A DNA stretch of 64,000 bases, taken from Opitutaceae bacterium (GTDB taxonomy: Bacteria; Verrucomicrobiota; Verrucomicrobiia; Opitutales; Opitutaceae). Location of the stretch: assembly GCA_005792355.1 (NCBI GenBank), contig SXSC01000245.1, positions 1-64,000 on the forward strand, read 5' to 3'. The notes under the pieces were generated by a model. It had not been told where the DNA came from and searched no databases. It saw only the letters and a list, made by a program, of their open reading frames with translations. Both the position numbers and the translations under genes were made by a program. Shown here one piece after another: positions 1-64,000 of the stretch (position 1 is its first letter; each line of letters opens with the position of its first letter).

Positions 1-1235
1 ACGATGGCGTCGTCGACGACAAACCCCACCGAAAGCGTGAGCGCGAGCAGCGAAAAATTGTCCAGGGTGTAGCCGGAGAAATACATCGCGATGAACGTCC
101 CGAGCAGGGCCATCGGGATCGCGACGGAGGGGATGATGGTCGCCGTCAGCGACCGCAGGAAAAGGAAGATGACCATGACCACGAGCGCGACCGAGAGGAC
201 GAGCGTGAACTGCACGTCCCGGACGGACTCGCGCACCGAGATCGATTTATCCGTCAGGATTTCGATGCTGACCGAGGCGGGGAGCTGCTGGCGGAGACTG
301 GGCAACAAGGCCCGGATCCGGCTGACAACCTCGATGGTGTTGGTGCCCGGCTGGCGCTGGATGGCGAGCCCGACCGCCCGGGTGGTGGTGTCGCCCGGCC
401 GGCCGCTGTGAAACCAGTAGGCGACGCGGTTTTCCTGGACGTCGTCGATGACCCGCGCGAGTTCGCCGAGGCGCACGGGCGCGGCGTTGCGGTAGGCGAC
501 CACGATCTGGTTGAACTCGGCGCGGTTGGTGAGCTGGCCCGAGGCGACGACGGTCACGGTCTGATGATTGCCGTCGAGCACGCCCGTGGGCAGGTTGACA
601 TTGTGGGTGGCGAGGGCGGCGCGCACCTCGTCGAGCGTGATGCCGCGGCTGGCGAGGGCGCGCGGGTCGAGCTGCACGCGGAGGGCGTATTTCTGTGCCC
701 CGAAAACCTGCACGAGTGCCACGCCCTCGATCGTGGAGAGGCGCTGCGCGATGCGGGTCTCGGCAAATTCGTGCACGACCGACAACGGCAGGGACGGCGA
801 GACGACCGACATGAACAGAATCGGCTGGTCCGCGGGGTTTGTCTTACGAAACGACGGCGGCGCGGGCATGTCGTTCGGCAGGCGGCGTTGCACCGCGGCG
901 ATGGCCGACTGGATGTCCTGCGCGGCGGCGTCGATGTTGCGCTCGAGTGCGAACTGCAGGGTGATCGCCGTGGCGCCGAGCGAACTGCTTGACGTCATCG
1001 AATCGACTCCGGCGATGGTGGAGAACTGCTGTTCGAGCGGGGTGGCCACGGCGGACGCCATCGTCTCCGGTGTCGCGCCGGGGAGAAATGCGGTCACGAC
1101 GATCGTCGGGAAGTCGACGTTGGGCAGGTCGCTGACGGGAAGAAAGCGATAGGCCATCGCGCCAAACACGCACAGTGCCCCCGTGAGGAGCGTCGTCATC
1201 ACCGGCCGGCGGATGCAGAGGGCGGGCAGGTTCAT
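1..1235 (-). CDS. RND (HAE1/AcrB-type) efflux permease, N-terminal part; C-terminus runs off the left edge
   Basis: Reverse-strand translation from CAT at 1233-1235 gives MNLPALCIRRPVMTTLLTGALCVFGAMAYRFLPVSDLPNVDFPTIVVTAFLPGATPETMASAVATPLEQQFSTIAGVDSMTSSS, typical RND N-terminus; open to position 1. Confidence 0.93.
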   Translation of the reverse strand, partial: MNLPALCIRRPVMTTLLTGALCVFGAMAYRFLPVSDLPNVDFPTIVVTAFLPGATPETMASAVATPLEQQFSTIAGVDSMTSSSSLGATAITLQFALERNIDAAAQDIQSAIAAVQRRLPNDMPAPPSFRKTNPADQPILFMSVVSPSLPLSVVHEFAETRIAQRLSTIEGVALVQVFGAQKYALRVQLDPRALASRGITLDEVRAALATHNVNLPTGVLDGNHQTVTVVASGQLTNRAEFNQIVVAYRNAAPVRLGELARVIDDVQENRVAYWFHSGRPGDTTTRAVGLAIQRQPGTNTIEVVSRIRALLPSLRQQLPASVSIEILTDKSISVRESVRDVQFTLVLSVALVVMVIFLFLRSLTATIIPSVAIPMALLGTFIAMYFSGYTLDNFSLLALTLSVGFVVDDAI

Positions 1236-2404
1236 GGCTTCGTTTTGCCGGCGGCAGATTTGGAAGGCGGCGCGACGCCGGCGAGGGTTTTCGCCTCGAC
1301 CCGGGCGCCGGGCACAAGGCGGAGATGACCGTCGGTCACGACCGTTTCGCCCGCTCGGAGGCCCTCGGAAACAAGCAGCTCGTCGCCCGCCGCGCGCAGC
1401 ACCTTGACGGGCCGGAGTTCGACCTTCTGGTCCGCGGTGACGACGTACACCATCGAACCGATTTGACTCGTCTGCACCGCGGTCGCCGGCACGACGAGCG
1501 CGGCGCGATCGATCCCGACGGTCGTCTGGACCTGCACAAACTGCCCGGGCCAGAGCAGATGGTCGGTGTTTTCGAAGATCGCCTTGAGCACAATCGTGCC
1601 GGTTGTGGGATCGACGGTGTTGTCCACAAAGCTCAGCCGGCCATCCGTGCGCACCACGCCGGAGGAGCGGTCACTGACGGCGACGCCCGCCCGGCCCCCG
1701 GCGAGGGCGGCGCGGATTTCGGAGAGCGCGCTTTCCGGCACGGCGAAGGCCGCGGCGATCGGGGCGAGCTGGTTGAGGGTGACGATCGATTGGTTGACGT
1801 CGTTGGCCTTCACCAAAGCGCCCTCGTGCAAGATCAGCTGGCCGGTGCGACCGTCGATCGGCGCGCGTATCTGGGTGTAGCCGAGAAGCAGTTCGGCGTT
1901 CGCGACCGCGGCTTCCTTGGCCTGCACGAGCGCCTTCGTGGTTTCGGCCTTGGTGTTGAGCTGCGCGAACTGCTCCTTCGAAATCGCGTCCTGCTGATCG
2001 AGGCGTTGGTACCGTTCGAGGTCGTTGACCGCCTTGGCAGATTCCGCATGGGCGTTGGCCAGGTCCGCGCGGGCGATGCGCAGCGAATTCTCGAAGGGCC
2101 GGCGATCGAGGGAGACGAGCGGGGCGCCGGATTTCACTTCGTCGCCTTCCTTGAAATGGATTTGCGCGATCATGCCGTCGACCTGGGATTTGACCGCGAC
2201 GGTGCGCAGGGCCTGCACTGCGCCGACCGATTCGATCACCCGGGGGACATCGCGCTGCCGGGCGACGGCGGTCTGCACGGGCACGGCCGGAGCCGCTCCG
2301 GCGACTGGCGGTGGCCCGGAACGGTTGCAGGCTGAAACAGCGAGCCCCGCGATGGCCAGGCACGAAAGCAGGAGGGCACGGGGATCAATTCTGGTCATGC
2401 GCAA
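1232..2404 (-). CDS. RND efflux periplasmic adaptor (membrane fusion protein)
   Basis: 390 aa, lipoprotein-like signal (LAVSACNRSG), barrel-sandwich motifs; overlaps the permease start. Confidence 0.92.
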   Translation of the reverse strand: MRMTRIDPRALLLSCLAIAGLAVSACNRSGPPPVAGAAPAVPVQTAVARQRDVPRVIESVGAVQALRTVAVKSQVDGMIAQIHFKEGDEVKSGAPLVSLDRRPFENSLRIARADLANAHAESAKAVNDLERYQRLDQQDAISKEQFAQLNTKAETTKALVQAKEAAVANAELLLGYTQIRAPIDGRTGQLILHEGALVKANDVNQSIVTLNQLAPIAAAFAVPESALSEIRAALAGGRAGVAVSDRSSGVVRTDGRLSFVDNTVDPTTGTIVLKAIFENTDHLLWPGQFVQVQTTVGIDRAALVVPATAVQTSQIGSMVYVVTADQKVELRPVKVLRAAGDELLVSEGLRAGETVVTDGHLRLVPGARVEAKTLAGVAPPSKSAAGKTKP

Positions 2405-2707
2405 GTGGTTTGGCCGCCGAATCCGTGCGAAGCAAATTGGATCTGATGGGCGGCAAGTCGCACGGCGGAAAGTGGTGACGCGGTTTGGCGCGAACCGAGC
2501 CGCCCCTGCAACCCCAGAGTTCTGCTGTGGGGTGGAAGCATCTCAGCCAACGATGCAACGAAGGATGGAGCCGTCTGCTGGCCAGCAGACTCCCCAACGC
2601 GCTGATTTGAGAGCGTACGGCTCAAAACCCGATGCGGCCATCGGGCTTGTGCGTCGGAGGCGCGTTTCACCTTTCAGTGGTTTCGTTTTCAGCGATAAAA
2701 CGCACGG

Positions 2708-4159
2708 CTAAGGCACGCGCGGCGTGGCCTTGTCGACCGACCCGGCGGGGCGCTGGCCCCGGCCCTGCTGTCGGCCATCGCCCAACTCAGCCCGGGCTCG
2801 CGCGGCCATGGCGAGGAGGCGGCGCACCACTTCGGGATGCCTCCCCGACACTTCGTGCGCCTCGGTCAGGTCGTGCCGCACGTCATAAAGCTGCTGGTGG
2901 GAAGGTGCGGTCCTGGCGGCGTTGTTGATCAACTTTTCGGACAGTTCCAGATACAGTTTCCAGGGCCCGGCGCGCACGGCCTGCAGCTGGCCCATCCGGT
3001 AGAAACAAAAGCCCTCATCGTCCCACGGCGACTGCGCGCGCGGTTCGCCGGAGAGCAGCGGGTGGATGTCGTGACCGTCGATCGTTCGCGCCGGCAGGAG
3101 GGCGCCGGCCAGCCGCGCCAGCGTGGGCAGGAGATCGAGCGAGCTGCACACCTCGTCCTGAACACGGCCGGCGGGGATCACGCCCGGCCAGCGCATCACG
3201 CAGGGCACGCGCATCGCGCCTTCGCTCGTGTCGTATCCCCAGCCCCGGTACGGCGCGTTGCTGCCCTGCGGGGGATTGCGCTGCACGGCGCCGTTGTCAC
3301 TCGTCCAGATGACGAGGGTCTTGGCCGCGAGACCCTGCCGCTGCAACGCGGCGAGAATTTCGCCGGTGCTCCAATCGAGTTCCTCGACGCTGTCGCCGTA
3401 GTCGCCGTTGCGCGATCGGCCGCGAAAGGCCGGGCTGGAAAAAGGCCGGGCGGTCGAGCCGGGCATCGTGTGCGGCACATAAAGGAAGAACGGTCGCGTC
3501 GGGTGGGCCTCGATGTACCGCACCGCCTCCGCGGTGCAGCGGCGCACGAGGTAGTCGCGATCGACCGGGGCCTCGATGACGTCGTCGCCTCGCAGCAGTG
3601 GCAGCTCGGGCCAGAGGTCCGGGCGTTTGTCCTTCGTCATGTCATCGCTGTAAGGAATGCCGAAGAATTCATCGAAGCCCTGGCGTGTCGGCAGAAAGTC
3701 CGGCTGGTCGCCGAGATGCCACTTGCCAATGCAGGCGGTGGCGTAACCGGCGTTCCGCAGGACCTCGGCGATCGTTGTCTCGTCGGGATGCAGTCCGCGG
3801 GAGGCGAGCGGCTGCAGGACGGCGCCGCCGGTGGCGCTTTCGTGGAGATTCAAGCGACGCGGGTAGCAGCCGGTCAGGAAGGCAGCGCGGCTGGGTGTGC
3901 AGACGCCGCTCGCGACGTAGAAGCTGGTGAACTTGGTCCCTTCGGCCGCGAGGCGGTCGACGTGCGGGGTGCGGTGCAGGGCTGAGCCGAAGCACCCCAC
4001 GTCGCCGTTGCCGAGATTGTCGCAGACGATCAGGACAACATTGGGCCGCGGGGCGGTGCTGGCTTGGGACCTCGCAGGTGGCAGAACGACGAACGCGCCG
4101 ACGAGGGCGAGGACGACACGAGCGGGAGTGAAACCAGCGAGAATTTCCATCGTCTGCAT
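2708..4159 (-). CDS. Sulfatase (arylsulfatase-like, secreted)
   Basis: NVVLIVCDNLGNGDVGCFG, catalytic CTPSRAAFLTG motif, GKWHLG, SDNG. Confidence 0.93.
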   Translation of the reverse strand: MQTMEILAGFTPARVVLALVGAFVVLPPARSQASTAPRPNVVLIVCDNLGNGDVGCFGSALHRTPHVDRLAAEGTKFTSFYVASGVCTPSRAAFLTGCYPRRLNLHESATGGAVLQPLASRGLHPDETTIAEVLRNAGYATACIGKWHLGDQPDFLPTRQGFDEFFGIPYSDDMTKDKRPDLWPELPLLRGDDVIEAPVDRDYLVRRCTAEAVRYIEAHPTRPFFLYVPHTMPGSTARPFSSPAFRGRSRNGDYGDSVEELDWSTGEILAALQRQGLAAKTLVIWTSDNGAVQRNPPQGSNAPYRGWGYDTSEGAMRVPCVMRWPGVIPAGRVQDEVCSSLDLLPTLARLAGALLPARTIDGHDIHPLLSGEPRAQSPWDDEGFCFYRMGQLQAVRAGPWKLYLELSEKLINNAARTAPSHQQLYDVRHDLTEAHEVSGRHPEVVRRLLAMAARARAELGDGRQQGRGQRPAGSVDKATPRVP

Positions 4160-4299
4160 TCAGTCAGCTAGAATCTGGGATCTGGAAATGAGAATTGGCA
4201 ACCTCCGCCTGCACCTCGGGCTCGGGTCTCCCAATCGGGTTGGTCCGGAAATCCGAGATTTTAGATGACCGATGCCAGATGCCAGATTTCCAAGCTCCG

Positions 4300-5661
4300 C
4301 TACCGCTGGTCCGGTCCCTGCCACGGCGTGGCGCCGCCGCGTTGAATCCGGACGCTCAGCGCGGCCTGCATTTCGCGCGCGATTTTTTGATTTTGGGCGA
4401 TGACGTCGGTCCGCTCCTGCGGATCGTCCTTTAGATTGTAGAGTTCCAGCGGCGAATAAGGACTGTTCTGCAGCAGCTTCCAGTCGCCGCGAATCAGGGC
4501 ATGATACGCCTGGCCGCCGTACGTCGGACCGCCTTCGCGGCGGACGAAGTAGAGATCGCGCGGTCCGGCTGGCGGCGTTTGACCGCGCAGAATTGGCAGC
4601 AGGCTGACGGCGTCGAGCCCGGCCGGGCGGGCGACGCCGGCGGCTTCAAGGCAGGTGGCGAAGATGTCGAACGCCAGCCCGGCGTAGTCGGAACGCGAGC
4701 CGGCGGCGATCGTGCCGGGCCAGCGGGCGAGGAACGGCACCCGCAGACCGCCCTCGTAGTGGCTTTGCTTGCCGTCCCGCCACGGGTCGTTGTTTTGCGC
4801 GTGGGGCAGGGAACCGCCGTTGTCGGAGCAAAACACCACGAGGGTGGTGCGATCGAGGCCGGTTTCGCGCAGGGCCGTCAGCACCCGGCCGATGCCGTCA
4901 TCGAGGTGCTCGACGAGCGCGACGTTGGCGGCGCGCGCCGGCTCCATGCCCGGGGCACGCTGGCGCACGCGTTCCAGCCAGGCCGCCGGCGGCTCGATCG
5001 GAAAATGCGGGGCGTTGTAGGCGAGATAGAGGAAAAACGGTTGCTGCGCCGCCGCCCGCTCGCGCAGGTAGTCGCAGGCCCAGCCGGTGAAGAGGTCCGT
5101 GGCGTGTCCCGGCGCCGTGATGACCTCGTGGTTGCGCCGGAGGTAGTTGTTGCCGTGGCGGAGATGCGTCGTGTAGCTGTCCATCATGTCGCCGAGGAAG
5201 CCGTGGAAGAACTCGAAGCCCCGTTCGTTGGGCGTATTCGGACTGGTGAGACCGAGGTGCCATTTGCCGACGATGGCGGTGTGATAGCCGGCGCCGCGCA
5301 GATGGCTCGCGAGGGTGGGGAGGCCGGGTGCGAGATGGCCGAAGGAGTTGGCGGCCTGGGTGCGGATCACCCCGGGGACGCCGGCGCGGTCGGCGTAAAG
5401 GCCGGTCAGGAGCGCGGCGCGCGTCGGCGAGCACACGGTGCAATTGGCGCGCATCGCGGTGAAGAGCATGCCGTCGGCCGCGAGGCGATCGAGGTGTGGG
5501 GTGCGAACATCGCCGTGGGGGCGGAAAGCCGAGACATCGCCGTAGCCGTGATCGTCGGCGAGAATGACAAGGAAGTTCGGCGGGGTCGCCACGGAGGCCG
5601 CGGCGGCGATCGAACCCGTGATGAAGGAGACCAACAGCAGCAACGAAGAAGACCGTCTCAT
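4300..5661 (-). CDS. Sulfatase (arylsulfatase-like, secreted)
   Basis: NFLVILADDHGYGDVS, CSPTRAALLTGLY, IVGKWHLGL, FCSDNGGS. Confidence 0.93.
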   Translation of the reverse strand: MRRSSSLLLLVSFITGSIAAAASVATPPNFLVILADDHGYGDVSAFRPHGDVRTPHLDRLAADGMLFTAMRANCTVCSPTRAALLTGLYADRAGVPGVIRTQAANSFGHLAPGLPTLASHLRGAGYHTAIVGKWHLGLTSPNTPNERGFEFFHGFLGDMMDSYTTHLRHGNNYLRRNHEVITAPGHATDLFTGWACDYLRERAAAQQPFFLYLAYNAPHFPIEPPAAWLERVRQRAPGMEPARAANVALVEHLDDGIGRVLTALRETGLDRTTLVVFCSDNGGSLPHAQNNDPWRDGKQSHYEGGLRVPFLARWPGTIAAGSRSDYAGLAFDIFATCLEAAGVARPAGLDAVSLLPILRGQTPPAGPRDLYFVRREGGPTYGGQAYHALIRGDWKLLQNSPYSPLELYNLKDDPQERTDVIAQNQKIAREMQAALSVRIQRGGATPWQGPDQR

Positions 5662-6019
5662 GCCCGCAAAAACCGCACGGGACGGACCGGCGACGCAAGA
5701 GTCAAAACGGTCCCAAAGACCATTCGATTTCCGGCCGGAACGGGAGGCGTGTCCGAGTTTACGCTTCGAGTAGCCGCGCAGGGGGAGCGGCGGTTGCCCA
5801 ACCGCTGACGGGCGTCGGAAACCATCGGCGCTTGGGCAAGCGCCGCTGCGTCCCAGTCACCGCCGTCAACCTGCGGATGCCCGCCCCCCCCAAAAAAAAA
5901 CGCGAAATCCCGCGGGGTGAGGGCACCCCGCCTCCAGGGGATTTACCTCCGACACGGGGCGGTGCGACTCGTTGCTCGCATTTTTCCCCGGGAGTTGTTT
6001 GAGATGAAGCCGCCCCTCC

Positions 6020-7450
6020 TTGTCGACCCCGATGTCCACTGTCCCACTCGATCTTGCCCGGCGTCAGTTTCTCAACCGGATGACCACTGGACTGACGGGC
6101 GTCGCGTTGGCGCGATTGCTGGGGGCGGATCTCTTGGGGGCGCCGGCTCCCTCCCCGCATTTTGCACCGAAGGCGAAACAGGTTCTCCAGATTTTTTGTC
6201 CCGGTGGCGCCTCGCATCTCGATTTGTGGGACCACAAACCGCTGCTGGAAAAGTTTGACGGCACGCCGATGCCCGGCGGGGAGACGGAGGTGACGTTTCA
6301 GGGCAAGAACGGCAATCTCATGAAATCGCCCTGGCCGTTTGCGCCGGCGGGACGGAGCGGGAAGATGATTTCGACGCTGCTCCCGCACCTCGCGGGGCAC
6401 GTGGATGACATGGCGTTTGTGCATTCGATGACGTCGCGCACGAACACGCACGGGCCGGGCTGCATCGCGATGAACACCGGCTTCACCCGCGAGGGTTTTC
6501 CCAGCGCGGGGTCGTGGGTCAGCTACGGCTTGGGCAGCCTCAACGAGAACCTGCCGACGTTTGTGGCGATCCAGGATCTGCGCGGCGAGCCGCCGAACGG
6601 GAAGGCCAACTGGGGCAACGGCTTCATTCCCGCGCAGCATCAGGCGGTGACCCTGGCGGCCCATCAGCCGCTGCGGAATCTCGCCCGCCCGGCGGAGATT
6701 TCCGACACCGAGGAGACCGGCACGCGCGAGTTCCTGCGCGGGATCAACGCGGAACACGCCGCGGCGCATCCGGGCAACGACGAACTCCGCGCCCGCATGG
6801 CCGCCTACGAACTGGCCGCGAAAATGCAGCTGACCGCGCCCGCCGTCAGCGACCTCTCCCGCGAGCCGGCGCATGTGCACGCGCTCTACGGCACGGACGA
6901 TCCCAACAGTTTGAAGGCCGCCTACGCGCGCAACTGCCTGCTCGCGCGCCGGCTCCTGGAGCAGGGCGTGCGTTACGTGAGCCTCTACTGCGCCTCCCGC
7001 GCCAGCGCGGTCGACGGCCTGCTGAACTGGGATGCGCACAAGACACTCCGGGCCGACTACGATCGGCACGGGCCGATCTTCGATCAACCGACGGCGGCGT
7101 TGCTCACGGATCTCAAGCAGCGCGGCCTCCTCGCCGACACCCTCGTGTTGTGGTGCACCGAGTTTGGCCGGATGCCCACGCACCAGGAAGGCACGGCCGG
7201 CCGCGATCACAACCCCGATGCGTTCACGACCTGGCTGATGGGTGCCGGCGTGAAAGGCGGCGTGAGCCACGGTGCGACCGATGACTTCGGGCGACGCAGT
7301 GTGCAGGAGGTGGCGACGGTCTATGATTTCTACGCGACGGTGCTGCACCTGCTGGGCCTCGATCACGAGAAACTCACCTATTATCACAACGGTTCCAACC
7401 GGCGGTTGACGGATGTGCACGGGCACGTGCTCGAGCGGTTGCTGGCGTAA
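6020..7450 (+). CDS. DUF1501 domain-containing protein
   Basis: ARRQFLNRMTTGLTG, QIFCPGGASHLDLWDHKP, EFGRMPTHQ, YYHNGSNRRLTDVHGHV are typical of DUF1501. Confidence 0.92.
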   Translation: MSTPMSTVPLDLARRQFLNRMTTGLTGVALARLLGADLLGAPAPSPHFAPKAKQVLQIFCPGGASHLDLWDHKPLLEKFDGTPMPGGETEVTFQGKNGNLMKSPWPFAPAGRSGKMISTLLPHLAGHVDDMAFVHSMTSRTNTHGPGCIAMNTGFTREGFPSAGSWVSYGLGSLNENLPTFVAIQDLRGEPPNGKANWGNGFIPAQHQAVTLAAHQPLRNLARPAEISDTEETGTREFLRGINAEHAAAHPGNDELRARMAAYELAAKMQLTAPAVSDLSREPAHVHALYGTDDPNSLKAAYARNCLLARRLLEQGVRYVSLYCASRASAVDGLLNWDAHKTLRADYDRHGPIFDQPTAALLTDLKQRGLLADTLVLWCTEFGRMPTHQEGTAGRDHNPDAFTTWLMGAGVKGGVSHGATDDFGRRSVQEVATVYDFYATVLHLLGLDHEKLTYYHNGSNRRLTDVHGHVLERLLA

Positions 7451-7594
7451 CCCGCATTTTTAGCACTCAAACTGCCATTCAATCATGTCCAACTTACGCC
7501 GCTTCCACGCTTCGGCGCTGGCTTCGAGTTCATGCGGGCTAAAGGCAAACCCGCAGCGGTTTGCCGGTGGCGCGGACGCTCCTGACGAATGAGC
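7450..7594 (+). repeat. Dispersed ~140-bp repeat, copy A, with micro-ORF 7485..7592
   Basis: CGCATTTTTAGCACTCAAACTGCCATTCAATCATGTCC...CTTCGAGTTCATGCGGGCTAAAGGCAAACCCGCAGCGGTTTGCC matches the reverse complement of ~27755-27900. Confidence 0.75.
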
Positions 7595-10528
7595 CCACGG
7601 CTGAGATTGGCGAACCCGCGGCCGTTGCGCAGGCGGGAAACGGAAAAAGAGTCCGGGCTGCGGCGGGTGTTGGCGGCACTGTTATTTCTCCCGGGAGCCG
7701 CCGGGTCCGCCCTCGCCGCCGCCGATCCGGCGGGCCTCGCGTTTTTCGAGCAGAAGATTCGTCCGGTGCTCGCGGAGCACTGTTACGAGTGCCACAGCGC
7801 CCTGGCGAAAAAACTCAAGGCGGGGCTCCTGCTGGATTCGAAGGCGGGCTGGGAGAAGGGCGGCGACAGCGGCGCGCCAATCATTGTGCCGGGCCAACCC
7901 GAGGCCAGCCTGCTGCTGCGCGTGATCCAGCATCTCGAGGACGATTTGGCGATGCCGCCGAAAAAGCCCAGGCTGCCGGACGCGGTCCTCGCCGATTTCG
8001 TGACGTGGGTGAAGCTGGGCGCGCCCGATCCGCGCGACGGCGTGGTCGGGGAGGCGAAACGTGCCGACAAGTCCTGGTGGTCGTTGCAACCGGTCAAGCA
8101 GGTGGCGCCGGAAGTGACGCCGGGAGAAACCGCGATTGATCACCTCATCGGGGCGAAGCTGGCGGAGAAAGGGCTCGCGCTCAATCCGCCGGCGGATCCG
8201 CGCGCGCTGATTCGGCGGATGAGTTACGATGTCATCGGCCTGCCGCCGACGCCCGAGGAGGTGCGGGCGTTCGAGGCGGCCCATCGCGCCAATCCACCGG
8301 AGGCGACCGCGGCCCTGGTGGAGCGGTTGCTGGCGTCGCCGCATTACGGCGAGCGCTGGGGGCGGCACTGGCTCGACGTCACGCGCTTCGGCGAGAGCGT
8401 GGGCTTTGAGCGGAACGTCATCATCAACGATCTCTGGCCCTTCCGCGACTACGTGATCGCGTCGATCAACGATGACAAGCCGTTCAACCAGTTCATCGTG
8501 GAGCACCTGGCGGGCGACATCGTCGGCAAGGATGATCCGGCGGTGGAACTGGGCAGCGCGTTTCTCGTCGCGGGGCCCTACGACGACGTGGGCAACCAGG
8601 ATGCCGTGGCGCAGAAGAATATTCGCGCGGCCACGCTCGACGACATGATCACGGCGACGAGCGGGGCGTTTCTCGGGCTCACGATGAACTGCGCGCGCTG
8701 CCATCACCACAAATTCGATCCGGTGCCGACGGAGGACTATTACCGGCTGCGCGCCGCCTTCGAGGGCGTCACGCATGGCCGGCGGGTGATCGTCTCGCCG
8801 GAGGAGCGCGCGCGGTTTGCCGCCGCCGCGGAGCCGATCGAGCGACGGAAGACCGGGCTCACGGAGGCGAAGAGCGGGCTCGACCGCGCGATCGACCAGC
8901 GGGCGAAGGAGGAGCTCGAACAGCGACCGGCCACGCGCCCGAAGATCGATCCGCAGCTGACGGAGGAACGATTCGCGCCGACGCCGGCGCGCTTCGTGCA
9001 GTTCGTGATGCACGCGAGCACGGCCAACCCGCGCAGCGCCGCCGGTGCCCGGTTGGTGGAGTTTGAGGTGTGGAGCGCCGGGCCGGAAGCGCGCAACGTC
9101 GCGCTCGCCCGCCACGGGGGAGCGGCCGAGGGGGCCAAGTCGGCCACCGCGGAGGACTTTCCCGAGGCCTATGGCGCGCAGTGCACGATCGATGGTAAGT
9201 TCGGCGAGCAGTGGTTCATCGGGACGCCGGCGGTGCTCACCCTGACGCTGGCGCAGACGGAAATGATTGACCGCATCACCTTCCGCAATGCCAAGGGCCG
9301 CGACCTCGAAGAAGGCAACGCCAAGGGGGCGACGCCCTGTGATTACGACGTGCAGGTTTCACCCGACGGTCAGGCCTGGCGGACGGTCGCCAGCAGCGCG
9401 GGGCGCGAGCCGTGGACCGCGGCGCACGGGGTGCAACGCGTGCGCCGTGAGATCCTCACGCCGGACGAGCAGCGGCGACTCGCGGCGCTCGACCGGCAGA
9501 TCGAGGCGGTGAATCGCGAACTCAAGGCGGTGCCGCCGTTGCGCGAAGTTTGGGCGGGAAAGTTTGCGGAGCCGACCGGGCGGACCTTTGTCCACAAGGG
9601 TGGCGATCCCACCAAGCCCGGCGAGCCCGTGCTCCCCGCGAGCCCGGCCGTGCTCGGTCAGGTGCTGGAGCCGTTCGCGCTGGCGGCCGACGCACCCGAA
9701 GGGGAGCGGCGGCTCGCTCTGGCGAAATGGATCACCCGGGACGACAATCCGCTCTCGCCGCGCGTCCTGGCCAACCGCGTATGGCAGCACCATTTCGGCA
9801 CGGGAATTGTGGATACGCCGAGCGATTTTGGTTTTCTGGGCGGCAAGCCCACGCACCCGGAACTGCTCGACTATCTCGCCGGGCGCCTGCTGGCGCACGG
9901 GTGGCGGCTCAAGCCGCTGCACCGCGAGATTCTGCGGTCGCGCACGTATCAGCAATCCGCCGCCTACCGGGCGGACGCGGCCGGGGCGGACAAGGAGGCC
10001 CGGCTCTTGTGGCGTTTTCCCCCGCGCCGGCTCGGCGCCGAGGAGATTCGCGACACGCTGCTGCACGTCGCCGGCGCGCTCGACCTCCGGATGGGAGGTG
10101 TGGGGTTTCGGCTCTACCGGTTTACGCAGAACAATGTCTGCACTTACTTCCCGCTCGATCGGCACGGCCCCGAAACCTACCGCCGCGCCGTTTACCACCA
10201 GAACGCGCGCGCGAGCGTCGTCGATGTGCTCAACGACTTCGATCTGCCCGACATCGCCTTCGCCGCACCCCGCCGGGTGAACACCACGACGCCGCTGCAG
10301 GCGCTCACGCTGCTCAACCACAGCTTCACCCTCGACATGGCCCGGGCGCTGGCGGGCCGGCTGACCGGCGGCGTCGACGAGCAGATCACCCGGGCGTACG
10401 CGCTGGCGTTCCAGCGCGCACCGACAGCGGCCGAGCGGTCGGCGGCCACCACGCTCAGCGCGGCGCACGGCATGGCGGCTTTGGCTCGCGCGTTGTTAAA
10501 CGCGAACGAGCTCATCCATCTCGATTGA
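7589..10528 (+). CDS. DUF1549/DUF1553 protein with N-terminal planctomycete-type cytochrome c domain
   Basis: FFEQKIRPVLAEHCYECHSA haem motif, HYGERWGRHWLDVTRFGES (DUF1549), RVWQHHFGTGIVDTPSDFGFLGGKPTHPELLDYLA (DUF1553). Confidence 0.93.
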   Translation: MSPRLRLANPRPLRRRETEKESGLRRVLAALLFLPGAAGSALAAADPAGLAFFEQKIRPVLAEHCYECHSALAKKLKAGLLLDSKAGWEKGGDSGAPIIVPGQPEASLLLRVIQHLEDDLAMPPKKPRLPDAVLADFVTWVKLGAPDPRDGVVGEAKRADKSWWSLQPVKQVAPEVTPGETAIDHLIGAKLAEKGLALNPPADPRALIRRMSYDVIGLPPTPEEVRAFEAAHRANPPEATAALVERLLASPHYGERWGRHWLDVTRFGESVGFERNVIINDLWPFRDYVIASINDDKPFNQFIVEHLAGDIVGKDDPAVELGSAFLVAGPYDDVGNQDAVAQKNIRAATLDDMITATSGAFLGLTMNCARCHHHKFDPVPTEDYYRLRAAFEGVTHGRRVIVSPEERARFAAAAEPIERRKTGLTEAKSGLDRAIDQRAKEELEQRPATRPKIDPQLTEERFAPTPARFVQFVMHASTANPRSAAGARLVEFEVWSAGPEARNVALARHGGAAEGAKSATAEDFPEAYGAQCTIDGKFGEQWFIGTPAVLTLTLAQTEMIDRITFRNAKGRDLEEGNAKGATPCDYDVQVSPDGQAWRTVASSAGREPWTAAHGVQRVRREILTPDEQRRLAALDRQIEAVNRELKAVPPLREVWAGKFAEPTGRTFVHKGGDPTKPGEPVLPASPAVLGQVLEPFALAADAPEGERRLALAKWITRDDNPLSPRVLANRVWQHHFGTGIVDTPSDFGFLGGKPTHPELLDYLAGRLLAHGWRLKPLHREILRSRTYQQSAAYRADAAGADKEARLLWRFPPRRLGAEEIRDTLLHVAGALDLRMGGVGFRLYRFTQNNVCTYFPLDRHGPETYRRAVYHQNARASVVDVLNDFDLPDIAFAAPRRVNTTTPLQALTLLNHSFTLDMARALAGRLTGGVDEQITRAYALAFQRAPTAAERSAATTLSAAHGMAALARALLNANELIHLD

Positions 10529-10537
10529 CGGTCCTGG

Positions 10538-11032
10538 CTACGCCAGCGGCTGCAGCTGCGAGGCGGGCACGCGTACGTGCAGGCCTTGCTGGAGCACATC
10601 GACCGATAGAATGATGCCCTGCGGGTTCGAAGGATTGTCGATGATCCCCTCCAGCCCATGGAGCGGCCCGCCCAGAATTTTGGCGCGCCGGCCCTTGGTC
10701 AGCAGCGGCATCAGGCTCAGCTGGAAGCCGGAAGCGACGATGGCCTTCACGTCGGCGAGCTGGCGGAGAAACTTCGGGACATCGGTCACGATGATCGCGC
10801 GCGCCAGCAGATCCTGCTGGTAGATGCGCGTCTTGTGTTCGATCGGGACCTGGACGAAGACATAGCCCGGGAAGAGCGGTTTTTGAAAGCGCTTCGTCTG
10901 CAGCTTGTAGCGGCGCACGCTCTCGACGAGCGCCAGGTAATGCTCGAATTTTTCCGCTTTCATGAGCGCCGCGAATTTCTTTTCGCAGCGCGGTTTGGTG
11001 TGGCAGACCAGCCAGTAGTTTTCTTCGGTCAT
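10538..11032 (-). CDS. NusG-family specialised transcription antitermination factor (RfaH/UpxY-like)
   Basis: YWLVCHTKPRCEKKF...FPGYVFVQV NGN domain, KOW-like GGPLHGLEGII. Confidence 0.85.
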   Translation of the reverse strand: MTEENYWLVCHTKPRCEKKFAALMKAEKFEHYLALVESVRRYKLQTKRFQKPLFPGYVFVQVPIEHKTRIYQQDLLARAIIVTDVPKFLRQLADVKAIVASGFQLSLMPLLTKGRRAKILGGPLHGLEGIIDNPSNPQGIILSVDVLQQGLHVRVPASQLQPLA

Positions 11033-11461
11033 TCAGCGTTTCAGGAGAAAACGGATCGCGGCATGGTAACCTTCCAGGCCGAGTCCCGTGATAACGGCGA
11101 CGCACGCCGGGGCGGTGAGCGAGACGTGGCGGAATTCCTCGCGTTTGTAGATATTGGAGATGTGCACCTCGACGGCCGGCAGGTGCGCCCCGAGGAGCGC
11201 ATCGCGCAGGGCGACGCTGGTGTGGGTCAGGGCGCCGCCGTTGACCACCAGGCCGTCGAACTTGGCGTCGACCAGCGCGGCGATTCGATCGATGAGCGCA
11301 CCCTCGTGATTCGACTGGAAGAACTCCAGCTGCGCCTGCGCGCCGAATTCCGCGCGCAGCGCCTGCTCGAGGTCCGCCAGCGTGGCCCGGCCGTAAATCT
11401 CCGGCTCACGCTTGCCGAGGCGGTCAAGGTTGGGGCCGTTGAGGATGGCAATTTTTTTCAT
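11033..11461 (-). CDS. aroQ: Type II 3-dehydroquinate dehydratase
   Basis: ILNGPNLDRLGKREPEIYG, FFQSNHEGALID, VVNGGALTHTSVALRDAL, EVHISNIYKREEFRHVS. Confidence 0.95.
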   Translation of the reverse strand: MKKIAILNGPNLDRLGKREPEIYGRATLADLEQALRAEFGAQAQLEFFQSNHEGALIDRIAALVDAKFDGLVVNGGALTHTSVALRDALLGAHLPAVEVHISNIYKREEFRHVSLTAPACVAVITGLGLEGYHAAIRFLLKR

Positions 11462-11536
11462 GCGGTTGGCCCACGGAACACACGGAATACCCGGATGTGA
11501 AGACCCAAGTTGCCGGGGCTCCCGCGGGGATCGCGG

Positions 11537-12289
11537 TCAGAGCGGGTTTCCGGTCGGAATAAACTCCCAGGGGAGCCGGTATTTTTTCGCCAATTCGGCG
11601 GCGAGCGCCCGCACGGCGTGGACCTCGGTCGCGTAGTGGCCGCAACAATAGAGGTTCAATTTTTCCTCCTGCGCCCGGTTGAACCACTCCTCGCGCAACT
11701 CGCCCGTGACAAGCGTGTCGACGCCGGCGGCGGCCAGTTCCGGGATGGCGCTGTTGCCGGCGCCGCTGCAGAAGGCGACGCCCCGGAGACGGTCGCGACC
11801 GCACTCAATCGCAACCACGCGCGGGTAAAGTTGCTCCAGGCGGGCCCGGAGGGTGGCCCGCGGCAGGCGCGTCTCGGCGAGGCAGCCAATCGCCTCGCCG
11901 TCGCGGACGAGAAACGGCCCGCCGCGCTTCAGGCCGAGCTGTTTCGCCAGCAGCGCGTTGTTGCCAATCTCCGGATGGCCGTCGAGCGGAAGATGACTCG
12001 AGTACAGCGCGCAGTTCCCGCGGAGCAGAGTGGCGACGCGGTCATAGACCGCGCCGGTCAGCGGGCGCGGCATGTCCCAATACATCCCGTGGTGCACGAT
12101 CAGAAAATCCACCCCGGCGGCCACGGCCTTTTGAAACGGCACCACGCCGGCGTCGACCGCCGCGCCGATTTTTGTGACCCGTCCGCGGTTGGCGACCTGC
12201 AGCCCGTTGCAGGCGCCGGGAGCGTCCTTGAACGCCGCGCGGCGCGTGCGCCGGTCGCAATAGGTTACGAGGTCATCGAGTCGGGCCAT
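11537..12289 (-). CDS. Nif3-like dinuclear metal center protein
   Basis: CNGLQVAN, AVDAGVVPFQKAVAAGVDFLIVHHGMYW, YSSHLPLDGHPEIGNN, TGELREEWFN. Confidence 0.92.
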   Translation of the reverse strand: MARLDDLVTYCDRRTRRAAFKDAPGACNGLQVANRGRVTKIGAAVDAGVVPFQKAVAAGVDFLIVHHGMYWDMPRPLTGAVYDRVATLLRGNCALYSSHLPLDGHPEIGNNALLAKQLGLKRGGPFLVRDGEAIGCLAETRLPRATLRARLEQLYPRVVAIECGRDRLRGVAFCSGAGNSAIPELAAAGVDTLVTGELREEWFNRAQEEKLNLYCCGHYATEVHAVRALAAELAKKYRLPWEFIPTGNPL

Positions 12290-12320
12290 GCCACCATGTG
12301 ATCACTGAATCCGCGTCCGG

Positions 12321-13358
12321 TCAATCCGCCGTGCCGATCCGGCAGCAATGCGCGCTGAAGCCGGCCCCGAAGCTGACGAGCCAGAAATCGCCGTCGGGCG
12401 GGAGCGGTCGCTCCCGCAGCATTTCGGCCAGGACAAAAAGCACCGAGGGGCTGCTCATGTTGCCATAATCCCGCAGCACTTCGGCGCTGATCGCGAGCGA
12501 ATGGGGTGAGAAGATCGGAGCGAGGGCCGCGAGGACGTCGCGCCCGCCCGGGTGGGCGACGACGCTTGCCACGGGCCGGGTGCTGCGCTGGCGCCAGAGC
12601 ACGTCGACCGCGCCGGCGGCAAGTTCCGGCACCGCACGATCGAGCATGTTGCGGAGTTTGCCGTCGCGTTGCTCAAAGCGGAGGCGATCGCGGTGGGCGG
12701 GCAGGTGGGTGGTGTTGAACTCGAAGGCGCGGAGCGTGGTGGGCCCGGGCGTGGATCGCCAAATCGTCGCCGCGGCGCCGTCGCTGAAGAGGCAGGCGCT
12801 GATGAGGACGCCCGGATCGTCGTCGAGGTAAAATGCAGCGGAGCAGACTTCGACGGCCACGCAGGCCACAATCGCGCCCGGTTGCGCGGCGAGGAGGTGA
12901 CTGGCCGCGCGCAGGGTGGGAATCGCGGCGCCGCAGCCGAGGCCGACCAGATCCTGGAGAAAGGCATTGGGGCGCAGACCGAGTTGCTCGGCGACGTAAC
13001 TCGTGAGGCCGGGGCAAAGGTAGCCGGTGCAGGTACAGATGAGCAGGGCGTCCAGCTGCCCGGCTGAGACGCCGGCTTGCGCGAGAGCGTCGACGAGGGC
13101 ACGGCTCGCGAGGCGTGGGGCCTCCGTCCGAAACGCGAGGTTGAGCTGATCGGAGGTGAGGTCGAAGACGCGATCGATTTCGGGCACCGCGAAGTGTCGT
13201 CGCGCGATGCCGTGGTCTCCCTTCAGGATCGTCTGCAGAATGAGCATCGAGCGCTTCTTGAGGCGCTGGCGCGCCACGGAGCGCCGGGCAATTTCCCAGC
13301 ACTCCAATTGGGAGTAGGTGGCGGGCGGCACGGCGGTCGCAAGGGCGTGGAGGTACAT
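12321..13358 (-). CDS. Type III polyketide synthase (chalcone/stilbene synthase family)
   Basis: MYLHALATAVPP...CTCTGYLCPGLTSYVAEQLGLR...LVGLGCGAAIPTLRAA (active-site Cys)...ACLFSDGAAA; start moved to internal Met 20 of the track ORF. Confidence 0.88.
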   Translation of the reverse strand: MYLHALATAVPPATYSQLECWEIARRSVARQRLKKRSMLILQTILKGDHGIARRHFAVPEIDRVFDLTSDQLNLAFRTEAPRLASRALVDALAQAGVSAGQLDALLICTCTGYLCPGLTSYVAEQLGLRPNAFLQDLVGLGCGAAIPTLRAASHLLAAQPGAIVACVAVEVCSAAFYLDDDPGVLISACLFSDGAAATIWRSTPGPTTLRAFEFNTTHLPAHRDRLRFEQRDGKLRNMLDRAVPELAAGAVDVLWRQRSTRPVASVVAHPGGRDVLAALAPIFSPHSLAISAEVLRDYGNMSSPSVLFVLAEMLRERPLPPDGDFWLVSFGAGFSAHCCRIGTAD

Positions 13359-13439
13359 CCTAGCAGCCTGTCGAGTTTTGACTCTGAAAGTTCTGTTCCG
13401 CCCGCCTGTCTGCACTGACTCGGATCGTCCGTCTCCGAC

Positions 13440-13676
13440 ATTCTGCTAAATCAGCGCTGCGCGCTGCCAATTCCAAAAAACATTGGAGTGGTCGTGGCGA
13501 AGCGATTGGGGGTGGAGCCCGATGTCCCCCTCGGGCTGGATTCGTAGCGGAATGCGTGACCGTTTCGCGCGAGTGCCTGCCGGGTTTCGCGACAAAGCCC
13601 GATGGGGACATCGGACTCCACCGTTCAACTGGTTCGTTTTGCGAGGAAAATTGCATTTCGGATGAGGGGATCGGGC
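13440..13676. repeat. REP-like intergenic hairpin region inside the PKS gene cluster
   Basis: AGCCCGATGTCCCCCTCGGGCT hairpin, and CGATGTCCCC paired with the downstream inverted GGGGACATCG. Confidence 0.5.
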
Positions 13677-14714
13677 TTAGTGAAGCGAGGCGTAGAGCGG
13701 ACGGAAGGGCAGGAGATGGGCGCGACCAAGCGCGGCGACCAGGCGCTGCCGCCACGGTTGCAGCAAGAACGGATGCAGCAATTGCGCCGACGCCAGCCGC
13801 GCGCGGAAACGCCGGTGCTGGGTGGCCTGTGCGACACGGCAGGCTTCCTCCCAGCTGATCTCGCCTCGTGCGAACGCGATGACCGGTGCGAGGGCGAGCT
13901 CCGCGCTTTGCAGCGCCATGGCCATGCCGTTTCCTGTGAAGGGCGGAATCGTCGCCGCGGCATCGCCGATGCGCAGCCCATTCTCGGAGCGCACCCGACG
14001 ATCGAAGGCCAGCGCGGCGACGGCGCAAAACGACTCCGGGTCGGGGCGGCCGGCGGCGAGGCGTGACGCGAGCGCCTCGAGCCCGGCCGCGCGCAGGTAG
14101 GCGAGCAGAAGCGGGACGCCCCGGCCCGCGGCGGCGCGGCGGCGGAAGAGACCGCAGAGATTGACCCTGCCATCTTCGACCCGCGCCAACCCGACATAGG
14201 CCCCGTGCCCCAGGTGCATTTCCAGATCGCGCTCCAGGGGCAACGCCCGGGCATGGATCTTCAGGCCAAGCCATGGCGATCGGTTCTGGCGGGGCCGACC
14301 GGTTGCCAGCACGCGCCCGGGGAGATTCACGGAATCGGTGATGCGCGACCGGGTGCACAGCCGGCCACCCAACGCGACAAACGTGCGGGCCAGACGCGCG
14401 TCGAGCGTGTGGCGGCTGAGGCCGAGCGCCGGGTGAGGCAACTGTTGGATGTTCGGCGGGCCGGTGCCGGCGAACCACGCGACTTCCCGGTGCAGCAGTG
14501 CATCCGCCAGAACGGGAGCCAGACCGAGGCGTTCAATCGTCGAGGGCGCGAGGCCGGTGATAAATTCGCCGCAGACCCGGTGGCGCGGGTACGAGCCGGC
14601 GTCGTGCAGGGTGACGGGAATCTTGGCGCGACGGAGCGCCACGCCCAGGGCCAGCCCGGCGAGTCCGCCGCCGACGATCCCGACGTTTCGGCCAAGCGCG
14701 CGCGGGGCGCTCAT
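13677..14714 (-). CDS. FAD-dependent oxidoreductase (geranylgeranyl-reductase/PHBH-like)
   Basis: NVGIVGGGLAGLALGVALRRAKIPVTLHDAG, GLRIGDAAATIPPFTGNGMAMAL; start at CAT 14712-14714. Confidence 0.88.
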   Translation of the reverse strand: MSAPRALGRNVGIVGGGLAGLALGVALRRAKIPVTLHDAGSYPRHRVCGEFITGLAPSTIERLGLAPVLADALLHREVAWFAGTGPPNIQQLPHPALGLSRHTLDARLARTFVALGGRLCTRSRITDSVNLPGRVLATGRPRQNRSPWLGLKIHARALPLERDLEMHLGHGAYVGLARVEDGRVNLCGLFRRRAAAGRGVPLLLAYLRAAGLEALASRLAAGRPDPESFCAVAALAFDRRVRSENGLRIGDAAATIPPFTGNGMAMALQSAELALAPVIAFARGEISWEEACRVAQATQHRRFRARLASAQLLHPFLLQPWRQRLVAALGRAHLLPFRPLYASLH

Positions 14715-15355
14715 GGGCGGCGGACGGCCAGCATCCGGTAGATTCCCAGCACGCTCGTGGTGCAGTTGATTGCCCAGTGCTCGGCGGAGAGTCCGAGCGC
14801 GCGGGGCAGTTCGTCGCCGCGGAAACCGGCGGCGATGCTCACGTGGGCGTCGTGCAACGACACGTGATTGGCCCCGCCGAGCGGCGCGAGAGTGCGATAG
14901 AGCAGTTGCGAGAGACGCCTCCGCTGGGGTTCGCACGCGATGATGAGGCGGGCCGAGCGGCGGATCCGATTTCCGAGCAAGCAGAGTTCGCTCTCGGGAA
15001 ACTGATGAAAAATGAGATTGCCGAACACCGCATGGTAGTCGCCGAAGCGGGGGAAGTCTCGCAGGTCGGCGACGTGCCATGCCCGCGCGGCGGGCCAGTT
15101 CGCCGGCCGGGGCCAGAGATCGAGGCCGTCGGCGTCCACGCCCCGGCGAGCCAGGCTGACGCCCAGCTCTCCCGTGCCCGCACCCAGTTCGAGCGCCATT
15201 TCGCCCGGGTGCAATTGTGCGGCCAGGGTGCGCCTGAGCCACCGGTGGTTGCCGAGCACGCGGTTCGTCCATCGCAGATCCCGCCGGTTGTGCAGCGCGG
15301 CCGGGTGGTCGTGAGGCAACGAGTCGAGCAACTCGGGTTGAAGGCTGCGTTGCAT
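14711..15355 (-). CDS. Class I SAM-dependent methyltransferase
   Basis: MALELGAGTGELGVSLARRGVDADGLDL; start overlaps none, stop overlaps the FAD gene. Confidence 0.85.
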   Translation of the reverse strand: MQRSLQPELLDSLPHDHPAALHNRRDLRWTNRVLGNHRWLRRTLAAQLHPGEMALELGAGTGELGVSLARRGVDADGLDLWPRPANWPAARAWHVADLRDFPRFGDYHAVFGNLIFHQFPESELCLLGNRIRRSARLIIACEPQRRRLSQLLYRTLAPLGGANHVSLHDAHVSIAAGFRGDELPRALGLSAEHWAINCTTSVLGIYRMLAVRRP

Positions 15356-15449
15356 GTGGGTGGGGGGAGCGGGCGGGCAGAGGCCGTGGTCCGGCGCCCG
15401 ACTATTGCCAGACTGAGGTTGCCCGGCCGCGCGAACCTGTCCAGAGTGC

Positions 15450-15986
15450 TTGTCACTCTCCATGAACCGCGCCGAAAATCCCACCCCGTTGATCGGTCCC
15501 TCCGTCGCCCTTCCGTCCGAACCGCCCGCGCCGGTCGATCTGATCGCGGCGGCGGCGGCCAAATTTTCCCACCGGCCTTCGTGGGACGAATATTTCATGG
15601 CGACCGCATTCTTGATCGCCTCGCGCTCGAATTGCGAACGGATGCATGTGGGCTGCGTGATCGTGACCGGCGGTGAATGCAAGAACCGGATCGTCACGGC
15701 GGGCTACAACGGATTCCTGCCGTCGGCCCCCCACGAATCGCGCCTGCGCGACGGGCACGAGCAGGCGACGGTTCACGCGGAGCAAAACGCCGTGGCCGAT
15801 GCGGCCCGGCGCGGCAGTCCGGTCGACGGTTGCGTGGCCTATGTGACGCACTACCCGTGCATCAACTGCGCGAAAATTCTCGCCGCGGCGGGCATCGGGA
15901 AGATCAAGTACCGCGATGACTACAACAACGATCCGCTCGTCGCGCCCCTGCTGGCCGAGGCCGGGGTCAAGGTGTTGAAACTTTGA
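15450..15986 (+). CDS. Deoxycytidylate (dCMP) deaminase
   Basis: SWDEYFMATAFLIASRSNCERMHVGCVIV, TVHAEQNAV, THYPCINCAKIL zinc motifs. Confidence 0.93.
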   Translation: MSLSMNRAENPTPLIGPSVALPSEPPAPVDLIAAAAAKFSHRPSWDEYFMATAFLIASRSNCERMHVGCVIVTGGECKNRIVTAGYNGFLPSAPHESRLRDGHEQATVHAEQNAVADAARRGSPVDGCVAYVTHYPCINCAKILAAAGIGKIKYRDDYNNDPLVAPLLAEAGVKVLKL

Positions 15987-16016
15987 GATCCGCGCGGCAA
16001 CTCGGGAAATCCTCTC

Positions 16017-16571
16017 ATGCGGGAGCGCCGTAAAATCGCGAAAGACACGCTGGCCGGATCGCTGTTGCTGGCCCATCCGGCGATGCGCGATCCGAATTTC
16101 CGGCGGAGCGTCATCTTGATGTCGCTGCACAACGCCGAGGGCGCGATGGGCGTGGTGCTCAATCGTCCGCTCGGCAAGCGGCTCGGCGAATTGAGCGGCG
16201 AATTCGCCCTCGGCCCGCTGGCGGGGGTGCCGTTGTTCAACGGCGGCCCCGTGCAGACGCAGCAGCTCGTGCTGGCGGCGTGGCAGACCCGCCACGATGG
16301 CTTCCGGCTGCACTTCGGCATCGAACCCGACAAGGCGCGGCAATTGCTCGAGGAAGAAGGTACGCACGTGCGCGCTTTTCTCGGTTACTCGGGCTGGTCG
16401 GCGGGGCAGTTGGAAAACGAAATGAAGGTGCGCACCTGGGTGGTCGTCGACGTGCCCGGGGATTTGCTCGAGCATTCGCAGGATGAATCGCTGTGGCGGA
16501 CAGTCCTCGGCCGCGAAGGCGGCGAGTGGCGACTCTTGGCGGGCGAACCCGAGGATCCGACGGTGAATTGA
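16017..16571 (+). CDS. YqgE/AlgH family protein
   Basis: LAGSLLLAHPAMRDPNFRRSVILMSLHNAEGAMGVVLNRPLG. Confidence 0.94.
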   Translation: MRERRKIAKDTLAGSLLLAHPAMRDPNFRRSVILMSLHNAEGAMGVVLNRPLGKRLGELSGEFALGPLAGVPLFNGGPVQTQQLVLAAWQTRHDGFRLHFGIEPDKARQLLEEEGTHVRAFLGYSGWSAGQLENEMKVRTWVVVDVPGDLLEHSQDESLWRTVLGREGGEWRLLAGEPEDPTVN

Positions 16572-16772
16572 GGCCGGCGGGCGCGGAACGGGCCGGGTCG
16601 GTTGGAGCAGAGCCGGCGGGAGGCGATGGGTCCTCCCGGGCCCCGCAAAATTCTTCGCGAAAATTCTCGCGACCGCCGGTGGCTTCGTGAAGCTCCTCGG
16701 TCGCTGCCCTCCCGATTCCCCATGGGCCCCGGGATGTCAGCGCTCAACAACGTTCAAGCCCCCACCTAAATC

Positions 16773-17417
16773 ATGAAGTCAAGACTCAAGTCGATCGTTT
16801 TCCTCTCGGTTGCCGCGCTATACTGCGCCGCACCGTTCGCCGTGCAGGCGGCCGATGGCAAACAGGCGCCCGCCACGCAGAAAAAACAAAAAGCTCCTCC
16901 GCTTCCGGGCGCCGGCACCGGCGGCACCACCCCGCACGCGACGACCAACGGGATCATCGGGGCGAACCGCGCCACCGGCAGCATGGTCACGGTTACCTAC
17001 GGCCGCCCGTTTCTCAAACATCCCCGGACGGGCGAGGTCCGGAAAGTGTGGGGTGGCCTCGTCAAGTGGGACAAGGCTGATCGCCTGGGCGCCGACGAGG
17101 CGACCACGGTCCTGCTGCAACACTCGATTACCGTCGGTGCGACGTCGATTCCGGCCGGTGCGTATACCCTTTACATCATCCCTTCGGAAACCGGCGTGAG
17201 CAAACTCGCCTTCAGCAAGAATCTTAGCAGGTGGGGCGTGCCGGTGGACGAGAGCAACGACCTCGTGCGGGTTGAGCTGAAGAAGGATGCGTTAAGCGAG
17301 ACGGTGGAGCAGTTGACGATCGTCGTGGAGAACGGACCTCCGGAGTCGCTGACCGGTGTGCTGAAGATCAAGTGGGAGCAGACGCAGTTTTCGCTGCCTT
17401 TTGCGGTGAAGAAGTAG
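16773..17417 (+). CDS. DUF2911 domain-containing protein
   Basis: VTYGRPFLKHPRTGEVRKVWGGLVKWDKADRLGADEATTVLLQHSITVGATSIPAGAYTLYIIPSE. Confidence 0.9.
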   Translation: MKSRLKSIVFLSVAALYCAAPFAVQAADGKQAPATQKKQKAPPLPGAGTGGTTPHATTNGIIGANRATGSMVTVTYGRPFLKHPRTGEVRKVWGGLVKWDKADRLGADEATTVLLQHSITVGATSIPAGAYTLYIIPSETGVSKLAFSKNLSRWGVPVDESNDLVRVELKKDALSETVEQLTIVVENGPPESLTGVLKIKWEQTQFSLPFAVKK

Positions 17418-17444
17418 GCGTTCGACCATTCGAGATTGCGACGG

Positions 17445-17473
17445 GCGCGCCGGCAGCGGCGCGCTCTTTTTTT
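17445..17473 (+). terminator. Rho-independent terminator
   Basis: GCGCGCCG-GCAG-CGGCGCGC perfect 8-bp stem followed by TCTTTTTTT. Confidence 0.85.
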
Positions 17474-17534
17474 GAGCGAGCAAACCGCACTTGACGCGGA
17501 GCGTGAAACGATGAATCTCAGCGCTCCGATTTTC

Positions 17535-17609
17535 GCCCTCATCGTCTATCGGTTAGGACAAGGGATTCTCAATCCTTAAAGCGGGGTTCGATTCCCCGTG
17601 GGGGCGCCA
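17535..17609 (+). tRNA. tRNA-Glu (anticodon CTC), CCA encoded
   Basis: GCCCTCA acceptor pairs with TGGGGGC; anticodon arm AGGGA-TTCTCAA-TCCTT; TTCGATT T-loop; ends GCCA. Confidence 0.93.
17585..17609. repeat. attL-like 25-bp direct repeat (tRNA-Glu 3' end)
   Basis: GGTTCGATTCCCCGTGGGGGCGCCA, identical to 19769-19793. Confidence 0.9.
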
Positions 17610-17651
17610 CTCTAAGCGCTTATCACCAAGTAGTTAAGCAAACCCGATCTC

Positions 17652-17678
17652 CGATTTGCCAGTTGACGTGGCAAATCG
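17652..17678. repeat. Perfect 10-bp inverted repeat CGATTTGCCA-N7-TGGCAAATCG near the left end
   Basis: Read directly; the half-site recurs near the right end at 19629-19649. Confidence 0.8.
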
Positions 17679-18071
17679 TTCATGAAGCAAACATCGGCGT
17701 TCGTCATTTCTGAATTCACCAATCCCTCCGGGGAGACCGCATACCGCGTGGCCGGTACGCTGGTCGACTGGTTCGGCTACTCCGCACTGTTCTTGATTGG
17801 CACTGGAGTTTTTCCGGTGGCGGCACTGATCGTCTGGCGGTGTTATCTGCGCCGACCTGCCGCAAGCAATAACAGCGAGTGAGCCAACGGTGATTCGGTT
17901 GTAGGGTAGGTAGGTGAACACGCCGCTTTGGCGCAAGGACCCACGCCGGCGGCGTTCCTCCTCCTTGCCTGCGCCTGCGGACGGACGACCAGTGGGGCTG
18001 TGGGGCGCGGCAGACGTCGATGGGATCGAACAATACTGTTGCTACTCCTCGGTAGTTATGAATATCTACCA

Positions 18072-18683
18072 ATGTCGCAAAACATGCTATCCAAGGTCCA
18101 AATCATCGAGCGCCTTGCCGGGAAGCAGGGTAGCATTCGTCCCCGCGATCTCAAGCAGCGCGGGCTGCCGAGCGTTTACCTCGGCCGGCTGGTCAGGCGA
18201 GGCCGGCTCGTACGGCGTGCTCGTGGTGTGTATGCTCCTGCCGAACAAGAAATCAGCGGCACTCACGATTGGGATCTGGCGTGCCTGCAGCTGCCCAAGG
18301 GCGTGCTGTGCCTCCTGTCGTCGCTCGTGTACCATCAGATTGGCACCCAGAACCCGGCTGAGGTCTGGATGGCGATCGACGTCAAGGCCTGGCGCCCAAA
18401 AGTGAAGTATCCCCCAATCCGCGTCGTGCGTTTCTCCGGTCCGGCGCTTACGCATGGCGTGATGGTGGTTCAGGCCGGCCACGCCACCCTGCGGGTTTAC
18501 ACCCCTGCCAAGACCGTCGCGGACTGTTTCAAGTATCGCCACAAGATCGGATTGGAAGTCGCCGTAGAGGCACTCCGCGAAGGCTGGCGGGCAAAGAAGT
18601 TCAGCCTCGAAGAACTCGCCCGCGCGGCGCGTGTCTGCCGCGTTCGCCGAGTCATCCAGCCGTACCTCGAAATGCTCTCATGA
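18072..18683 (+). CDS. AbiEi-family antitoxin (type IV TA, transcriptional regulator-like)
   Basis: IIERLAGKQGSIRPRDLKQRGLPSVYLGRLVRRGRLVRRARGVYAPAE...ICHKIGLEVAVEALREG-type layout (winged-helix plus AbiEi_4 pattern). Confidence 0.85.
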   Translation: MSQNMLSKVQIIERLAGKQGSIRPRDLKQRGLPSVYLGRLVRRGRLVRRARGVYAPAEQEISGTHDWDLACLQLPKGVLCLLSSLVYHQIGTQNPAEVWMAIDVKAWRPKVKYPPIRVVRFSGPALTHGVMVVQAGHATLRVYTPAKTVADCFKYRHKIGLEVAVEALREGWRAKKFSLEELARAARVCRVRRVIQPYLEMLS

Positions 18684-18862
18684 GTACGGCCAAACCCAAG
18701 AATCTGGCGGCCTCCGGGAAAGCCCTGGTGCTCAGCCTGGCGACCAGCTTGACCCATTGCTCGCACCCAAATCGACCTTCCGGCAGATATCGCGGCACAG
18801 CGCAGCAAGACTGCCAACGGCGACCCACCGGATACTGCTATCTTTTCTTTAATAACGTTTGA
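18680..18862 (+). pseudogene. AbiEii/AbiGii nucleotidyltransferase toxin, N-terminal fragment only
   Basis: ATGA overlap with AbiEi; starts MSTAKPKNLAAS like AbiEii N-termini, then diverges and stops at 60 aa. Confidence 0.6.
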
Positions 18863-18890
18863 CGTTAGTAACGCAGTACGTAACTACTGG
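18854..18890. promoter_or_regulatory. Candidate HigBA operator/promoter palindromes
   Basis: AACGTTTGACGTT palindrome and GTTAGTAAC/GTAACTAC repeats directly upstream of the HigB start. Confidence 0.4.
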
Positions 18891-18895
18891 TCTGG

Positions 18896-19177
18896 ATGAT
18901 CCTCTCGTTCCGCTGCGATGCCACCGAGCAAATCTACAAAGGAGATAAGTCGCCGGACTTGCCAGCCGACATCCAAAGAGTGGCCCTCCGCAAACTCCAA
19001 CAACTCGACATCGCCCAGAGACTCGACGACCTGCGGGTTCCTCCCGGCAATCGGCTGGAACTGCTCAAGGGCGACCGCAAGGGCCAGCACTCCATTCGCA
19101 TCAACGACAAGTACCGACTCTGCTTTACTTGGACCGACCGCGGAGTCGATGGCGTCGAAATCGTGGACTACCATTAA
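18896..19177 (+). CDS. HigB/RelE-family toxin
   Basis: MILSFRCDATEQIYKGDKS...LRVPPGNRLELLKGDRKGQHSIRINDKYRLCFTWTDRGVDGVEIVDYH. Confidence 0.93.
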   Translation: MILSFRCDATEQIYKGDKSPDLPADIQRVALRKLQQLDIAQRLDDLRVPPGNRLELLKGDRKGQHSIRINDKYRLCFTWTDRGVDGVEIVDYH

Positions 19178-19181
19178 AATC

Positions 19182-19487
19182 ATGACGAAGAAACTGCCAC
19201 TCCCTACTCCGGGTGAGATGCTCCGTGAGGAATTCCTGACCCCACTGGGCATCACCCCCTATCAGCTGGCAAAAGACATCCGCGTTCCGCAGACCCGGAT
19301 TTCAGCCATTTTGGCTGGCGCGCGCACTATCACCGCTGACACCGGACTACGCTTGGATCGCTATTTCGGACTTACCGACGGTTGGTGGGTCCGACTCCAA
19401 CTGGACTGCGACCTGCGCAGAGCGCAACGGGAATTCGGCGCGCGCATCGCCCGGGAGGTCACGCCGCGCGAATTCGCCGCCGCCTGA
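19182..19487 (+). CDS. HigA-family antitoxin (HTH XRE)
   Basis: PTPGEMLREEFLTPLGITPYQLAKDIRVPQTRISAILAGARTITADTGLRLDRYFG. Confidence 0.93.
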   Translation: MTKKLPLPTPGEMLREEFLTPLGITPYQLAKDIRVPQTRISAILAGARTITADTGLRLDRYFGLTDGWWVRLQLDCDLRRAQREFGARIAREVTPREFAAA

Positions 19488-19768
19488 ACCGGGCCGGCCT
19501 GTGAGGCATGTCGATCAACCATCGCCGTCGTGATTCAGGGCATGGCAGACTCAACCGGCGGCGCAATAGTTGTTGGCCTGCCGCACGTATTGGGCAACCG
19601 GATGCAAAGCCCGGCGGCCCGGCGTGGAGAATTTGCCACGGATTTGCCAGAAACCATGTTTTTGGCTTGTTTTCAGCGCACGTGATTGCACCTTTTTGCC
19701 TGTTCTAACTCACTAACAATCAACCTCAAGCCATACTCGACAAAGCTTTTCGGATTTTCGGGCGGAGC

Positions 19769-19793
19769 GGTTCGATTCCCCGTGGGGGCGCCA
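19769..19793. repeat. attR-like 25-bp direct repeat of the tRNA-Glu 3' end
   Basis: GGTTCGATTCCCCGTGGGGGCGCCA, identical to 17585-17609. Confidence 0.9.
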
Positions 19794-19800
19794 AAATTTT

Positions 19801-19836
19801 AACCCGCATGCTCGCGATGAGATGCGGGTTCTTTGT
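19801..19836 (+). terminator. Candidate terminator, probably the original tRNA-Glu terminator displaced by the island
   Basis: AACCCGCAT ... ATGCGGGTT stem followed by CTTTGTT, immediately after attR. Confidence 0.55.
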
Positions 19837-19985
19837 TGGTCATTCAGGGCTGAAACCTCGACCCAGGCGGTGCCGGTGGTCACCTCCGCCGTGGCAAAGC
19901 GGTCTGCGCCTCGCCCAGACTGCTTGAGTTGGATGGATTCGTCGGTTTGGGTGGAAACTGATCTGTAATCCTCGCCCCGCCAGCC

Positions 19986-22900
19986 ATGCCCCGTTCACGC
20001 ACTGTTTCCCATTGGAAAGCGCTCTGCCTGGCCGGGTTCATCCCGGCCGCGCTCCCCGCCGCAACCTACACCAATAATTTCAATTCATTCGCGGCCGACA
20101 CTCCCAACGGCGCGATTAACACGGCGCTCGTTCTGAGCGGGGGATTGCTCAACGGCGCGGCATCCAATGCCACCCTGATTTCCAATCGCAAGGACACCAA
20201 TGGCGCCGGGACGATCAATGTGGGCATCGTGAAGACGGGCGTCGGCTCCGCCGGTGCCATTGCCCTGCGGCTGGCGGACAAGGCGACGGGCAGCGCCACC
20301 GCCGCGCTGGTGCTGCCCGTCCTCGATGCCAATGCCACGGTGTCGGAGTTCACGGTCACGTTGAAATTGCTGATGGATCGGCCGGCCGGTGCGACTCCGG
20401 CGGATGGATTCAACCTCAGTTTTGGTCCGTCGCTGAGTGGTCTGGGCGGGGCGAGCGGACACGCTTCCGCCTATGGATTGGTGGTGAACTTCGACACCTA
20501 CCAGAATGCCACGAACGATCCTCGCAGCATCGAAATATTTGCGGATGGAAACAGCGCGGGAAATTTTCCCGCCACGAATCTCCCCGGGGGGAACTTCACC
20601 TACGATCAGACCTTCCGCACGGTGACGCTGCACTGGGATGCGGTCAACGGACTGGACCTCACCTACGATGGCCTCGCAATTTTCACCGATTTGCCGACGC
20701 CGGGTTTCATGCCGACGGTCGGCTGCAATTTCGCCATCAATGCCGCCACGGGCGGTTTGATGCAGGATGTATTTCTGGACGATCTTGCGATCACCACCGT
20801 CACCACCCCGGTGACGCCGGTCGCCACCGGCGGAGTGGTCATCGAGGAAATCATGGCGGACAACGCCTCGGGCCTGGAGGACGAAGATCTCGACCGGCCC
20901 GACTGGATCGATCTCTACAATGGCACCGCTGCTCCGGTCAGTCTGGCCGGGTGGCGCCTCGATTACACCAGCGCGCCCGTTTCCGCGCCCGGCACCACGC
21001 CTCCGCCCACCAGCTACCTGCTGCCCGATCTGACCATGGGCGCTTACGGCCATCTGGTCATTTTCGCCTCGGGCAAGAACCGTTTCACGAATGTCCGACC
21101 GCACGCTCACTTCACGCTGCGGAAGGAGGGCGGCACGCTGACGCTGGTGCGAGCCGATGGAGTGACCGCGGAGCACTCGCTGACCTACGGCCCGCAGGAC
21201 GAGGATGTAGCCTTCGGCGGACTGGGGTCGGCTCAGACGGCCGGGTATTTCGAAATCGCGACGCCGGGAACCACCAATCGCGGTCGCCAGGCGACCGGCC
21301 GCCGTTTGGCCGCACCGGTCTTCTTCCAGCCGGGCGTCGCGCCGCAGATGGATCAGCCGAGCGCGGTCGTCACCTCCGCCCTCACGCTGGGAATGCAATT
21401 GCCGGCCGGCGCCCCGGTCGGCGCCGAAATCCGCTACACGTTGAATACCTCGGAGCCAACCGAAACGTCGCTGCCCTACACCGCACCGCTCAACATCACG
21501 GCGGGCACGTGTGTCAAAGCGCGCGTCTTTGCTCCGGGCCACGTGCCGTCGAAAACCGGCAACCGCGCATTCATCTGGCTCTCCGGTGCCGCGGACCCCA
21601 ACGCCACCACGCTGGTCAACGTGGCGAGCAACTACAATGCCTCGGGCCAGCCGTTCAGCAGCACGCTGCCGGTCATCGTGATGGACAGTTTCCAGCGCAA
21701 CATCGACGGGCTGACCAATCCCCTCGGGCTGCGTCCCCATCGGTTTACGCAGGTGGCGGTGTATGACGTGAAGCCCGGGGTGAATCGGGCCAGCTTAGGC
21801 AACGCGCCCGATCAGATGCTGCGCGGCGGCCTGCACGTGCGCGGCCAGAGCTCCTCCGGCGAGGCGGAGCGGCCCTATGCGCTGGAGTTTTGGAAGGAGG
21901 ATGCCGACGACGATCGCAACGAGCCGCTGCTGGGCCTGCCGAGCCACAGCGATTGGATTTTGCAAAGCCTGACCTTGGACAAGTCGCTCCTGCGAAATTA
22001 TCTCATGCAGCAGGCCATGCTCGACGCCAACGGCCCGGGCGCGGGCGTGCGCTGCCGTTTCGTCGAGGTGATTTTCAACCAGGGCAACGGCACGCTCGAT
22101 TACGCCGACTACCGCGGCGTTTACCTGCTCATGGAAAAACCGTCCCGCGGGAAGGAGCGGGTCGACGTGGCCAAGCTCAACGGCAGCATGAGCGACCCGG
22201 CGCTGATCAACGGCGGGTTCATTTTCAAGAACGACAAGCTGCCGTACGACTACAAGATCAACGCCGCCTCCAATCCGGCCATCCCGGGCTCAAGCCGGGA
22301 CTACGACATCGCCGAGCCCGAACCGGTCACCGTCGCGCAGGCGAACGCCCTGGTCGGCTGGCTGAATCGCATGACGTCCGCCCTCGCCGCGCCGGACTTC
22401 AATCAACCTGCCAGTGCGAATTATTACGCGAAGTGGATTCATGAGCGCAGCTTCATCGACCGGACGCTCTGGCTTGAGCTGTGCAAAGAGGTCGATGCCT
22501 ACGTCTTCAGCTACTACTTCACCAAGGACCGCAATGGGCTGATGACCGCGTTTCCGCTCTGGGATGTCGATCGCAGCCTGGGCAACAGCAACTATGGGTA
22601 TTCGAACGCCTCCTTCGGAATGAAGTGGTGGGTGGCGGGCTCGAACTACACGTATTACACGCGGCTCGACGACGACCCGGAGTTCAACGATCGCTATTGG
22701 AACCGCTGGACCGCGTTGCGGCGCTCGCACTTCTCGAAGGAGACCCTGTTCGATCGCATCGAGTCGGTCTACACGCAGCTCACGGACGGGAGCCGCGCGG
22801 AGATCGTCAACACGGCAAACGCGGCCACCCTGGCCCTTCAGGTGCCGGCCGCCCGCCACTACCGGAAGTATCCCTACCTCGGAGCCAACACCTTCCCTGG

Positions 22901-25526
22901 CGGCCAGACCGGCCAGGCCAATCGCACCACGTGGCGGCAGGAGGTCGATGCGCTCAAATCGTGGCTGGCCGAACGATTGGATTGGATGGACGGCGCGCCG
23001 CAGACCATCAACCCGACGACTCTCGCGGAGCGACTCAAACCCACCGAGTTGATCGATGCCGTGACGGGACGGCCTCGCTACGGCGGCAATGTGCCGGTGG
23101 GATTCCAATTTCGCCTGAACAATCCGAATCCCGCCGGCGGCACCACCTATTACACGATCGATGGCGCGGATCCGCGACAGGTCGGTGGCGTGCTCGATGC
23201 GTCCGCCCTCCCGGCCACCACCGGCACCGTCGCCGCGTCCACGGTGCTCTCAGCCGGACAATCGTGGAAATGGCTGCTGCCCGCCGCCGCCCCGGCGAGC
23301 GATGCCAGCGGATTTTCGTGGACCGCCCCGTCCTACGCCGACGGCGCCTGGGGCACGGGAACCGCGCCCCTCGGTTACGGCGAAACGACCGGCCTCGCCA
23401 CGAATGTCTCTCCCGCCGCGCCAAATTATGCCGCGGCCACCGTCGAACCCGGCCCCGCCTACTTCCGCACGACGTTCAACGCCACGGACACCGCCGGTCT
23501 GACGAGTGCCTTTTTTGAAATCATGGCGGACGACGGCGCCGTGATTTACCTGAACGGTGTCGAGGCCGCCCGCATCAACTTTCCTCTCGCGCCCACCCCG
23601 GCCACCTACGGGCAGGAGGCGCTCGGGCCCATCGATCCGGGCAACAACTATGGGCCCATCGAGTCGATGTTCGTCGCCGTGCCATTTGATCGGATGCTCC
23701 TGCAAGAGGGCGTCAACACGCTGGCGGTTGAGGTCCACCAGGCGATCTACTCCTTCCCGCCCAATGCGGCCAACGCCTATCCGCGGAACGACTACTCCGA
23801 TCTGCGCTTCGACCTCCGCCTCGTCGGCCTGACGGCGTCGGCGCCCGGCCCCGCCCTCACGCTGGCGACGTCCGGTGCTCACACCGTTCGTGCTCGGATT
23901 AAAAATGGTGACAGCTGGTCGCCACTGACCGAGGCGACGTTCATCTCGGAAGCCGCGCCCGCGGACGCGGCGAACCTCGTCGTCAGCGAGCTGCACTACC
24001 ATCCCCCCGATCCGACGCCGGCCGAATTGGCGGCCGGATTCAACAATGGAAACGATTTCGAATTTATCGAGTTGCTGAACATCTCCCGCACGCAGACCGT
24101 CGATCTCAGCGGGGTGAAACTCGACGACGCGGTCTCGTTCGACTTCGGCACCGTGGCGCCGGCGTTGCGCCTTTTGCCTCCGGGCGGACGGATTATCATC
24201 GCGGAGAACGCCGCCGCGTTTGCGGCCCGGCTGGAGCCCGGAGCGCGGCCCGTGCTGGCGGGCGCTTTCGTGGGAAACCTCTCCAACAGCACCGAACAAC
24301 TGATCGTCCGCGCCGCGAGTGGTGCCATCATCAGACAATTCACCTATCGCGATTCCGCTCCCTGGCCGGAGGAGGCGGACGGCAGCGGCTACAGCTTGGT
24401 GCTCAGTAATCCGTTCGCGAACCCGAATCATTCGCTCGCGAGCAGCTGGCATGCGAGTCCCCCGGTCGCGCCGGCGAAGGCGACACCCGTGCCGCCCGCC
24501 CCGCTCCTGGCGACCCAGCCCACCGGGCAGACCGTTCTGTTGGGGAACAGCGCCACCCTCGCCGTTTCAGCAAATGGAACTGGATTCATCTGGTATCAAT
24601 GGATGAAAGACGGGGTGCCGGTCGAAGGCGCCACCAAGTCCACGTTGTCGCTGAACAGCACTTCGGCCGCGAACCTGGGCAACTACGCCGCGGTCGTGGC
24701 CAATGCCGGTGGCTCCATCGTGAGTGCGCCGGCGAGACTGGAAATCGTCACCGGCAGCGCACTTTCGAACATGTCCGTGCGCACGACGCTGGGCGCCGGG
24801 CAGACGCTCACCCTTGGCGCCGTCGTGGGCGGCGGGGCCAAAAACGTGCTCCTGCGGGCCGCCGGCCCCGCGTTGGCCGCGTTTGGACTCAGCGGCATGA
24901 CCGACCCAAGACTGGAGCTCTTTGCGGGCGGCAGCACGACACCGACCGCCGTCAACGACGATTGGTCAGGCTCGCTCGCCGGCGCATTTGCAGCGGTCGG
25001 CGCATTCGGTTTTCCGGCCGGTTCCAAGGATGCGGCGTTGAGCCAGGTGCTCACGGGAGCCTTTACGGTGCGAGCCTCGGGCACGGGGGCCGGGGTGATT
25101 TTGGTCGAGGCGTATGACACCGCCGGCGGCATCTCGCCGCGTCTGGTCAATCTCTCCGCCCGCAATCGCGTGGGCACTGGCGACGATATTCTCATCGCTG
25201 GATTCTCCATCACCGGCGCCGGCGGCAAACAGGTCCTGATCCGCGCCGTCGGCCCGACGCTCACGACGTTCGGCGTGCAAGGTCCGCTGGCCGATCCCAC
25301 CCTTCGGGTGATCGATGGCCGGGGCGTGGCCGTCGCCTCCAATGACAACTGGGCCGCCGCGCTGGCGTCGACGTTCGCCCAGGTCGGTGCCTTCCCCCTG
25401 ACGCCGGCGAGCCGGGACGCCGCTCTGCTGGTGACCCTGCCCGCCGGCGGCACTTACACCATCCAAGTTTCGGGAGTGAACAACAGCACCGGCGAAGCGC
25501 TGATCGAAGTCTACGAGGTTTTCTGA
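19986..25526 (+). CDS. Giant secreted protein (1846 aa): LamG-like, lamin-tail, CotH kinase-like, chitobiase C-terminal-like, Ig-like and C-terminal repeat domains
   Basis: VVIEEIMADNASGLEDEDLDRPDWIDLYNG (LTD), LRGGLHVRGQSSSGEAERPYALEFWKE and GGFIFKNDKLPYDYKI (CotH), VVSELHYHPPDPTPAE (LTD), Ig-like WYQWMKDGVPVEGATKSTLSL. Confidence 0.88.
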   Translation: MPRSRTVSHWKALCLAGFIPAALPAATYTNNFNSFAADTPNGAINTALVLSGGLLNGAASNATLISNRKDTNGAGTINVGIVKTGVGSAGAIALRLADKATGSATAALVLPVLDANATVSEFTVTLKLLMDRPAGATPADGFNLSFGPSLSGLGGASGHASAYGLVVNFDTYQNATNDPRSIEIFADGNSAGNFPATNLPGGNFTYDQTFRTVTLHWDAVNGLDLTYDGLAIFTDLPTPGFMPTVGCNFAINAATGGLMQDVFLDDLAITTVTTPVTPVATGGVVIEEIMADNASGLEDEDLDRPDWIDLYNGTAAPVSLAGWRLDYTSAPVSAPGTTPPPTSYLLPDLTMGAYGHLVIFASGKNRFTNVRPHAHFTLRKEGGTLTLVRADGVTAEHSLTYGPQDEDVAFGGLGSAQTAGYFEIATPGTTNRGRQATGRRLAAPVFFQPGVAPQMDQPSAVVTSALTLGMQLPAGAPVGAEIRYTLNTSEPTETSLPYTAPLNITAGTCVKARVFAPGHVPSKTGNRAFIWLSGAADPNATTLVNVASNYNASGQPFSSTLPVIVMDSFQRNIDGLTNPLGLRPHRFTQVAVYDVKPGVNRASLGNAPDQMLRGGLHVRGQSSSGEAERPYALEFWKEDADDDRNEPLLGLPSHSDWILQSLTLDKSLLRNYLMQQAMLDANGPGAGVRCRFVEVIFNQGNGTLDYADYRGVYLLMEKPSRGKERVDVAKLNGSMSDPALINGGFIFKNDKLPYDYKINAASNPAIPGSSRDYDIAEPEPVTVAQANALVGWLNRMTSALAAPDFNQPASANYYAKWIHERSFIDRTLWLELCKEVDAYVFSYYFTKDRNGLMTAFPLWDVDRSLGNSNYGYSNASFGMKWWVAGSNYTYYTRLDDDPEFNDRYWNRWTALRRSHFSKETLFDRIESVYTQLTDGSRAEIVNTANAATLALQVPAARHYRKYPYLGANTFPGGQTGQANRTTWRQEVDALKSWLAERLDWMDGAPQTINPTTLAERLKPTELIDAVTGRPRYGGNVPVGFQFRLNNPNPAGGTTYYTIDGADPRQVGGVLDASALPATTGTVAASTVLSAGQSWKWLLPAAAPASDASGFSWTAPSYADGAWGTGTAPLGYGETTGLATNVSPAAPNYAAATVEPGPAYFRTTFNATDTAGLTSAFFEIMADDGAVIYLNGVEAARINFPLAPTPATYGQEALGPIDPGNNYGPIESMFVAVPFDRMLLQEGVNTLAVEVHQAIYSFPPNAANAYPRNDYSDLRFDLRLVGLTASAPGPALTLATSGAHTVRARIKNGDSWSPLTEATFISEAAPADAANLVVSELHYHPPDPTPAELAAGFNNGNDFEFIELLNISRTQTVDLSGVKLDDAVSFDFGTVAPALRLLPPGGRIIIAENAAAFAARLEPGARPVLAGAFVGNLSNSTEQLIVRAASGAIIRQFTYRDSAPWPEEADGSGYSLVLSNPFANPNHSLASSWHASPPVAPAKATPVPPAPLLATQPTGQTVLLGNSATLAVSANGTGFIWYQWMKDGVPVEGATKSTLSLNSTSAANLGNYAAVVANAGGSIVSAPARLEIVTGSALSNMSVRTTLGAGQTLTLGAVVGGGAKNVLLRAAGPALAAFGLSGMTDPRLELFAGGSTTPTAVNDDWSGSLAGAFAAVGAFGFPAGSKDAALSQVLTGAFTVRASGTGAGVILVEAYDTAGGISPRLVNLSARNRVGTGDDILIAGFSITGAGGKQVLIRAVGPTLTTFGVQGPLADPTLRVIDGRGVAVASNDNWAAALASTFAQVGAFPLTPASRDAALLVTLPAGGTYTIQVSGVNNSTGEALIEVYEVF

Positions 25527-25901
25527 AGGCAGGGCAATCGGTTGCCCGCCACGCGCCGGAGATCGAGGGAGCGCGGGGAGAACGAGGCGTGGGATTGATT
25601 GCCTGCAGTGAAAACCGCACCGCCGCCGCCTTTGGCCGGAGGATCGACGGCGGTATTACCCAAGCGGGGTTTGGGCGTGCAACCTGGATGGAAAAAACAG
25701 CGCGGCCGGCGCCATGCCGGAGAGCAACAGCAAGATCAGTTTTCTAATCATCGTGGGAAGGTGAGCCCGGGACCGTCGGGCCTATGCGGGATGCGATTTT
25801 TGAATCCGGGCCGCAAACGAGAGCCGCCCGCCCGGCGAGTGGCAAGGCATCTTCGCGCCTGCGACGTTGCCAAGCGGGTCGCGCCGACCCAGGTTGGTCC
25901 G

Positions 25902-26891
25902 GTGATCGCGTCCATCGCATTCCGAAAATTCAAGGCGCTGCGGCAGACCCGGGTGGAGTTGTCGCCGTTCAATCTGTTCATCGGGCCCAACGGCAGCGGC
26001 AAGACGAGCCTGATCGAGGCCCTGCTGCGGCTGCGCACGCTGGTGGCGTTGCCGCCGAGCGAGGCGGCGTGGGCGCACCCGGTCGGGGGCCCGGAGATTG
26101 AGTTCCGGTTTGCGCCCCCGTACGACGGCCTCGCGGCCAAACTCGGCTGCGAGTCCGAGCTGGTCTGCGCCACCCTCCGCCTCGAGCCGCGGGACGCCCC
26201 GGGCTGGCCGGCCCTGCGCCAGGCGCTGTCGGGAATCCGCGGATACGTACTCGATCACCACGTGATGGCGCAACCCGCGCGGCGGGCGGAAGGCGCCCGG
26301 CTGGCGCGCGACGGCGCCAATCTCGCGGCGGTGCTGGCGCACCTGCGGACGGCCGCGCCGGCGGCCTTTGCGGAGTTCTCCGGCGAACTGTGGCGGATCG
26401 CGCCCGAGTTCCACGCCCTCGAGTTTCAGGACCTGCCGGAGGACCGCGTGGAGTTTGGACTGCGGCTGACGGAGGACGGCCTGGTGCCGGCGGCGGAACT
26501 GTCGCAGGGCACACTTTATCTGATCGCGGTGCTGGCCCTGGCGTTCGATCCGACGCCGCCGGGCGTCCTCTGCATCGAGGAGGTGGATCGTGGAATCCAC
26601 CCGCGGATGCTGCGGGAGATTCGCGATGCGTTGTACCGGCTCAGTCACCCGCAGGCGGGCCACCCGGGTCGTGGCGCGGTGCAGATCGTCACCACGACGC
26701 ATTCGCCGTACTTCATCGATCTGTTCCGGGATCATCCGGAGGAAGTGATTATCTCGCAGAAACACGGGCGGGCGGCGCGCTTCGAACGCCTGATCGATCG
26801 CCCGGACCTGCCGGAGCTGCTGCGGGAAGGTTCGCTCGGCGACATGTGGTTCAGCGGGATCCTGGGCGGCGTGCCGGACGAAGAGGTATGA
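25902..26891 (+). CDS. AAA (AAA_21/OLD-like) ATPase
   Basis: FRKFKALRQTRVELSPFNLFIGPNGSGKTSLIEALL (Walker A), GVLCIEEVDRGIHP (Walker B), TTTHSPYFIDLF; GTG start chosen from the beginning of the conserved domain. Confidence 0.88.
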   Translation: MIASIAFRKFKALRQTRVELSPFNLFIGPNGSGKTSLIEALLRLRTLVALPPSEAAWAHPVGGPEIEFRFAPPYDGLAAKLGCESELVCATLRLEPRDAPGWPALRQALSGIRGYVLDHHVMAQPARRAEGARLARDGANLAAVLAHLRTAAPAAFAEFSGELWRIAPEFHALEFQDLPEDRVEFGLRLTEDGLVPAAELSQGTLYLIAVLALAFDPTPPGVLCIEEVDRGIHPRMLREIRDALYRLSHPQAGHPGRGAVQIVTTTHSPYFIDLFRDHPEEVIISQKHGRAARFERLIDRPDLPELLREGSLGDMWFSGILGGVPDEEV

Positions 26892-27529
26892 AGGTTGCCC
26901 TTTTGAGCGAGTCGCCCGCGGACGAAGCGGCGTTGCGCGTGCTCGTCGAAGGGGTCCTGCGGCAATCGCCGAAAATCGTGGCCCCGGGGTTCCGGGCGCG
27001 CGGCTGGCCCCATGTGATTCAGCTCATGCCGGCGGTGCTCCGGCATCTGCACTTCAATACCGACACCGATCTGCTGGTGGTGGTCGTCGATTCGGATGAC
27101 TCGGTGGTGCACACGGCGGTGCATGAGGCCCCGGGGTATTTTCATCCGCACTGCCGGATGTGCCAGTTGCGGGCGGTGCATCGGCGGACGACGAAGCGGC
27201 TGCCGCCGATGCATGGGCGGCCGCAAGTGGTGCGGGCCGTGGGCGTGGCGGTGCCGGCCGTCGAGGCGTGGTACCTTTGCGGCCGCGATCCGGCGGTGAG
27301 CGAGGCGGCGTGGATCGCGGGACAGGAAGGCCCGGGGCCGCCGTATTCCCGCGCGGAGCTCAAGTATCGGGTCTACGGCACGGACCGGCCGAGCCTGCCG
27401 CTCGAGACGACGTGCGCGTTGCGCGAGGTGGAGCGACATCGGCCCGACCCGCGACGGCTCGAATATGATTTCCCGGGTTTTGCCGCGCTCGCGAACGATC
27501 TCCGGGCCGCTCTAAGCCGCGGAATTTGA
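26888..27529 (+). CDS. TOPRIM-like / DUF4276-like protein, partner of the ATPase
   Basis: MKVALLSESPADEAALRVLVEGVL, LLVVVVDSDDS acidic motif, VPAVEAWYL; ATGA overlap with the ATPase gene. Confidence 0.6.
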   Translation: MKVALLSESPADEAALRVLVEGVLRQSPKIVAPGFRARGWPHVIQLMPAVLRHLHFNTDTDLLVVVVDSDDSVVHTAVHEAPGYFHPHCRMCQLRAVHRRTTKRLPPMHGRPQVVRAVGVAVPAVEAWYLCGRDPAVSEAAWIAGQEGPGPPYSRAELKYRVYGTDRPSLPLETTCALREVERHRPDPRRLEYDFPGFAALANDLRAALSRGI

Positions 27530-27564
27530 ACAGAAGGAAACAGAGCGGACGAAGAGAGCTGCGC

Positions 27565-27688
27565 CTAGTTTGCCGACCGCAAAGTAGCGTGACAAGTAGC
27601 GGCGAGCGCCAGCGAGTGGAGCGCGCCGGTGGTCCACTCGCTGGCGCTCGCAGCTACACGTCACGAAAGTTATTGGTCGCGCCACTAG
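27565..27688 (+). repeat. 124-bp CTAG-bounded hairpin element, copy 1
   Basis: CTAG ends, 19-bp perfect arms GCGAGCGCCAGCGAGTGGA/TCCACTCGCTGGCGCTCGC around a 12-bp loop GCGCGCCGGTGG. Confidence 0.9.
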
Positions 27689-27698
27689 CCCGGACTTT

Positions 27699-27900
27699 TC
27701 ACACTCTTCTCTCCTGCGCCGCCACAGCCTGGTCAGAAATCTTGGCCGTGCTCTCAACCGTCTGGAGCGTCCGGGCTATTGGCAAAACCGCAGCGGTTTT
27801 GCCTTTTAGCCCGCATGAACTCGAAGGCAGCGCCGCAGGGTGATCGCGGCGGAAGCGGGACATGATTGAAAGGCAGTTTGAGTGTGAAAAATGCCGGCTC
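27699..27900 (-). repeat. Dispersed ~140-bp repeat, copy B, with micro-ORF 27699..27863
   Basis: Reverse complement reads GGCATTTTTCACACTCAAACTGCCTTTCAATCATGTCCCGC...CCTTCGAGTTCATGCGGGCTAAAAGGCAAAACCGCTGCGGTTTTGCC. Confidence 0.75.
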
Positions 27901-27992
27901 ACTGGCACCGGATCCAATCCCTTGGGCCGCAAAGGGGCCTGGCGCGGCTGAGCCGGTGGAAACGAAATCGCAAATAAATGCTTTGAACGGCG

Positions 27993-30257
27993 GTGGATTT
28001 TTCCCGCATAAACTCGGCTGCCTTCATGCTTCCCCCGATCTTCCGCCGGCGCTCGTACCTGCCGTTGCACCTCGAACTTGTCGCGAGTCTCATCGCGCGC
28101 CTCCTCTATCGGGTGCGGACGAGCGGGCTGGAGAATCTGCCGCCGAAGGGCGGGGTGCTGATCATCCTAAACCACATCTCGTATGCGGACGTGGTGGTGC
28201 TCCAGCTGGCCTGTCCGCGGCCCATTCGTTTCATCGGGCACAAGGGCCTGCGGAGAAACGCCTTCTTTGACTGGTGCTTTGAGATTTCCGGTTGCATCGC
28301 CATCTCCTCGGAGCAGCCGCGGGAAGGGATGCGGGCGGCGGTCAACGCCCTGAAGGCCGGTGAGGTCGTGTGCATCTGCCCGGAAGGGCACATTTCGCGC
28401 ACGGGGCAGCTGATGGAGATTCAACGCGGCTTCGAATTGATCGCCCGGCAGTCGGGCGCGCCAGTCTTGCCCGCCGCGCTGGACGGCCTGTGGGGCTCCG
28501 TCTTCTCGTTTGCCGGGAACAAGTATCTGTGGAAGTCGCCGCGCCTGATGCCGACCCATGTTTTCATCGCCTTTGGCGCCCTCGCGCCGCCGGAAAAAGT
28601 TTCGCCGGCTTGGGCGCGCCGCGAACTGCTCGATTTGGGCGAGAAGGCGTTTGGCGAGCGTCCGGTGCTGAAGCGAAATCTGGCGCGGGAATGCTTGCGC
28701 ACGCTGAGCAAGCACCCCTGGCGCTTGATCATCGTGGATCGCACGACCGGCCGGCGCGAGCTCACGTGCGGCCAGCTCTACGCCGCGGTGGCGGCATTGT
28801 CGCGACGGATTCGGGCGACGATTCCGGAGCGACGGGTCGGCATCGTCTTGCCGCCCGGAGCGGGCGCCTTTATCGCCAATCTCGCCGTGCTGACCGCGGG
28901 CAGAATTCCGGTGAACCTGAATTTTACCGTGGGCCGCGCGGCACTCGAGACGAGCCTGCGGATTGCCGGGGTGACCACGGTCATTTCCGCCGAAGCCCTG
29001 CGGGCCAAATTGCCGAATTTCCCGTGGCCGGAGCGCACGCTCGACCTGAAGACCGAACTCGAAGCGGCCGGGGGCAAGCGGGCGATGCTGCCGTGGGTCA
29101 TCGCCGCCTGGCTCCTGCCCAATCAATGGTGCGCCAGCTTGCTGGGTGTGTCCAAGGTGGGCGACGGGACCGAAGCGGGCTTGCTTTTCACGAGCGGCAG
29201 CTCCGGCGAACCCAAGGGGGTGCCCCTCACGCACCGCAACATCCTGGCGAACTGCGCGCAGATTTCCTCGCTCTCCATTCTGCCCGAAACCTGTTCGCTG
29301 CTCGCCTGTCTCCCGGTGTTTCACAGCTTTGGTTTTACGGTCACGATGTGGTATCCGATGCTGCGCGGTTGCCGGGTCGTCACGCTCCCAAGCCCGCTGG
29401 ATACGCGCAAGATCGTGGATGCGATCGCCCAGGAAGGCGTGACCGTGATGATCGGCGCGCCGACTTTTATCCGCCCCCTTTTGAAAAAGGCCCGGCCGGA
29501 TGAACTAAAGACCCTCGATCTCGTGGTGACCGGGGCGGAGAAGCTTCCGGATGAACTGCACAAGGCGTTTCTCGAGACGTTTCACATTGAAATTCTGCAG
29601 GGCTATGGGCTGACCGAGACGACGCCGGCGTCCAATATCAACCAGCCGCATCCGCCGGTGGTGGTGTCGACCAACGAGCCGCAGGCCGGCAAGCGTTTTG
29701 GCGCGGTCGGGCGCATGATGCCGGGCATGACGGCGCGGATCGTAAACCCGGAGACGTGGGAGGAACTGCCCTTTGCCGAGCAGGGCGTCGTGCTGTTTCG
29801 TGGCGCCAACGTGTTTGGCGGTTACCTCGACGACCCGGGAAAAACGCGCGCGGCTTTTCATGACGGCTGGTTTATCACCGGGGACCTCGGGCGCTTCGAC
29901 GACGACGGGTTTCTCTTCATCGAGGGCCGCATTTCCCGTTTCTCGAAAATCGGAGGTGAAATGGTGCCGCATGGCACGATCGAGATGAAGATTATCGAGG
30001 CCTTCGACTGGGATCAGACGGAGAGTCCCGCGGTCTATGTCACCGGCGTGCCGGATGCGGCCAAGGGTGAGGCGCTGGTGCTCCTGACCACGCACGAAGT
30101 GACGCTGGACGTGTTGCGGGCGAAACTCGTCGCGCTCGGAGTTCCCAACCTGTGGGTGCCGAAAATCATCCGTCGCGTGGACCGGATTCCCATGCTGGGC
30201 ACGGGGAAGACCGACCTGAAGCAATGCCGTGAGCTGGCGAGCGAAGTCACGAAATGA
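27993..30257 (+). CDS. Fused 1-acyl-glycerol-3-phosphate acyltransferase / AMP-dependent acyl-ACP synthetase (Aas-like)
   Basis: LIILNHISYADVVVL (acyltransferase HX4D region), TSGSSGEPKGVPLTHRN, YGLTETTP, FITGDLGRFDDDGFLFIEGR. Confidence 0.92.
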   Translation: MDFSRINSAAFMLPPIFRRRSYLPLHLELVASLIARLLYRVRTSGLENLPPKGGVLIILNHISYADVVVLQLACPRPIRFIGHKGLRRNAFFDWCFEISGCIAISSEQPREGMRAAVNALKAGEVVCICPEGHISRTGQLMEIQRGFELIARQSGAPVLPAALDGLWGSVFSFAGNKYLWKSPRLMPTHVFIAFGALAPPEKVSPAWARRELLDLGEKAFGERPVLKRNLARECLRTLSKHPWRLIIVDRTTGRRELTCGQLYAAVAALSRRIRATIPERRVGIVLPPGAGAFIANLAVLTAGRIPVNLNFTVGRAALETSLRIAGVTTVISAEALRAKLPNFPWPERTLDLKTELEAAGGKRAMLPWVIAAWLLPNQWCASLLGVSKVGDGTEAGLLFTSGSSGEPKGVPLTHRNILANCAQISSLSILPETCSLLACLPVFHSFGFTVTMWYPMLRGCRVVTLPSPLDTRKIVDAIAQEGVTVMIGAPTFIRPLLKKARPDELKTLDLVVTGAEKLPDELHKAFLETFHIEILQGYGLTETTPASNINQPHPPVVVSTNEPQAGKRFGAVGRMMPGMTARIVNPETWEELPFAEQGVVLFRGANVFGGYLDDPGKTRAAFHDGWFITGDLGRFDDDGFLFIEGRISRFSKIGGEMVPHGTIEMKIIEAFDWDQTESPAVYVTGVPDAAKGEALVLLTTHEVTLDVLRAKLVALGVPNLWVPKIIRRVDRIPMLGTGKTDLKQCRELASEVTK

Positions 30258-30369
30258 TGCTCAGCTGGGAGGCCGGGAGCCCCACCGCGCGAGGGATGCG
30301 CGGCGAAATTGAAGACCACGGGGTGGAGGCACCCCGCAGCCATCAAACTGAAAGGAGTAACGCGGACAC

Positions 30370-31341
30370 ATGAGAATTGATTGTCATGTTCACGTCGTCG
30401 GCAACGGCACCGGCGGCACGGGCTGTTGGTACCGGCCGCGCGGAGTGACGCGCCAGCTCGCGCCGCACCTGCTGCGCACGGTGGGTCTGCCACCGTCGGC
30501 GCTTTCCGGCGACCTCGACCGGCTCTATGCGGAGCGTTTGCTGGCGTTCGTGCGGGAGTCGTCGATCGATGCCGCGGTGATTCTGGCCCAAGATGAACCG
30601 CACGATGATCACGGGAAGGTAATCGAGAATACGGGGTCGTTTTACGTGCCGAACGATTTCGTGTTGCGGCTCGCGCGGGAGCACCGGGAGTTTCTGCCGG
30701 CAATTTCGATTCATCCGGCGCGACCGGATGCGCTCGAGGAACTGGAGCGGTGCCTGGCGGCGGGCGCGGTCATGCTGAAGTGCCTGCCCAACTGCCAGAA
30801 CATCGACTGGAACAATCCACGCTACACCCGCTTTCTCGAGCGAATGGCGGAGTGCGGCCTGCTCCTCCTCGCGCACACGGGCAGCGAGCGCACGCTGCCC
30901 GTGCTCGACGCGCGGCTCGCCACCCCGCGCGTGCTCACTCGCGCCCTCGAGATTGGCGTCACGTGCATCGCGGCGCACAGCGGCACCGGAATGATGGTGC
31001 TCGATCCCGACTACTTCGACGTGTTTGTCGAAATGACCCGGCGGTTTCCCCGGCTCTATGGCGATAACAGCGCGCTGGCCTGTTTTAATTTCCGGGCCCG
31101 CCCCGGCGCGATTCGTCGCATGGTTCAGCCCGGACTGTGCGAGCGCATTTTGCATGGCAGCGACGTGCCGGTGCCGGTGACGGCCGCCCTGCTGTGGGCG
31201 ATGGGCGTGGTCTCGTGGCGGGAGTGGCGCGACTCGGCGGCGGTCGCCAATCCGATCGAGCGCGATGCGCGGATCAAACGCGCCATGGGCTTCGGGGAGG
31301 ATTCCTTCACGCGGCTCGCGGGGTTGTTGCGGCGGGTTTAG
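30370..31341 (+). CDS. Amidohydrolase-family metal-dependent hydrolase
   Basis: MRIDCHVHVVG, FLPAISIHPARPDALEELERC, LLLAHTGSE, ILHGSDVPVP. Confidence 0.88.
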   Translation: MRIDCHVHVVGNGTGGTGCWYRPRGVTRQLAPHLLRTVGLPPSALSGDLDRLYAERLLAFVRESSIDAAVILAQDEPHDDHGKVIENTGSFYVPNDFVLRLAREHREFLPAISIHPARPDALEELERCLAAGAVMLKCLPNCQNIDWNNPRYTRFLERMAECGLLLLAHTGSERTLPVLDARLATPRVLTRALEIGVTCIAAHSGTGMMVLDPDYFDVFVEMTRRFPRLYGDNSALACFNFRARPGAIRRMVQPGLCERILHGSDVPVPVTAALLWAMGVVSWREWRDSAAVANPIERDARIKRAMGFGEDSFTRLAGLLRRV

Positions 31342-31439
31342 GCCACGACCCCGGCCGGATTGCCGCCAGTTTGCAGCTTGGCCTGGTGTTTTTTTTATGC
31401 CACATGGAGCGCGTTGGACGGCCGCAGCTCCAACCTCCT

Positions 31440-31856
31440 GTGACTCCTACCAATGTGATTTCAAACCCGTTCGCCGCGCAGTTGTCCGTGGTGATGGCTG
31501 ACGATGTGGCCGAGATTCAGACGCTGGTGAAACATTGGCTCAGCGAAGCCGGCCACCTGGTGCGTTGCGCCTCATCGGGACGAGAGGTCGCCCAACTCGT
31601 CCGCCAGCAGCATGTCGATTTGATCATCACCGACATTCTCATGCCGGACGAAGATGGGCTCAGTGTTATCATGGATGCGAAGCGGACGCATCCCGAAGCC
31701 CGGCTGCTGGCGATTTCCGGTGGTGGACTTCACTTGCAGGCATCCGATTGCCTGCTGATGGCGAAGGCGCTTGGCGCCCACGACGTGCTGCTCAAGCCCT
31801 TCAATCGTGAGCAATTGCTCTCGGCGGTCAGCCGCGTGATTCAGAGCGGCGTCTGA
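31440..31856 (+). CDS. Single-domain response regulator (REC); start uncertain (GTG 31440 or ATG 31494)
   Basis: VVMADDVAEIQTLVKHWLSEAGHLVRCASSGREVAQLV...DLIITDILMPDEDGL...DVLLKPFNREQLL. Confidence 0.9.
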   Translation: MTPTNVISNPFAAQLSVVMADDVAEIQTLVKHWLSEAGHLVRCASSGREVAQLVRQQHVDLIITDILMPDEDGLSVIMDAKRTHPEARLLAISGGGLHLQASDCLLMAKALGAHDVLLKPFNREQLLSAVSRVIQSGV

Positions 31857-32584
31857 AAAACCTTGGTGCGTCGCGTCGCGCTGCGACCACGCAACGGGAT
31901 GCGCTCCGCCGGCGTCCGGAAGGCGCGGCGGCGGTAACCGGCCCGGGTCGAATCCGCCGCGCAACGCAGTTGGATTTCCTGCATGCGTTGGAACAGGTCG
32001 AGCAACTGGGCGGGCAGGGGATAGCGATCCAGTCCGCTTCGCTCCAGTGCGCCGAGCAATTCGTGCGTGGCTTCCAGGGTGGAAAGGCAGCCGGGATGCG
32101 GCTGTTGCTTGATCAAGAACCGGCTGGGCGCGGACGGAGTGAACATGATGCGCGGCAACCGCTGCAGGCTCGGGCTGAGCCGGAGCATTTTTCGGCCCAG
32201 CGCCCAGGTGGCGTCGAGGAGAAAGACGGTCAGGGTGCGGTCCCCGAGTTGCGTGCGCAGCGGGGCGAGGGCGAGGTCCGTTCCCGTCGTGGCGGAGTCA
32301 CTGAGATTCACGGCGTCGCGTCCTGGGTAGAGGAGGACGGGATAGTTGCCCGGCGCGTGGATTAGTTCCTGCACCGTCTCGTCCGCGTCAAACCCGATCC
32401 CGGTGACGATCCGGCTGTGGGTGAGACAGAGGTGGGTGAGCCGGCCGGTGGCGGCTTTCTCTTTCTTGAATTCCTTCGGATGCATCAGAAACACGAACTG
32501 CGTGCGGGTCTCCATGGGCGTGATCGAGCCGCACCAACAGAGCGACTGGGGCCAGAAGCACCGGTAACAGGTGGCGCGGCTCAT
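31841..32584 (-). CDS. DTW-domain protein (tRNA-uridine aminocarboxypropyltransferase-like)
   Basis: CYRCFWPQSLCWC, FLMHPKEFKKEKAATGRLTHLCL, LLDATWALGRKM. Confidence 0.9.
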   Translation of the reverse strand: MSRATCYRCFWPQSLCWCGSITPMETRTQFVFLMHPKEFKKEKAATGRLTHLCLTHSRIVTGIGFDADETVQELIHAPGNYPVLLYPGRDAVNLSDSATTGTDLALAPLRTQLGDRTLTVFLLDATWALGRKMLRLSPSLQRLPRIMFTPSAPSRFLIKQQPHPGCLSTLEATHELLGALERSGLDRYPLPAQLLDLFQRMQEIQLRCAADSTRAGYRRRAFRTPAERIPLRGRSATRRTKVFQTPL

Positions 32585-32607
32585 GGAGGCAAGAAAGGTG
32601 CTCGCGC

Positions 32608-33600
32608 TCAGGGCGCGGTCTGGCCGCCGCGCCCGAGATGCTGCCCGAGAAACGCCACCACCCGAGCAATGTTCTCCGGTGACGAAAACTCCGGCCCGCC
32701 GTGTTTGGCTCCGGAAATAATCTGCAGCGTGGACGTCGCACCCGCCCGGACCAGCGCGGCGTGCAGCGTTTCGCTTTGATTGCGCGGCACCGTGGGATCG
32801 TCCGCCCCGTGCAGGATGAAAAACGGCGCGGATGTGCGGCTGACGTACGTCACCGGGCTGGCGGCGGCGGCCTTGTCTTTGTTTTCCAGGACCAGCCCGC
32901 CGATCAGTTTGGACTCGGGCGAACCGGGCTGGGCGTGGGAAGCAAAGCCAGGGGTTTCGACGAACCGCACGAAATCGCTGGGCCCAAAGTAGTCCACGAC
33001 CGCCTGGACGCGACTGGACTGTTCCAGCTGCGCGCCGACGTCGAAGGCCTTCACGTCTCCGGCGGTGCCCAGCAGTGCGACGAGGTGACCACCGGCGGAA
33101 CTGCCCCACGCAGCGAAGCGTCTGGAGTCGAGCTGATGCTCCCGCGCATGGGCGCGAAGCCAGCGGATCGCGGCCTTCACATCCTGGATCTGAGCGGGAA
33201 AAATCGCGGCGTCGGTGAGGCGGTAGCCGATGCTCGCAATGGCATAGCCCCTGGCGATGAAGCCGAGGCGAAGGGGCAGCACGTTGTCCTTGCTGCCATT
33301 TTGCCAGCCGCCGCCGTGGACCCAGATGATCACGGGCAGCGGACCGCGGACGTCTTTTGGCAGGAAGAGATCAAGCTTCTGACGTTCGTGTCCGCCGGCG
33401 ACGTAGGCCAGATCGCGGTGGGCGACGACACCGGCGGGGAGCGGGAGCGCGGACCTATTCGGCGTGGCGGGAGTTTGAGCCGAGGCGACGGCGAGCGCGG
33501 CGGCGAAAGCGACGTGAAGTCGGACGGTGTGCATGGCGAGAGGTGGGGACAAGTGCGGAACGGGCGTGAGCAGCACAAGGCCGAGTGGCGGACGGCGCAA
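32608..33600 (-). CDS. Secreted alpha/beta hydrolase (carboxylesterase-like)
   Basis: LPVIIWVHGGGWQNGSKD, FAAWGSSAGGHLVALLG, FFILHGADDPTVP. Confidence 0.92.
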   Translation of the reverse strand: MRRPPLGLVLLTPVPHLSPPLAMHTVRLHVAFAAALAVASAQTPATPNRSALPLPAGVVAHRDLAYVAGGHERQKLDLFLPKDVRGPLPVIIWVHGGGWQNGSKDNVLPLRLGFIARGYAIASIGYRLTDAAIFPAQIQDVKAAIRWLRAHAREHQLDSRRFAAWGSSAGGHLVALLGTAGDVKAFDVGAQLEQSSRVQAVVDYFGPSDFVRFVETPGFASHAQPGSPESKLIGGLVLENKDKAAAASPVTYVSRTSAPFFILHGADDPTVPRNQSETLHAALVRAGATSTLQIISGAKHGGPEFSSPENIARVVAFLGQHLGRGGQTAP

Positions 33601-33660
33601 CCGTCGAGTGACGGGTGGGCGAGGCAGCGCTGGTGCCGCGGTCTCCCGCGCGGGCGCAGC

Positions 33661-33784
33661 CTAGTGGCGCGACCAATAACTTTCGTGACGTGTAGCTGCG
33701 AGCGCCAGCGAGTGGAGCGCGCCGGTGGTCCACTCGCTGGCGCTCGCCGCTACTTGTCACGCTACTTTGCGGTCGGCACACTAG
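33661..33784 (-). repeat. 124-bp CTAG-bounded hairpin element, copy 2 (reverse orientation, inverted loop)
   Basis: Reverse complement matches copy 1 except one base and the 12-bp loop, which is exactly reverse-complemented. Confidence 0.9.
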
Positions 33785-33855
33785 AAGCGACCCCGGGCCG
33801 CTGGGTTCGGGCGAAATGATCGGGGTGGGGCGCTCGGCCCTTCCGCTTGAGGTGA

Positions 33856-34971
33856 TCAGCGCACGACGCGGGCGCCGCCGCCGGAGATCTGTTTTTCCAC
33901 CTCTTTGCGCGTGACCATCGAGGTGTCGCCCGGCGTGGTCGAAGCCAGCGCCCCATGGGCTGCGCCGTATTCGACGGCTTTTTGCGCGTCGTTGAACTGC
34001 ATGAAGCCGAATTGCACCCCGGAGGCGAAGCTGTCGCCGCCGCCCACGCGGTCGAGGATCTCGAGTTCCGGGTACTTGCGGCTCTCGTGGAATTGGCCGG
34101 CATGCCAGAGAATGGCGCTCCAGTCGTTCTTGGTGGCGGTGATGACCCGGCGCAGCGTGGTGGCCGCGACTTTGAAGTTCTTAAACTCCTTCACGGCGGT
34201 CTCGATCATCTGCTTGAACGCCTCCGTCTCGATGTGGCTGAGGTTGTGGTCGGCGCCCTTGACCTCGAAGCCGAGCGAGGCGGTGAAGTCCTCCTCGTTG
34301 CCGATCATCACATCTACCTACTTGGCGATCTCGCGGTTGACCTCCTGCGCCTTGTTGAGGCCGCCGAGGGTTTTCCAGAGTGACGGACGATAGTTGAGAT
34401 CGTAGCTGACGATCGTGCCGTGTTTGTTCGCGGCCTTCACGGCCTCAACCGTGAGTTCGGCGGTGGAGGCGGAGAGCGCGGCGAAGATGCCGCCGGTGTG
34501 AAACCAGCGGACGCCCAGTTTCCCGAAAATGTGATCCCAGTCGAAGTTGCCGGGTTTGAGTTGGGAAGCCGCGGTGTTGCCGCGGTCGGGGTTGCCGACG
34601 GCGCCGCGGACGCCGACGCCGCGGTCGGTGAAGTTGAGGCCGTTGCGGACGTTGCGCCCGATCCCGTCGTCTTCCCGCCACTTGATGAAGTCGGTTGCCA
34701 CGCCGCCCTGCATGATAAAGTCCTCGACGAGGTGGCCGACCTCGTTGTCGACAAAGGCGGTGCAGACGGCGGTTTTGTAGCCGAAGCACTTCCGGAGGCC
34801 GCGGGACGTATTGTATTCGCCGCCACCCTCCCAGACTTGGAATTCGCGGGCGGTGCGGATCCGGCCCTCGCCGGGATCGAGGCGAAGCATGACTTCGCCC
34901 AGCGATATTTGATCGAACGCGCAGGTGTTGGAGGACTTGATTTGGAGGCTCATGAGGAGATTTTCGTACAA
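33856..34971 (-). pseudogene. PfkB-family sugar kinase (2-keto-3-deoxygluconate kinase-like) interrupted by in-frame TAG at 34318-34320
   Basis: Two ORFs (34318..34971 and 33856..34311) in the same frame: ...QEVNREIAK*VDVMIGNEEDFTASLGFEV...LDRVGGGDSFASG. Confidence 0.88.
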
Positions 34972-35179
34972 CGCGAAAATCTAAAATGAGTGACGCAATC
35001 GCGGGCCGGCGAGCAGAAACATGGCGTCGGGCTGCCCGTCGCCCCGCGCTCCGGGGTGCCGGCTCTCCGCTGGAAGCCGGGTTGAGGCGAAGGGCCGGGT
35101 AAGCCGAGCCAACCGGCCACGCCTCGATTCCGATGGGATCGCCACCGGGTTGGGGGCAGGAACAAGGAGTTCGGCGGAT

Positions 35180-36049
35180 CTATTCCTCCGAACGATCCCG
35201 TTGGCTTTCCGTCGTCGGGTTCTCAGCCGCGATCGGACCAAAGCGGTGCTCCGCCTCCCCCAGCAGATGGACCAGGGTTTCATACTGCTTGAGGCGTTCG
35301 CCAATCTGCGCGCGCTCGGCGCCGTGGGTCTGGTGAAACTTCAGGCAGGCCTCCTGAAAACCGCGGTGCGCGGTCAGCGACGGTGACTCCTTTCTCCCGT
35401 CGTTGATCAGGCGTGGATCCGCCCCGTGTTCGAGCAGGTGTTTCACCACATCGAGAAACAGTTTCTCGGCCGCGCGCCACAGTGGCGTCCCCAGATCGGA
35501 GCCGGCCAGGCGGGCGTTAACGTCGGCACCGCTTTCCAGCAAAAACGCCACCATCTCCAGGTGCCGCTGGGCGACGGCGCAGTGCAGCGGAGTCTCCCCC
35601 CAACCGTACATGGCGTTGACCTTCGCCCCCTGCTCCAGGAGGAACCGCGCCACCTCGATTTGCCCCCGGCCGGCGGCGGCATGCAGGGCGGTATGGCCGG
35701 GACCGGAGTTGTGCCGGATGAGCCCCGTCCCATTGACCGCTGCGCCGCGGGCGACCAGGGCTCGAACCACGTCGACGTGACCCTGGCCCGCCGCCTCCAG
35801 CAGGAACTCGTGCTCAAACGACTGGCCCTGGGCACTGAGGACATCGAGTCGCTTCAGCTGCGGAAGCTTCGCGAGAAACTCCGCCGACCTGCCCGCCGCC
35901 AGCGATTTGCTCGCCGCGTTGAGCTCTTCCATCTGAACTTTGAGCCGGAGCAGGACAGCATTCTCGCCACTATCTTCCGGACTCGTCTGCGAGTCGGCCT
36001 GAGCAGCCGGCGGCGTGCGGCCGAAAAGGCGCGAGAGGGGATTTGCCAT
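35180..36049 (-). CDS. Ankyrin-repeat protein
   Basis: GHTALHAAAGRGQIEVARFLLEQGAKVNAMYGWGETPLHCAVAQRHLEMVAFLLESGADVNARL. Confidence 0.92.
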   Translation of the reverse strand: MANPLSRLFGRTPPAAQADSQTSPEDSGENAVLLRLKVQMEELNAASKSLAAGRSAEFLAKLPQLKRLDVLSAQGQSFEHEFLLEAAGQGHVDVVRALVARGAAVNGTGLIRHNSGPGHTALHAAAGRGQIEVARFLLEQGAKVNAMYGWGETPLHCAVAQRHLEMVAFLLESGADVNARLAGSDLGTPLWRAAEKLFLDVVKHLLEHGADPRLINDGRKESPSLTAHRGFQEACLKFHQTHGAERAQIGERLKQYETLVHLLGEAEHRFGPIAAENPTTESQRDRSEE

Positions 36050-36208
36050 GGGATGTTTGCTCGTGCGATTTCGGGTGAAAAGCGGACTGGCCGGGGGCGC
36101 AAGATTGCGACTTCTGGCATCGAGACGCTGACGTCCCGCGAAGTCGAGTGGATTGGGACTGACCTTGCCAACCCGGCGGCGCCTTCGCACCGTCGCGCCG
36201 ATCTCCCC

Positions 36209-37897
36209 ATGCTCACTCCCGCGAAATCTTCTTTTGTCCTCCTCGGTCTTGCGCTGGCGTGGCCGGCGGCGTCACCGGGCGCCGTGAGCGGTCGCGTCCA
36301 GGGGCGTTCGGTGGTGATGGCGCGGCAGGGCATCGTGGCGACGGAGCAACCGCTCGCCTCGCAGGCGGGCGCGGCCATTCTCGCGCAGGGCGGCAATGCG
36401 ATCGACGCCATCGTCGCGGCCAACGCCGTGATGGGCGTCGTCTCGCCAGGCATGAACGGGATCGGCGGCGATTTGTTTGCGATCGTGTATGAAGCGAAGA
36501 GCGGACGAATCTTCGGTTTGAATGCGAGCGGCTGGTCGCCGGCGGGGCTGACCCAGGAATTTTTCAGAGCAAAAGGGATCGCCGTCATGCCCCAGCACGG
36601 CATCCAGGCCGTCACGGTGCCGGGTTGCGTCGACGGCTGGGAAAAACTGCTGACCCGTTTTGGACGGAAAAAATTTCCCGAGGTCCTCGCCGCGGCCATC
36701 GCCCACGCGGAGGAGGGGTTTCCCGTCACCGACCACGTCGCCTGGAGCGCCTCGTCTTCCTTGCGGAGCGATCCGAATGCGGCCCGGACCTTTCTGCCGG
36801 GCGGGCGGGCGCCGAAGGTGGGCGAGGTTTTTCGTAATCCCGATCTGGCTTGGGCGCTGCGCCAGATCTCCGCGCAGGGCTCCCGGGCCTATTACGCAGG
36901 AGAGATGGCGCGCCGCCTCGTGGCGACGTCGCAGCGCCTGGGCGGCACGATGTCCGCCGCCGATCTGGCCGACTATCGCGCCGAGTGGGTCGAGCCGATT
37001 TCGACGACCTATCGGGGTTGGACGGTGTACGAGATTCCGCCGAACGGCCAGGGCATCGCGGCGCTGGCGATGCTCAACCTGATGGAAACCTTTCCGCTGG
37101 CCGAGTACGGCCACAACTCGACGCGGGCCCTGCATGCGATGATCGAGGCCAAGAAGCTCGCGTACGCGGACATGCTCCGTTTCGTCGCCGACCTGCGCTT
37201 TTCCCAGGTGCCGGTGGCGGGCCTGCTTTCGAAAGACTACGCCCGCACCCGCGCGGCGCTAATCGATCCGGCCCGGGCGCATGACGTGGTGGAGGCCGGC
37301 ACGCCGCCGGCACCGGGCAACGACACGACGTATCTGTGCGCGGTGGACCGCGAGGGCAACATGGTCTCGCTGATCCAGAGCAATTATGGCAGCTTTGGCA
37401 CCGGCATCGTCCCCGACGGCTGCGGGTTCGCGCTGCAGAACCGCGGGGCGCTTTTCAGTCTCGACCCGGCCAGCCCCAACGCGGTCGCCGGGCACAAGCG
37501 GCCGTTGCACACCATCATCCCGGGGTTCATGGAGAAGGAGGGAGTTCGCATCGCGTTCGGCATCATGAACGGTTGGAACCAGCCGCAGGCTCACGCGCAA
37601 TTCGTCGCGAACATCGTGGATTTCAAGCTGAACCTGCAGGCGGCGATCGAGGCCCCGCGGTTCACCAAGCATACCTTTGGTGGGTTCGATGTCTCGCTGG
37701 AGTCGCGTGTGCCGGCATCGGTCCGGTCCGAGCTCGCGAACAAGGGCCACCAGATCGCGGCGCTCGCCGCGTTTGCCGGCGCCGTCGGCAGCGGGCAGGC
37801 GGTGCTGCGCGATTTCAACACTGGGGTGAATCAGGGCGCCTCCGATCCGCGCCAGGATGGCGCGGCGATTCCCGAGCCGATCATCGGATCGAAGTAG
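36209..37897 (+). CDS. Gamma-glutamyltransferase family protein
   Basis: GIVATEQPLASQAGAAILAQGGNAIDAIVAANAVMGVVSPGMNGIGGDLFAIV, NDTTYLCAVDREGNMVSLIQSNYGSFGTG. Confidence 0.93.
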   Translation: MLTPAKSSFVLLGLALAWPAASPGAVSGRVQGRSVVMARQGIVATEQPLASQAGAAILAQGGNAIDAIVAANAVMGVVSPGMNGIGGDLFAIVYEAKSGRIFGLNASGWSPAGLTQEFFRAKGIAVMPQHGIQAVTVPGCVDGWEKLLTRFGRKKFPEVLAAAIAHAEEGFPVTDHVAWSASSSLRSDPNAARTFLPGGRAPKVGEVFRNPDLAWALRQISAQGSRAYYAGEMARRLVATSQRLGGTMSAADLADYRAEWVEPISTTYRGWTVYEIPPNGQGIAALAMLNLMETFPLAEYGHNSTRALHAMIEAKKLAYADMLRFVADLRFSQVPVAGLLSKDYARTRAALIDPARAHDVVEAGTPPAPGNDTTYLCAVDREGNMVSLIQSNYGSFGTGIVPDGCGFALQNRGALFSLDPASPNAVAGHKRPLHTIIPGFMEKEGVRIAFGIMNGWNQPQAHAQFVANIVDFKLNLQAAIEAPRFTKHTFGGFDVSLESRVPASVRSELANKGHQIAALAAFAGAVGSGQAVLRDFNTGVNQGASDPRQDGAAIPEPIIGSK

Positions 37898-38046
37898 CCG
37901 TGAAGCGGGGGGCGGCGGAAATTGCCAGGTTTTCGACGGCGGTTGAAAGGAGGGGCGCTTGCCCAAGCGCCCACCGCCTGCGCGGTTCGTTGGATTTAAG
38001 AATAGGCTTCGGAGAATGTCGCGACGCGCTACCGGAAACCGCTGGA

Positions 38047-40026
38047 CTATTTCCACAGGTCGAAGGTGCGCAGTTCGACGGACTCCAGCGCAAACGTGGT
38101 GGCGCCAATCTGCGGATCGTCGGGCACAAATTGAAACACCGGCGTCGCGCCGGCTGACGCCTGCACGTAGCGGGTCACGTCCACCACCGCCTCCCTCGCC
38201 GACGGGCCGAGCGTGATCTGGCCGAGGAGATCGGCGCGCGCCGGGTCGCCCGTGCCCCCGTAAACCCGCAGGCGGGCCGTTGACTGCGCTGCCGCCCGCA
38301 CCGCCAGCAACCGCCGGCTGCCGGCTGGAGCGGCGGCGGCCGACACCTGCCACTGCGAATCGGTGGATTTGGTCGCGGCCACGACCTGTGGTGCCCCGCG
38401 GTGGCGTGGCCAGACCGTTACGAGCGCCACGGAGTCGGCGTCCAACTCCAGCGTGAGCCGACCGTCGGCCGGGAGCGCCGTCGAGCGGCGCACGTCGCCG
38501 TGATGGGCGGCACTCACTTCGTCGATTACCGCGAGCGTGCCCGCGGGCAGGTGCCAGGCCGCGAGATCGAGCGCGAGGTTGCGCGCCTGCTTGAGGTTGG
38601 CGGCCAGCAGCGTGTACGCTCCGGTGGTCGCGTCGCGCGCCGCGACGGTGTGTACGTCGGGGCTCGCCGCAGCCGGCGGCGCCAGGCGCACGCGCGCGCC
38701 CGCAAAGCCGCGCATGAGCAACCGCACCGCCTCGGCTCCCTTGGTGTTGCCGAGGATATTTTTCCGGGAATCGTCCGCCGCGATGAAGTGGGTGCCGTTC
38801 TTTTTGACCCCGCCGGCGCCTTCGTAGAAATTTTGCGTGAGGCGAAACACGTAGATCTCGTCGATGCCCGCGTTGACATAGGCCGCGGCGACCGCGCCAA
38901 ACGCGGCGTAATAGGCCGGCGTGTCGAGGGTGGCGGTCGTCTTCGAAAAGTTGGCGGCGGTACTGACGTTCATCTCGGAAACGATGATCGGCAGCGGCGT
39001 GCCCGCGTTGGCCCGCGCAATCAGCCCGCGCAACTCCGGCAGACCGGTGGCGATGCGCCCGGGTTCGCGCCCGTAGTTCTGAAACGCATACGTGTGAAAC
39101 AACGGCCACGCCCACTCGCTCCGGGCCGGAAAATCATCCGTGCGATGACGCAGGAGCAGCTCGCCCCAGCCGACCACCGCGTCGCGGGTGTCGGGCCGCC
39201 CGGTGCGGGCTTGGAACACCAGGAGACCGGCGCTGACCGGCGCCGACACCTGGGCCCGCAGCGACCGGCCGAAGCGCCGGTTGACGTCGGCCACGGCCGC
39301 CTGCGCCGCGTCGGAGCCGAGCTGCATTTTTTTCAAATAGGCGGCCTGGGTGAGGGGGAGGCTGTTGGGGTGGTCGGGCTCGTTGAACAACTGAAACCGG
39401 GCGGCGCCGTAGTGCTGCGCGACGTAGAAGGCGTTTAGATACACGCCGCGCCAGTAGGACCAGCGGCCAGACCAGTCGGGTGTGCCGTCGGCCAGGTCGA
39501 ACGGGGCGCGGCTGGCGCTGCGCGACATCATGACCAGCACCTCGGCGCCAAGCCGGTGCAGCTCGGAGAGGGAGTAACACTCTCCGACCATACCTGTCGT
39601 CACGCCACCGTAGGCCTGCGCGATGGCGGTGGCGTGTGCCGCACGGTCGCCGCCGGCGAGCGGGTCCGCTCGCAAGTGCGCGCGCGCTTCGGTGAAGCGG
39701 GCCAGGTTCGCGGAGCCGGCGGGCCACGCGGGCGGGTTGGACGGCCAGGCGTCCTGGGACCACCAAAAGCGTGCGCCGTTGAGTTCGCTGTAGCGCAGCC
39801 AGGAGGTGACGTTGCTGCCTGGGAGGTTGTCGCCCATGTTGTAGCCGATGACTGCGGGCGTGCGCCCGACGGGAGCAGCGGAGACGGTGACGGCAACGGT
39901 TGCAGCGGGCTCCTGCGCCCACAGACCGGGCGCGACGAACCAAGAGGCGGCCGCGAGCGTCCAGCGCGAAATCGTTCCGCGTCGCGCGGGGAGAAGGTAC
40001 CAGAGACGCGGAAGACGAGAGCTCAT
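38047..40026 (-). CDS. Secreted protein, TIM-barrel glycoside-hydrolase-like
   Basis: Signal peptide then VIGYNMGDNLPGSNVTSWLRYSELNGARFWWS, FQLFNEPDHPNS, IIVSEMNVS (acid residues in GH-A-like positions). Confidence 0.6.
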   Translation of the reverse strand: MSSRLPRLWYLLPARRGTISRWTLAAASWFVAPGLWAQEPAATVAVTVSAAPVGRTPAVIGYNMGDNLPGSNVTSWLRYSELNGARFWWSQDAWPSNPPAWPAGSANLARFTEARAHLRADPLAGGDRAAHATAIAQAYGGVTTGMVGECYSLSELHRLGAEVLVMMSRSASRAPFDLADGTPDWSGRWSYWRGVYLNAFYVAQHYGAARFQLFNEPDHPNSLPLTQAAYLKKMQLGSDAAQAAVADVNRRFGRSLRAQVSAPVSAGLLVFQARTGRPDTRDAVVGWGELLLRHRTDDFPARSEWAWPLFHTYAFQNYGREPGRIATGLPELRGLIARANAGTPLPIIVSEMNVSTAANFSKTTATLDTPAYYAAFGAVAAAYVNAGIDEIYVFRLTQNFYEGAGGVKKNGTHFIAADDSRKNILGNTKGAEAVRLLMRGFAGARVRLAPPAAASPDVHTVAARDATTGAYTLLAANLKQARNLALDLAAWHLPAGTLAVIDEVSAAHHGDVRRSTALPADGRLTLELDADSVALVTVWPRHRGAPQVVAATKSTDSQWQVSAAAAPAGSRRLLAVRAAAQSTARLRVYGGTGDPARADLLGQITLGPSAREAVVDVTRYVQASAGATPVFQFVPDDPQIGATTFALESVELRTFDLWK

Positions 40027-40045
40027 GGTTTGAGTCGAGGGTGAG

Positions 40046-40224
40046 ATTAAGGGACAGGCCGATTAAAGGTGAGATAAAGGGACAGGTTGTTGAAGTTGTC
40101 GGGCTCACGGCCCAACGGTTCAGAGGTTGGATGAGAAAACGTTTGATCTTCATGCGTTTCCAACCGCTGAACAGTGAACCTTGGAATTATGAACCGGAGG
40201 AGGTGCAAAGGGACAGGCTGATAT
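40046..40224. repeat. Three copies of an AAGGGACAGG motif
   Basis: ATTAAGGGACAGGCCGATTA, GATAAAGGGACAGGTTGTTG, CAAAGGGACAGGCTGATA. Confidence 0.55.
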
Positions 40225-40247
40225 AGAAAACCTCGATTCGCCCTCCT

Positions 40248-40958
40248 TCAACTGATCAGCAGCAACCTCGGCGGTTCGCCGGGCAGGGTGGCGGGAGCGC
40301 GGTGGAGGCAAGGGGGGACGGGGCTGCCGGGATATTCGCAGGCGATGCGCCAGAGATTGCCCAAGCCGAAGGAAAAAGGCCGCGCCGACGGGACCGGGGC
40401 GTAGTGGAGGTCGTAGCAGTTTTCTTTCAGGTAGCAGCGGAAGTCGTCGTTGTCCTGCCCGCCGAAGTGCCGCAGGAGTTCGGCGCGGGTGGCGGGGATT
40501 TCTACGCGCCGTTGCGCCTCGTCGTTGCGCAGACCCTCGCTCGCCGGCCCGTGGTAGGTGCAAAGATAGGTGTCGGCCGGGACCGTGGCGCTGTCGGCGT
40601 GAAAGGAGAATACGTCGGTGACCACCGGCCCTGGTTCCTCGTCGCGGGGGTAGCCGTGGATGCAGTTGAGCACCGGATCGAGGTCGTGCTCCCGGAGTAG
40701 CCGCAGGTCGGCGACGAGGAGGTCGACGGCGACCCGGCCCGCGGCGCTGACGGGAAGGGCCCGCAGGTGTGCTTCGTCGAGGGTCATGATGCCCGCGGTG
40801 CCGCCGAACTGCTTCACGACCTCGCTGAAATCGCCCGGCAGTGTGCGCGGCCAACAGAGGGCGTTGACGCCGTCGGCGAAACGGGTGGCGACCAGTTCAT
40901 GGAAAGTTTCCACGGTCCTGAGACGGGGGTAGTCGGACGGCAGGGTGAAGGGAATCAT
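40248..40958 (-). CDS. Conserved hypothetical protein, DUF1826-like
   Basis: Coding-like 236 aa ORF: FSFHADSATVPADTYLCTYHGPASEGLRNDE, PPCLHRAPATLPGEPPRLLLIS; family call tentative. Confidence 0.6.
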   Translation of the reverse strand: MIPFTLPSDYPRLRTVETFHELVATRFADGVNALCWPRTLPGDFSEVVKQFGGTAGIMTLDEAHLRALPVSAAGRVAVDLLVADLRLLREHDLDPVLNCIHGYPRDEEPGPVVTDVFSFHADSATVPADTYLCTYHGPASEGLRNDEAQRRVEIPATRAELLRHFGGQDNDDFRCYLKENCYDLHYAPVPSARPFSFGLGNLWRIACEYPGSPVPPCLHRAPATLPGEPPRLLLIS

Positions 40959-40960
40959 GC

Positions 40961-41340
40961 GTGATGCCCGCGGGCGCGGAGGCGAAAATCGCGGGGGGAC
41001 TGGCCGAAGCGGCGCTTGCAGCAGCGGGAAAAATGGAACTCCGGTTTGTGGGCAACCGCGCCACCTCGGACACCTTTAACGTGATCGAGTACACGACGTA
41101 CATCAACCAGACGACTTTCACGGGTGGGCGGCTCGTCGAGGGCTGGCGGTTGCAGTCCCATGCCGTGGGGGAGGTGAGTTTTGGCGGACGCTGCCACCTC
41201 GGGAAGATGCGCTACGGAGTTTCTGCGGCGATCAAAAATGTGACGGACGAAACTTATCTCGTACAGAGCTTCCATCTTCCATCGTCGCTGCGAGCGTGGC
41301 GAGTGGAATTTCCCGTGCGGTTTGCGGCGCGGGAAAGGCG
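40961..41340. pseudogene. Mosaic of an AraC C-terminal remnant (-) and a TonB-dependent receptor C-terminal remnant (+)
   Basis: Minus: KPEFHFSRCCKRRFGQSPRDFRLRARG. Plus: YGVSAAIKNVTDETYLVQSFHLPSSLRAWRVEFPVRF. Confidence 0.65.
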
Positions 41341-41350
41341 GCCCGGGAGA

Positions 41351-41640
41351 TCAATGGGTCATGATATAAAGAATGATATTGATCGCGAGCGGGTAGGCGA
41401 CCTTCTCGGAGTGTTTCAAGAAGCATTCCTGGTCTTCCCCTTCGCGTTCCCAGCCGTCGCTGTCGTCGGAGTTGTGCAGGCCCATCACGAGGAGACGGCC
41501 TTGGGCACATAAACCTGACCGCCGCCAAAGCCCCGCCCGCCGCGTTGCGCCGGCAAACTGCCGCCGGCAATCAGGCCGGCGAGCAGCAAGACCATCGGTC
41601 GTCTGCCTAGCTGTGGAGGGGAAGCGCACATGCTGATCGG
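41351..41640 (-). pseudogene. DUF4159-like gene with internal deletion/frameshift
   Basis: Signal-peptide frame MVLLLAGLIAGGSLPAQRGGRGFGGGQVYVPKAVSS and C-terminal frame GRLLVMGLHNSDDSDGWEREGEDQECFLKHSEKVAYPLAINIILYIMTH lie in different frames with the middle missing. Confidence 0.6.
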
Positions 41641-41764
41641 CTGATTGATCGAACCAAAGACCCGATGCAAATCCCCATGCCCAAAACCGAGACCCTTCCT
41701 TTGGAGTGCACGCACCGGCGGCACGCGGGGTGGGTGACCACCGACCGCTGCGGCGCGGGCGCCC

Positions 41765-43249
41765 CTACTTCGCGGCCAGCGCTTTGAGTTCGGATTCGGC
41801 GAGCACGCGCTCGAGGCTGCCGTGCGCGTCCATCGTCGCGCATTCGCGGAGGAGTTTTTCCGCCCCGGCGCGATCACCGGCGAGCAGGCGCTTGCAGCCG
41901 GCGTAGAACGCCGCCTCGCCGGGTGCCGCGAGGTATCGGCCGCGAAAGGCCGCGCCGGCGGCGAGAAACGCCGGCTCGTTCGTTCCGCCGAGCAGAAAGG
42001 CGGACACTTCCATCTTCCACTCGGTGCCGCTCACATCACCTCCGGAACGCAGGAAGACGGACATCGCGCCATTGCCGACAATTCTCGTATTCGGCCGCAT
42101 CGGGCTCTTCTTCATCTGCTCGGCGAGCTGACGCTCCGCCTCGGTTGTCTCACCCGCACGCATCCGGAGCACCCACGTGAGCACACCCGCAAGGGGCTGG
42201 CGTTGTACGTTCAGTGAACCGGCCCGCGTCAGGTCGGCGAGCGCAGCGGAGACGTCACCGTTTTTCCACCGGGCGACGGCGCGGCCGACAAAGGACTCGG
42301 CGCGCTGGGCGTCGAGCTCGATCGCGCGATCGAAGTCCGCGATCGCGCCGGCGGCGTCGCCGCCGACCAGGCGCGCCCGGCCGCGGGCGGTGTAAGCGGT
42401 GAAGTTGCGCGCGGCTGCGGCGATCGCCCGGTCGCAGTCGGCGATGGCGCCGTTGCTGTCGCCTTGGTTCGCCTTGGCGGCGGCGCGAGAAAGGAGTTGA
42501 GCGACCGGGGCGGCGGACGGTGCGGCACCCGGCTTGGCGGACATGAGATCGACAGCCTTGGTGTAGTCTTCGATTGCGCCGTTCCAATCTCCCTTGGACG
42601 CCTTGGCTGCGGCGCGCTCCGTGTAGTCGTCCGCGCGTTCCCCATTCGCGCGGATCGCCTGGTCGAATTCGGCGACGAGTCCGTCCCAGTCTCCTTTCAT
42701 GGACCTGACCGCGGTGCGGGCAAACTTGGCGTTGGCGTTGGTCGGCTCCAACTCAAGCGTCCGGGAATAGTCGGCGATCGCGCCGTCCCAGTCGTGCTGT
42801 GATGCCCTGGCCTCGCCGCGCAAGTACTGGGCGCGGGAGTCCTTGGGGTTGAGTTCGAGCGCGCGGGTGAAGTCGGCCACCGCCTCTGCGAAGGCGCCCT
42901 GACCGAGCTTGAGGTTGCCGCGGTTAAGGTAGGCCGCGCCGAATTTGGGTTCCAGTTCGATGGCGCGGTTGTAGTCGGCGAGCGCCCCCGGCTCATCGCC
43001 CAGCGCGCGTCGCACGGCCCCGCGGTTCGCGTAGGCCACGATGTTTTGGGGACTGAATTCGAGAGCTAGATTTAACGCGGCGAGCGCGCCCTGGTGGTCG
43101 CCTTTCACCTGCAGCGCATAGCCCCGGTCGAGAAACTGCTTCGCGCCGTCGTCCGCTTCGGCGGCGCGACTCGAGGCAAGGACTCCAGAAATCAGGATAC
43201 CGGCGAGAGCGATGGCGCGGAATAGTCGCGAGCGGAACGTGGTTTTCAT
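41765..43249 (-). CDS. Secreted TPR-repeat protein
   Basis: Tandem GALADYNRAIELEPKFGAAYLNRGNLKLGQG-type repeats after a signal peptide. Confidence 0.92.
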   Translation of the reverse strand: MKTTFRSRLFRAIALAGILISGVLASSRAAEADDGAKQFLDRGYALQVKGDHQGALAALNLALEFSPQNIVAYANRGAVRRALGDEPGALADYNRAIELEPKFGAAYLNRGNLKLGQGAFAEAVADFTRALELNPKDSRAQYLRGEARASQHDWDGAIADYSRTLELEPTNANAKFARTAVRSMKGDWDGLVAEFDQAIRANGERADDYTERAAAKASKGDWNGAIEDYTKAVDLMSAKPGAAPSAAPVAQLLSRAAAKANQGDSNGAIADCDRAIAAAARNFTAYTARGRARLVGGDAAGAIADFDRAIELDAQRAESFVGRAVARWKNGDVSAALADLTRAGSLNVQRQPLAGVLTWVLRMRAGETTEAERQLAEQMKKSPMRPNTRIVGNGAMSVFLRSGGDVSGTEWKMEVSAFLLGGTNEPAFLAAGAAFRGRYLAAPGEAAFYAGCKRLLAGDRAGAEKLLRECATMDAHGSLERVLAESELKALAAK

Positions 43250-43331
43250 GTTTTGGTTTGGAAACGTAATTCCTGGCAGTTTGGATCGAGGAGGGATCGC
43301 AAAGAGTTGACTGAAAAAGGTCCCGCGGGGG

Positions 43332-45236
43332 TCAGCGTGGCGCGGAGAGCCGGGCCAGTTCGGCGCGGGCAAGCGCGATCTCGCGGATGTGCGTCGGGCC
43401 GTTCGTAAGGCTGGTGAGATTCAACGCCAGGCTTTGTTCGAAAAATTTCCGGGCGACATCCGGTTCGTTGCCGAGCAGATGCGTCATGCCGGCATAATAA
43501 AATGCGCCGGATTGCCGCTGCTGGATTGAGTTGCTGTGCGCCTGCGGAAAGGTCGAGTCGTCGCCGCGGGCCGCCTCGGCGAGCAAAGTCGGTTCGTCCA
43601 ATTCGCCCGCCAGATAGCGGCCAAGCGCCTTGGCCCAGCGGTCCTTCGAGGCGACCAGCGACTGCTTGAGCGACTGGGCGGGTTCGGCCCGGCCGAGGCG
43701 GCGCAGCAGTACATGGCGCAGCAACCGCACGTGCTCCGCTTGGGCGGGATCGAGCTCGATGCTTCTGTCGTAATCCGCGAGGGCGGCTTCGAATTCACCG
43801 AGGGCCTGCCGGGCGGCGCCGCGCTGGGCGAAGCGCGGTGCTCGTGGGTTAAGTTTAATCGCCTGGTCGAAGTCGGCCGCGGCCCCGGCGAAATTCCCCG
43901 TGGCCAAGCGCAGTTCGCCCCGGCCCCAGTAGCCGCTCAGGTCGGTGGGATGCCGCGCAATCAGTTGGTCGTAGTCCGCGATCGCCCCATCAAAATCGCC
44001 TTTGGCCCGTTTCGCGTCGGCGGATTGGGCCAGCTCGAACGCGCCGAATTTCACCGCGTGCGCCGCGGCCACTTCGTCGGCCTGGCGGCGGTCAGCAATC
44101 GCTCCCGGCAGATCTCCCGAGGCCTGCCGCACGTCCGCCCGGAGCCGATACGCTTCCGCCAGCCCGGGGTTGAGCGTGATCACCGCGGAATAGTCGGCGA
44201 GGGCGCGTTTGAGATCACCGTTGGCGCGGAGCGCACCGGCGCGGCCGAGTACGCCGTCGAGATACTCCGGGTTGAGCTGGAGCGCCTTGGTGTAGCTCGC
44301 GATCGCGCGCTTCAGGTCGCCGCGCGCCTGGCTGATCTCGGCGAGCGCGGCGTGCAATTCGGCCCACCCCGGAGCGAGCGTGACGGCGTGCGCCACGTCC
44401 TGATAGGCGCCGGCCAAATCCTTCAGCGCCCGCCGGGCGACGCTGCGGCTGAGGTAGGCCTGGGGCATTTTCGGATCCTGCTCGATGGCCCGGGAAAAAT
44501 CCGCCGCGGCGCCCGCGAGATCGCCGCTGGAAAGTTTGGTCGCTCCAGCTTGCACCAACTGCTCCGCGGCCTGGCGTCCGGGATTGGGCGCGACGGCGGG
44601 CGGATCCGCGGTGCCGCGTTGAGCTCCTGACTTGGCGACGAGTTGGGCGGTTCGCAACGCCACGGCCTTGTCGTTGTCGGCGTCGCCACCCGCGATGTCC
44701 CCCATCGCCCGTCGAATGGCGGACCGGATCGAATAGGCGCCCGCAGACGCCGGCTTGAGTTCGATCACCTTGTTCACGTCGGTCAGCGCGCCAGCGAGAT
44801 CGTGGTTGGCGCGCCTCGCCGACGCCCGGTGCAGGTAGGCGTCGGTCGATGACGGGTCCAGCGCGATCACGTGGGTGAAATCGGCAATCGCGCCGGCGAA
44901 ATCCTCCGTCACGACCCGGGCTTCGCCACGCTTCTGGTAGACTTGGCCGGAGGTCAGGCCCAACGCGATCGCCCGGTCGTAGTCCGCGATGGCACCCGCG
45001 CGATCGAGGCTCGCGGCCCGGGCCACGGCGCGTTTGAAATAGGTTTCGGCGGAGTCGGGTTCCAACGCGATCGCCAGGCTGTAATCCGCGACGGCGCCCC
45101 CGAAATCGCGCCGGGCCCGTTTGGCCTCCGCACGACTGAGGTGGTCGGCGGCGGTCGGCTGGGCGGCCGAGGAGGAGGCCGAAAGAATTCCCGTCAGAAA
45201 CAATCCGGCGACGACGGGGAGACGGAGGGCCTGCAT
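43332..45236 (-). CDS. Secreted TPR-repeat protein
   Basis: More than ten GAIADYDRAIALGLTSGQVYQKRGEARV-type repeats after a signal peptide. Confidence 0.92.
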   Translation of the reverse strand: MQALRLPVVAGLFLTGILSASSSAAQPTAADHLSRAEAKRARRDFGGAVADYSLAIALEPDSAETYFKRAVARAASLDRAGAIADYDRAIALGLTSGQVYQKRGEARVVTEDFAGAIADFTHVIALDPSSTDAYLHRASARRANHDLAGALTDVNKVIELKPASAGAYSIRSAIRRAMGDIAGGDADNDKAVALRTAQLVAKSGAQRGTADPPAVAPNPGRQAAEQLVQAGATKLSSGDLAGAAADFSRAIEQDPKMPQAYLSRSVARRALKDLAGAYQDVAHAVTLAPGWAELHAALAEISQARGDLKRAIASYTKALQLNPEYLDGVLGRAGALRANGDLKRALADYSAVITLNPGLAEAYRLRADVRQASGDLPGAIADRRQADEVAAAHAVKFGAFELAQSADAKRAKGDFDGAIADYDQLIARHPTDLSGYWGRGELRLATGNFAGAAADFDQAIKLNPRAPRFAQRGAARQALGEFEAALADYDRSIELDPAQAEHVRLLRHVLLRRLGRAEPAQSLKQSLVASKDRWAKALGRYLAGELDEPTLLAEAARGDDSTFPQAHSNSIQQRQSGAFYYAGMTHLLGNEPDVARKFFEQSLALNLTSLTNGPTHIREIALARAELARLSAPR

Positions 45237-45443
45237 GTGACAATGGGGGATGGTTGATGGGGTCGCAGGGACCCGGCGGGACGTGGTTCGCGGGTGCTGC
45301 GAAGGGTGCGTTTTGGGCGCCCGTATCTCAATCGGCTGCCGCCACTTTTTTCGAGGGAAAAAGCGGCGACGGGCGGGGCCTTAGCCAAGACTATTCAGCC
45401 CGTTGGGGGCAACGGGTTCCGACCTTCATTGAATCGATCCGGT

Positions 45444-46376
45444 TTAGATCAGCTCGGCCGCGGGTGGGCGGGGCAGGACGATGCGGATGCGCGTGCCGAC
45501 CCCCACTTGCGAAGCGATCCAGAAGCGTCCGCCAAACTGTTTGGTGACGAACACCGCCTTGGTCAGGCCAAAGCCGCCACCCATCGTGCGCACGTCGCTG
45601 ACATTGCGGGCGCGGCGGCCGAACTGCACCACGGTGGTGATTTCGTCGGGCGGGATGCCGCGCCCGGTGTCTTCGATCAAGAGCCGCAACTCCTCCGGTG
45701 ATTCGTGCGCCGCGAAAGTGACGTGCCCGCCCGGCGGCGTGTACTTGCGTGCATTCGCCACAAGATCTCGCATGACATCCTTGAACACGGGCGGCATCCA
45801 AAGCCGGTCGCCGTCAATGCTCTCGATCTTGAAGTCAATATAGTAGTCCCCCGGTTGCTGCACGGCGGCATTATAGATGAAGCGAAACCGTCCGTGGCTG
45901 TTGCGCGCGATGGCGGCGAAGACGCTCTCGAAATCGTCGCGCAACGTCGCCGGGGAAAATTCCACCCAGCGATCCCGCTGCTGGGCGCGGGCCAGCAATT
46001 CGCGCGCGCGCACCTGCAAGATGCTGAAGACCGACTGGAGGTTCGCCTGTGACTCGACGACTTCCGGATTGGAACGGGCGTCCGGATGGCGATTGAGGAC
46101 GGCCTCGATTTCCAGTCGGATGGCGGCGGTATGTTCGTCCATCGCGCGCGCGCCGGCGAGGCTCGCTTTCGGATCAGACAGTTCACCAATGAGCCGGTCG
46201 CAGGTCGCGAGACCGCGGGTCAGCAGCGCGTCGTTGTTGGCGACCTGCAAGCCGATCAAACTGAGTTCGCCGCGCAGCACGTTGAAGATGTTCAGCAGCG
46301 AATGCATTTCGAGCAGCGACTGCTCACTGGGCTTGAGCGGCGGCAAGTCGACAATCTCGATTTCGCGCATGGTCAT
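45444..46376 (-). CDS. Sensor histidine kinase-like ATPase
   Basis: VMRDLVANARKYTPPGGHVTFAAH (N box), LLIEDTGRGIPPDEI (G1), MGGGFGLTKAVFVTKQFGGRFWIAS. Confidence 0.87.
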   Translation of the reverse strand: MTMREIEIVDLPPLKPSEQSLLEMHSLLNIFNVLRGELSLIGLQVANNDALLTRGLATCDRLIGELSDPKASLAGARAMDEHTAAIRLEIEAVLNRHPDARSNPEVVESQANLQSVFSILQVRARELLARAQQRDRWVEFSPATLRDDFESVFAAIARNSHGRFRFIYNAAVQQPGDYYIDFKIESIDGDRLWMPPVFKDVMRDLVANARKYTPPGGHVTFAAHESPEELRLLIEDTGRGIPPDEITTVVQFGRRARNVSDVRTMGGGFGLTKAVFVTKQFGGRFWIASQVGVGTRIRIVLPRPPAAELI

Positions 46377-46524
46377 GGGTGCGATGTAATCCGCCGGTCC
46401 GGTGGACGGAAAGAAAAAATCATGTGCCCGGTCAGGCCGGGGAGGGTGCCGCCGGCTGATTCGCCATGCGGCTCGAGGGAGGGGCGCTTGCCAGGCGCCC
46501 GCCGCCCACGCGCAGGCCCATCGC

Positions 46525-47235
46525 TCACTTCGTCTTCGGCACGAACGGCCGCACGTGCGCGACCAGCAACTTGTAGCCCTCGTCATTGAAGTGCAGCATG
46601 TCGGGCACGAATACGTCCGGGCGCACGTTGCCGTGCGGATCGAGTGAGAGCCGGCGGGTGTCGATGTAGGTTAAGCCGCGACCGGCCTTGCAGTACGCGG
46701 CGATGAGATCGTTGAGTTGGTTGCCCGCCGCTATCTGCTCGATGCGTTTGATCGTGGGCGAGAGGCTGATGTAGTGGATGGGGAGGTCGGGGAACTGGCC
46801 GCGCACCTTCGCGACGAACGCCTTGAAGTCGGCAAACACCTCCGCCACGGACCAGCCGGCGTTGAGGTCGTTGCCGCCGGCGCGCAGGAATAGGGCGCTC
46901 GGCTGGTACGGGAAAATCATCCGCTCAGCGTAATGGGTGCAGTCCTTGATCTGGTTGCCGCCAAAGCCGCGGTTCAGGACTTTCGTCCCGGGAAAATCGG
47001 CCGCCAGCGATTTCCAGCGAACAATCGTGGACGAGCCCACGAACAGCACCGCGCCCTTGGTGGGCGGATTCGCCTGGTCCGCCGCCTCGAACGCGGCGAC
47101 CGCTTTTTCCCATTTCGCGTAGTCGTGCTGCGTCGGTTTCGGACCCGGCCACCTGGGTGCCGGGGCCTGGGCGAGGAGCGCGAGCGGCAATAAGATGAGG
47201 GCGGCGAGCGAGGGCAGATATCGGGTGGGCAACAT
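46525..47235 (-). CDS. SGNH/GDSL hydrolase
   Basis: AVLFVGSSTIVRWKSLAADFPGTKVLNRGFGGNQI, LFLRAGGNDLN, FVPDMLHFNDEGY. Confidence 0.93.
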   Translation of the reverse strand: MLPTRYLPSLAALILLPLALLAQAPAPRWPGPKPTQHDYAKWEKAVAAFEAADQANPPTKGAVLFVGSSTIVRWKSLAADFPGTKVLNRGFGGNQIKDCTHYAERMIFPYQPSALFLRAGGNDLNAGWSVAEVFADFKAFVAKVRGQFPDLPIHYISLSPTIKRIEQIAAGNQLNDLIAAYCKAGRGLTYIDTRRLSLDPHGNVRPDVFVPDMLHFNDEGYKLLVAHVRPFVPKTK

Positions 47236-47356
47236 GGTCGAGTGGGATTGAAGGAGTACCATTCAGATGGTCGGATTCGGAATCGAGACTGAAACGCCGG
47301 CCACCGAAATTCGAGGCTTTGCAGCGGGCCGGACTTCGAGAATCGTCGGGCTCGTC

Positions 47357-50071
47357 ATGAAGTCCCTGCTCCTGCCGGTGTCTCGCCTCTTGCTGTTCGG
47401 TCCGGGCGCTTTGCTCTGCGCCCAGCCGGAACTCAAGCTGCCCCCCGGGGAACCGCTGCTGCCGGTGTCGGCGTTGCCGGCTTACGAAAAGGAGATCGAT
47501 CACGCGGGATTGATCCGCGGCTGGAACAAGGCCTCCCTCGCGCGCGGCCGGGAGATTTTCCAGCAGATCTGCCAGAGTTGCCACGGGGACTTGAATGTCC
47601 CGGGTTCCCTGCCCACCTCGCTGCGTTTTGGCCAGGGGGTTTTCCAACACGGCAATGATCCCTACACGATGTACCAAACCCTGACGCGCGGCTGGCGGAT
47701 GATGGTGCCGCAGGTGGAACTCGTCCCCCAGGAAAAATACGACGTCATCCATTACCTCCGGGAAAATTTTCTCCGCGAACACAACCCCGGGCAATGGTTC
47801 GAGGTGAGCAACGGCTATCTGGCCGGGCTGCCCAAGGGATCGAGCAACGGCCCCGCGCCCGTCAAACGTGAACCCTGGCGGGAAATGAACTACGGCGATC
47901 TCCTGATCGGCACCTTTGAAATGACGGATCCCGCCGATCGCGCCGCCAAGCCACCCGCCGGCAGCCAGCCGGACTACGTGCCCCCCGACGCCAACCTCGC
48001 CTACAAGGGCATCGCGGTCCGGCTCGATGCCGGCGAGGGCGGTATCGCCCGCGGCAATACCTGGCTGGCGTTCGAACACGACACCCTGCGCGTGGCGGGG
48101 GCGTGGACCGGCGCGGGGTTCATCGACTGGCACGGCATCAACTTCGACGGCCGGCATGGCATGCGGCCGCGGACCATCGGCGATCTCCTGCTGGAGACCG
48201 CCGACGTCCCGGGCTGGGCCAACCCCGCGACGGGCGACTTTGTCGATCCGCGGATCCGCGGGCTCGACGGGCGGCCCTACGGACCGCTGCCACGCGCGTG
48301 GGGAAAATACCGCGGGCTCTACCGGGCGGGAGCGCGCACCGTGATTTCCTACACGGTGGCGGACGTGTCGATCCTGGAAAGCTACGACCTTGAGCCGGGA
48401 AGCCCGCCCGTTATTGTGCGCACGTTGAACATTGGGAAGTCGTCGCGCGATCTGGCCTTCCGCGCCGGGAATGCCGTGACGAGTTTCACAATTCGCGGCG
48501 CGGCGGGCGTGAGCCAGCGCACGGCCGACGGATTTGCGGTCGTGCGGATTCCGGCGACGGCGACGCCGCTGAACCTCGCCCTGGTTTACGGTCGCGCGGC
48601 CGCCCCGGAAAAAACGGCCGGGCTCGCGCCGCTCGATCTCCGGCAATTTACACGCGGGGGCCCGGCCCAGTGGCCGACGACGTTCGAGACGGCGGTGATC
48701 CGCGGGGCGCCGACCGGGGCATTCGCGGTGGACAGCTATTCGCTGCCGGCGCGCGCGACGAATCCGGGGAAAAACTGGATGCGCACCACGGGGATCGATT
48801 TTCTTCCCGGCACGGATGCGGCGGTGGTGTGCACGTGGGACGGCGATGTGTTTCGGATCGAGGGGATTGGCGGCGACCAGGCCACGGTCACGTGGAAGCG
48901 GATCGCGGCGGGGCTGTTTCAGCCGGCGGGAATCAAGGTGGTCAACGGCGCGGTCATGGTTTCGTGCCGCGATCAGATCGTCCGGCTGCGTGATCTCAAC
49001 GGCGATGGTGAGATCGATTTTTATGAGTGCTTCAACAGCGACCATCAGGTGACGGAACACTTCCACGAATTTGCGATGGGCCTGCAGGCCGATGTGGCGG
49101 GAAACCTCTATTACGCGAAGAGCGCCCGGCATGCGCGCCCGCCCCTGGTGCCGCAACATGGCACGCTGCTCAAGGTGGCCGCCGACGGTGCGACGACGGA
49201 GATCCTCGCTAACGGTTTCCGCGCGGCCAACGGCGTCTGCCTCAATCCGGACGGAAGCTTCATCGTGACCGATCAGGAAGGCCACTGGACGCCGATGAAC
49301 CGGATCAATTGGGTCAAACCGGGGCGCGTGCGATTCTACGGCAACATGTGGAGCTACGGCGCACCGCCGGACACCTCCGATGCCGCGATGGAGCAACCGC
49401 TCACCTGGGTGGACAAGATGTTTGATCGTTCGCCGGCGGAACTGCTCTGGGTGGAGAGCGAAAGTTGGGGCGCGTTGCACGGTAAGCTGATCAACCTGTC
49501 GTATGGCACGGGGCGGATCGAAATCGTGCCCCACGAATTCCTGGGCGGGACGGTGCAGGGCGGGATCTGCGCGCTGCCGATTGCGGATCTGCCGACTGGT
49601 CTGATCCGCGGGCGATTCCACTCCGGGAATGGGCATCTTTATCTGGCTGGAATGTCGGCCTGGGCCACCAATCAACTGGATCAACCCGGTGGAATTTACC
49701 GGATTCGGGCCACGGGCAAACCGGCCGGGGTGCCGACCGGTCTGCGAGCCCACCGCCAGGGCATCGATTTGGTTTTCTCCGATCCGCTTGACGCGCGGGC
49801 GGCGGGCAATGCCGCGAATTTCAAGGTCACGACGTGGTCACTGCTGCGGAGTGAGAAATACGGATCGGCGCGGCACAACGTGAAGGAGCTGAAGATTGCG
49901 GGCGCAACCCTGGCGGAGGATCGCCTGAAACTGCGCCTGTTGCTGCCGGAGATCGAACCGGTGCAGCAGATGGAGATCCGCTACGAACTCAAAGGGGCGG
50001 ACGGGGCGACGGTGAAAGGCACGCTGGAGAACACCATCCACGTGCTGGGCGAGGCGGCCAGAATCGAGTGA
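47357..50071 (+). CDS. Secreted c-type cytochrome / DUF6797-like sugar-dehydrogenase-type protein
   Basis: GREIFQQICQSCHGDLNVPGSLPTSLRFG (CXXCH), beta-propeller-like C-terminal half. Confidence 0.85.
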   Translation: MKSLLLPVSRLLLFGPGALLCAQPELKLPPGEPLLPVSALPAYEKEIDHAGLIRGWNKASLARGREIFQQICQSCHGDLNVPGSLPTSLRFGQGVFQHGNDPYTMYQTLTRGWRMMVPQVELVPQEKYDVIHYLRENFLREHNPGQWFEVSNGYLAGLPKGSSNGPAPVKREPWREMNYGDLLIGTFEMTDPADRAAKPPAGSQPDYVPPDANLAYKGIAVRLDAGEGGIARGNTWLAFEHDTLRVAGAWTGAGFIDWHGINFDGRHGMRPRTIGDLLLETADVPGWANPATGDFVDPRIRGLDGRPYGPLPRAWGKYRGLYRAGARTVISYTVADVSILESYDLEPGSPPVIVRTLNIGKSSRDLAFRAGNAVTSFTIRGAAGVSQRTADGFAVVRIPATATPLNLALVYGRAAAPEKTAGLAPLDLRQFTRGGPAQWPTTFETAVIRGAPTGAFAVDSYSLPARATNPGKNWMRTTGIDFLPGTDAAVVCTWDGDVFRIEGIGGDQATVTWKRIAAGLFQPAGIKVVNGAVMVSCRDQIVRLRDLNGDGEIDFYECFNSDHQVTEHFHEFAMGLQADVAGNLYYAKSARHARPPLVPQHGTLLKVAADGATTEILANGFRAANGVCLNPDGSFIVTDQEGHWTPMNRINWVKPGRVRFYGNMWSYGAPPDTSDAAMEQPLTWVDKMFDRSPAELLWVESESWGALHGKLINLSYGTGRIEIVPHEFLGGTVQGGICALPIADLPTGLIRGRFHSGNGHLYLAGMSAWATNQLDQPGGIYRIRATGKPAGVPTGLRAHRQGIDLVFSDPLDARAAGNAANFKVTTWSLLRSEKYGSARHNVKELKIAGATLAEDRLKLRLLLPEIEPVQQMEIRYELKGADGATVKGTLENTIHVLGEAARIE

Positions 50072-50165
50072 CGGTCCGAGTCGCCGGCGAGCGCGATTTC
50101 CCCCCCCGCCAGGCACCGGGCGGAATTAGGCTCTCTTTTTCACGGATTGTCCCGCACCTTGCGGG

Positions 50166-52010
50166 ATGGAAAAACGCCCGTTCGATCAACTCGGCCTCTC
50201 GCCGGACCTGCTGAAAGCTGTTGCCAAGATGGGCTTCGAGGAAGCTTCGCCCATCCAGACCGCGGTCATCCCGACCATTCTCTCCGGGCGCGATGTTGTC
50301 GGCCAGTCCTCCACCGGATCGGGCAAGACGGCGGCATTTGCCATCCCGGCCATTGAAAAGGTCGACCCGAAAATCCGCGGCGTGCAGGTGCTCATCCTGT
50401 GTCCCACGCGGGAACTCGCGGTGCAGGTTGCGGAGGAATTCGGCAAGCTCGCCCTCTTCAAGCGCGGGGTGTCCGGCGTGCCGATTTACGGCGGGCAGAG
50501 TTACGAGCGGCAGTTTCGCGCGCTCGCGGCGGGCGTGCAGATCGTGATCGGCACGCCGGGCCGCGTGATGGACCACATGGAGCGCGGCACGCTCCAGCTC
50601 GATCAGCTCAAGCTCGTGATCCTCGACGAAACCGACCGCATGCTCGACATGGGTTTCCGCGACGACATCGAGCACATCCTGAAATCCGTGCCGACGGAGC
50701 GGCAGCTCCTGTTTTTCTCCGCCACGATTCCGCGCGGGATTCAGGATATGATCAGCCGTTACTCGAAGGATCCGGAGTGGATTCGGATCGAGTCGGTGGC
50801 GCAGAATGCCCCGCAGGTGGAGCAGACGTACTTCGAGGTCGACCGCCGCTCCAAGATCGAGGCGCTCACGCGGTTGATCGACGTGAATGATTTTCGCTAC
50901 GGGATCGTTTTTTGCAGCACGAAGATCATGGTCGACGATCTCGACGAACACCTGCACTCGCGCGGCTACATGACGGACCGGTTGCACGGCGACATCACCC
51001 AAGCGCAGCGCGACCGCGTGATGCAGAAGTTCCGCGAGCGGAAATTTGAATTTCTTGTGGCAACGGACGTCGCGGCCCGCGGACTCGATATCGACGATCT
51101 GGAGGTCGTGTTCAACTTTGACCTGCCGAACGACGCGGAGGACTACACGCACCGCATCGGTCGCACCGGGCGGGCGGGCCGGAAAGGGCAGGCGTTCACC
51201 TTCGTGAGCGGGCAGGAAATCTACAAACTGCAGAGCATGGTGCGCTGGGCGAAGCTCGACATCCGGCGCGGCAAGATCCCTTCGCTGGATGAGGTCGAGG
51301 AGGCGCGCACGAGTGTGTTCTTCGAAAAAATCCGCACGACGCTGGAGGAAAAGAAGTTCAAGCCACACGACCGCATGATCGACCGGCTGCTCGATCAGGG
51401 GTACCCGAGTACGGACATCTGTTCGGCCCTGATCCACATGCTGCAGGGCGCTGGCCCCGCGACTGGAGGCCCGGCGGCGAAACCGTCGCCGGCGAAACCG
51501 GCCCAGCCATCAGTCGATGCGCCGAAGCCGGCGCCCGCGTGGGCGAAAGCCGCGGCATCGCGGCCAGAGGGAGGCGGGCTGCCGTCCGCGAAGCCGAAGC
51601 AAAAATTCGAAGTCGCGCGACCTGACTCCCACCCGGCTCCGGCGAGCAGCCCCGCGTCGGTTGAAGCCGAACAGAATGCCTTTTTGCCGCAGCCGGCGCC
51701 GAAGCGCTCCGTCCCCAAGCCCCACTTTGAACGTCCGGCCCGCACCGGGCACGAGCCGGGCATGGCCACGATTTTCCTCAACGTGGGTCGCAAGCAGCTC
51801 ATCACCCCCGCGGATGTGGTCGGGAAGATCGCCGGAGTCACGCGGCTGCCGGCCTCGATTGTCGGGGCACTCGATATTCACCAACGCCACACGCTCGTGG
51901 ACGTGGCGAAGGAGCACGCGGACCTGGTCGTGAGCAAGCTGGCCGGGATCCGGGTGAAGGGGGTGGCCTTGGAGCCGGCGATCGCCGGAGCGGAGACGAA
52001 GGGGGAGTAG
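50166..52010 (+). CDS. DEAD-box RNA helicase with DbpA-like RNA-binding C-terminus
   Basis: GSGKTAAFAIPA, PTRELAVQVAEEF, DETDRML, SAT, HRIGRTGRAGRKG; C-terminal IFLNVGRKQLITPADVVGKIAG. Confidence 0.95.
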   Translation: MEKRPFDQLGLSPDLLKAVAKMGFEEASPIQTAVIPTILSGRDVVGQSSTGSGKTAAFAIPAIEKVDPKIRGVQVLILCPTRELAVQVAEEFGKLALFKRGVSGVPIYGGQSYERQFRALAAGVQIVIGTPGRVMDHMERGTLQLDQLKLVILDETDRMLDMGFRDDIEHILKSVPTERQLLFFSATIPRGIQDMISRYSKDPEWIRIESVAQNAPQVEQTYFEVDRRSKIEALTRLIDVNDFRYGIVFCSTKIMVDDLDEHLHSRGYMTDRLHGDITQAQRDRVMQKFRERKFEFLVATDVAARGLDIDDLEVVFNFDLPNDAEDYTHRIGRTGRAGRKGQAFTFVSGQEIYKLQSMVRWAKLDIRRGKIPSLDEVEEARTSVFFEKIRTTLEEKKFKPHDRMIDRLLDQGYPSTDICSALIHMLQGAGPATGGPAAKPSPAKPAQPSVDAPKPAPAWAKAAASRPEGGGLPSAKPKQKFEVARPDSHPAPASSPASVEAEQNAFLPQPAPKRSVPKPHFERPARTGHEPGMATIFLNVGRKQLITPADVVGKIAGVTRLPASIVGALDIHQRHTLVDVAKEHADLVVSKLAGIRVKGVALEPAIAGAETKGE

Positions 52011-52119
52011 GGCGGCACGAGAAAGATGCGGCAGGGACCGACTTCGGCTTGCTCAGCTGTCTTGGTTGGGGATGGGGGAAAACCACCAATCTTTTTGCCC
52101 CCACGCCCTCCCACGCCTT

Positions 52120-53007
52120 TCAGTTCTTCACCATCGCCCGCATCGCGGCGATGTGCGCGGGCGTGCTGCCGCAACAGCCGCCGACAATCCGGGCGCCGGC
52201 GGCGAGCAGTCGCGGGGCGGCGGCGGCGAATTCCGCGGCCGATTCAGCGTAGGAAATTTTTCCGTCGCGTAACACGGGCGAGCCGGCGTTGGGCTGCACG
52301 ATGACCGGAGTGGCGCCGGCGGCGTCGACCAACTCGGCCGTGAGCCGCGTATAGTCGTCGAGGGAGAGTTCCGTCCCGCAGTTGGCACCGACGACGTCGG
52401 CACCGGCGGCGAGCGCGGCGGCGATTGCGACGGGTACGCTGGTGCCCATCATGGTGCGGAATCCGGTCGGAGATTTCTGAAACGCATAGGTGGCCAAGAC
52501 GACGAGTGCTCCGGCGGCGCGCGCCGCCCGGACGGCCAGGCCGAGCTCCTCGGGATCGGACATGGTCTCGACCAAAATCGCCTCGGCGCCACCCTCGAGC
52601 AGCGCGGCGGCTTGGGCCGCGAAAGCCCGGGTGACATCCTCGGCGGGCGTGTCGCCGAGCGGTTCGAGGAGACCGCCAAACGGGCCGAGGTCGCCGAGCA
52701 CCCAGGCGCGATCGCCGGCGATTTCGCGCGCGAGCCGGGCCCCGGCGACGTTGAGCTCGTGCATCCGGGTGGCGGCGTCGTGGTTACTCAGCACAAAGGT
52801 GGTCCCGCCAAAGGTATTCGTGGTGAGCAGGTCGGCGCCGGCGGCGAGATAACGGCGATGGAGTTCGCGCACGCGGTCCGGCTGCTCCGTATTCCAGAAT
52901 TCACCACACGCCCCGGGGAGGAGGCCCAGCGATTGGAGTTGGGTGCCGGTGGCGCCGTCGCCGAGCAGGGGGCGGCGGGCGAGTTCGTCGAGCAATGCGA
53001 GCTTCAT
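52120..53007 (-). CDS. Homocysteine S-methyltransferase family protein
   Basis: LLGDGATGTQLQ, LTTNTFGGTTF, GANCGTEL, RIVGGCCGSTPAHIAAM. Confidence 0.92.
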   Translation of the reverse strand: MKLALLDELARRPLLGDGATGTQLQSLGLLPGACGEFWNTEQPDRVRELHRRYLAAGADLLTTNTFGGTTFVLSNHDAATRMHELNVAGARLAREIAGDRAWVLGDLGPFGGLLEPLGDTPAEDVTRAFAAQAAALLEGGAEAILVETMSDPEELGLAVRAARAAGALVVLATYAFQKSPTGFRTMMGTSVPVAIAAALAAGADVVGANCGTELSLDDYTRLTAELVDAAGATPVIVQPNAGSPVLRDGKISYAESAAEFAAAAPRLLAAGARIVGGCCGSTPAHIAAMRAMVKN

Positions 53008-53049
53008 GGAAGGAGAATGGCCAGATGCCTGGAGTGTCCGGGCGCAGGT

Positions 53050-54312
53050 TCAGCCGCCAGCGCGGCCGGAAAAATCGCGGAGGGCGTCGAGCATCGCGAC
53101 GATGTTCTCCACCGGCGTGCGCGCCTGGATGTTGTGAATTGTATTGAAGACAAATCCGCCGCCCGGCGCGAAGATGCGCAGCCGCTCGAGCACCTGCGCG
53201 TGCACTTCCGCCGGCGACCCAAAGGGCAGCGTGTGCTGCGTGTCGACCCCGCCGCCCCAGAACACGAGTTGTTCGCCGAACTCGGCCTTGAGCTGGCGCG
53301 GGTCCATGCCCGTGGCGGAACATTGCACCGGATTGAGGATGTCGAAGCCGCACGCAAGGAAGTCGGGGATGAGCGGCCGGACGGCGCCGCAGGAGTGCTT
53401 GAAAGTCTTCCAGGTCGTGTGCCGGTGCACCCAGTCGTTCACGCGGCGGTAGTACGGCGCGTAGAGATCGTTGAAGGTGGCGCGCGAACAGAATTGCGAA
53501 CTCTGCGTGCCGAAGTCGGTGCCGCAGATGAAGAGGATGTCCACCGCATCGCCGGCGAGGCGGGCAAAGGTCGCGAGGTTTTGCAGCGCGACGTCGCATT
53601 GCCGGGAAAAAATGGCGTGGATGTAATCGGGCCGTTCCAGCAGTGAAACGTACCACTCGCTCACGTCGCGGATCCCGCGCGGGTGCTTGAGAAAGGCCGC
53701 GGGGACGAGCGCGATGTCACCGAAGCCCGTGCCGCCGAGGCTCGCCTGAATGGCCCGCGGGCTGCCGCGCACGCGGGCGACCTCGCGCTCCCAGTGGGTG
53801 ACATCCGCCGGTGCGAGCAGCTTGAATTCCTCGCAGTTGTCGGCGGGATCGAGGCGACTCTCATCCAGCGGTGGCTGCCGGATGATCGCATCGAAAAAGT
53901 ATCCGCCGGCCGGCAGATGTCCGCTGGGCGGAACGGTGGTGTCGCCCTCGGGAAAAAGGTAGACGTCGCCCGCCGGTTCCTCGCGCGGTTGGAAGCCCTC
54001 GGGCACCAGGACGACCTGGCCCCACGGGGTGCGCCACTCGTGCCAGCCCTCGTTGGGAAAACCGAACATCGTGCCGCGGCCGCTGATGCCCGCGACGTCG
54101 ACGCCGATTGCGTCCAGCAGATCGGGTTCGACTTCACCGAGCATCTGATATGGCTCCGACACCTTGACCGGGTGCTCCGCCAGGCCGAAGTGCCGGCGCA
54201 GCGCAGCGACACAGGTCACGTGCAGGCCGGTGACGCCTGTGCTGCCAAAATCAACCGGCACCGGCCCGGGTTGGTGAGCGAGGGAGCGGCGGACCTTTTC
54301 GCGGGAGGTCAT
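53050..54312 (-). CDS. Uroporphyrinogen decarboxylase-family (MtaA/CmuA-like) methyltransferase
   Basis: PVPVDFGSTGVTGLHV, FKHSCGAVRPLIPDFLACGFDILNPVQ, LVFWGGGVDTQHTLPFGSPAEV. Confidence 0.9.
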   Translation of the reverse strand: MTSREKVRRSLAHQPGPVPVDFGSTGVTGLHVTCVAALRRHFGLAEHPVKVSEPYQMLGEVEPDLLDAIGVDVAGISGRGTMFGFPNEGWHEWRTPWGQVVLVPEGFQPREEPAGDVYLFPEGDTTVPPSGHLPAGGYFFDAIIRQPPLDESRLDPADNCEEFKLLAPADVTHWEREVARVRGSPRAIQASLGGTGFGDIALVPAAFLKHPRGIRDVSEWYVSLLERPDYIHAIFSRQCDVALQNLATFARLAGDAVDILFICGTDFGTQSSQFCSRATFNDLYAPYYRRVNDWVHRHTTWKTFKHSCGAVRPLIPDFLACGFDILNPVQCSATGMDPRQLKAEFGEQLVFWGGGVDTQHTLPFGSPAEVHAQVLERLRIFAPGGGFVFNTIHNIQARTPVENIVAMLDALRDFSGRAGG

Positions 54313-54354
54313 GGGCTGGCGGGCCGGCGGGTGGGGCCGGAAGATGCGGCGCGG

Positions 54355-54993
54355 TTACGCGGCGGCACCGACCATCTGCCGGGCGAGTTCGACGGCGGAA
54401 CCGGCGTCGGCGGCGAAACCGTCGGCGCCGATTTCGTTGGCGAAATCCTGGGTGACGGGTGCCCCGCCGATTACAATTTTGGTGCCGGCCAGTCCCGCGG
54501 CCTTGAGGGCGAGGACGGCGTCCTTCATCGCGGGCATCGTGGTGGTGAGCAGCGCCGAAATGCCCACGAGATGGGCCTGATGCTCGCGCGCGGCGGCGAC
54601 GTAGCGATCAGCGCTGACGTTGGTGCCGAGATCGATCACGTTGAAATTGGCGCCGCGCCACATCATCGCCACGAGGTTCTTGCCGATGTCGTGAAGGTCG
54701 CCCTGGGCGGTGCCGATGATGGCGGTGTATTTCGGTTTGATGCCGGCGGCGACGAGCAGCGGTTCGAGGAGCTTCAGCGCCTCCTTCATCGCGCGGGCGG
54801 CGATGAGCATCTCGGGCACGAAAATCTCATTGCGCCGGAATTTCTCGCCGACGATCGCCATGCCCGGCACGAGACCCTGTTCGACGATGTTCTGGGGCGG
54901 AGTGCCGGCGGCAAGGAACTCCTGGGTGAGTCGGACGGTCTCGGTGCGCTTGCCGGCGGCCACGGCCTGGGTGAGTTCGGTGAAGGAAGGCAT
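54355..54993 (-). CDS. Corrinoid (B12-binding) protein of a methyltransferase system
   Basis: IIGTAQGDLHDIGKNLVAMM (DXHXXG), VVIGGAPVTQDFANEIGADGFAADAGSAV. Confidence 0.94.
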   Translation of the reverse strand: MPSFTELTQAVAAGKRTETVRLTQEFLAAGTPPQNIVEQGLVPGMAIVGEKFRRNEIFVPEMLIAARAMKEALKLLEPLLVAAGIKPKYTAIIGTAQGDLHDIGKNLVAMMWRGANFNVIDLGTNVSADRYVAAAREHQAHLVGISALLTTTMPAMKDAVLALKAAGLAGTKIVIGGAPVTQDFANEIGADGFAADAGSAVELARQMVGAAA

Positions 54994-55153
54994 GGGCCGA
55001 GCTTGGAAATCGGCAGGGACAATTCAAACCAGAACGCCCAAGCCCGCATTTCGAGCGATGGGATCCAAAATCGCGGCTCGAGAATTGAATCGCCGGCGGG
55101 TTGATTCCCCGTGGCTTGCCACGTTTCGGCCTGCGATTTTATGCCGCGTGCCG

Positions 55154-55214
55154 TATTATGCCGCGTCGGCGGTGGGTTCTCCTCTGAGACGGCCAGCGGA
55201 GACGCGGCATAATA
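55154..55214. repeat. Perfect 14-bp inverted repeat TATTATGCCGCGTC / GACGCGGCATAATA plus a third half-site at ~55139
   Basis: Read directly; lies at the 3' side of the recombinase gene. Confidence 0.85.
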
Positions 55215-55228
55215 ATCCGGCGGGGCGG

Positions 55229-55993
55229 TCACAGGTCGCGCAGGAATCTGAGGAGACGGTCGGTGGGTTGGAAGCGGCGGAGTTTCGCGTTCGTCGGCTG
55301 CGTGCGCTGCAGGATTTGCTCCTTCATGGTGAGGTCTGCGTGCAGATAGATTTGAGTGGTTTCGACCGATTCGTGACCGAGCCAGATCGCAATGAGCGCG
55401 CGATCGACTCCGGCTTGGAGCATTTCCATGGCGGCGGTATGGATCACGTCGTGCCCGGACTTGCCTGCACGAACGCGCAGACTTCCCTCGACCCAATCGA
55501 GATCGTCCAACCGCAAATGGCACACCTCGGACGAACGCAGGCCGAGGTGCGTCAACAACACCAACACCGCATAATCCCGTTGGCCCAGCGCCGTGGTGCG
55601 ATCACAGTGCGCCAGCAACGTGGCCATGCCGCCGGCGGGTAGAGTCGCGGGCAAGCTGGCGAGCGCCCAAACCGGTAGCCGTGGTACTGCCGCGGTCAAA
55701 TCAACCGTGAGCTCGCCCCGCGCCTGCAGAAAGCGAAAGAAGCTTCGTAGAGCGGTGGTCAGCGCGTGCGCGTTGGGAGTGCGACCATGAGCGCGCAGAT
55801 GCTCGCGCACAAACGCGACCACTTGTGCCATCCGCCAGCGGCCCGGGCGGCAGGCTCCGCGGCCTGCGACCTCCGTGACAAACGCACGGGCGAAGCGCTG
55901 GTACGCGTGTGTCGCGCCGCGCTGTTCCCGGGGGATTTTATCTTGATAAAACCGGGAACGGAACAGCTCCCCGGGTTCTGCGCGGCGCGACAC
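55229..55993 (-). pseudogene. Tyrosine recombinase/integrase (XerC/D-type), internally deleted and probably inactive
   Basis: LGLRSSEVCHLRLDDLDW box I retained; box II reads HDVIHTAAMEML (HxxI, not HxxR); ~70 aa usually between LRVRAGKSG and box II missing; LGHESVETTQIYLHADLTMKEQ. Confidence 0.75.
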
Positions 55994-56421
55994 AACCTTC
56001 GCCGAGCCTATGGTGGGCAGCCTCCGCAGGCTTATTGCATCTTTTTTTGCTGGCGAGAGCCAGCATCTGGATTCGGCCTGCCAGCCGTAGGCTTGGCGGA
56101 GGCTGGCGGAGAGGGTGCGATTTTAACAAGAACATCAGGGGCGCTAATTTCGTCTTTCGATTCACCTGCACGGCAATGCCTGCACGTCGATTCTCCTCGT
56201 AGGATTGGCTTTCATGGGTGGAGGGCAAGCGACGGACGAATTTCACCTTCGACATGCCCGATTCGGCTTGAAGGCCAGCGGCATCGAGGAATGCGCGCCC
56301 GTTCGGCGCAAAGGTGGAACCAATTCGTGCCGGCGGATTTCAGCCGATGAATCTCTCGCCGTGAACCGGCGCCTAAAATGGACACTTCATCCACCGTTAG
56401 AGGTGAGACCTGACGCGGAAG

Positions 56422-56789
56422 TTGTTTGGCCCGGGACCCGGCGCAATGCCTGCCACTGCGAAAGGCGGTTTCGCCGAGACCTTCGACGAATCACCGCTGC
56501 CGGGACTCGACTCGGAAGCACTGGACTTCAAGGTTGCTTCCGTGTCGTTCCCGGATCGGGGCAAGCTGGGCAAGGCCGAATGGCAGACCCTGCGATTGCT
56601 GGAGCCCCAGGGGCGAAGACTGGTGCCGACCGTCGGCGGTCTGCTTTGGTTCGGGAAGAACCCGGAGGCACGCTCCCCGGACGCGTGGATTCAATGCGGC
56701 CGGTTGCCGCGCTCGCTTTCCAGCACGGCATCCAACTCTGCACTTCAGATTCCCACCTTCGTCACGAGGCAGGATTGACCCTCTGCTGA
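56422..56789 (+). pseudogene. Chimeric remnant: AlbA_2/RecG-like regulator fragment joined to a PIN-domain C-terminus
   Basis: ESPLPGLDSEALDFKVASVSF...EPQGRRLVPTVGGLLWFGKNPEARSPDAWIQCGR, then in another frame VAALAFQHGIQLCTSDSHLRHEAGLTLC. Confidence 0.55.
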
Positions 56790-57017
56790 ATCTTGTCTGT
56801 GCCCTCTCCGGTACCCCCTCTCCGGAAAGGAAAACAGCTGATAACGAGCGAAAACCGGAGGCGGACTGTCGGTGGAATGTGCTAGTTTGGTCTCAATGCC
56901 AAATTCGTTGAATCCTCCGTCCGCGTATCGAGTCGGATTCCGGCCGAGAACCGAATCTGATGTTTTATGCGAGGATCGTTGGATTGCCTGTTCGCCCCAT
57001 TGCCCCCTGGACCACCT

Positions 57018-57995
57018 ATGACCAAAATTGCCATCACCGACTACACCTTCCCCGATCTCAGCATCGAGGAGGCCATTCTGCGATCCGAGGGGATCGAGGT
57101 TGTTTCCTTCAAGGAAAAGCGCCCGCCCGCTGAACTCATAGGGCTCGTGCGGGATGCCGATGCAGTGATCGCTCAGTTCGCGCCGGTGAATGCGGAGGTC
57201 GTTGCCGCCATGTCCAAAGCGAAAGCCATCGTGCGCTACGGCATCGGCTACGACAATGTGGACTGCGCCGCCGCTCGCGAGCGTGGCATCCCGGTGTGCA
57301 ACATCCCGGACTACTGCATCGACGAAGTCGCGGATCACACGCTGGCCTTCATTCTCGCCAGCACACGCCAGGTGGTGCCCAATGCCCTGCACCTGCGCGC
57401 GGGCAAGTGGGGGCTCGCCACACCGCTGAGCGCAATGGCATCGCTGAAGCATTTCACCGTCGGCATTGTGGGTTTCGGACGCATCGGTCGGGAGGTCGTG
57501 AAGCGTCTGCTCGCGTTCAAGGCTCGTGTGCTCGTGTTTGATCCCGTCGTCGCGGCGGAGGAAATCACCAAAGCAGGCGCGGTGGCGGCCGCATCGTTTG
57601 ATGAGTTGCTCGCGCAGAGCGACATCGTCTCGCCGCATTGCCCATCCACACCGAAGACGAAGCAGCTCTTCAACGCCGCAGCCTTCGCGAAGATGAAAGC
57701 TGGCTCCATCTTCATCAACGTGGGCCGCGGCGACCTCGCCGACAGTGCCGCCGTCACCGAAGCGCTTCAATCCGGTCATCTCGCCGGTGCCGCGCTCGAT
57801 GTTTTCGATCCCGAGCCGATTCCGGCGGACCATCCCATCCGCACGATGCCAAACGTCATCCTCGCGGCTCATATCGCCTCTGCGAGTCCGCCCGCGGTTA
57901 AGACGCTGCGCGAAACAGCAGCCCGCATCGCGCTGATGGCCGTGCGCGGCGAAAAGCTGCCGAACATCGTCAACCAAGTGGTGGCAAAGCGATGA
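57018..57995 (+). CDS. D-2-hydroxyacid dehydrogenase (phosphoglycerate-dehydrogenase-like, C-terminal-binding-protein type)
   Basis: VGIVGFGRIGREVVKRLLAFKARVLVFDP, FINVGRGDLADSAAV, ALDVFDPEPIPADHP. Confidence 0.94.
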   Translation: MTKIAITDYTFPDLSIEEAILRSEGIEVVSFKEKRPPAELIGLVRDADAVIAQFAPVNAEVVAAMSKAKAIVRYGIGYDNVDCAAARERGIPVCNIPDYCIDEVADHTLAFILASTRQVVPNALHLRAGKWGLATPLSAMASLKHFTVGIVGFGRIGREVVKRLLAFKARVLVFDPVVAAEEITKAGAVAAASFDELLAQSDIVSPHCPSTPKTKQLFNAAAFAKMKAGSIFINVGRGDLADSAAVTEALQSGHLAGAALDVFDPEPIPADHPIRTMPNVILAAHIASASPPAVKTLRETAARIALMAVRGEKLPNIVNQVVAKR

Positions 57996-59077
57996 GTACT
58001 ATCATGCCCCCTGCGGCGGCCACTCGGGTCTCGGTTGCCGAATTGAATCGTTTTGCGACGTCGGCTTTCTGCCGTGTCGGACTGACCGAAGCCGACGCGG
58101 CAGCCGCGGCGGATGTGCTGGTGACCACCGACGCATGGGGTGTCTTCACGCACGGCACAAAGAACCTGCGGAACTACGTGCGGCGTCTCAAGGCCGGCGG
58201 GTTGCGCCCGAACGGCCGGCCTTTTGTGGCGGCCGCAGGACCGGCCTGGGCAATGGTGGATGGTGACGCCGCCGTGGGAATGATCACCTCAATCTTCGCC
58301 ATGCAGACCGCGATCGCGAAGGCACGTGAATCCGGGATCGCCTATGTCGGCGTTCGCAACAGCTCCCACTACGGTGCGGCGGGTTTTTACGCCTGGCTGG
58401 CGGCGCGGGAAGGATTGATCGGCTTGAGCATGGCCAACGACATACCGTCCGTTGCCGCACCTGGTTCGCGGGGTGCGATTACCGGCAGCAATCCAATTTC
58501 CTACGCTGTTCCAGCGGGGCGGCACCGGGCAATTCTGCTCGATATGTCGGTTGCGACGGTGGCAGGCGGAAAGGTTTACGCAGCCCGGACGCGCGGGGAA
58601 AGCATCCCGGCCAACTGGCTGATTGGTGCCGACGGGAGGCCTACGACCGATCCCAGTGGTTATCCCCAAGTGGGGGCCCTGCAGCCAGCGGCGGGACACA
58701 AGGGCTACGGCATCGCGCTGCTGATCGAGGCGCTTGCCGGGGCACTGAGCGGAGCGGCGGTGACTTGGCAGGTGGGCAATTGGCTGTGGGACGATGGTAC
58801 GAAACCCACTGGCCATGGCGCGGCCTTCATCGCGATCAACGTGCCGGCAATGATGGCGGCGGGCGAATTCACTCGGCGCATCGAGGCGCTGGTCGACGAA
58901 ATCCACCGGGCACCGCGGGCCGATAACGTGGACCGACTATACGTGCCAGGTGAAATGGAGTGGGAACGCCATGACCGGGCGATGCGGGAGGGAATATCCC
59001 TGCCCTCGGACGTGGTCGCAAGCCTGCGCGAGGCGGCGGAACTTTCCGGCGCTCCGTTGCCGGACTTCCCGCGATGA
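57992..59077 (+). CDS. Ldh-family (malate/L-lactate type) oxidoreductase
   Basis: IAYVGVRNSSHYGAAGFYAWLAAREGLIGLSMAND, GSNPISYAVPAG, GHKGYGIALLIEALAGALSGA. Confidence 0.93.
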   Translation: MSTIMPPAAATRVSVAELNRFATSAFCRVGLTEADAAAAADVLVTTDAWGVFTHGTKNLRNYVRRLKAGGLRPNGRPFVAAAGPAWAMVDGDAAVGMITSIFAMQTAIAKARESGIAYVGVRNSSHYGAAGFYAWLAAREGLIGLSMANDIPSVAAPGSRGAITGSNPISYAVPAGRHRAILLDMSVATVAGGKVYAARTRGESIPANWLIGADGRPTTDPSGYPQVGALQPAAGHKGYGIALLIEALAGALSGAAVTWQVGNWLWDDGTKPTGHGAAFIAINVPAMMAAGEFTRRIEALVDEIHRAPRADNVDRLYVPGEMEWERHDRAMREGISLPSDVVASLREAAELSGAPLPDFPR

Positions 59078-59883
59078 CCGCCTCGGCACAGAAACCGTCA
59101 GGCCCTTTGACCATGTTCTCCCTCAAGCAAAAAGTCGCAGTCGTCACCGGCGCGGGTTCAGGAATCGGCGCGGCCATCGCGGAGTGCTTCGCCCAGGCAG
59201 GGGCATTGGTCTACGTCGCCGACTGCAACGTGGCCGCCGGACTGGATACAGTCGGAAGAATTGTCCACGCCGGCGGCCAGGCAAAACTCGCCACGATCGA
59301 CATTACCAAGGAGGCTGACTGCCAGGCGATCATCCGTCGGGTGCTCGCGGAGAACGAGAATCGGTGCGACGTGCTGGTGAACAACGCGGGCATCGGCCAT
59401 GTGGGGACGATCCTCTCCACGGAACCGTCCGACTTGGAACGGCTCTGGCAGGTCAATCTTCGCGGGGCCTATTTCCTCAGCCGGGCGGTCCTGCCGGCGA
59501 TGATCGCGCGTCGCGCCGGCTCGATCATCAACCTGGCGTCGGTGGCTGGAGTCATGGGGATGGAGTCACGATTTGCCTATACGGTGACCAAGCATGCGAT
59601 CGTCGGGATGACCCGGGCGATGGCGATGGACCACGGTCCGACCGGCGTGCGGATCAACTGCATCTGCCCGGGGCGGACCCAGACCCCCTTTGTCGACGCA
59701 CGGTTGCGCGAATATCCCAATCCCGACGATTACCGAAAACAGATGGAAGCGCCGCACGCCCTGAAGCGGATGGCGCAACCGATGGAGATTGCGTCCGCCG
59801 CCTTGTATCTGGCGAGCGATGAGTCCGCCTTCGTCACCGGCAGCGCCATGATTGTGGACGGAGGTTACACCGCCGGGAAATAG
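59074..59883 (+). CDS. SDR-family oxidoreductase
   Basis: VAVVTGAGSGIGAAIAE, DVLVNNAGIG, YTVTKHAIVGMTRAMA, GSAMIVDGGYTA. Confidence 0.95.
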   Translation: MTASAQKPSGPLTMFSLKQKVAVVTGAGSGIGAAIAECFAQAGALVYVADCNVAAGLDTVGRIVHAGGQAKLATIDITKEADCQAIIRRVLAENENRCDVLVNNAGIGHVGTILSTEPSDLERLWQVNLRGAYFLSRAVLPAMIARRAGSIINLASVAGVMGMESRFAYTVTKHAIVGMTRAMAMDHGPTGVRINCICPGRTQTPFVDARLREYPNPDDYRKQMEAPHALKRMAQPMEIASAALYLASDESAFVTGSAMIVDGGYTAGK

Positions 59884-59910
59884 CCGGGCCACCACTCCCA
59901 GGATTTCACC

Positions 59911-60717
59911 ATGAAAATCATCCGATATCAGGACCCGAAGGGCGCCGTACTTTATGCGGCCCAGCAACCCGATGGAGCGGCGCTGGAAATCGCCGGAGAC
60001 ATCTTCGGGCAGTTTGAAACCTCGAGCCGAAAGGCGAACGTCGCCAAGCTGCTCGCCCCGGTCGAGCCGGTGAATCTGCTGTGCATCGGCCTCAACTACC
60101 GCCGGCACGCGGCCGAGGGCAATGCGCCGGTGCCCGAGCGCCCGGTGCTGTTTATGAAGGCAACGACCGCGGTGCAGCATCCTGGCGACCCCATCGTGCT
60201 TCCCCGCCACTTGCGGAGCAACGAGGTCGACTACGAATGCGAACTCGCGGTCGTGATCGGCAAGCGCTGCAAGAATGTCACCCGCGAGCGCGCGCTTGAC
60301 TACGTGCTCGGCTACACGTGCGCGAACGATGTGAGCGCGCGCGACTGGCAGATCAAGTGGGGCGGCAGCCAGTGGTGCCGCGGCAAGACGTTCGATACCT
60401 TCGCGCCGCTCGGACCCTGCCTGGTATTGAAGGACGAGATTCCCGATCCGGCTGCGTTGAAGATTCGCACTATCCTGAATGGCGCGGTCATGCAGGACTG
60501 GCGGTGCGACGATTTCATTTTCGACGTGCCGGCAGTCATCGCGTTTCTCAGTGGAAGCACGACGCTCCTGCCGGGCACGGTGATTCTCACGGGCACTCCG
60601 CACGGCGTTGGCTTTGCTCGCAAGCCGCCGGTGTTTCTCCAACCGGGTGACACGGTGACGGTTGAAATCGATCGCATCGGCGCCCTGACCAACCCGGTGG
60701 TGGCGGAGGAAATCTAA
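59911..60717 (+). CDS. Fumarylacetoacetate hydrolase-family protein
   Basis: LLCIGLNYRRHAAEGNAPVPERPVLFMKATTA, NEVDYECELAVVIGKRCKNV, GYTCANDVSARDWQ. Confidence 0.95.
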   Translation: MKIIRYQDPKGAVLYAAQQPDGAALEIAGDIFGQFETSSRKANVAKLLAPVEPVNLLCIGLNYRRHAAEGNAPVPERPVLFMKATTAVQHPGDPIVLPRHLRSNEVDYECELAVVIGKRCKNVTRERALDYVLGYTCANDVSARDWQIKWGGSQWCRGKTFDTFAPLGPCLVLKDEIPDPAALKIRTILNGAVMQDWRCDDFIFDVPAVIAFLSGSTTLLPGTVILTGTPHGVGFARKPPVFLQPGDTVTVEIDRIGALTNPVVAEEI

Positions 60718-60718
60718 A

Positions 60719-61669
60719 GTGGCGACGTGCCTGATCACCGGTGGGGCGGGCAATCTGGCCTCGCAATTGAGCTGGTCGCTGGCCGGGCGGTACGATCGTG
60801 TCGTTCTCTTCGACGTTGCCCCGGCTCCGGTGGCCGCGATCGCGCCGGGCGCGGTGTTCGAGCGCGGGGATCTGCTCGACCGGGCAGGGCTTGATTCACT
60901 CTTTGTCCGCCATCGTCCCGCGGCAGTGATTCACCTCGCCTCGCTGCTGTCCGGAAGCTGCGAGGATGATCGGGAACGGGGCTGGGCCGTGAACATGGAC
61001 GGGACTTTCGCCCTGTTTGAGGCGGCCCTGCGCGGAGGCGCCCCCATGGTGGTTCTCGCGAGTTCCGTGGCCGCGTACGGCGGAACGCTGCCGGAAACCC
61101 TGCGCGAAGACACCCCGCAATGGCCGGATGGACTTTACGGCGTGACAAAAATGGCGGCCGAGCGACTTGGCGTCTATTATCACCGGCGGCACGGCTTGGA
61201 TTTCCGTTGCCTGCGCCTGCCCATCACGGTCTCACGTTTCGCGCCGGCCGGGGCGGCCAGCGCCCTCGCGTCGCATGCGTTCATCGAGGCGGTGCAGCGG
61301 GGCCAGTATACCTTTTGCGTCCGACCGGATATCCGGCTGGCGCTGATCTACGTGCGCGACGTGTTGCAGGCGTTTCTGGGGTTGCTCGCGGCCCCGTCGA
61401 CGGGCCTCGGCCGCCGGGTATACAGCGTGGCGGGCGTGGCGGCGACGCTGGGTGAGGTCGCGGACGCGATCCGCCGGCGTCTGCCAGAGGCGAAGCTGCG
61501 CTTTGACCCGGATCCCGCCGCATCTGCCCTGCTCGCAAGCTGGCCGGGAAGGATCGACGATTCCGCCGCCCGCCGCGACTGGGGTTGGCAGCCGGGATTT
61601 GATCTTGAACGCATGGCGGATGATTTTCTGCAGGTGCTCCGCGTGGAGACCGGCGCGAACGCCCGATGA
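60719..61669 (+). CDS. NAD-dependent epimerase/dehydratase
   Basis: CLITGGAGNLASQL, VIHLASLLSG, YGVTKMAAERLGVYY; GTG start. Confidence 0.92.
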   Translation: MATCLITGGAGNLASQLSWSLAGRYDRVVLFDVAPAPVAAIAPGAVFERGDLLDRAGLDSLFVRHRPAAVIHLASLLSGSCEDDRERGWAVNMDGTFALFEAALRGGAPMVVLASSVAAYGGTLPETLREDTPQWPDGLYGVTKMAAERLGVYYHRRHGLDFRCLRLPITVSRFAPAGAASALASHAFIEAVQRGQYTFCVRPDIRLALIYVRDVLQAFLGLLAAPSTGLGRRVYSVAGVAATLGEVADAIRRRLPEAKLRFDPDPAASALLASWPGRIDDSAARRDWGWQPGFDLERMADDFLQVLRVETGANAR

Positions 61670-62943
61670 ACGACGTTTGCAAAAACAGCCGTCTGCGGAT
61701 GCACGCCAACTATGAGCGGCTGGCCGACCTGACTTGCGACAGTCATCTTCGCGGGCGCACTCCCGCCGGCATCGGGGCTCGCGAGGTGGCCCTCGCCCGA
61801 CTCTACAGCCATGCGTTTCGCGGGCAGGTGATCGGGGCCTTCCACGCCACGCGGCGAGCTTTGGGTGCGGTCCAACCCGTGGACCGCCTGGCCGCCGCCC
61901 ATTTGTTGCGGGCAGACGAGTTGCTGGCGGATCTGGCCAACCGGGCAATGGACACCGTGGGTCATGACGTTCGCGCCCTCATCTCGACGCTTCACCACTA
62001 CTGCACGCACGTCGCCCGAACGGCTGATGCGCTCGACACCGCGTGCGCGTGCGAAAGCTCGTCCGGGCTGCCGCGCATCCGGGATTTGTTCGTGCGGCAG
62101 ATGGAGGCCATCACGGCCGGCAATGGGCTCCACCTCACCCGTGACACCGCCGCGCCGGAGCAGGGCAGCTTCGTGGTGCCGAACCTGGGCATCACCATCG
62201 TGCCATTGGTCTACGGTGACCATCACTCGTGGAACCTGGCCTGGCTGGACGGTGCCCGTTCGGACGTGCCGTACCACCTCCACCGCGAAGGCGTGGAGAT
62301 CCACCTCGGCTATTCACCGCTGCACGGCTACGCGGTGCTCGGCGACGCCAAGGCCGAAGTGACCGAAGGCTACGCGATGCCGATTCCGCCCAAGACGCGA
62401 CACGGCTACACCAACATCGGCAACCAGACGCACCACCTCCCGTTCATCTTCGGTTCGCTGACGTGCGGCGGCTGGGGTGTATTCTTGGATGTCGAGCCGC
62501 AGCCCCGCGCACTCGACGAGCTCTCCACTGCACCGGTCCAGAGCCAAAGGTTCAACGGTACCGTGCTGCTTGAACGCGAAATAGAGAAAGCGGCCGGTCG
62601 ATATTCCAGCGTGCGCTATCCGATCATCCCGGCGGAGAGAACCGACCGCGATGGCGTGGGCGGACTGGAACTCTCGGTCACGCGGGTCACCGGACACGGC
62701 ATCACACTGCGCGCTGAATCGTTCTGCGCGGTATCGGTGGTCCGCGGAGGCGGCGTGCTGGAAATGGCCGGAGAGAAGATCACCATCGCGGCGCACGATC
62801 ATTTCGGCATCCCCGCCGGACTCATCGCGACGCTGACCGAAACTGGAAGCGATCCGCTGGTGCTGCTCGACGCCGTGCTGCGCCCGACCGGGCGGCCGCA
62901 AAACCTGTCGCCCGCGGTGGGCGGTCTTCGGCGGATCACCTGA
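61666..62943 (+). CDS. Uncharacterised cupin-like protein in a sugar operon
   Basis: ATGA overlap with the epimerase; cupin-like YHLHREGVEIHLGYSPLHGYAVLGDAKAEV and IPPKTRHGYTNIG. Confidence 0.7.
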   Translation: MNDVCKNSRLRMHANYERLADLTCDSHLRGRTPAGIGAREVALARLYSHAFRGQVIGAFHATRRALGAVQPVDRLAAAHLLRADELLADLANRAMDTVGHDVRALISTLHHYCTHVARTADALDTACACESSSGLPRIRDLFVRQMEAITAGNGLHLTRDTAAPEQGSFVVPNLGITIVPLVYGDHHSWNLAWLDGARSDVPYHLHREGVEIHLGYSPLHGYAVLGDAKAEVTEGYAMPIPPKTRHGYTNIGNQTHHLPFIFGSLTCGGWGVFLDVEPQPRALDELSTAPVQSQRFNGTVLLEREIEKAAGRYSSVRYPIIPAERTDRDGVGGLELSVTRVTGHGITLRAESFCAVSVVRGGGVLEMAGEKITIAAHDHFGIPAGLIATLTETGSDPLVLLDAVLRPTGRPQNLSPAVGGLRRIT

Positions 62944-62953
62944 GGAACCGGCC

Positions 62954-64000
62954 ATGCGTTTTCTGGGCATCGACATCGGTTCTTCCTTCATCAAGGGCGC
63001 GGTCCTCGACCGCGATGCCCTGACTCTGCGGCGTATCGAGCGCGTGCCCTTCCCGGAACCGGTGGGCGGGCTCGACCCGAAGTTCCGCGAATTCGATCCT
63101 GGCGAGATCGTGGTGGCGACCCGCGCCTTGCTCGAACGCCTGCTGGTGTGCGCGCCGGATGCCGCGGGCGTGCTCATGTGCAGCCAGCTGCATGGCTTCG
63201 TGCTCGCGGGGGACGACGGACGCCCGGCATCGAACTTCATCAACTGGCAGGACCAGCGCGCCTTGATGCCCATGCCGGGCGGAGAGCGAAGCTATTTCGA
63301 CGAAATCAACAGCCGGATCACCCGCGAGGAGCGCCGCGAGCTCGGCAACGAACCGCTGCCCGGGGTGCCGCTCAGTTTCCTGTTCTGGCTCGCCCGAAAC
63401 CAGGCGATGCCGCAGCCGCCAGCCATCGCGGCGGCTCTGCCGTATTTCGTCGTGGCGAACCTCTGTGGCTGCGCGCCGAAGTCCGATGTGACCAACGCCT
63501 ATGGGCACGGTGCGCTGAACATCGAAACGCTCAACTGGCATCAGGCGGTCATCGCAAAGCTCGGTCTGGCTGGGGTGCGCTGGCCGGAGATCGTGGCGCA
63601 GGGGACCGTCGTTGGTGAATGGCGCGTGGGCACCAGCACCCTGCCGTTCTTTGCGCCGGTGGGCGATTACCATTGCTCGCAAGTGGGCGCGCTCCTCGAC
63701 GAAGGCGAACTGTCGGTGAACATCTCGACCGGCTCGGCGGTGATCCGGCTCGCGGACGGTTGCGAGTCCGGCAATTTCCAGACCCGCCCGTGGTTTGATG
63801 GCCGATATCTCAAGACGATTACGCACATTCCTGCCGGGCGCGCGTTGAATGCCTTGGTGCGCCTGCTCGGTGAACTCGCCGAAAGCCAGGGCGTGAAACC
63901 AAGCGATCCGTGGGGATTCATCCTGGCCGAGGCAGAACGCGTGAAGACGACCGATCTCCAAATGAATCCAGCCTTCTATTTCAGTTCGATGGGAGATCGT
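62954..64000 (+). CDS. FGGY-family carbohydrate kinase (partial, runs off right edge)
   Basis: MRFLGIDIGSSFIKGAVLD, GVLMCSQLHGFVL, NFINWQDQRA, NISTGSAVIRL. Confidence 0.92.
   Translation, partial: MRFLGIDIGSSFIKGAVLDRDALTLRRIERVPFPEPVGGLDPKFREFDPGEIVVATRALLERLLVCAPDAAGVLMCSQLHGFVLAGDDGRPASNFINWQDQRALMPMPGGERSYFDEINSRITREERRELGNEPLPGVPLSFLFWLARNQAMPQPPAIAAALPYFVVANLCGCAPKSDVTNAYGHGALNIETLNWHQAVIAKLGLAGVRWPEIVAQGTVVGEWRVGTSTLPFFAPVGDYHCSQVGALLDEGELSVNISTGSAVIRLADGCESGNFQTRPWFDGRYLKTITHIPAGRALNALVRLLGELAESQGVKPSDPWGFILAEAERVKTTDLQMNPAFYFSSMGDR

Follow-up and report, generated by a model that had tools for sequence, protein, structure and literature searches.

Copies of a 124-bp hairpin-forming repeat in an Opitutaceae genome carry the same 12-bp loop in either of two orientations relative to their own outer sequence. 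The inversion of the loop is real; it is probably recurrent and most likely arises via template switching at the hairpin. Two of the copies lie in the window, the 64,000-nucleotide stretch of contig C202 that was analyzed, which belongs to an 8.4-Mb draft genome of 416 contigs (G000). Their features are listed here by window position.

27565 to 27688, plus strand: element copy 1, 124 bp, loop state A
27596 to 27657, plus strand: GTAGC...GCTAC core hairpin of copy 1, REPIN-like and common to other Opitutaceae repeats
27602 to 27620, plus strand: left arm of copy 1, 19 bp, perfect, GCGAGCGCCAGCGAGTGGA
27621 to 27632, plus strand: loop of copy 1, 12 bp, state A, GCGCGCCGGTGG
27633 to 27651, plus strand: right arm of copy 1, 19 bp
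33661 to 33784, minus strand: element copy 2, 124 bp, loop state B, inverted relative to its own outer sequence
33698 to 33716, minus strand: 19-bp arm of copy 2 (right arm of the element)
33717 to 33728, minus strand: 12-bp loop of copy 2, CCACCGGCGCGC on the element strand
33729 to 33747, minus strand: 19-bp arm of copy 2 (left arm of the element)

The initial annotation had described two 124-bp copies in opposite orientation, each with CTAG at both ends, that differ by one base (T/G) and by a precise inversion of the loop between the same 19-bp arms, and this description is confirmed when both copies are read on the element strand. The loops GCGCGCCGGTGG (state A, copy 1) and CCACCGGCGCGC (state B, copy 2) are exact reverse complements, and the arms that enclose them are the same in both copies and perfectly paired. 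Outside the loop the copies differ only at position 6 (CTAGTT versus CTAGTG), close to the 5' end of copy 1 when read along the element; here G is the genome-wide consensus and the T of copy 1 is unique. Each copy is predicted to fold into one long hairpin (−51.2 kcal/mol for copy 1 and −49.4 kcal/mol for copy 2, with z = −10.7 and −9.3 against shuffled sequence), and an Rfam scan of the window returned a tRNA as its sole match. Chance is excluded as the source of the resemblance, since 12 loop bases are exactly reverse-complemented with a single other difference and both states recur in a family of about 70 copies. The same family size removes any special role for the gene block of about 6 kb that the pair had been noted to bracket, which is the interval between two of these copies. 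A composite transposon or an invertible 6-kb block is likewise ruled out, as the intervening genes (acyltransferase/AMP-ligase, amidohydrolase, response regulator and BD-FAE esterase) are unrelated.

The roughly 70 copies in the genome have unrelated flanks and sharp common ends at CTAG. Their alignment contains 68 rows, and removal of the row at the end of C344, which duplicates the C105 copy through a 141-base contig overlap, leaves 67 distinct copies, of which 61 are in state A and 6 in state B. All five further copies that are cut by contig ends (C137, C272, the end of C172, C269 and C77) are in state A. The six copies in state B are located as follows.

C142, 140 to 263
C202, 33661 to 33784 (copy 2 of the window)
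C116, 35370 to 35493
C307, 7694 to 7817
C114, 22685 to 22808
C22, 12898 to 13021

Variant loops depart from A or B by single substitutions; the loop at locus L071 is B with G as its first base, on a stem longer by one pair, and the variant at L065 is CCACTGGCGCGC. The genome-wide count therefore gives two reverse-complement states with a few point variants, not random loops, and supports the earlier reading of a MITE/REP-type element with true loop inversion.

Comparison of loop state with the rest of the element indicates how often the inversion has occurred. Seven sites outside the loop are informative, and four of them (sites 44, 100, 126 and 127) fail the four-gamete test, occurring with the loop states in all four combinations. 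State B is found on the 44T (2 B, 5 A), 126T (1 B, 1 A) and 127T (1 B, 10 A) backgrounds as well as on the consensus. Over the 106 columns that lie outside the loop and the end tetranucleotides, three groups of identical copies contain both states (16 A with 2 B, 2 A with 1 B and 4 A with 1 B), so the loop has probably inverted repeatedly and recently. From these patterns we infer that the B states represent several events, not one, and the backgrounds suggest, with moderate statistical strength, at least four separate inversions in this genome. A maximum-likelihood tree of the outside-loop sequence requires five loop changes, the same number as with shuffled labels, and its signal is thin. 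Among copies with 44T, which have a longer stem of 25 bp, 2 of 7 are in state B; a preference of B for the longer stem is not significant (Fisher p = 0.11).

The explanation that fits best, and that we hold to be fairly probable, is a non-autonomous, hairpin-forming mobile repeat whose loop inverts through template switching, with DNA polymerase as the presumed agent. The 19-bp arms and 12-bp spacer of the core form a near-perfect inverted repeat, which means that a nascent strand could switch templates within one arm during replication or repair. The switched strand would copy the spacer off the complementary strand and then return to the original template in the other arm, and the outcome would be an inverted spacer with arms and outer sequence unaltered. 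The copies carry this signature, as their arms are unaltered and their spacers exactly reverse-complemented on several backgrounds. The explanation is further supported by exchange points within the perfect arms and by both loop states in a second element family.

Site 44, immediately outside the perfect arm, indicates where the exchange took place; 60 copies have G at this site and 7 have T, in each case facing A. All four B copies with G44 retain the G...A mispair unflipped, which places the ends of the inverted segment within the 19-bp arms. Flipping of the whole GTAGC...GCTAC core would instead be expected to produce T...C at this pair, and none of the aligned copies has it. The unflipped site speaks against a cut by a REP-type nuclease at the hairpin foot and agrees with a strand switch within the arms. 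Template switching would, however, also be expected to homogenize the arms; against this, 60 copies retain the G/A mispair at site 44, and single stem mutations are mostly uncompensated.

The second element family comes from a sister genome. Many genomes of the genus contain a core of the form GTAGC[C/T]GCGAGCG..AGCGAGTGG, followed by a loop and the inverse of the core, with loops and outer sequence that differ. In the sister genome (G025), about 38 copies are present of a different element of ~147 bp (GGGCGCATCTGCCAATTGACGGT...core...GGGTAACCGTCAACGTGGAGATGCGC) with loops mostly of 20-21 bp, and in four of these the loop is inverted relative to the outer sequence.

C96, 29377
C83, 2184
C3, 104052
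C75, 1889

The tree of the G025 outer sequence requires two loop changes, and a single origin is compatible with these data (AU test in G025, p = 0.48). The presence of both orientations in this element indicates that inverted loops extend beyond a single element and a single assembly. At locus L091 on C95 of G000, another type of core hairpin has a loop of 23 bp and an outer sequence resembling that of the G025 family (..ACCGTCAACCCAGAGATGCGCCAGG), which suggests that both outer families may be common to the genus.

Among the alternatives to template switching, ectopic gene conversion would transfer the loop from an oppositely oriented copy, or from a different repeat that has this core, by pairing between the 19-25-bp arms. 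The product would be the same as that of template switching, and the genome offers potential donors in its roughly 70 near-identical copies and in further core hairpins. The homology, however, spans no more than 19-25 bp, and no recombinants are seen among sites 44, 126 and 127, which flank the loop on its two sides. Nor were left-left or right-right chimeras of the outer ends found among the L and R ends, which pair except at contig ends; simple crossovers between copies in inverse orientation should yield such chimeras as accompanying products. Gene conversion is accordingly judged unlikely, with some real chance of being correct.

It is improbable, to a greater degree, that one old inversion gave rise to a few B copies that were then transposed and came to differ in background through later homoplasy. 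In G000 the AU test does not formally reject one B clade (p = 0.097), and conflict is also seen between some other pairs of sites. Such an origin would nevertheless need parallel mutation at sites 44, 126 and 127, and on three backgrounds there are B copies whose outside-loop sequence is exactly that of A copies.

Enzymatic flipping by a Y1 (RAYT-like) nuclease, which would cleave the core hairpin at its foot and join in the hairpin from the opposite strand, or else entry of the core into the outer element in either orientation, is given a low probability. The genome contains 23 Y1_Tnp genes (loci L102-L124), and the core has GTAG at its foot, like RAYT-associated REPs (PMC3733652). A cut at the foot would, however, flip site 44 as well, contrary to the pairs observed there, and the repeats that flank the Y1 genes do not match the element. 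Several of these genes are flanked by inverted repeats of 23-34 bp, often of the GGGGTCAG... type, and in this arrangement they resemble TIR-flanked tyrosine transposases (PMC3733652). The core is absent near all 23 Y1_Tnp loci, so that none qualifies as a cognate RAYT. A search for the DDE families DDE_3 (IS630) and DDE_Tnp_1 yielded one IS630-type and one weak IS4-type match, and neither locus has element ends or the core nearby. Y1_Tnp, DDE_3 and DDE_Tnp_1 were thus each rejected as the cognate transposase after their loci had been scanned for ends and core. An autonomous parent was not found in the draft G000 assembly, where element ends are confined to short copies. The initial annotation had listed cruciform resolution, template switching and a recombinase as possible mechanisms and had pointed to a RAYT/IS200-like or invertase gene that could act in trans. 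Of the listed mechanisms template switching fits best, and a transposase acting in trans is not supported by the families searched, as the Y1 genes present have terminal repeats with no relation to the element. The data accord better with template switching (‘IR spacer inversion’) than with a transposase flip of the whole hairpin.

Loop flipping could also be part of the life cycle of the element, with an enzyme acting on the extruded hairpin to swap the hairpin tips of the two strands at mobilization; this is a slim prospect, and if true, loop orientation would be a record of transposition history. An assembly artefact at the repeated palindrome, conceivable for a short-read type draft in which many contigs terminate in copies, is the least probable account, since G000 contig ends overlap by exactly 141 bases, implying an assembly word length of 141 in which a whole 124-bp copy and unique flanking bases would fit so that loop state is tied to locus, B copies have distinct flanks, and the separate MAG G025 has both loop states in another element, evidence that appears strong but not final.

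With its short length, dispersed copies, common ends and lack of a transposase gene, the element has the features of a MITE. Its terminal inverted repeats are imperfect, formed by 56-bp half-arms that are 77-79% complementary, and its core has the REPIN trait of GTAG at the foot of inverted halves that form one hairpin (GTAGC...GCTAC). CTAG flanks most copies on both sides, mismatching ends occur, and the palindromic form of this tetranucleotide makes an origin in the element indistinguishable from one in the target; empty sites in neighboring repeats share this ambiguity. Its central T and A are unusually variable (4-13% versus about 1% in the interior), which suggests target-derived bases. 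The variants CTGG, CCAG, CGAG and CTCG occur at the end tetranucleotides of G000 copies (the positions equivalent to window 27565-27568 and 27685-27688), usually on one side of a copy, and simple target duplication does not explain such one-sided variants. Palindromic MITEs such as ERIC, RUP and Correia/NEMIS, which are short imperfect palindromes at TA-type targets, would be comparable in form. The element is apparently an undescribed Opitutaceae MITE/REPIN-like family.

Two other repeats were observed in the window. One family adjoins copy 1 (27685-27900) and occurs also at 7451-7659; it has the form CTAGCCCGGA..TTTTCACAC.. with TAGCCCG/CGGGCTA ends and a GGCAAAACCGC..GCGGTTTTGCC hairpin, and several copies of the 124-bp element are located at the CTAG of this family. 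Between 42318 and 45098, ten 32-nt repeats are spaced mostly at multiples of about 102 bp, possibly as part of a gene for tandem protein repeats.

The closest bacterial elements are REPINs and GTAG repeats (PMC3116915, PMC3733652), and the Opitutaceae relative O. terrae is reported there to be rich in GTAG repeats. REPINs and GTAG REP dimers share with the element two inverted GTAG-tagged halves, one hairpin and high copy number. The element differs in that its core lies inside a longer CTAG-ended palindrome, its loop is conserved and occurs in two orientations, and no cognate RAYT was found among the 23 Y1_Tnp loci. Inversion of inverted-repeat spacers by template switching is known in yeast, mostly between already perfect arms (PMC8604942), and it resembles the present case in that arms are kept, the spacer is exactly reverse-complemented and the event is recurrent. 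The yeast spacers are a few bases long and lie at single loci, whereas those in Opitutaceae are 12 bp (and 20-21 bp) long and belong to a dispersed bacterial mobile family. Hairpin loop inversions are also well known from chloroplasts, for example at trnH-psbA (PMC2903610). These minute inversions are likewise homoplasious, with a stem-loop whose loop is found in both orientations, but they concern single organellar loci, in contrast to a multicopy transposable repeat. The open-access literature searched yielded no description of an inverted loop in any bacterial MITE or REPIN, which is not proof of absence.

A hairpin family that combines many copies, a directional loop and asymmetric flanks provides a natural reporter for palindrome-driven template switching in bacterial genomes. 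Flips are recorded copy by copy, and their frequency can be set against arm length, loop length and point mutation. The trees put the ratio of the flip rate to the per-site substitution rate very roughly at 8-10 in G000 (about 4-5 flips on a weakly resolved tree with a length of 0.51 per site) and at about 0.2 in the more divergent G025 family (2 over 8.8, a rough value that also comes from a weakly resolved tree). Loop differences between palindromic repeats should also be scored as a single event, not as many substitutions.
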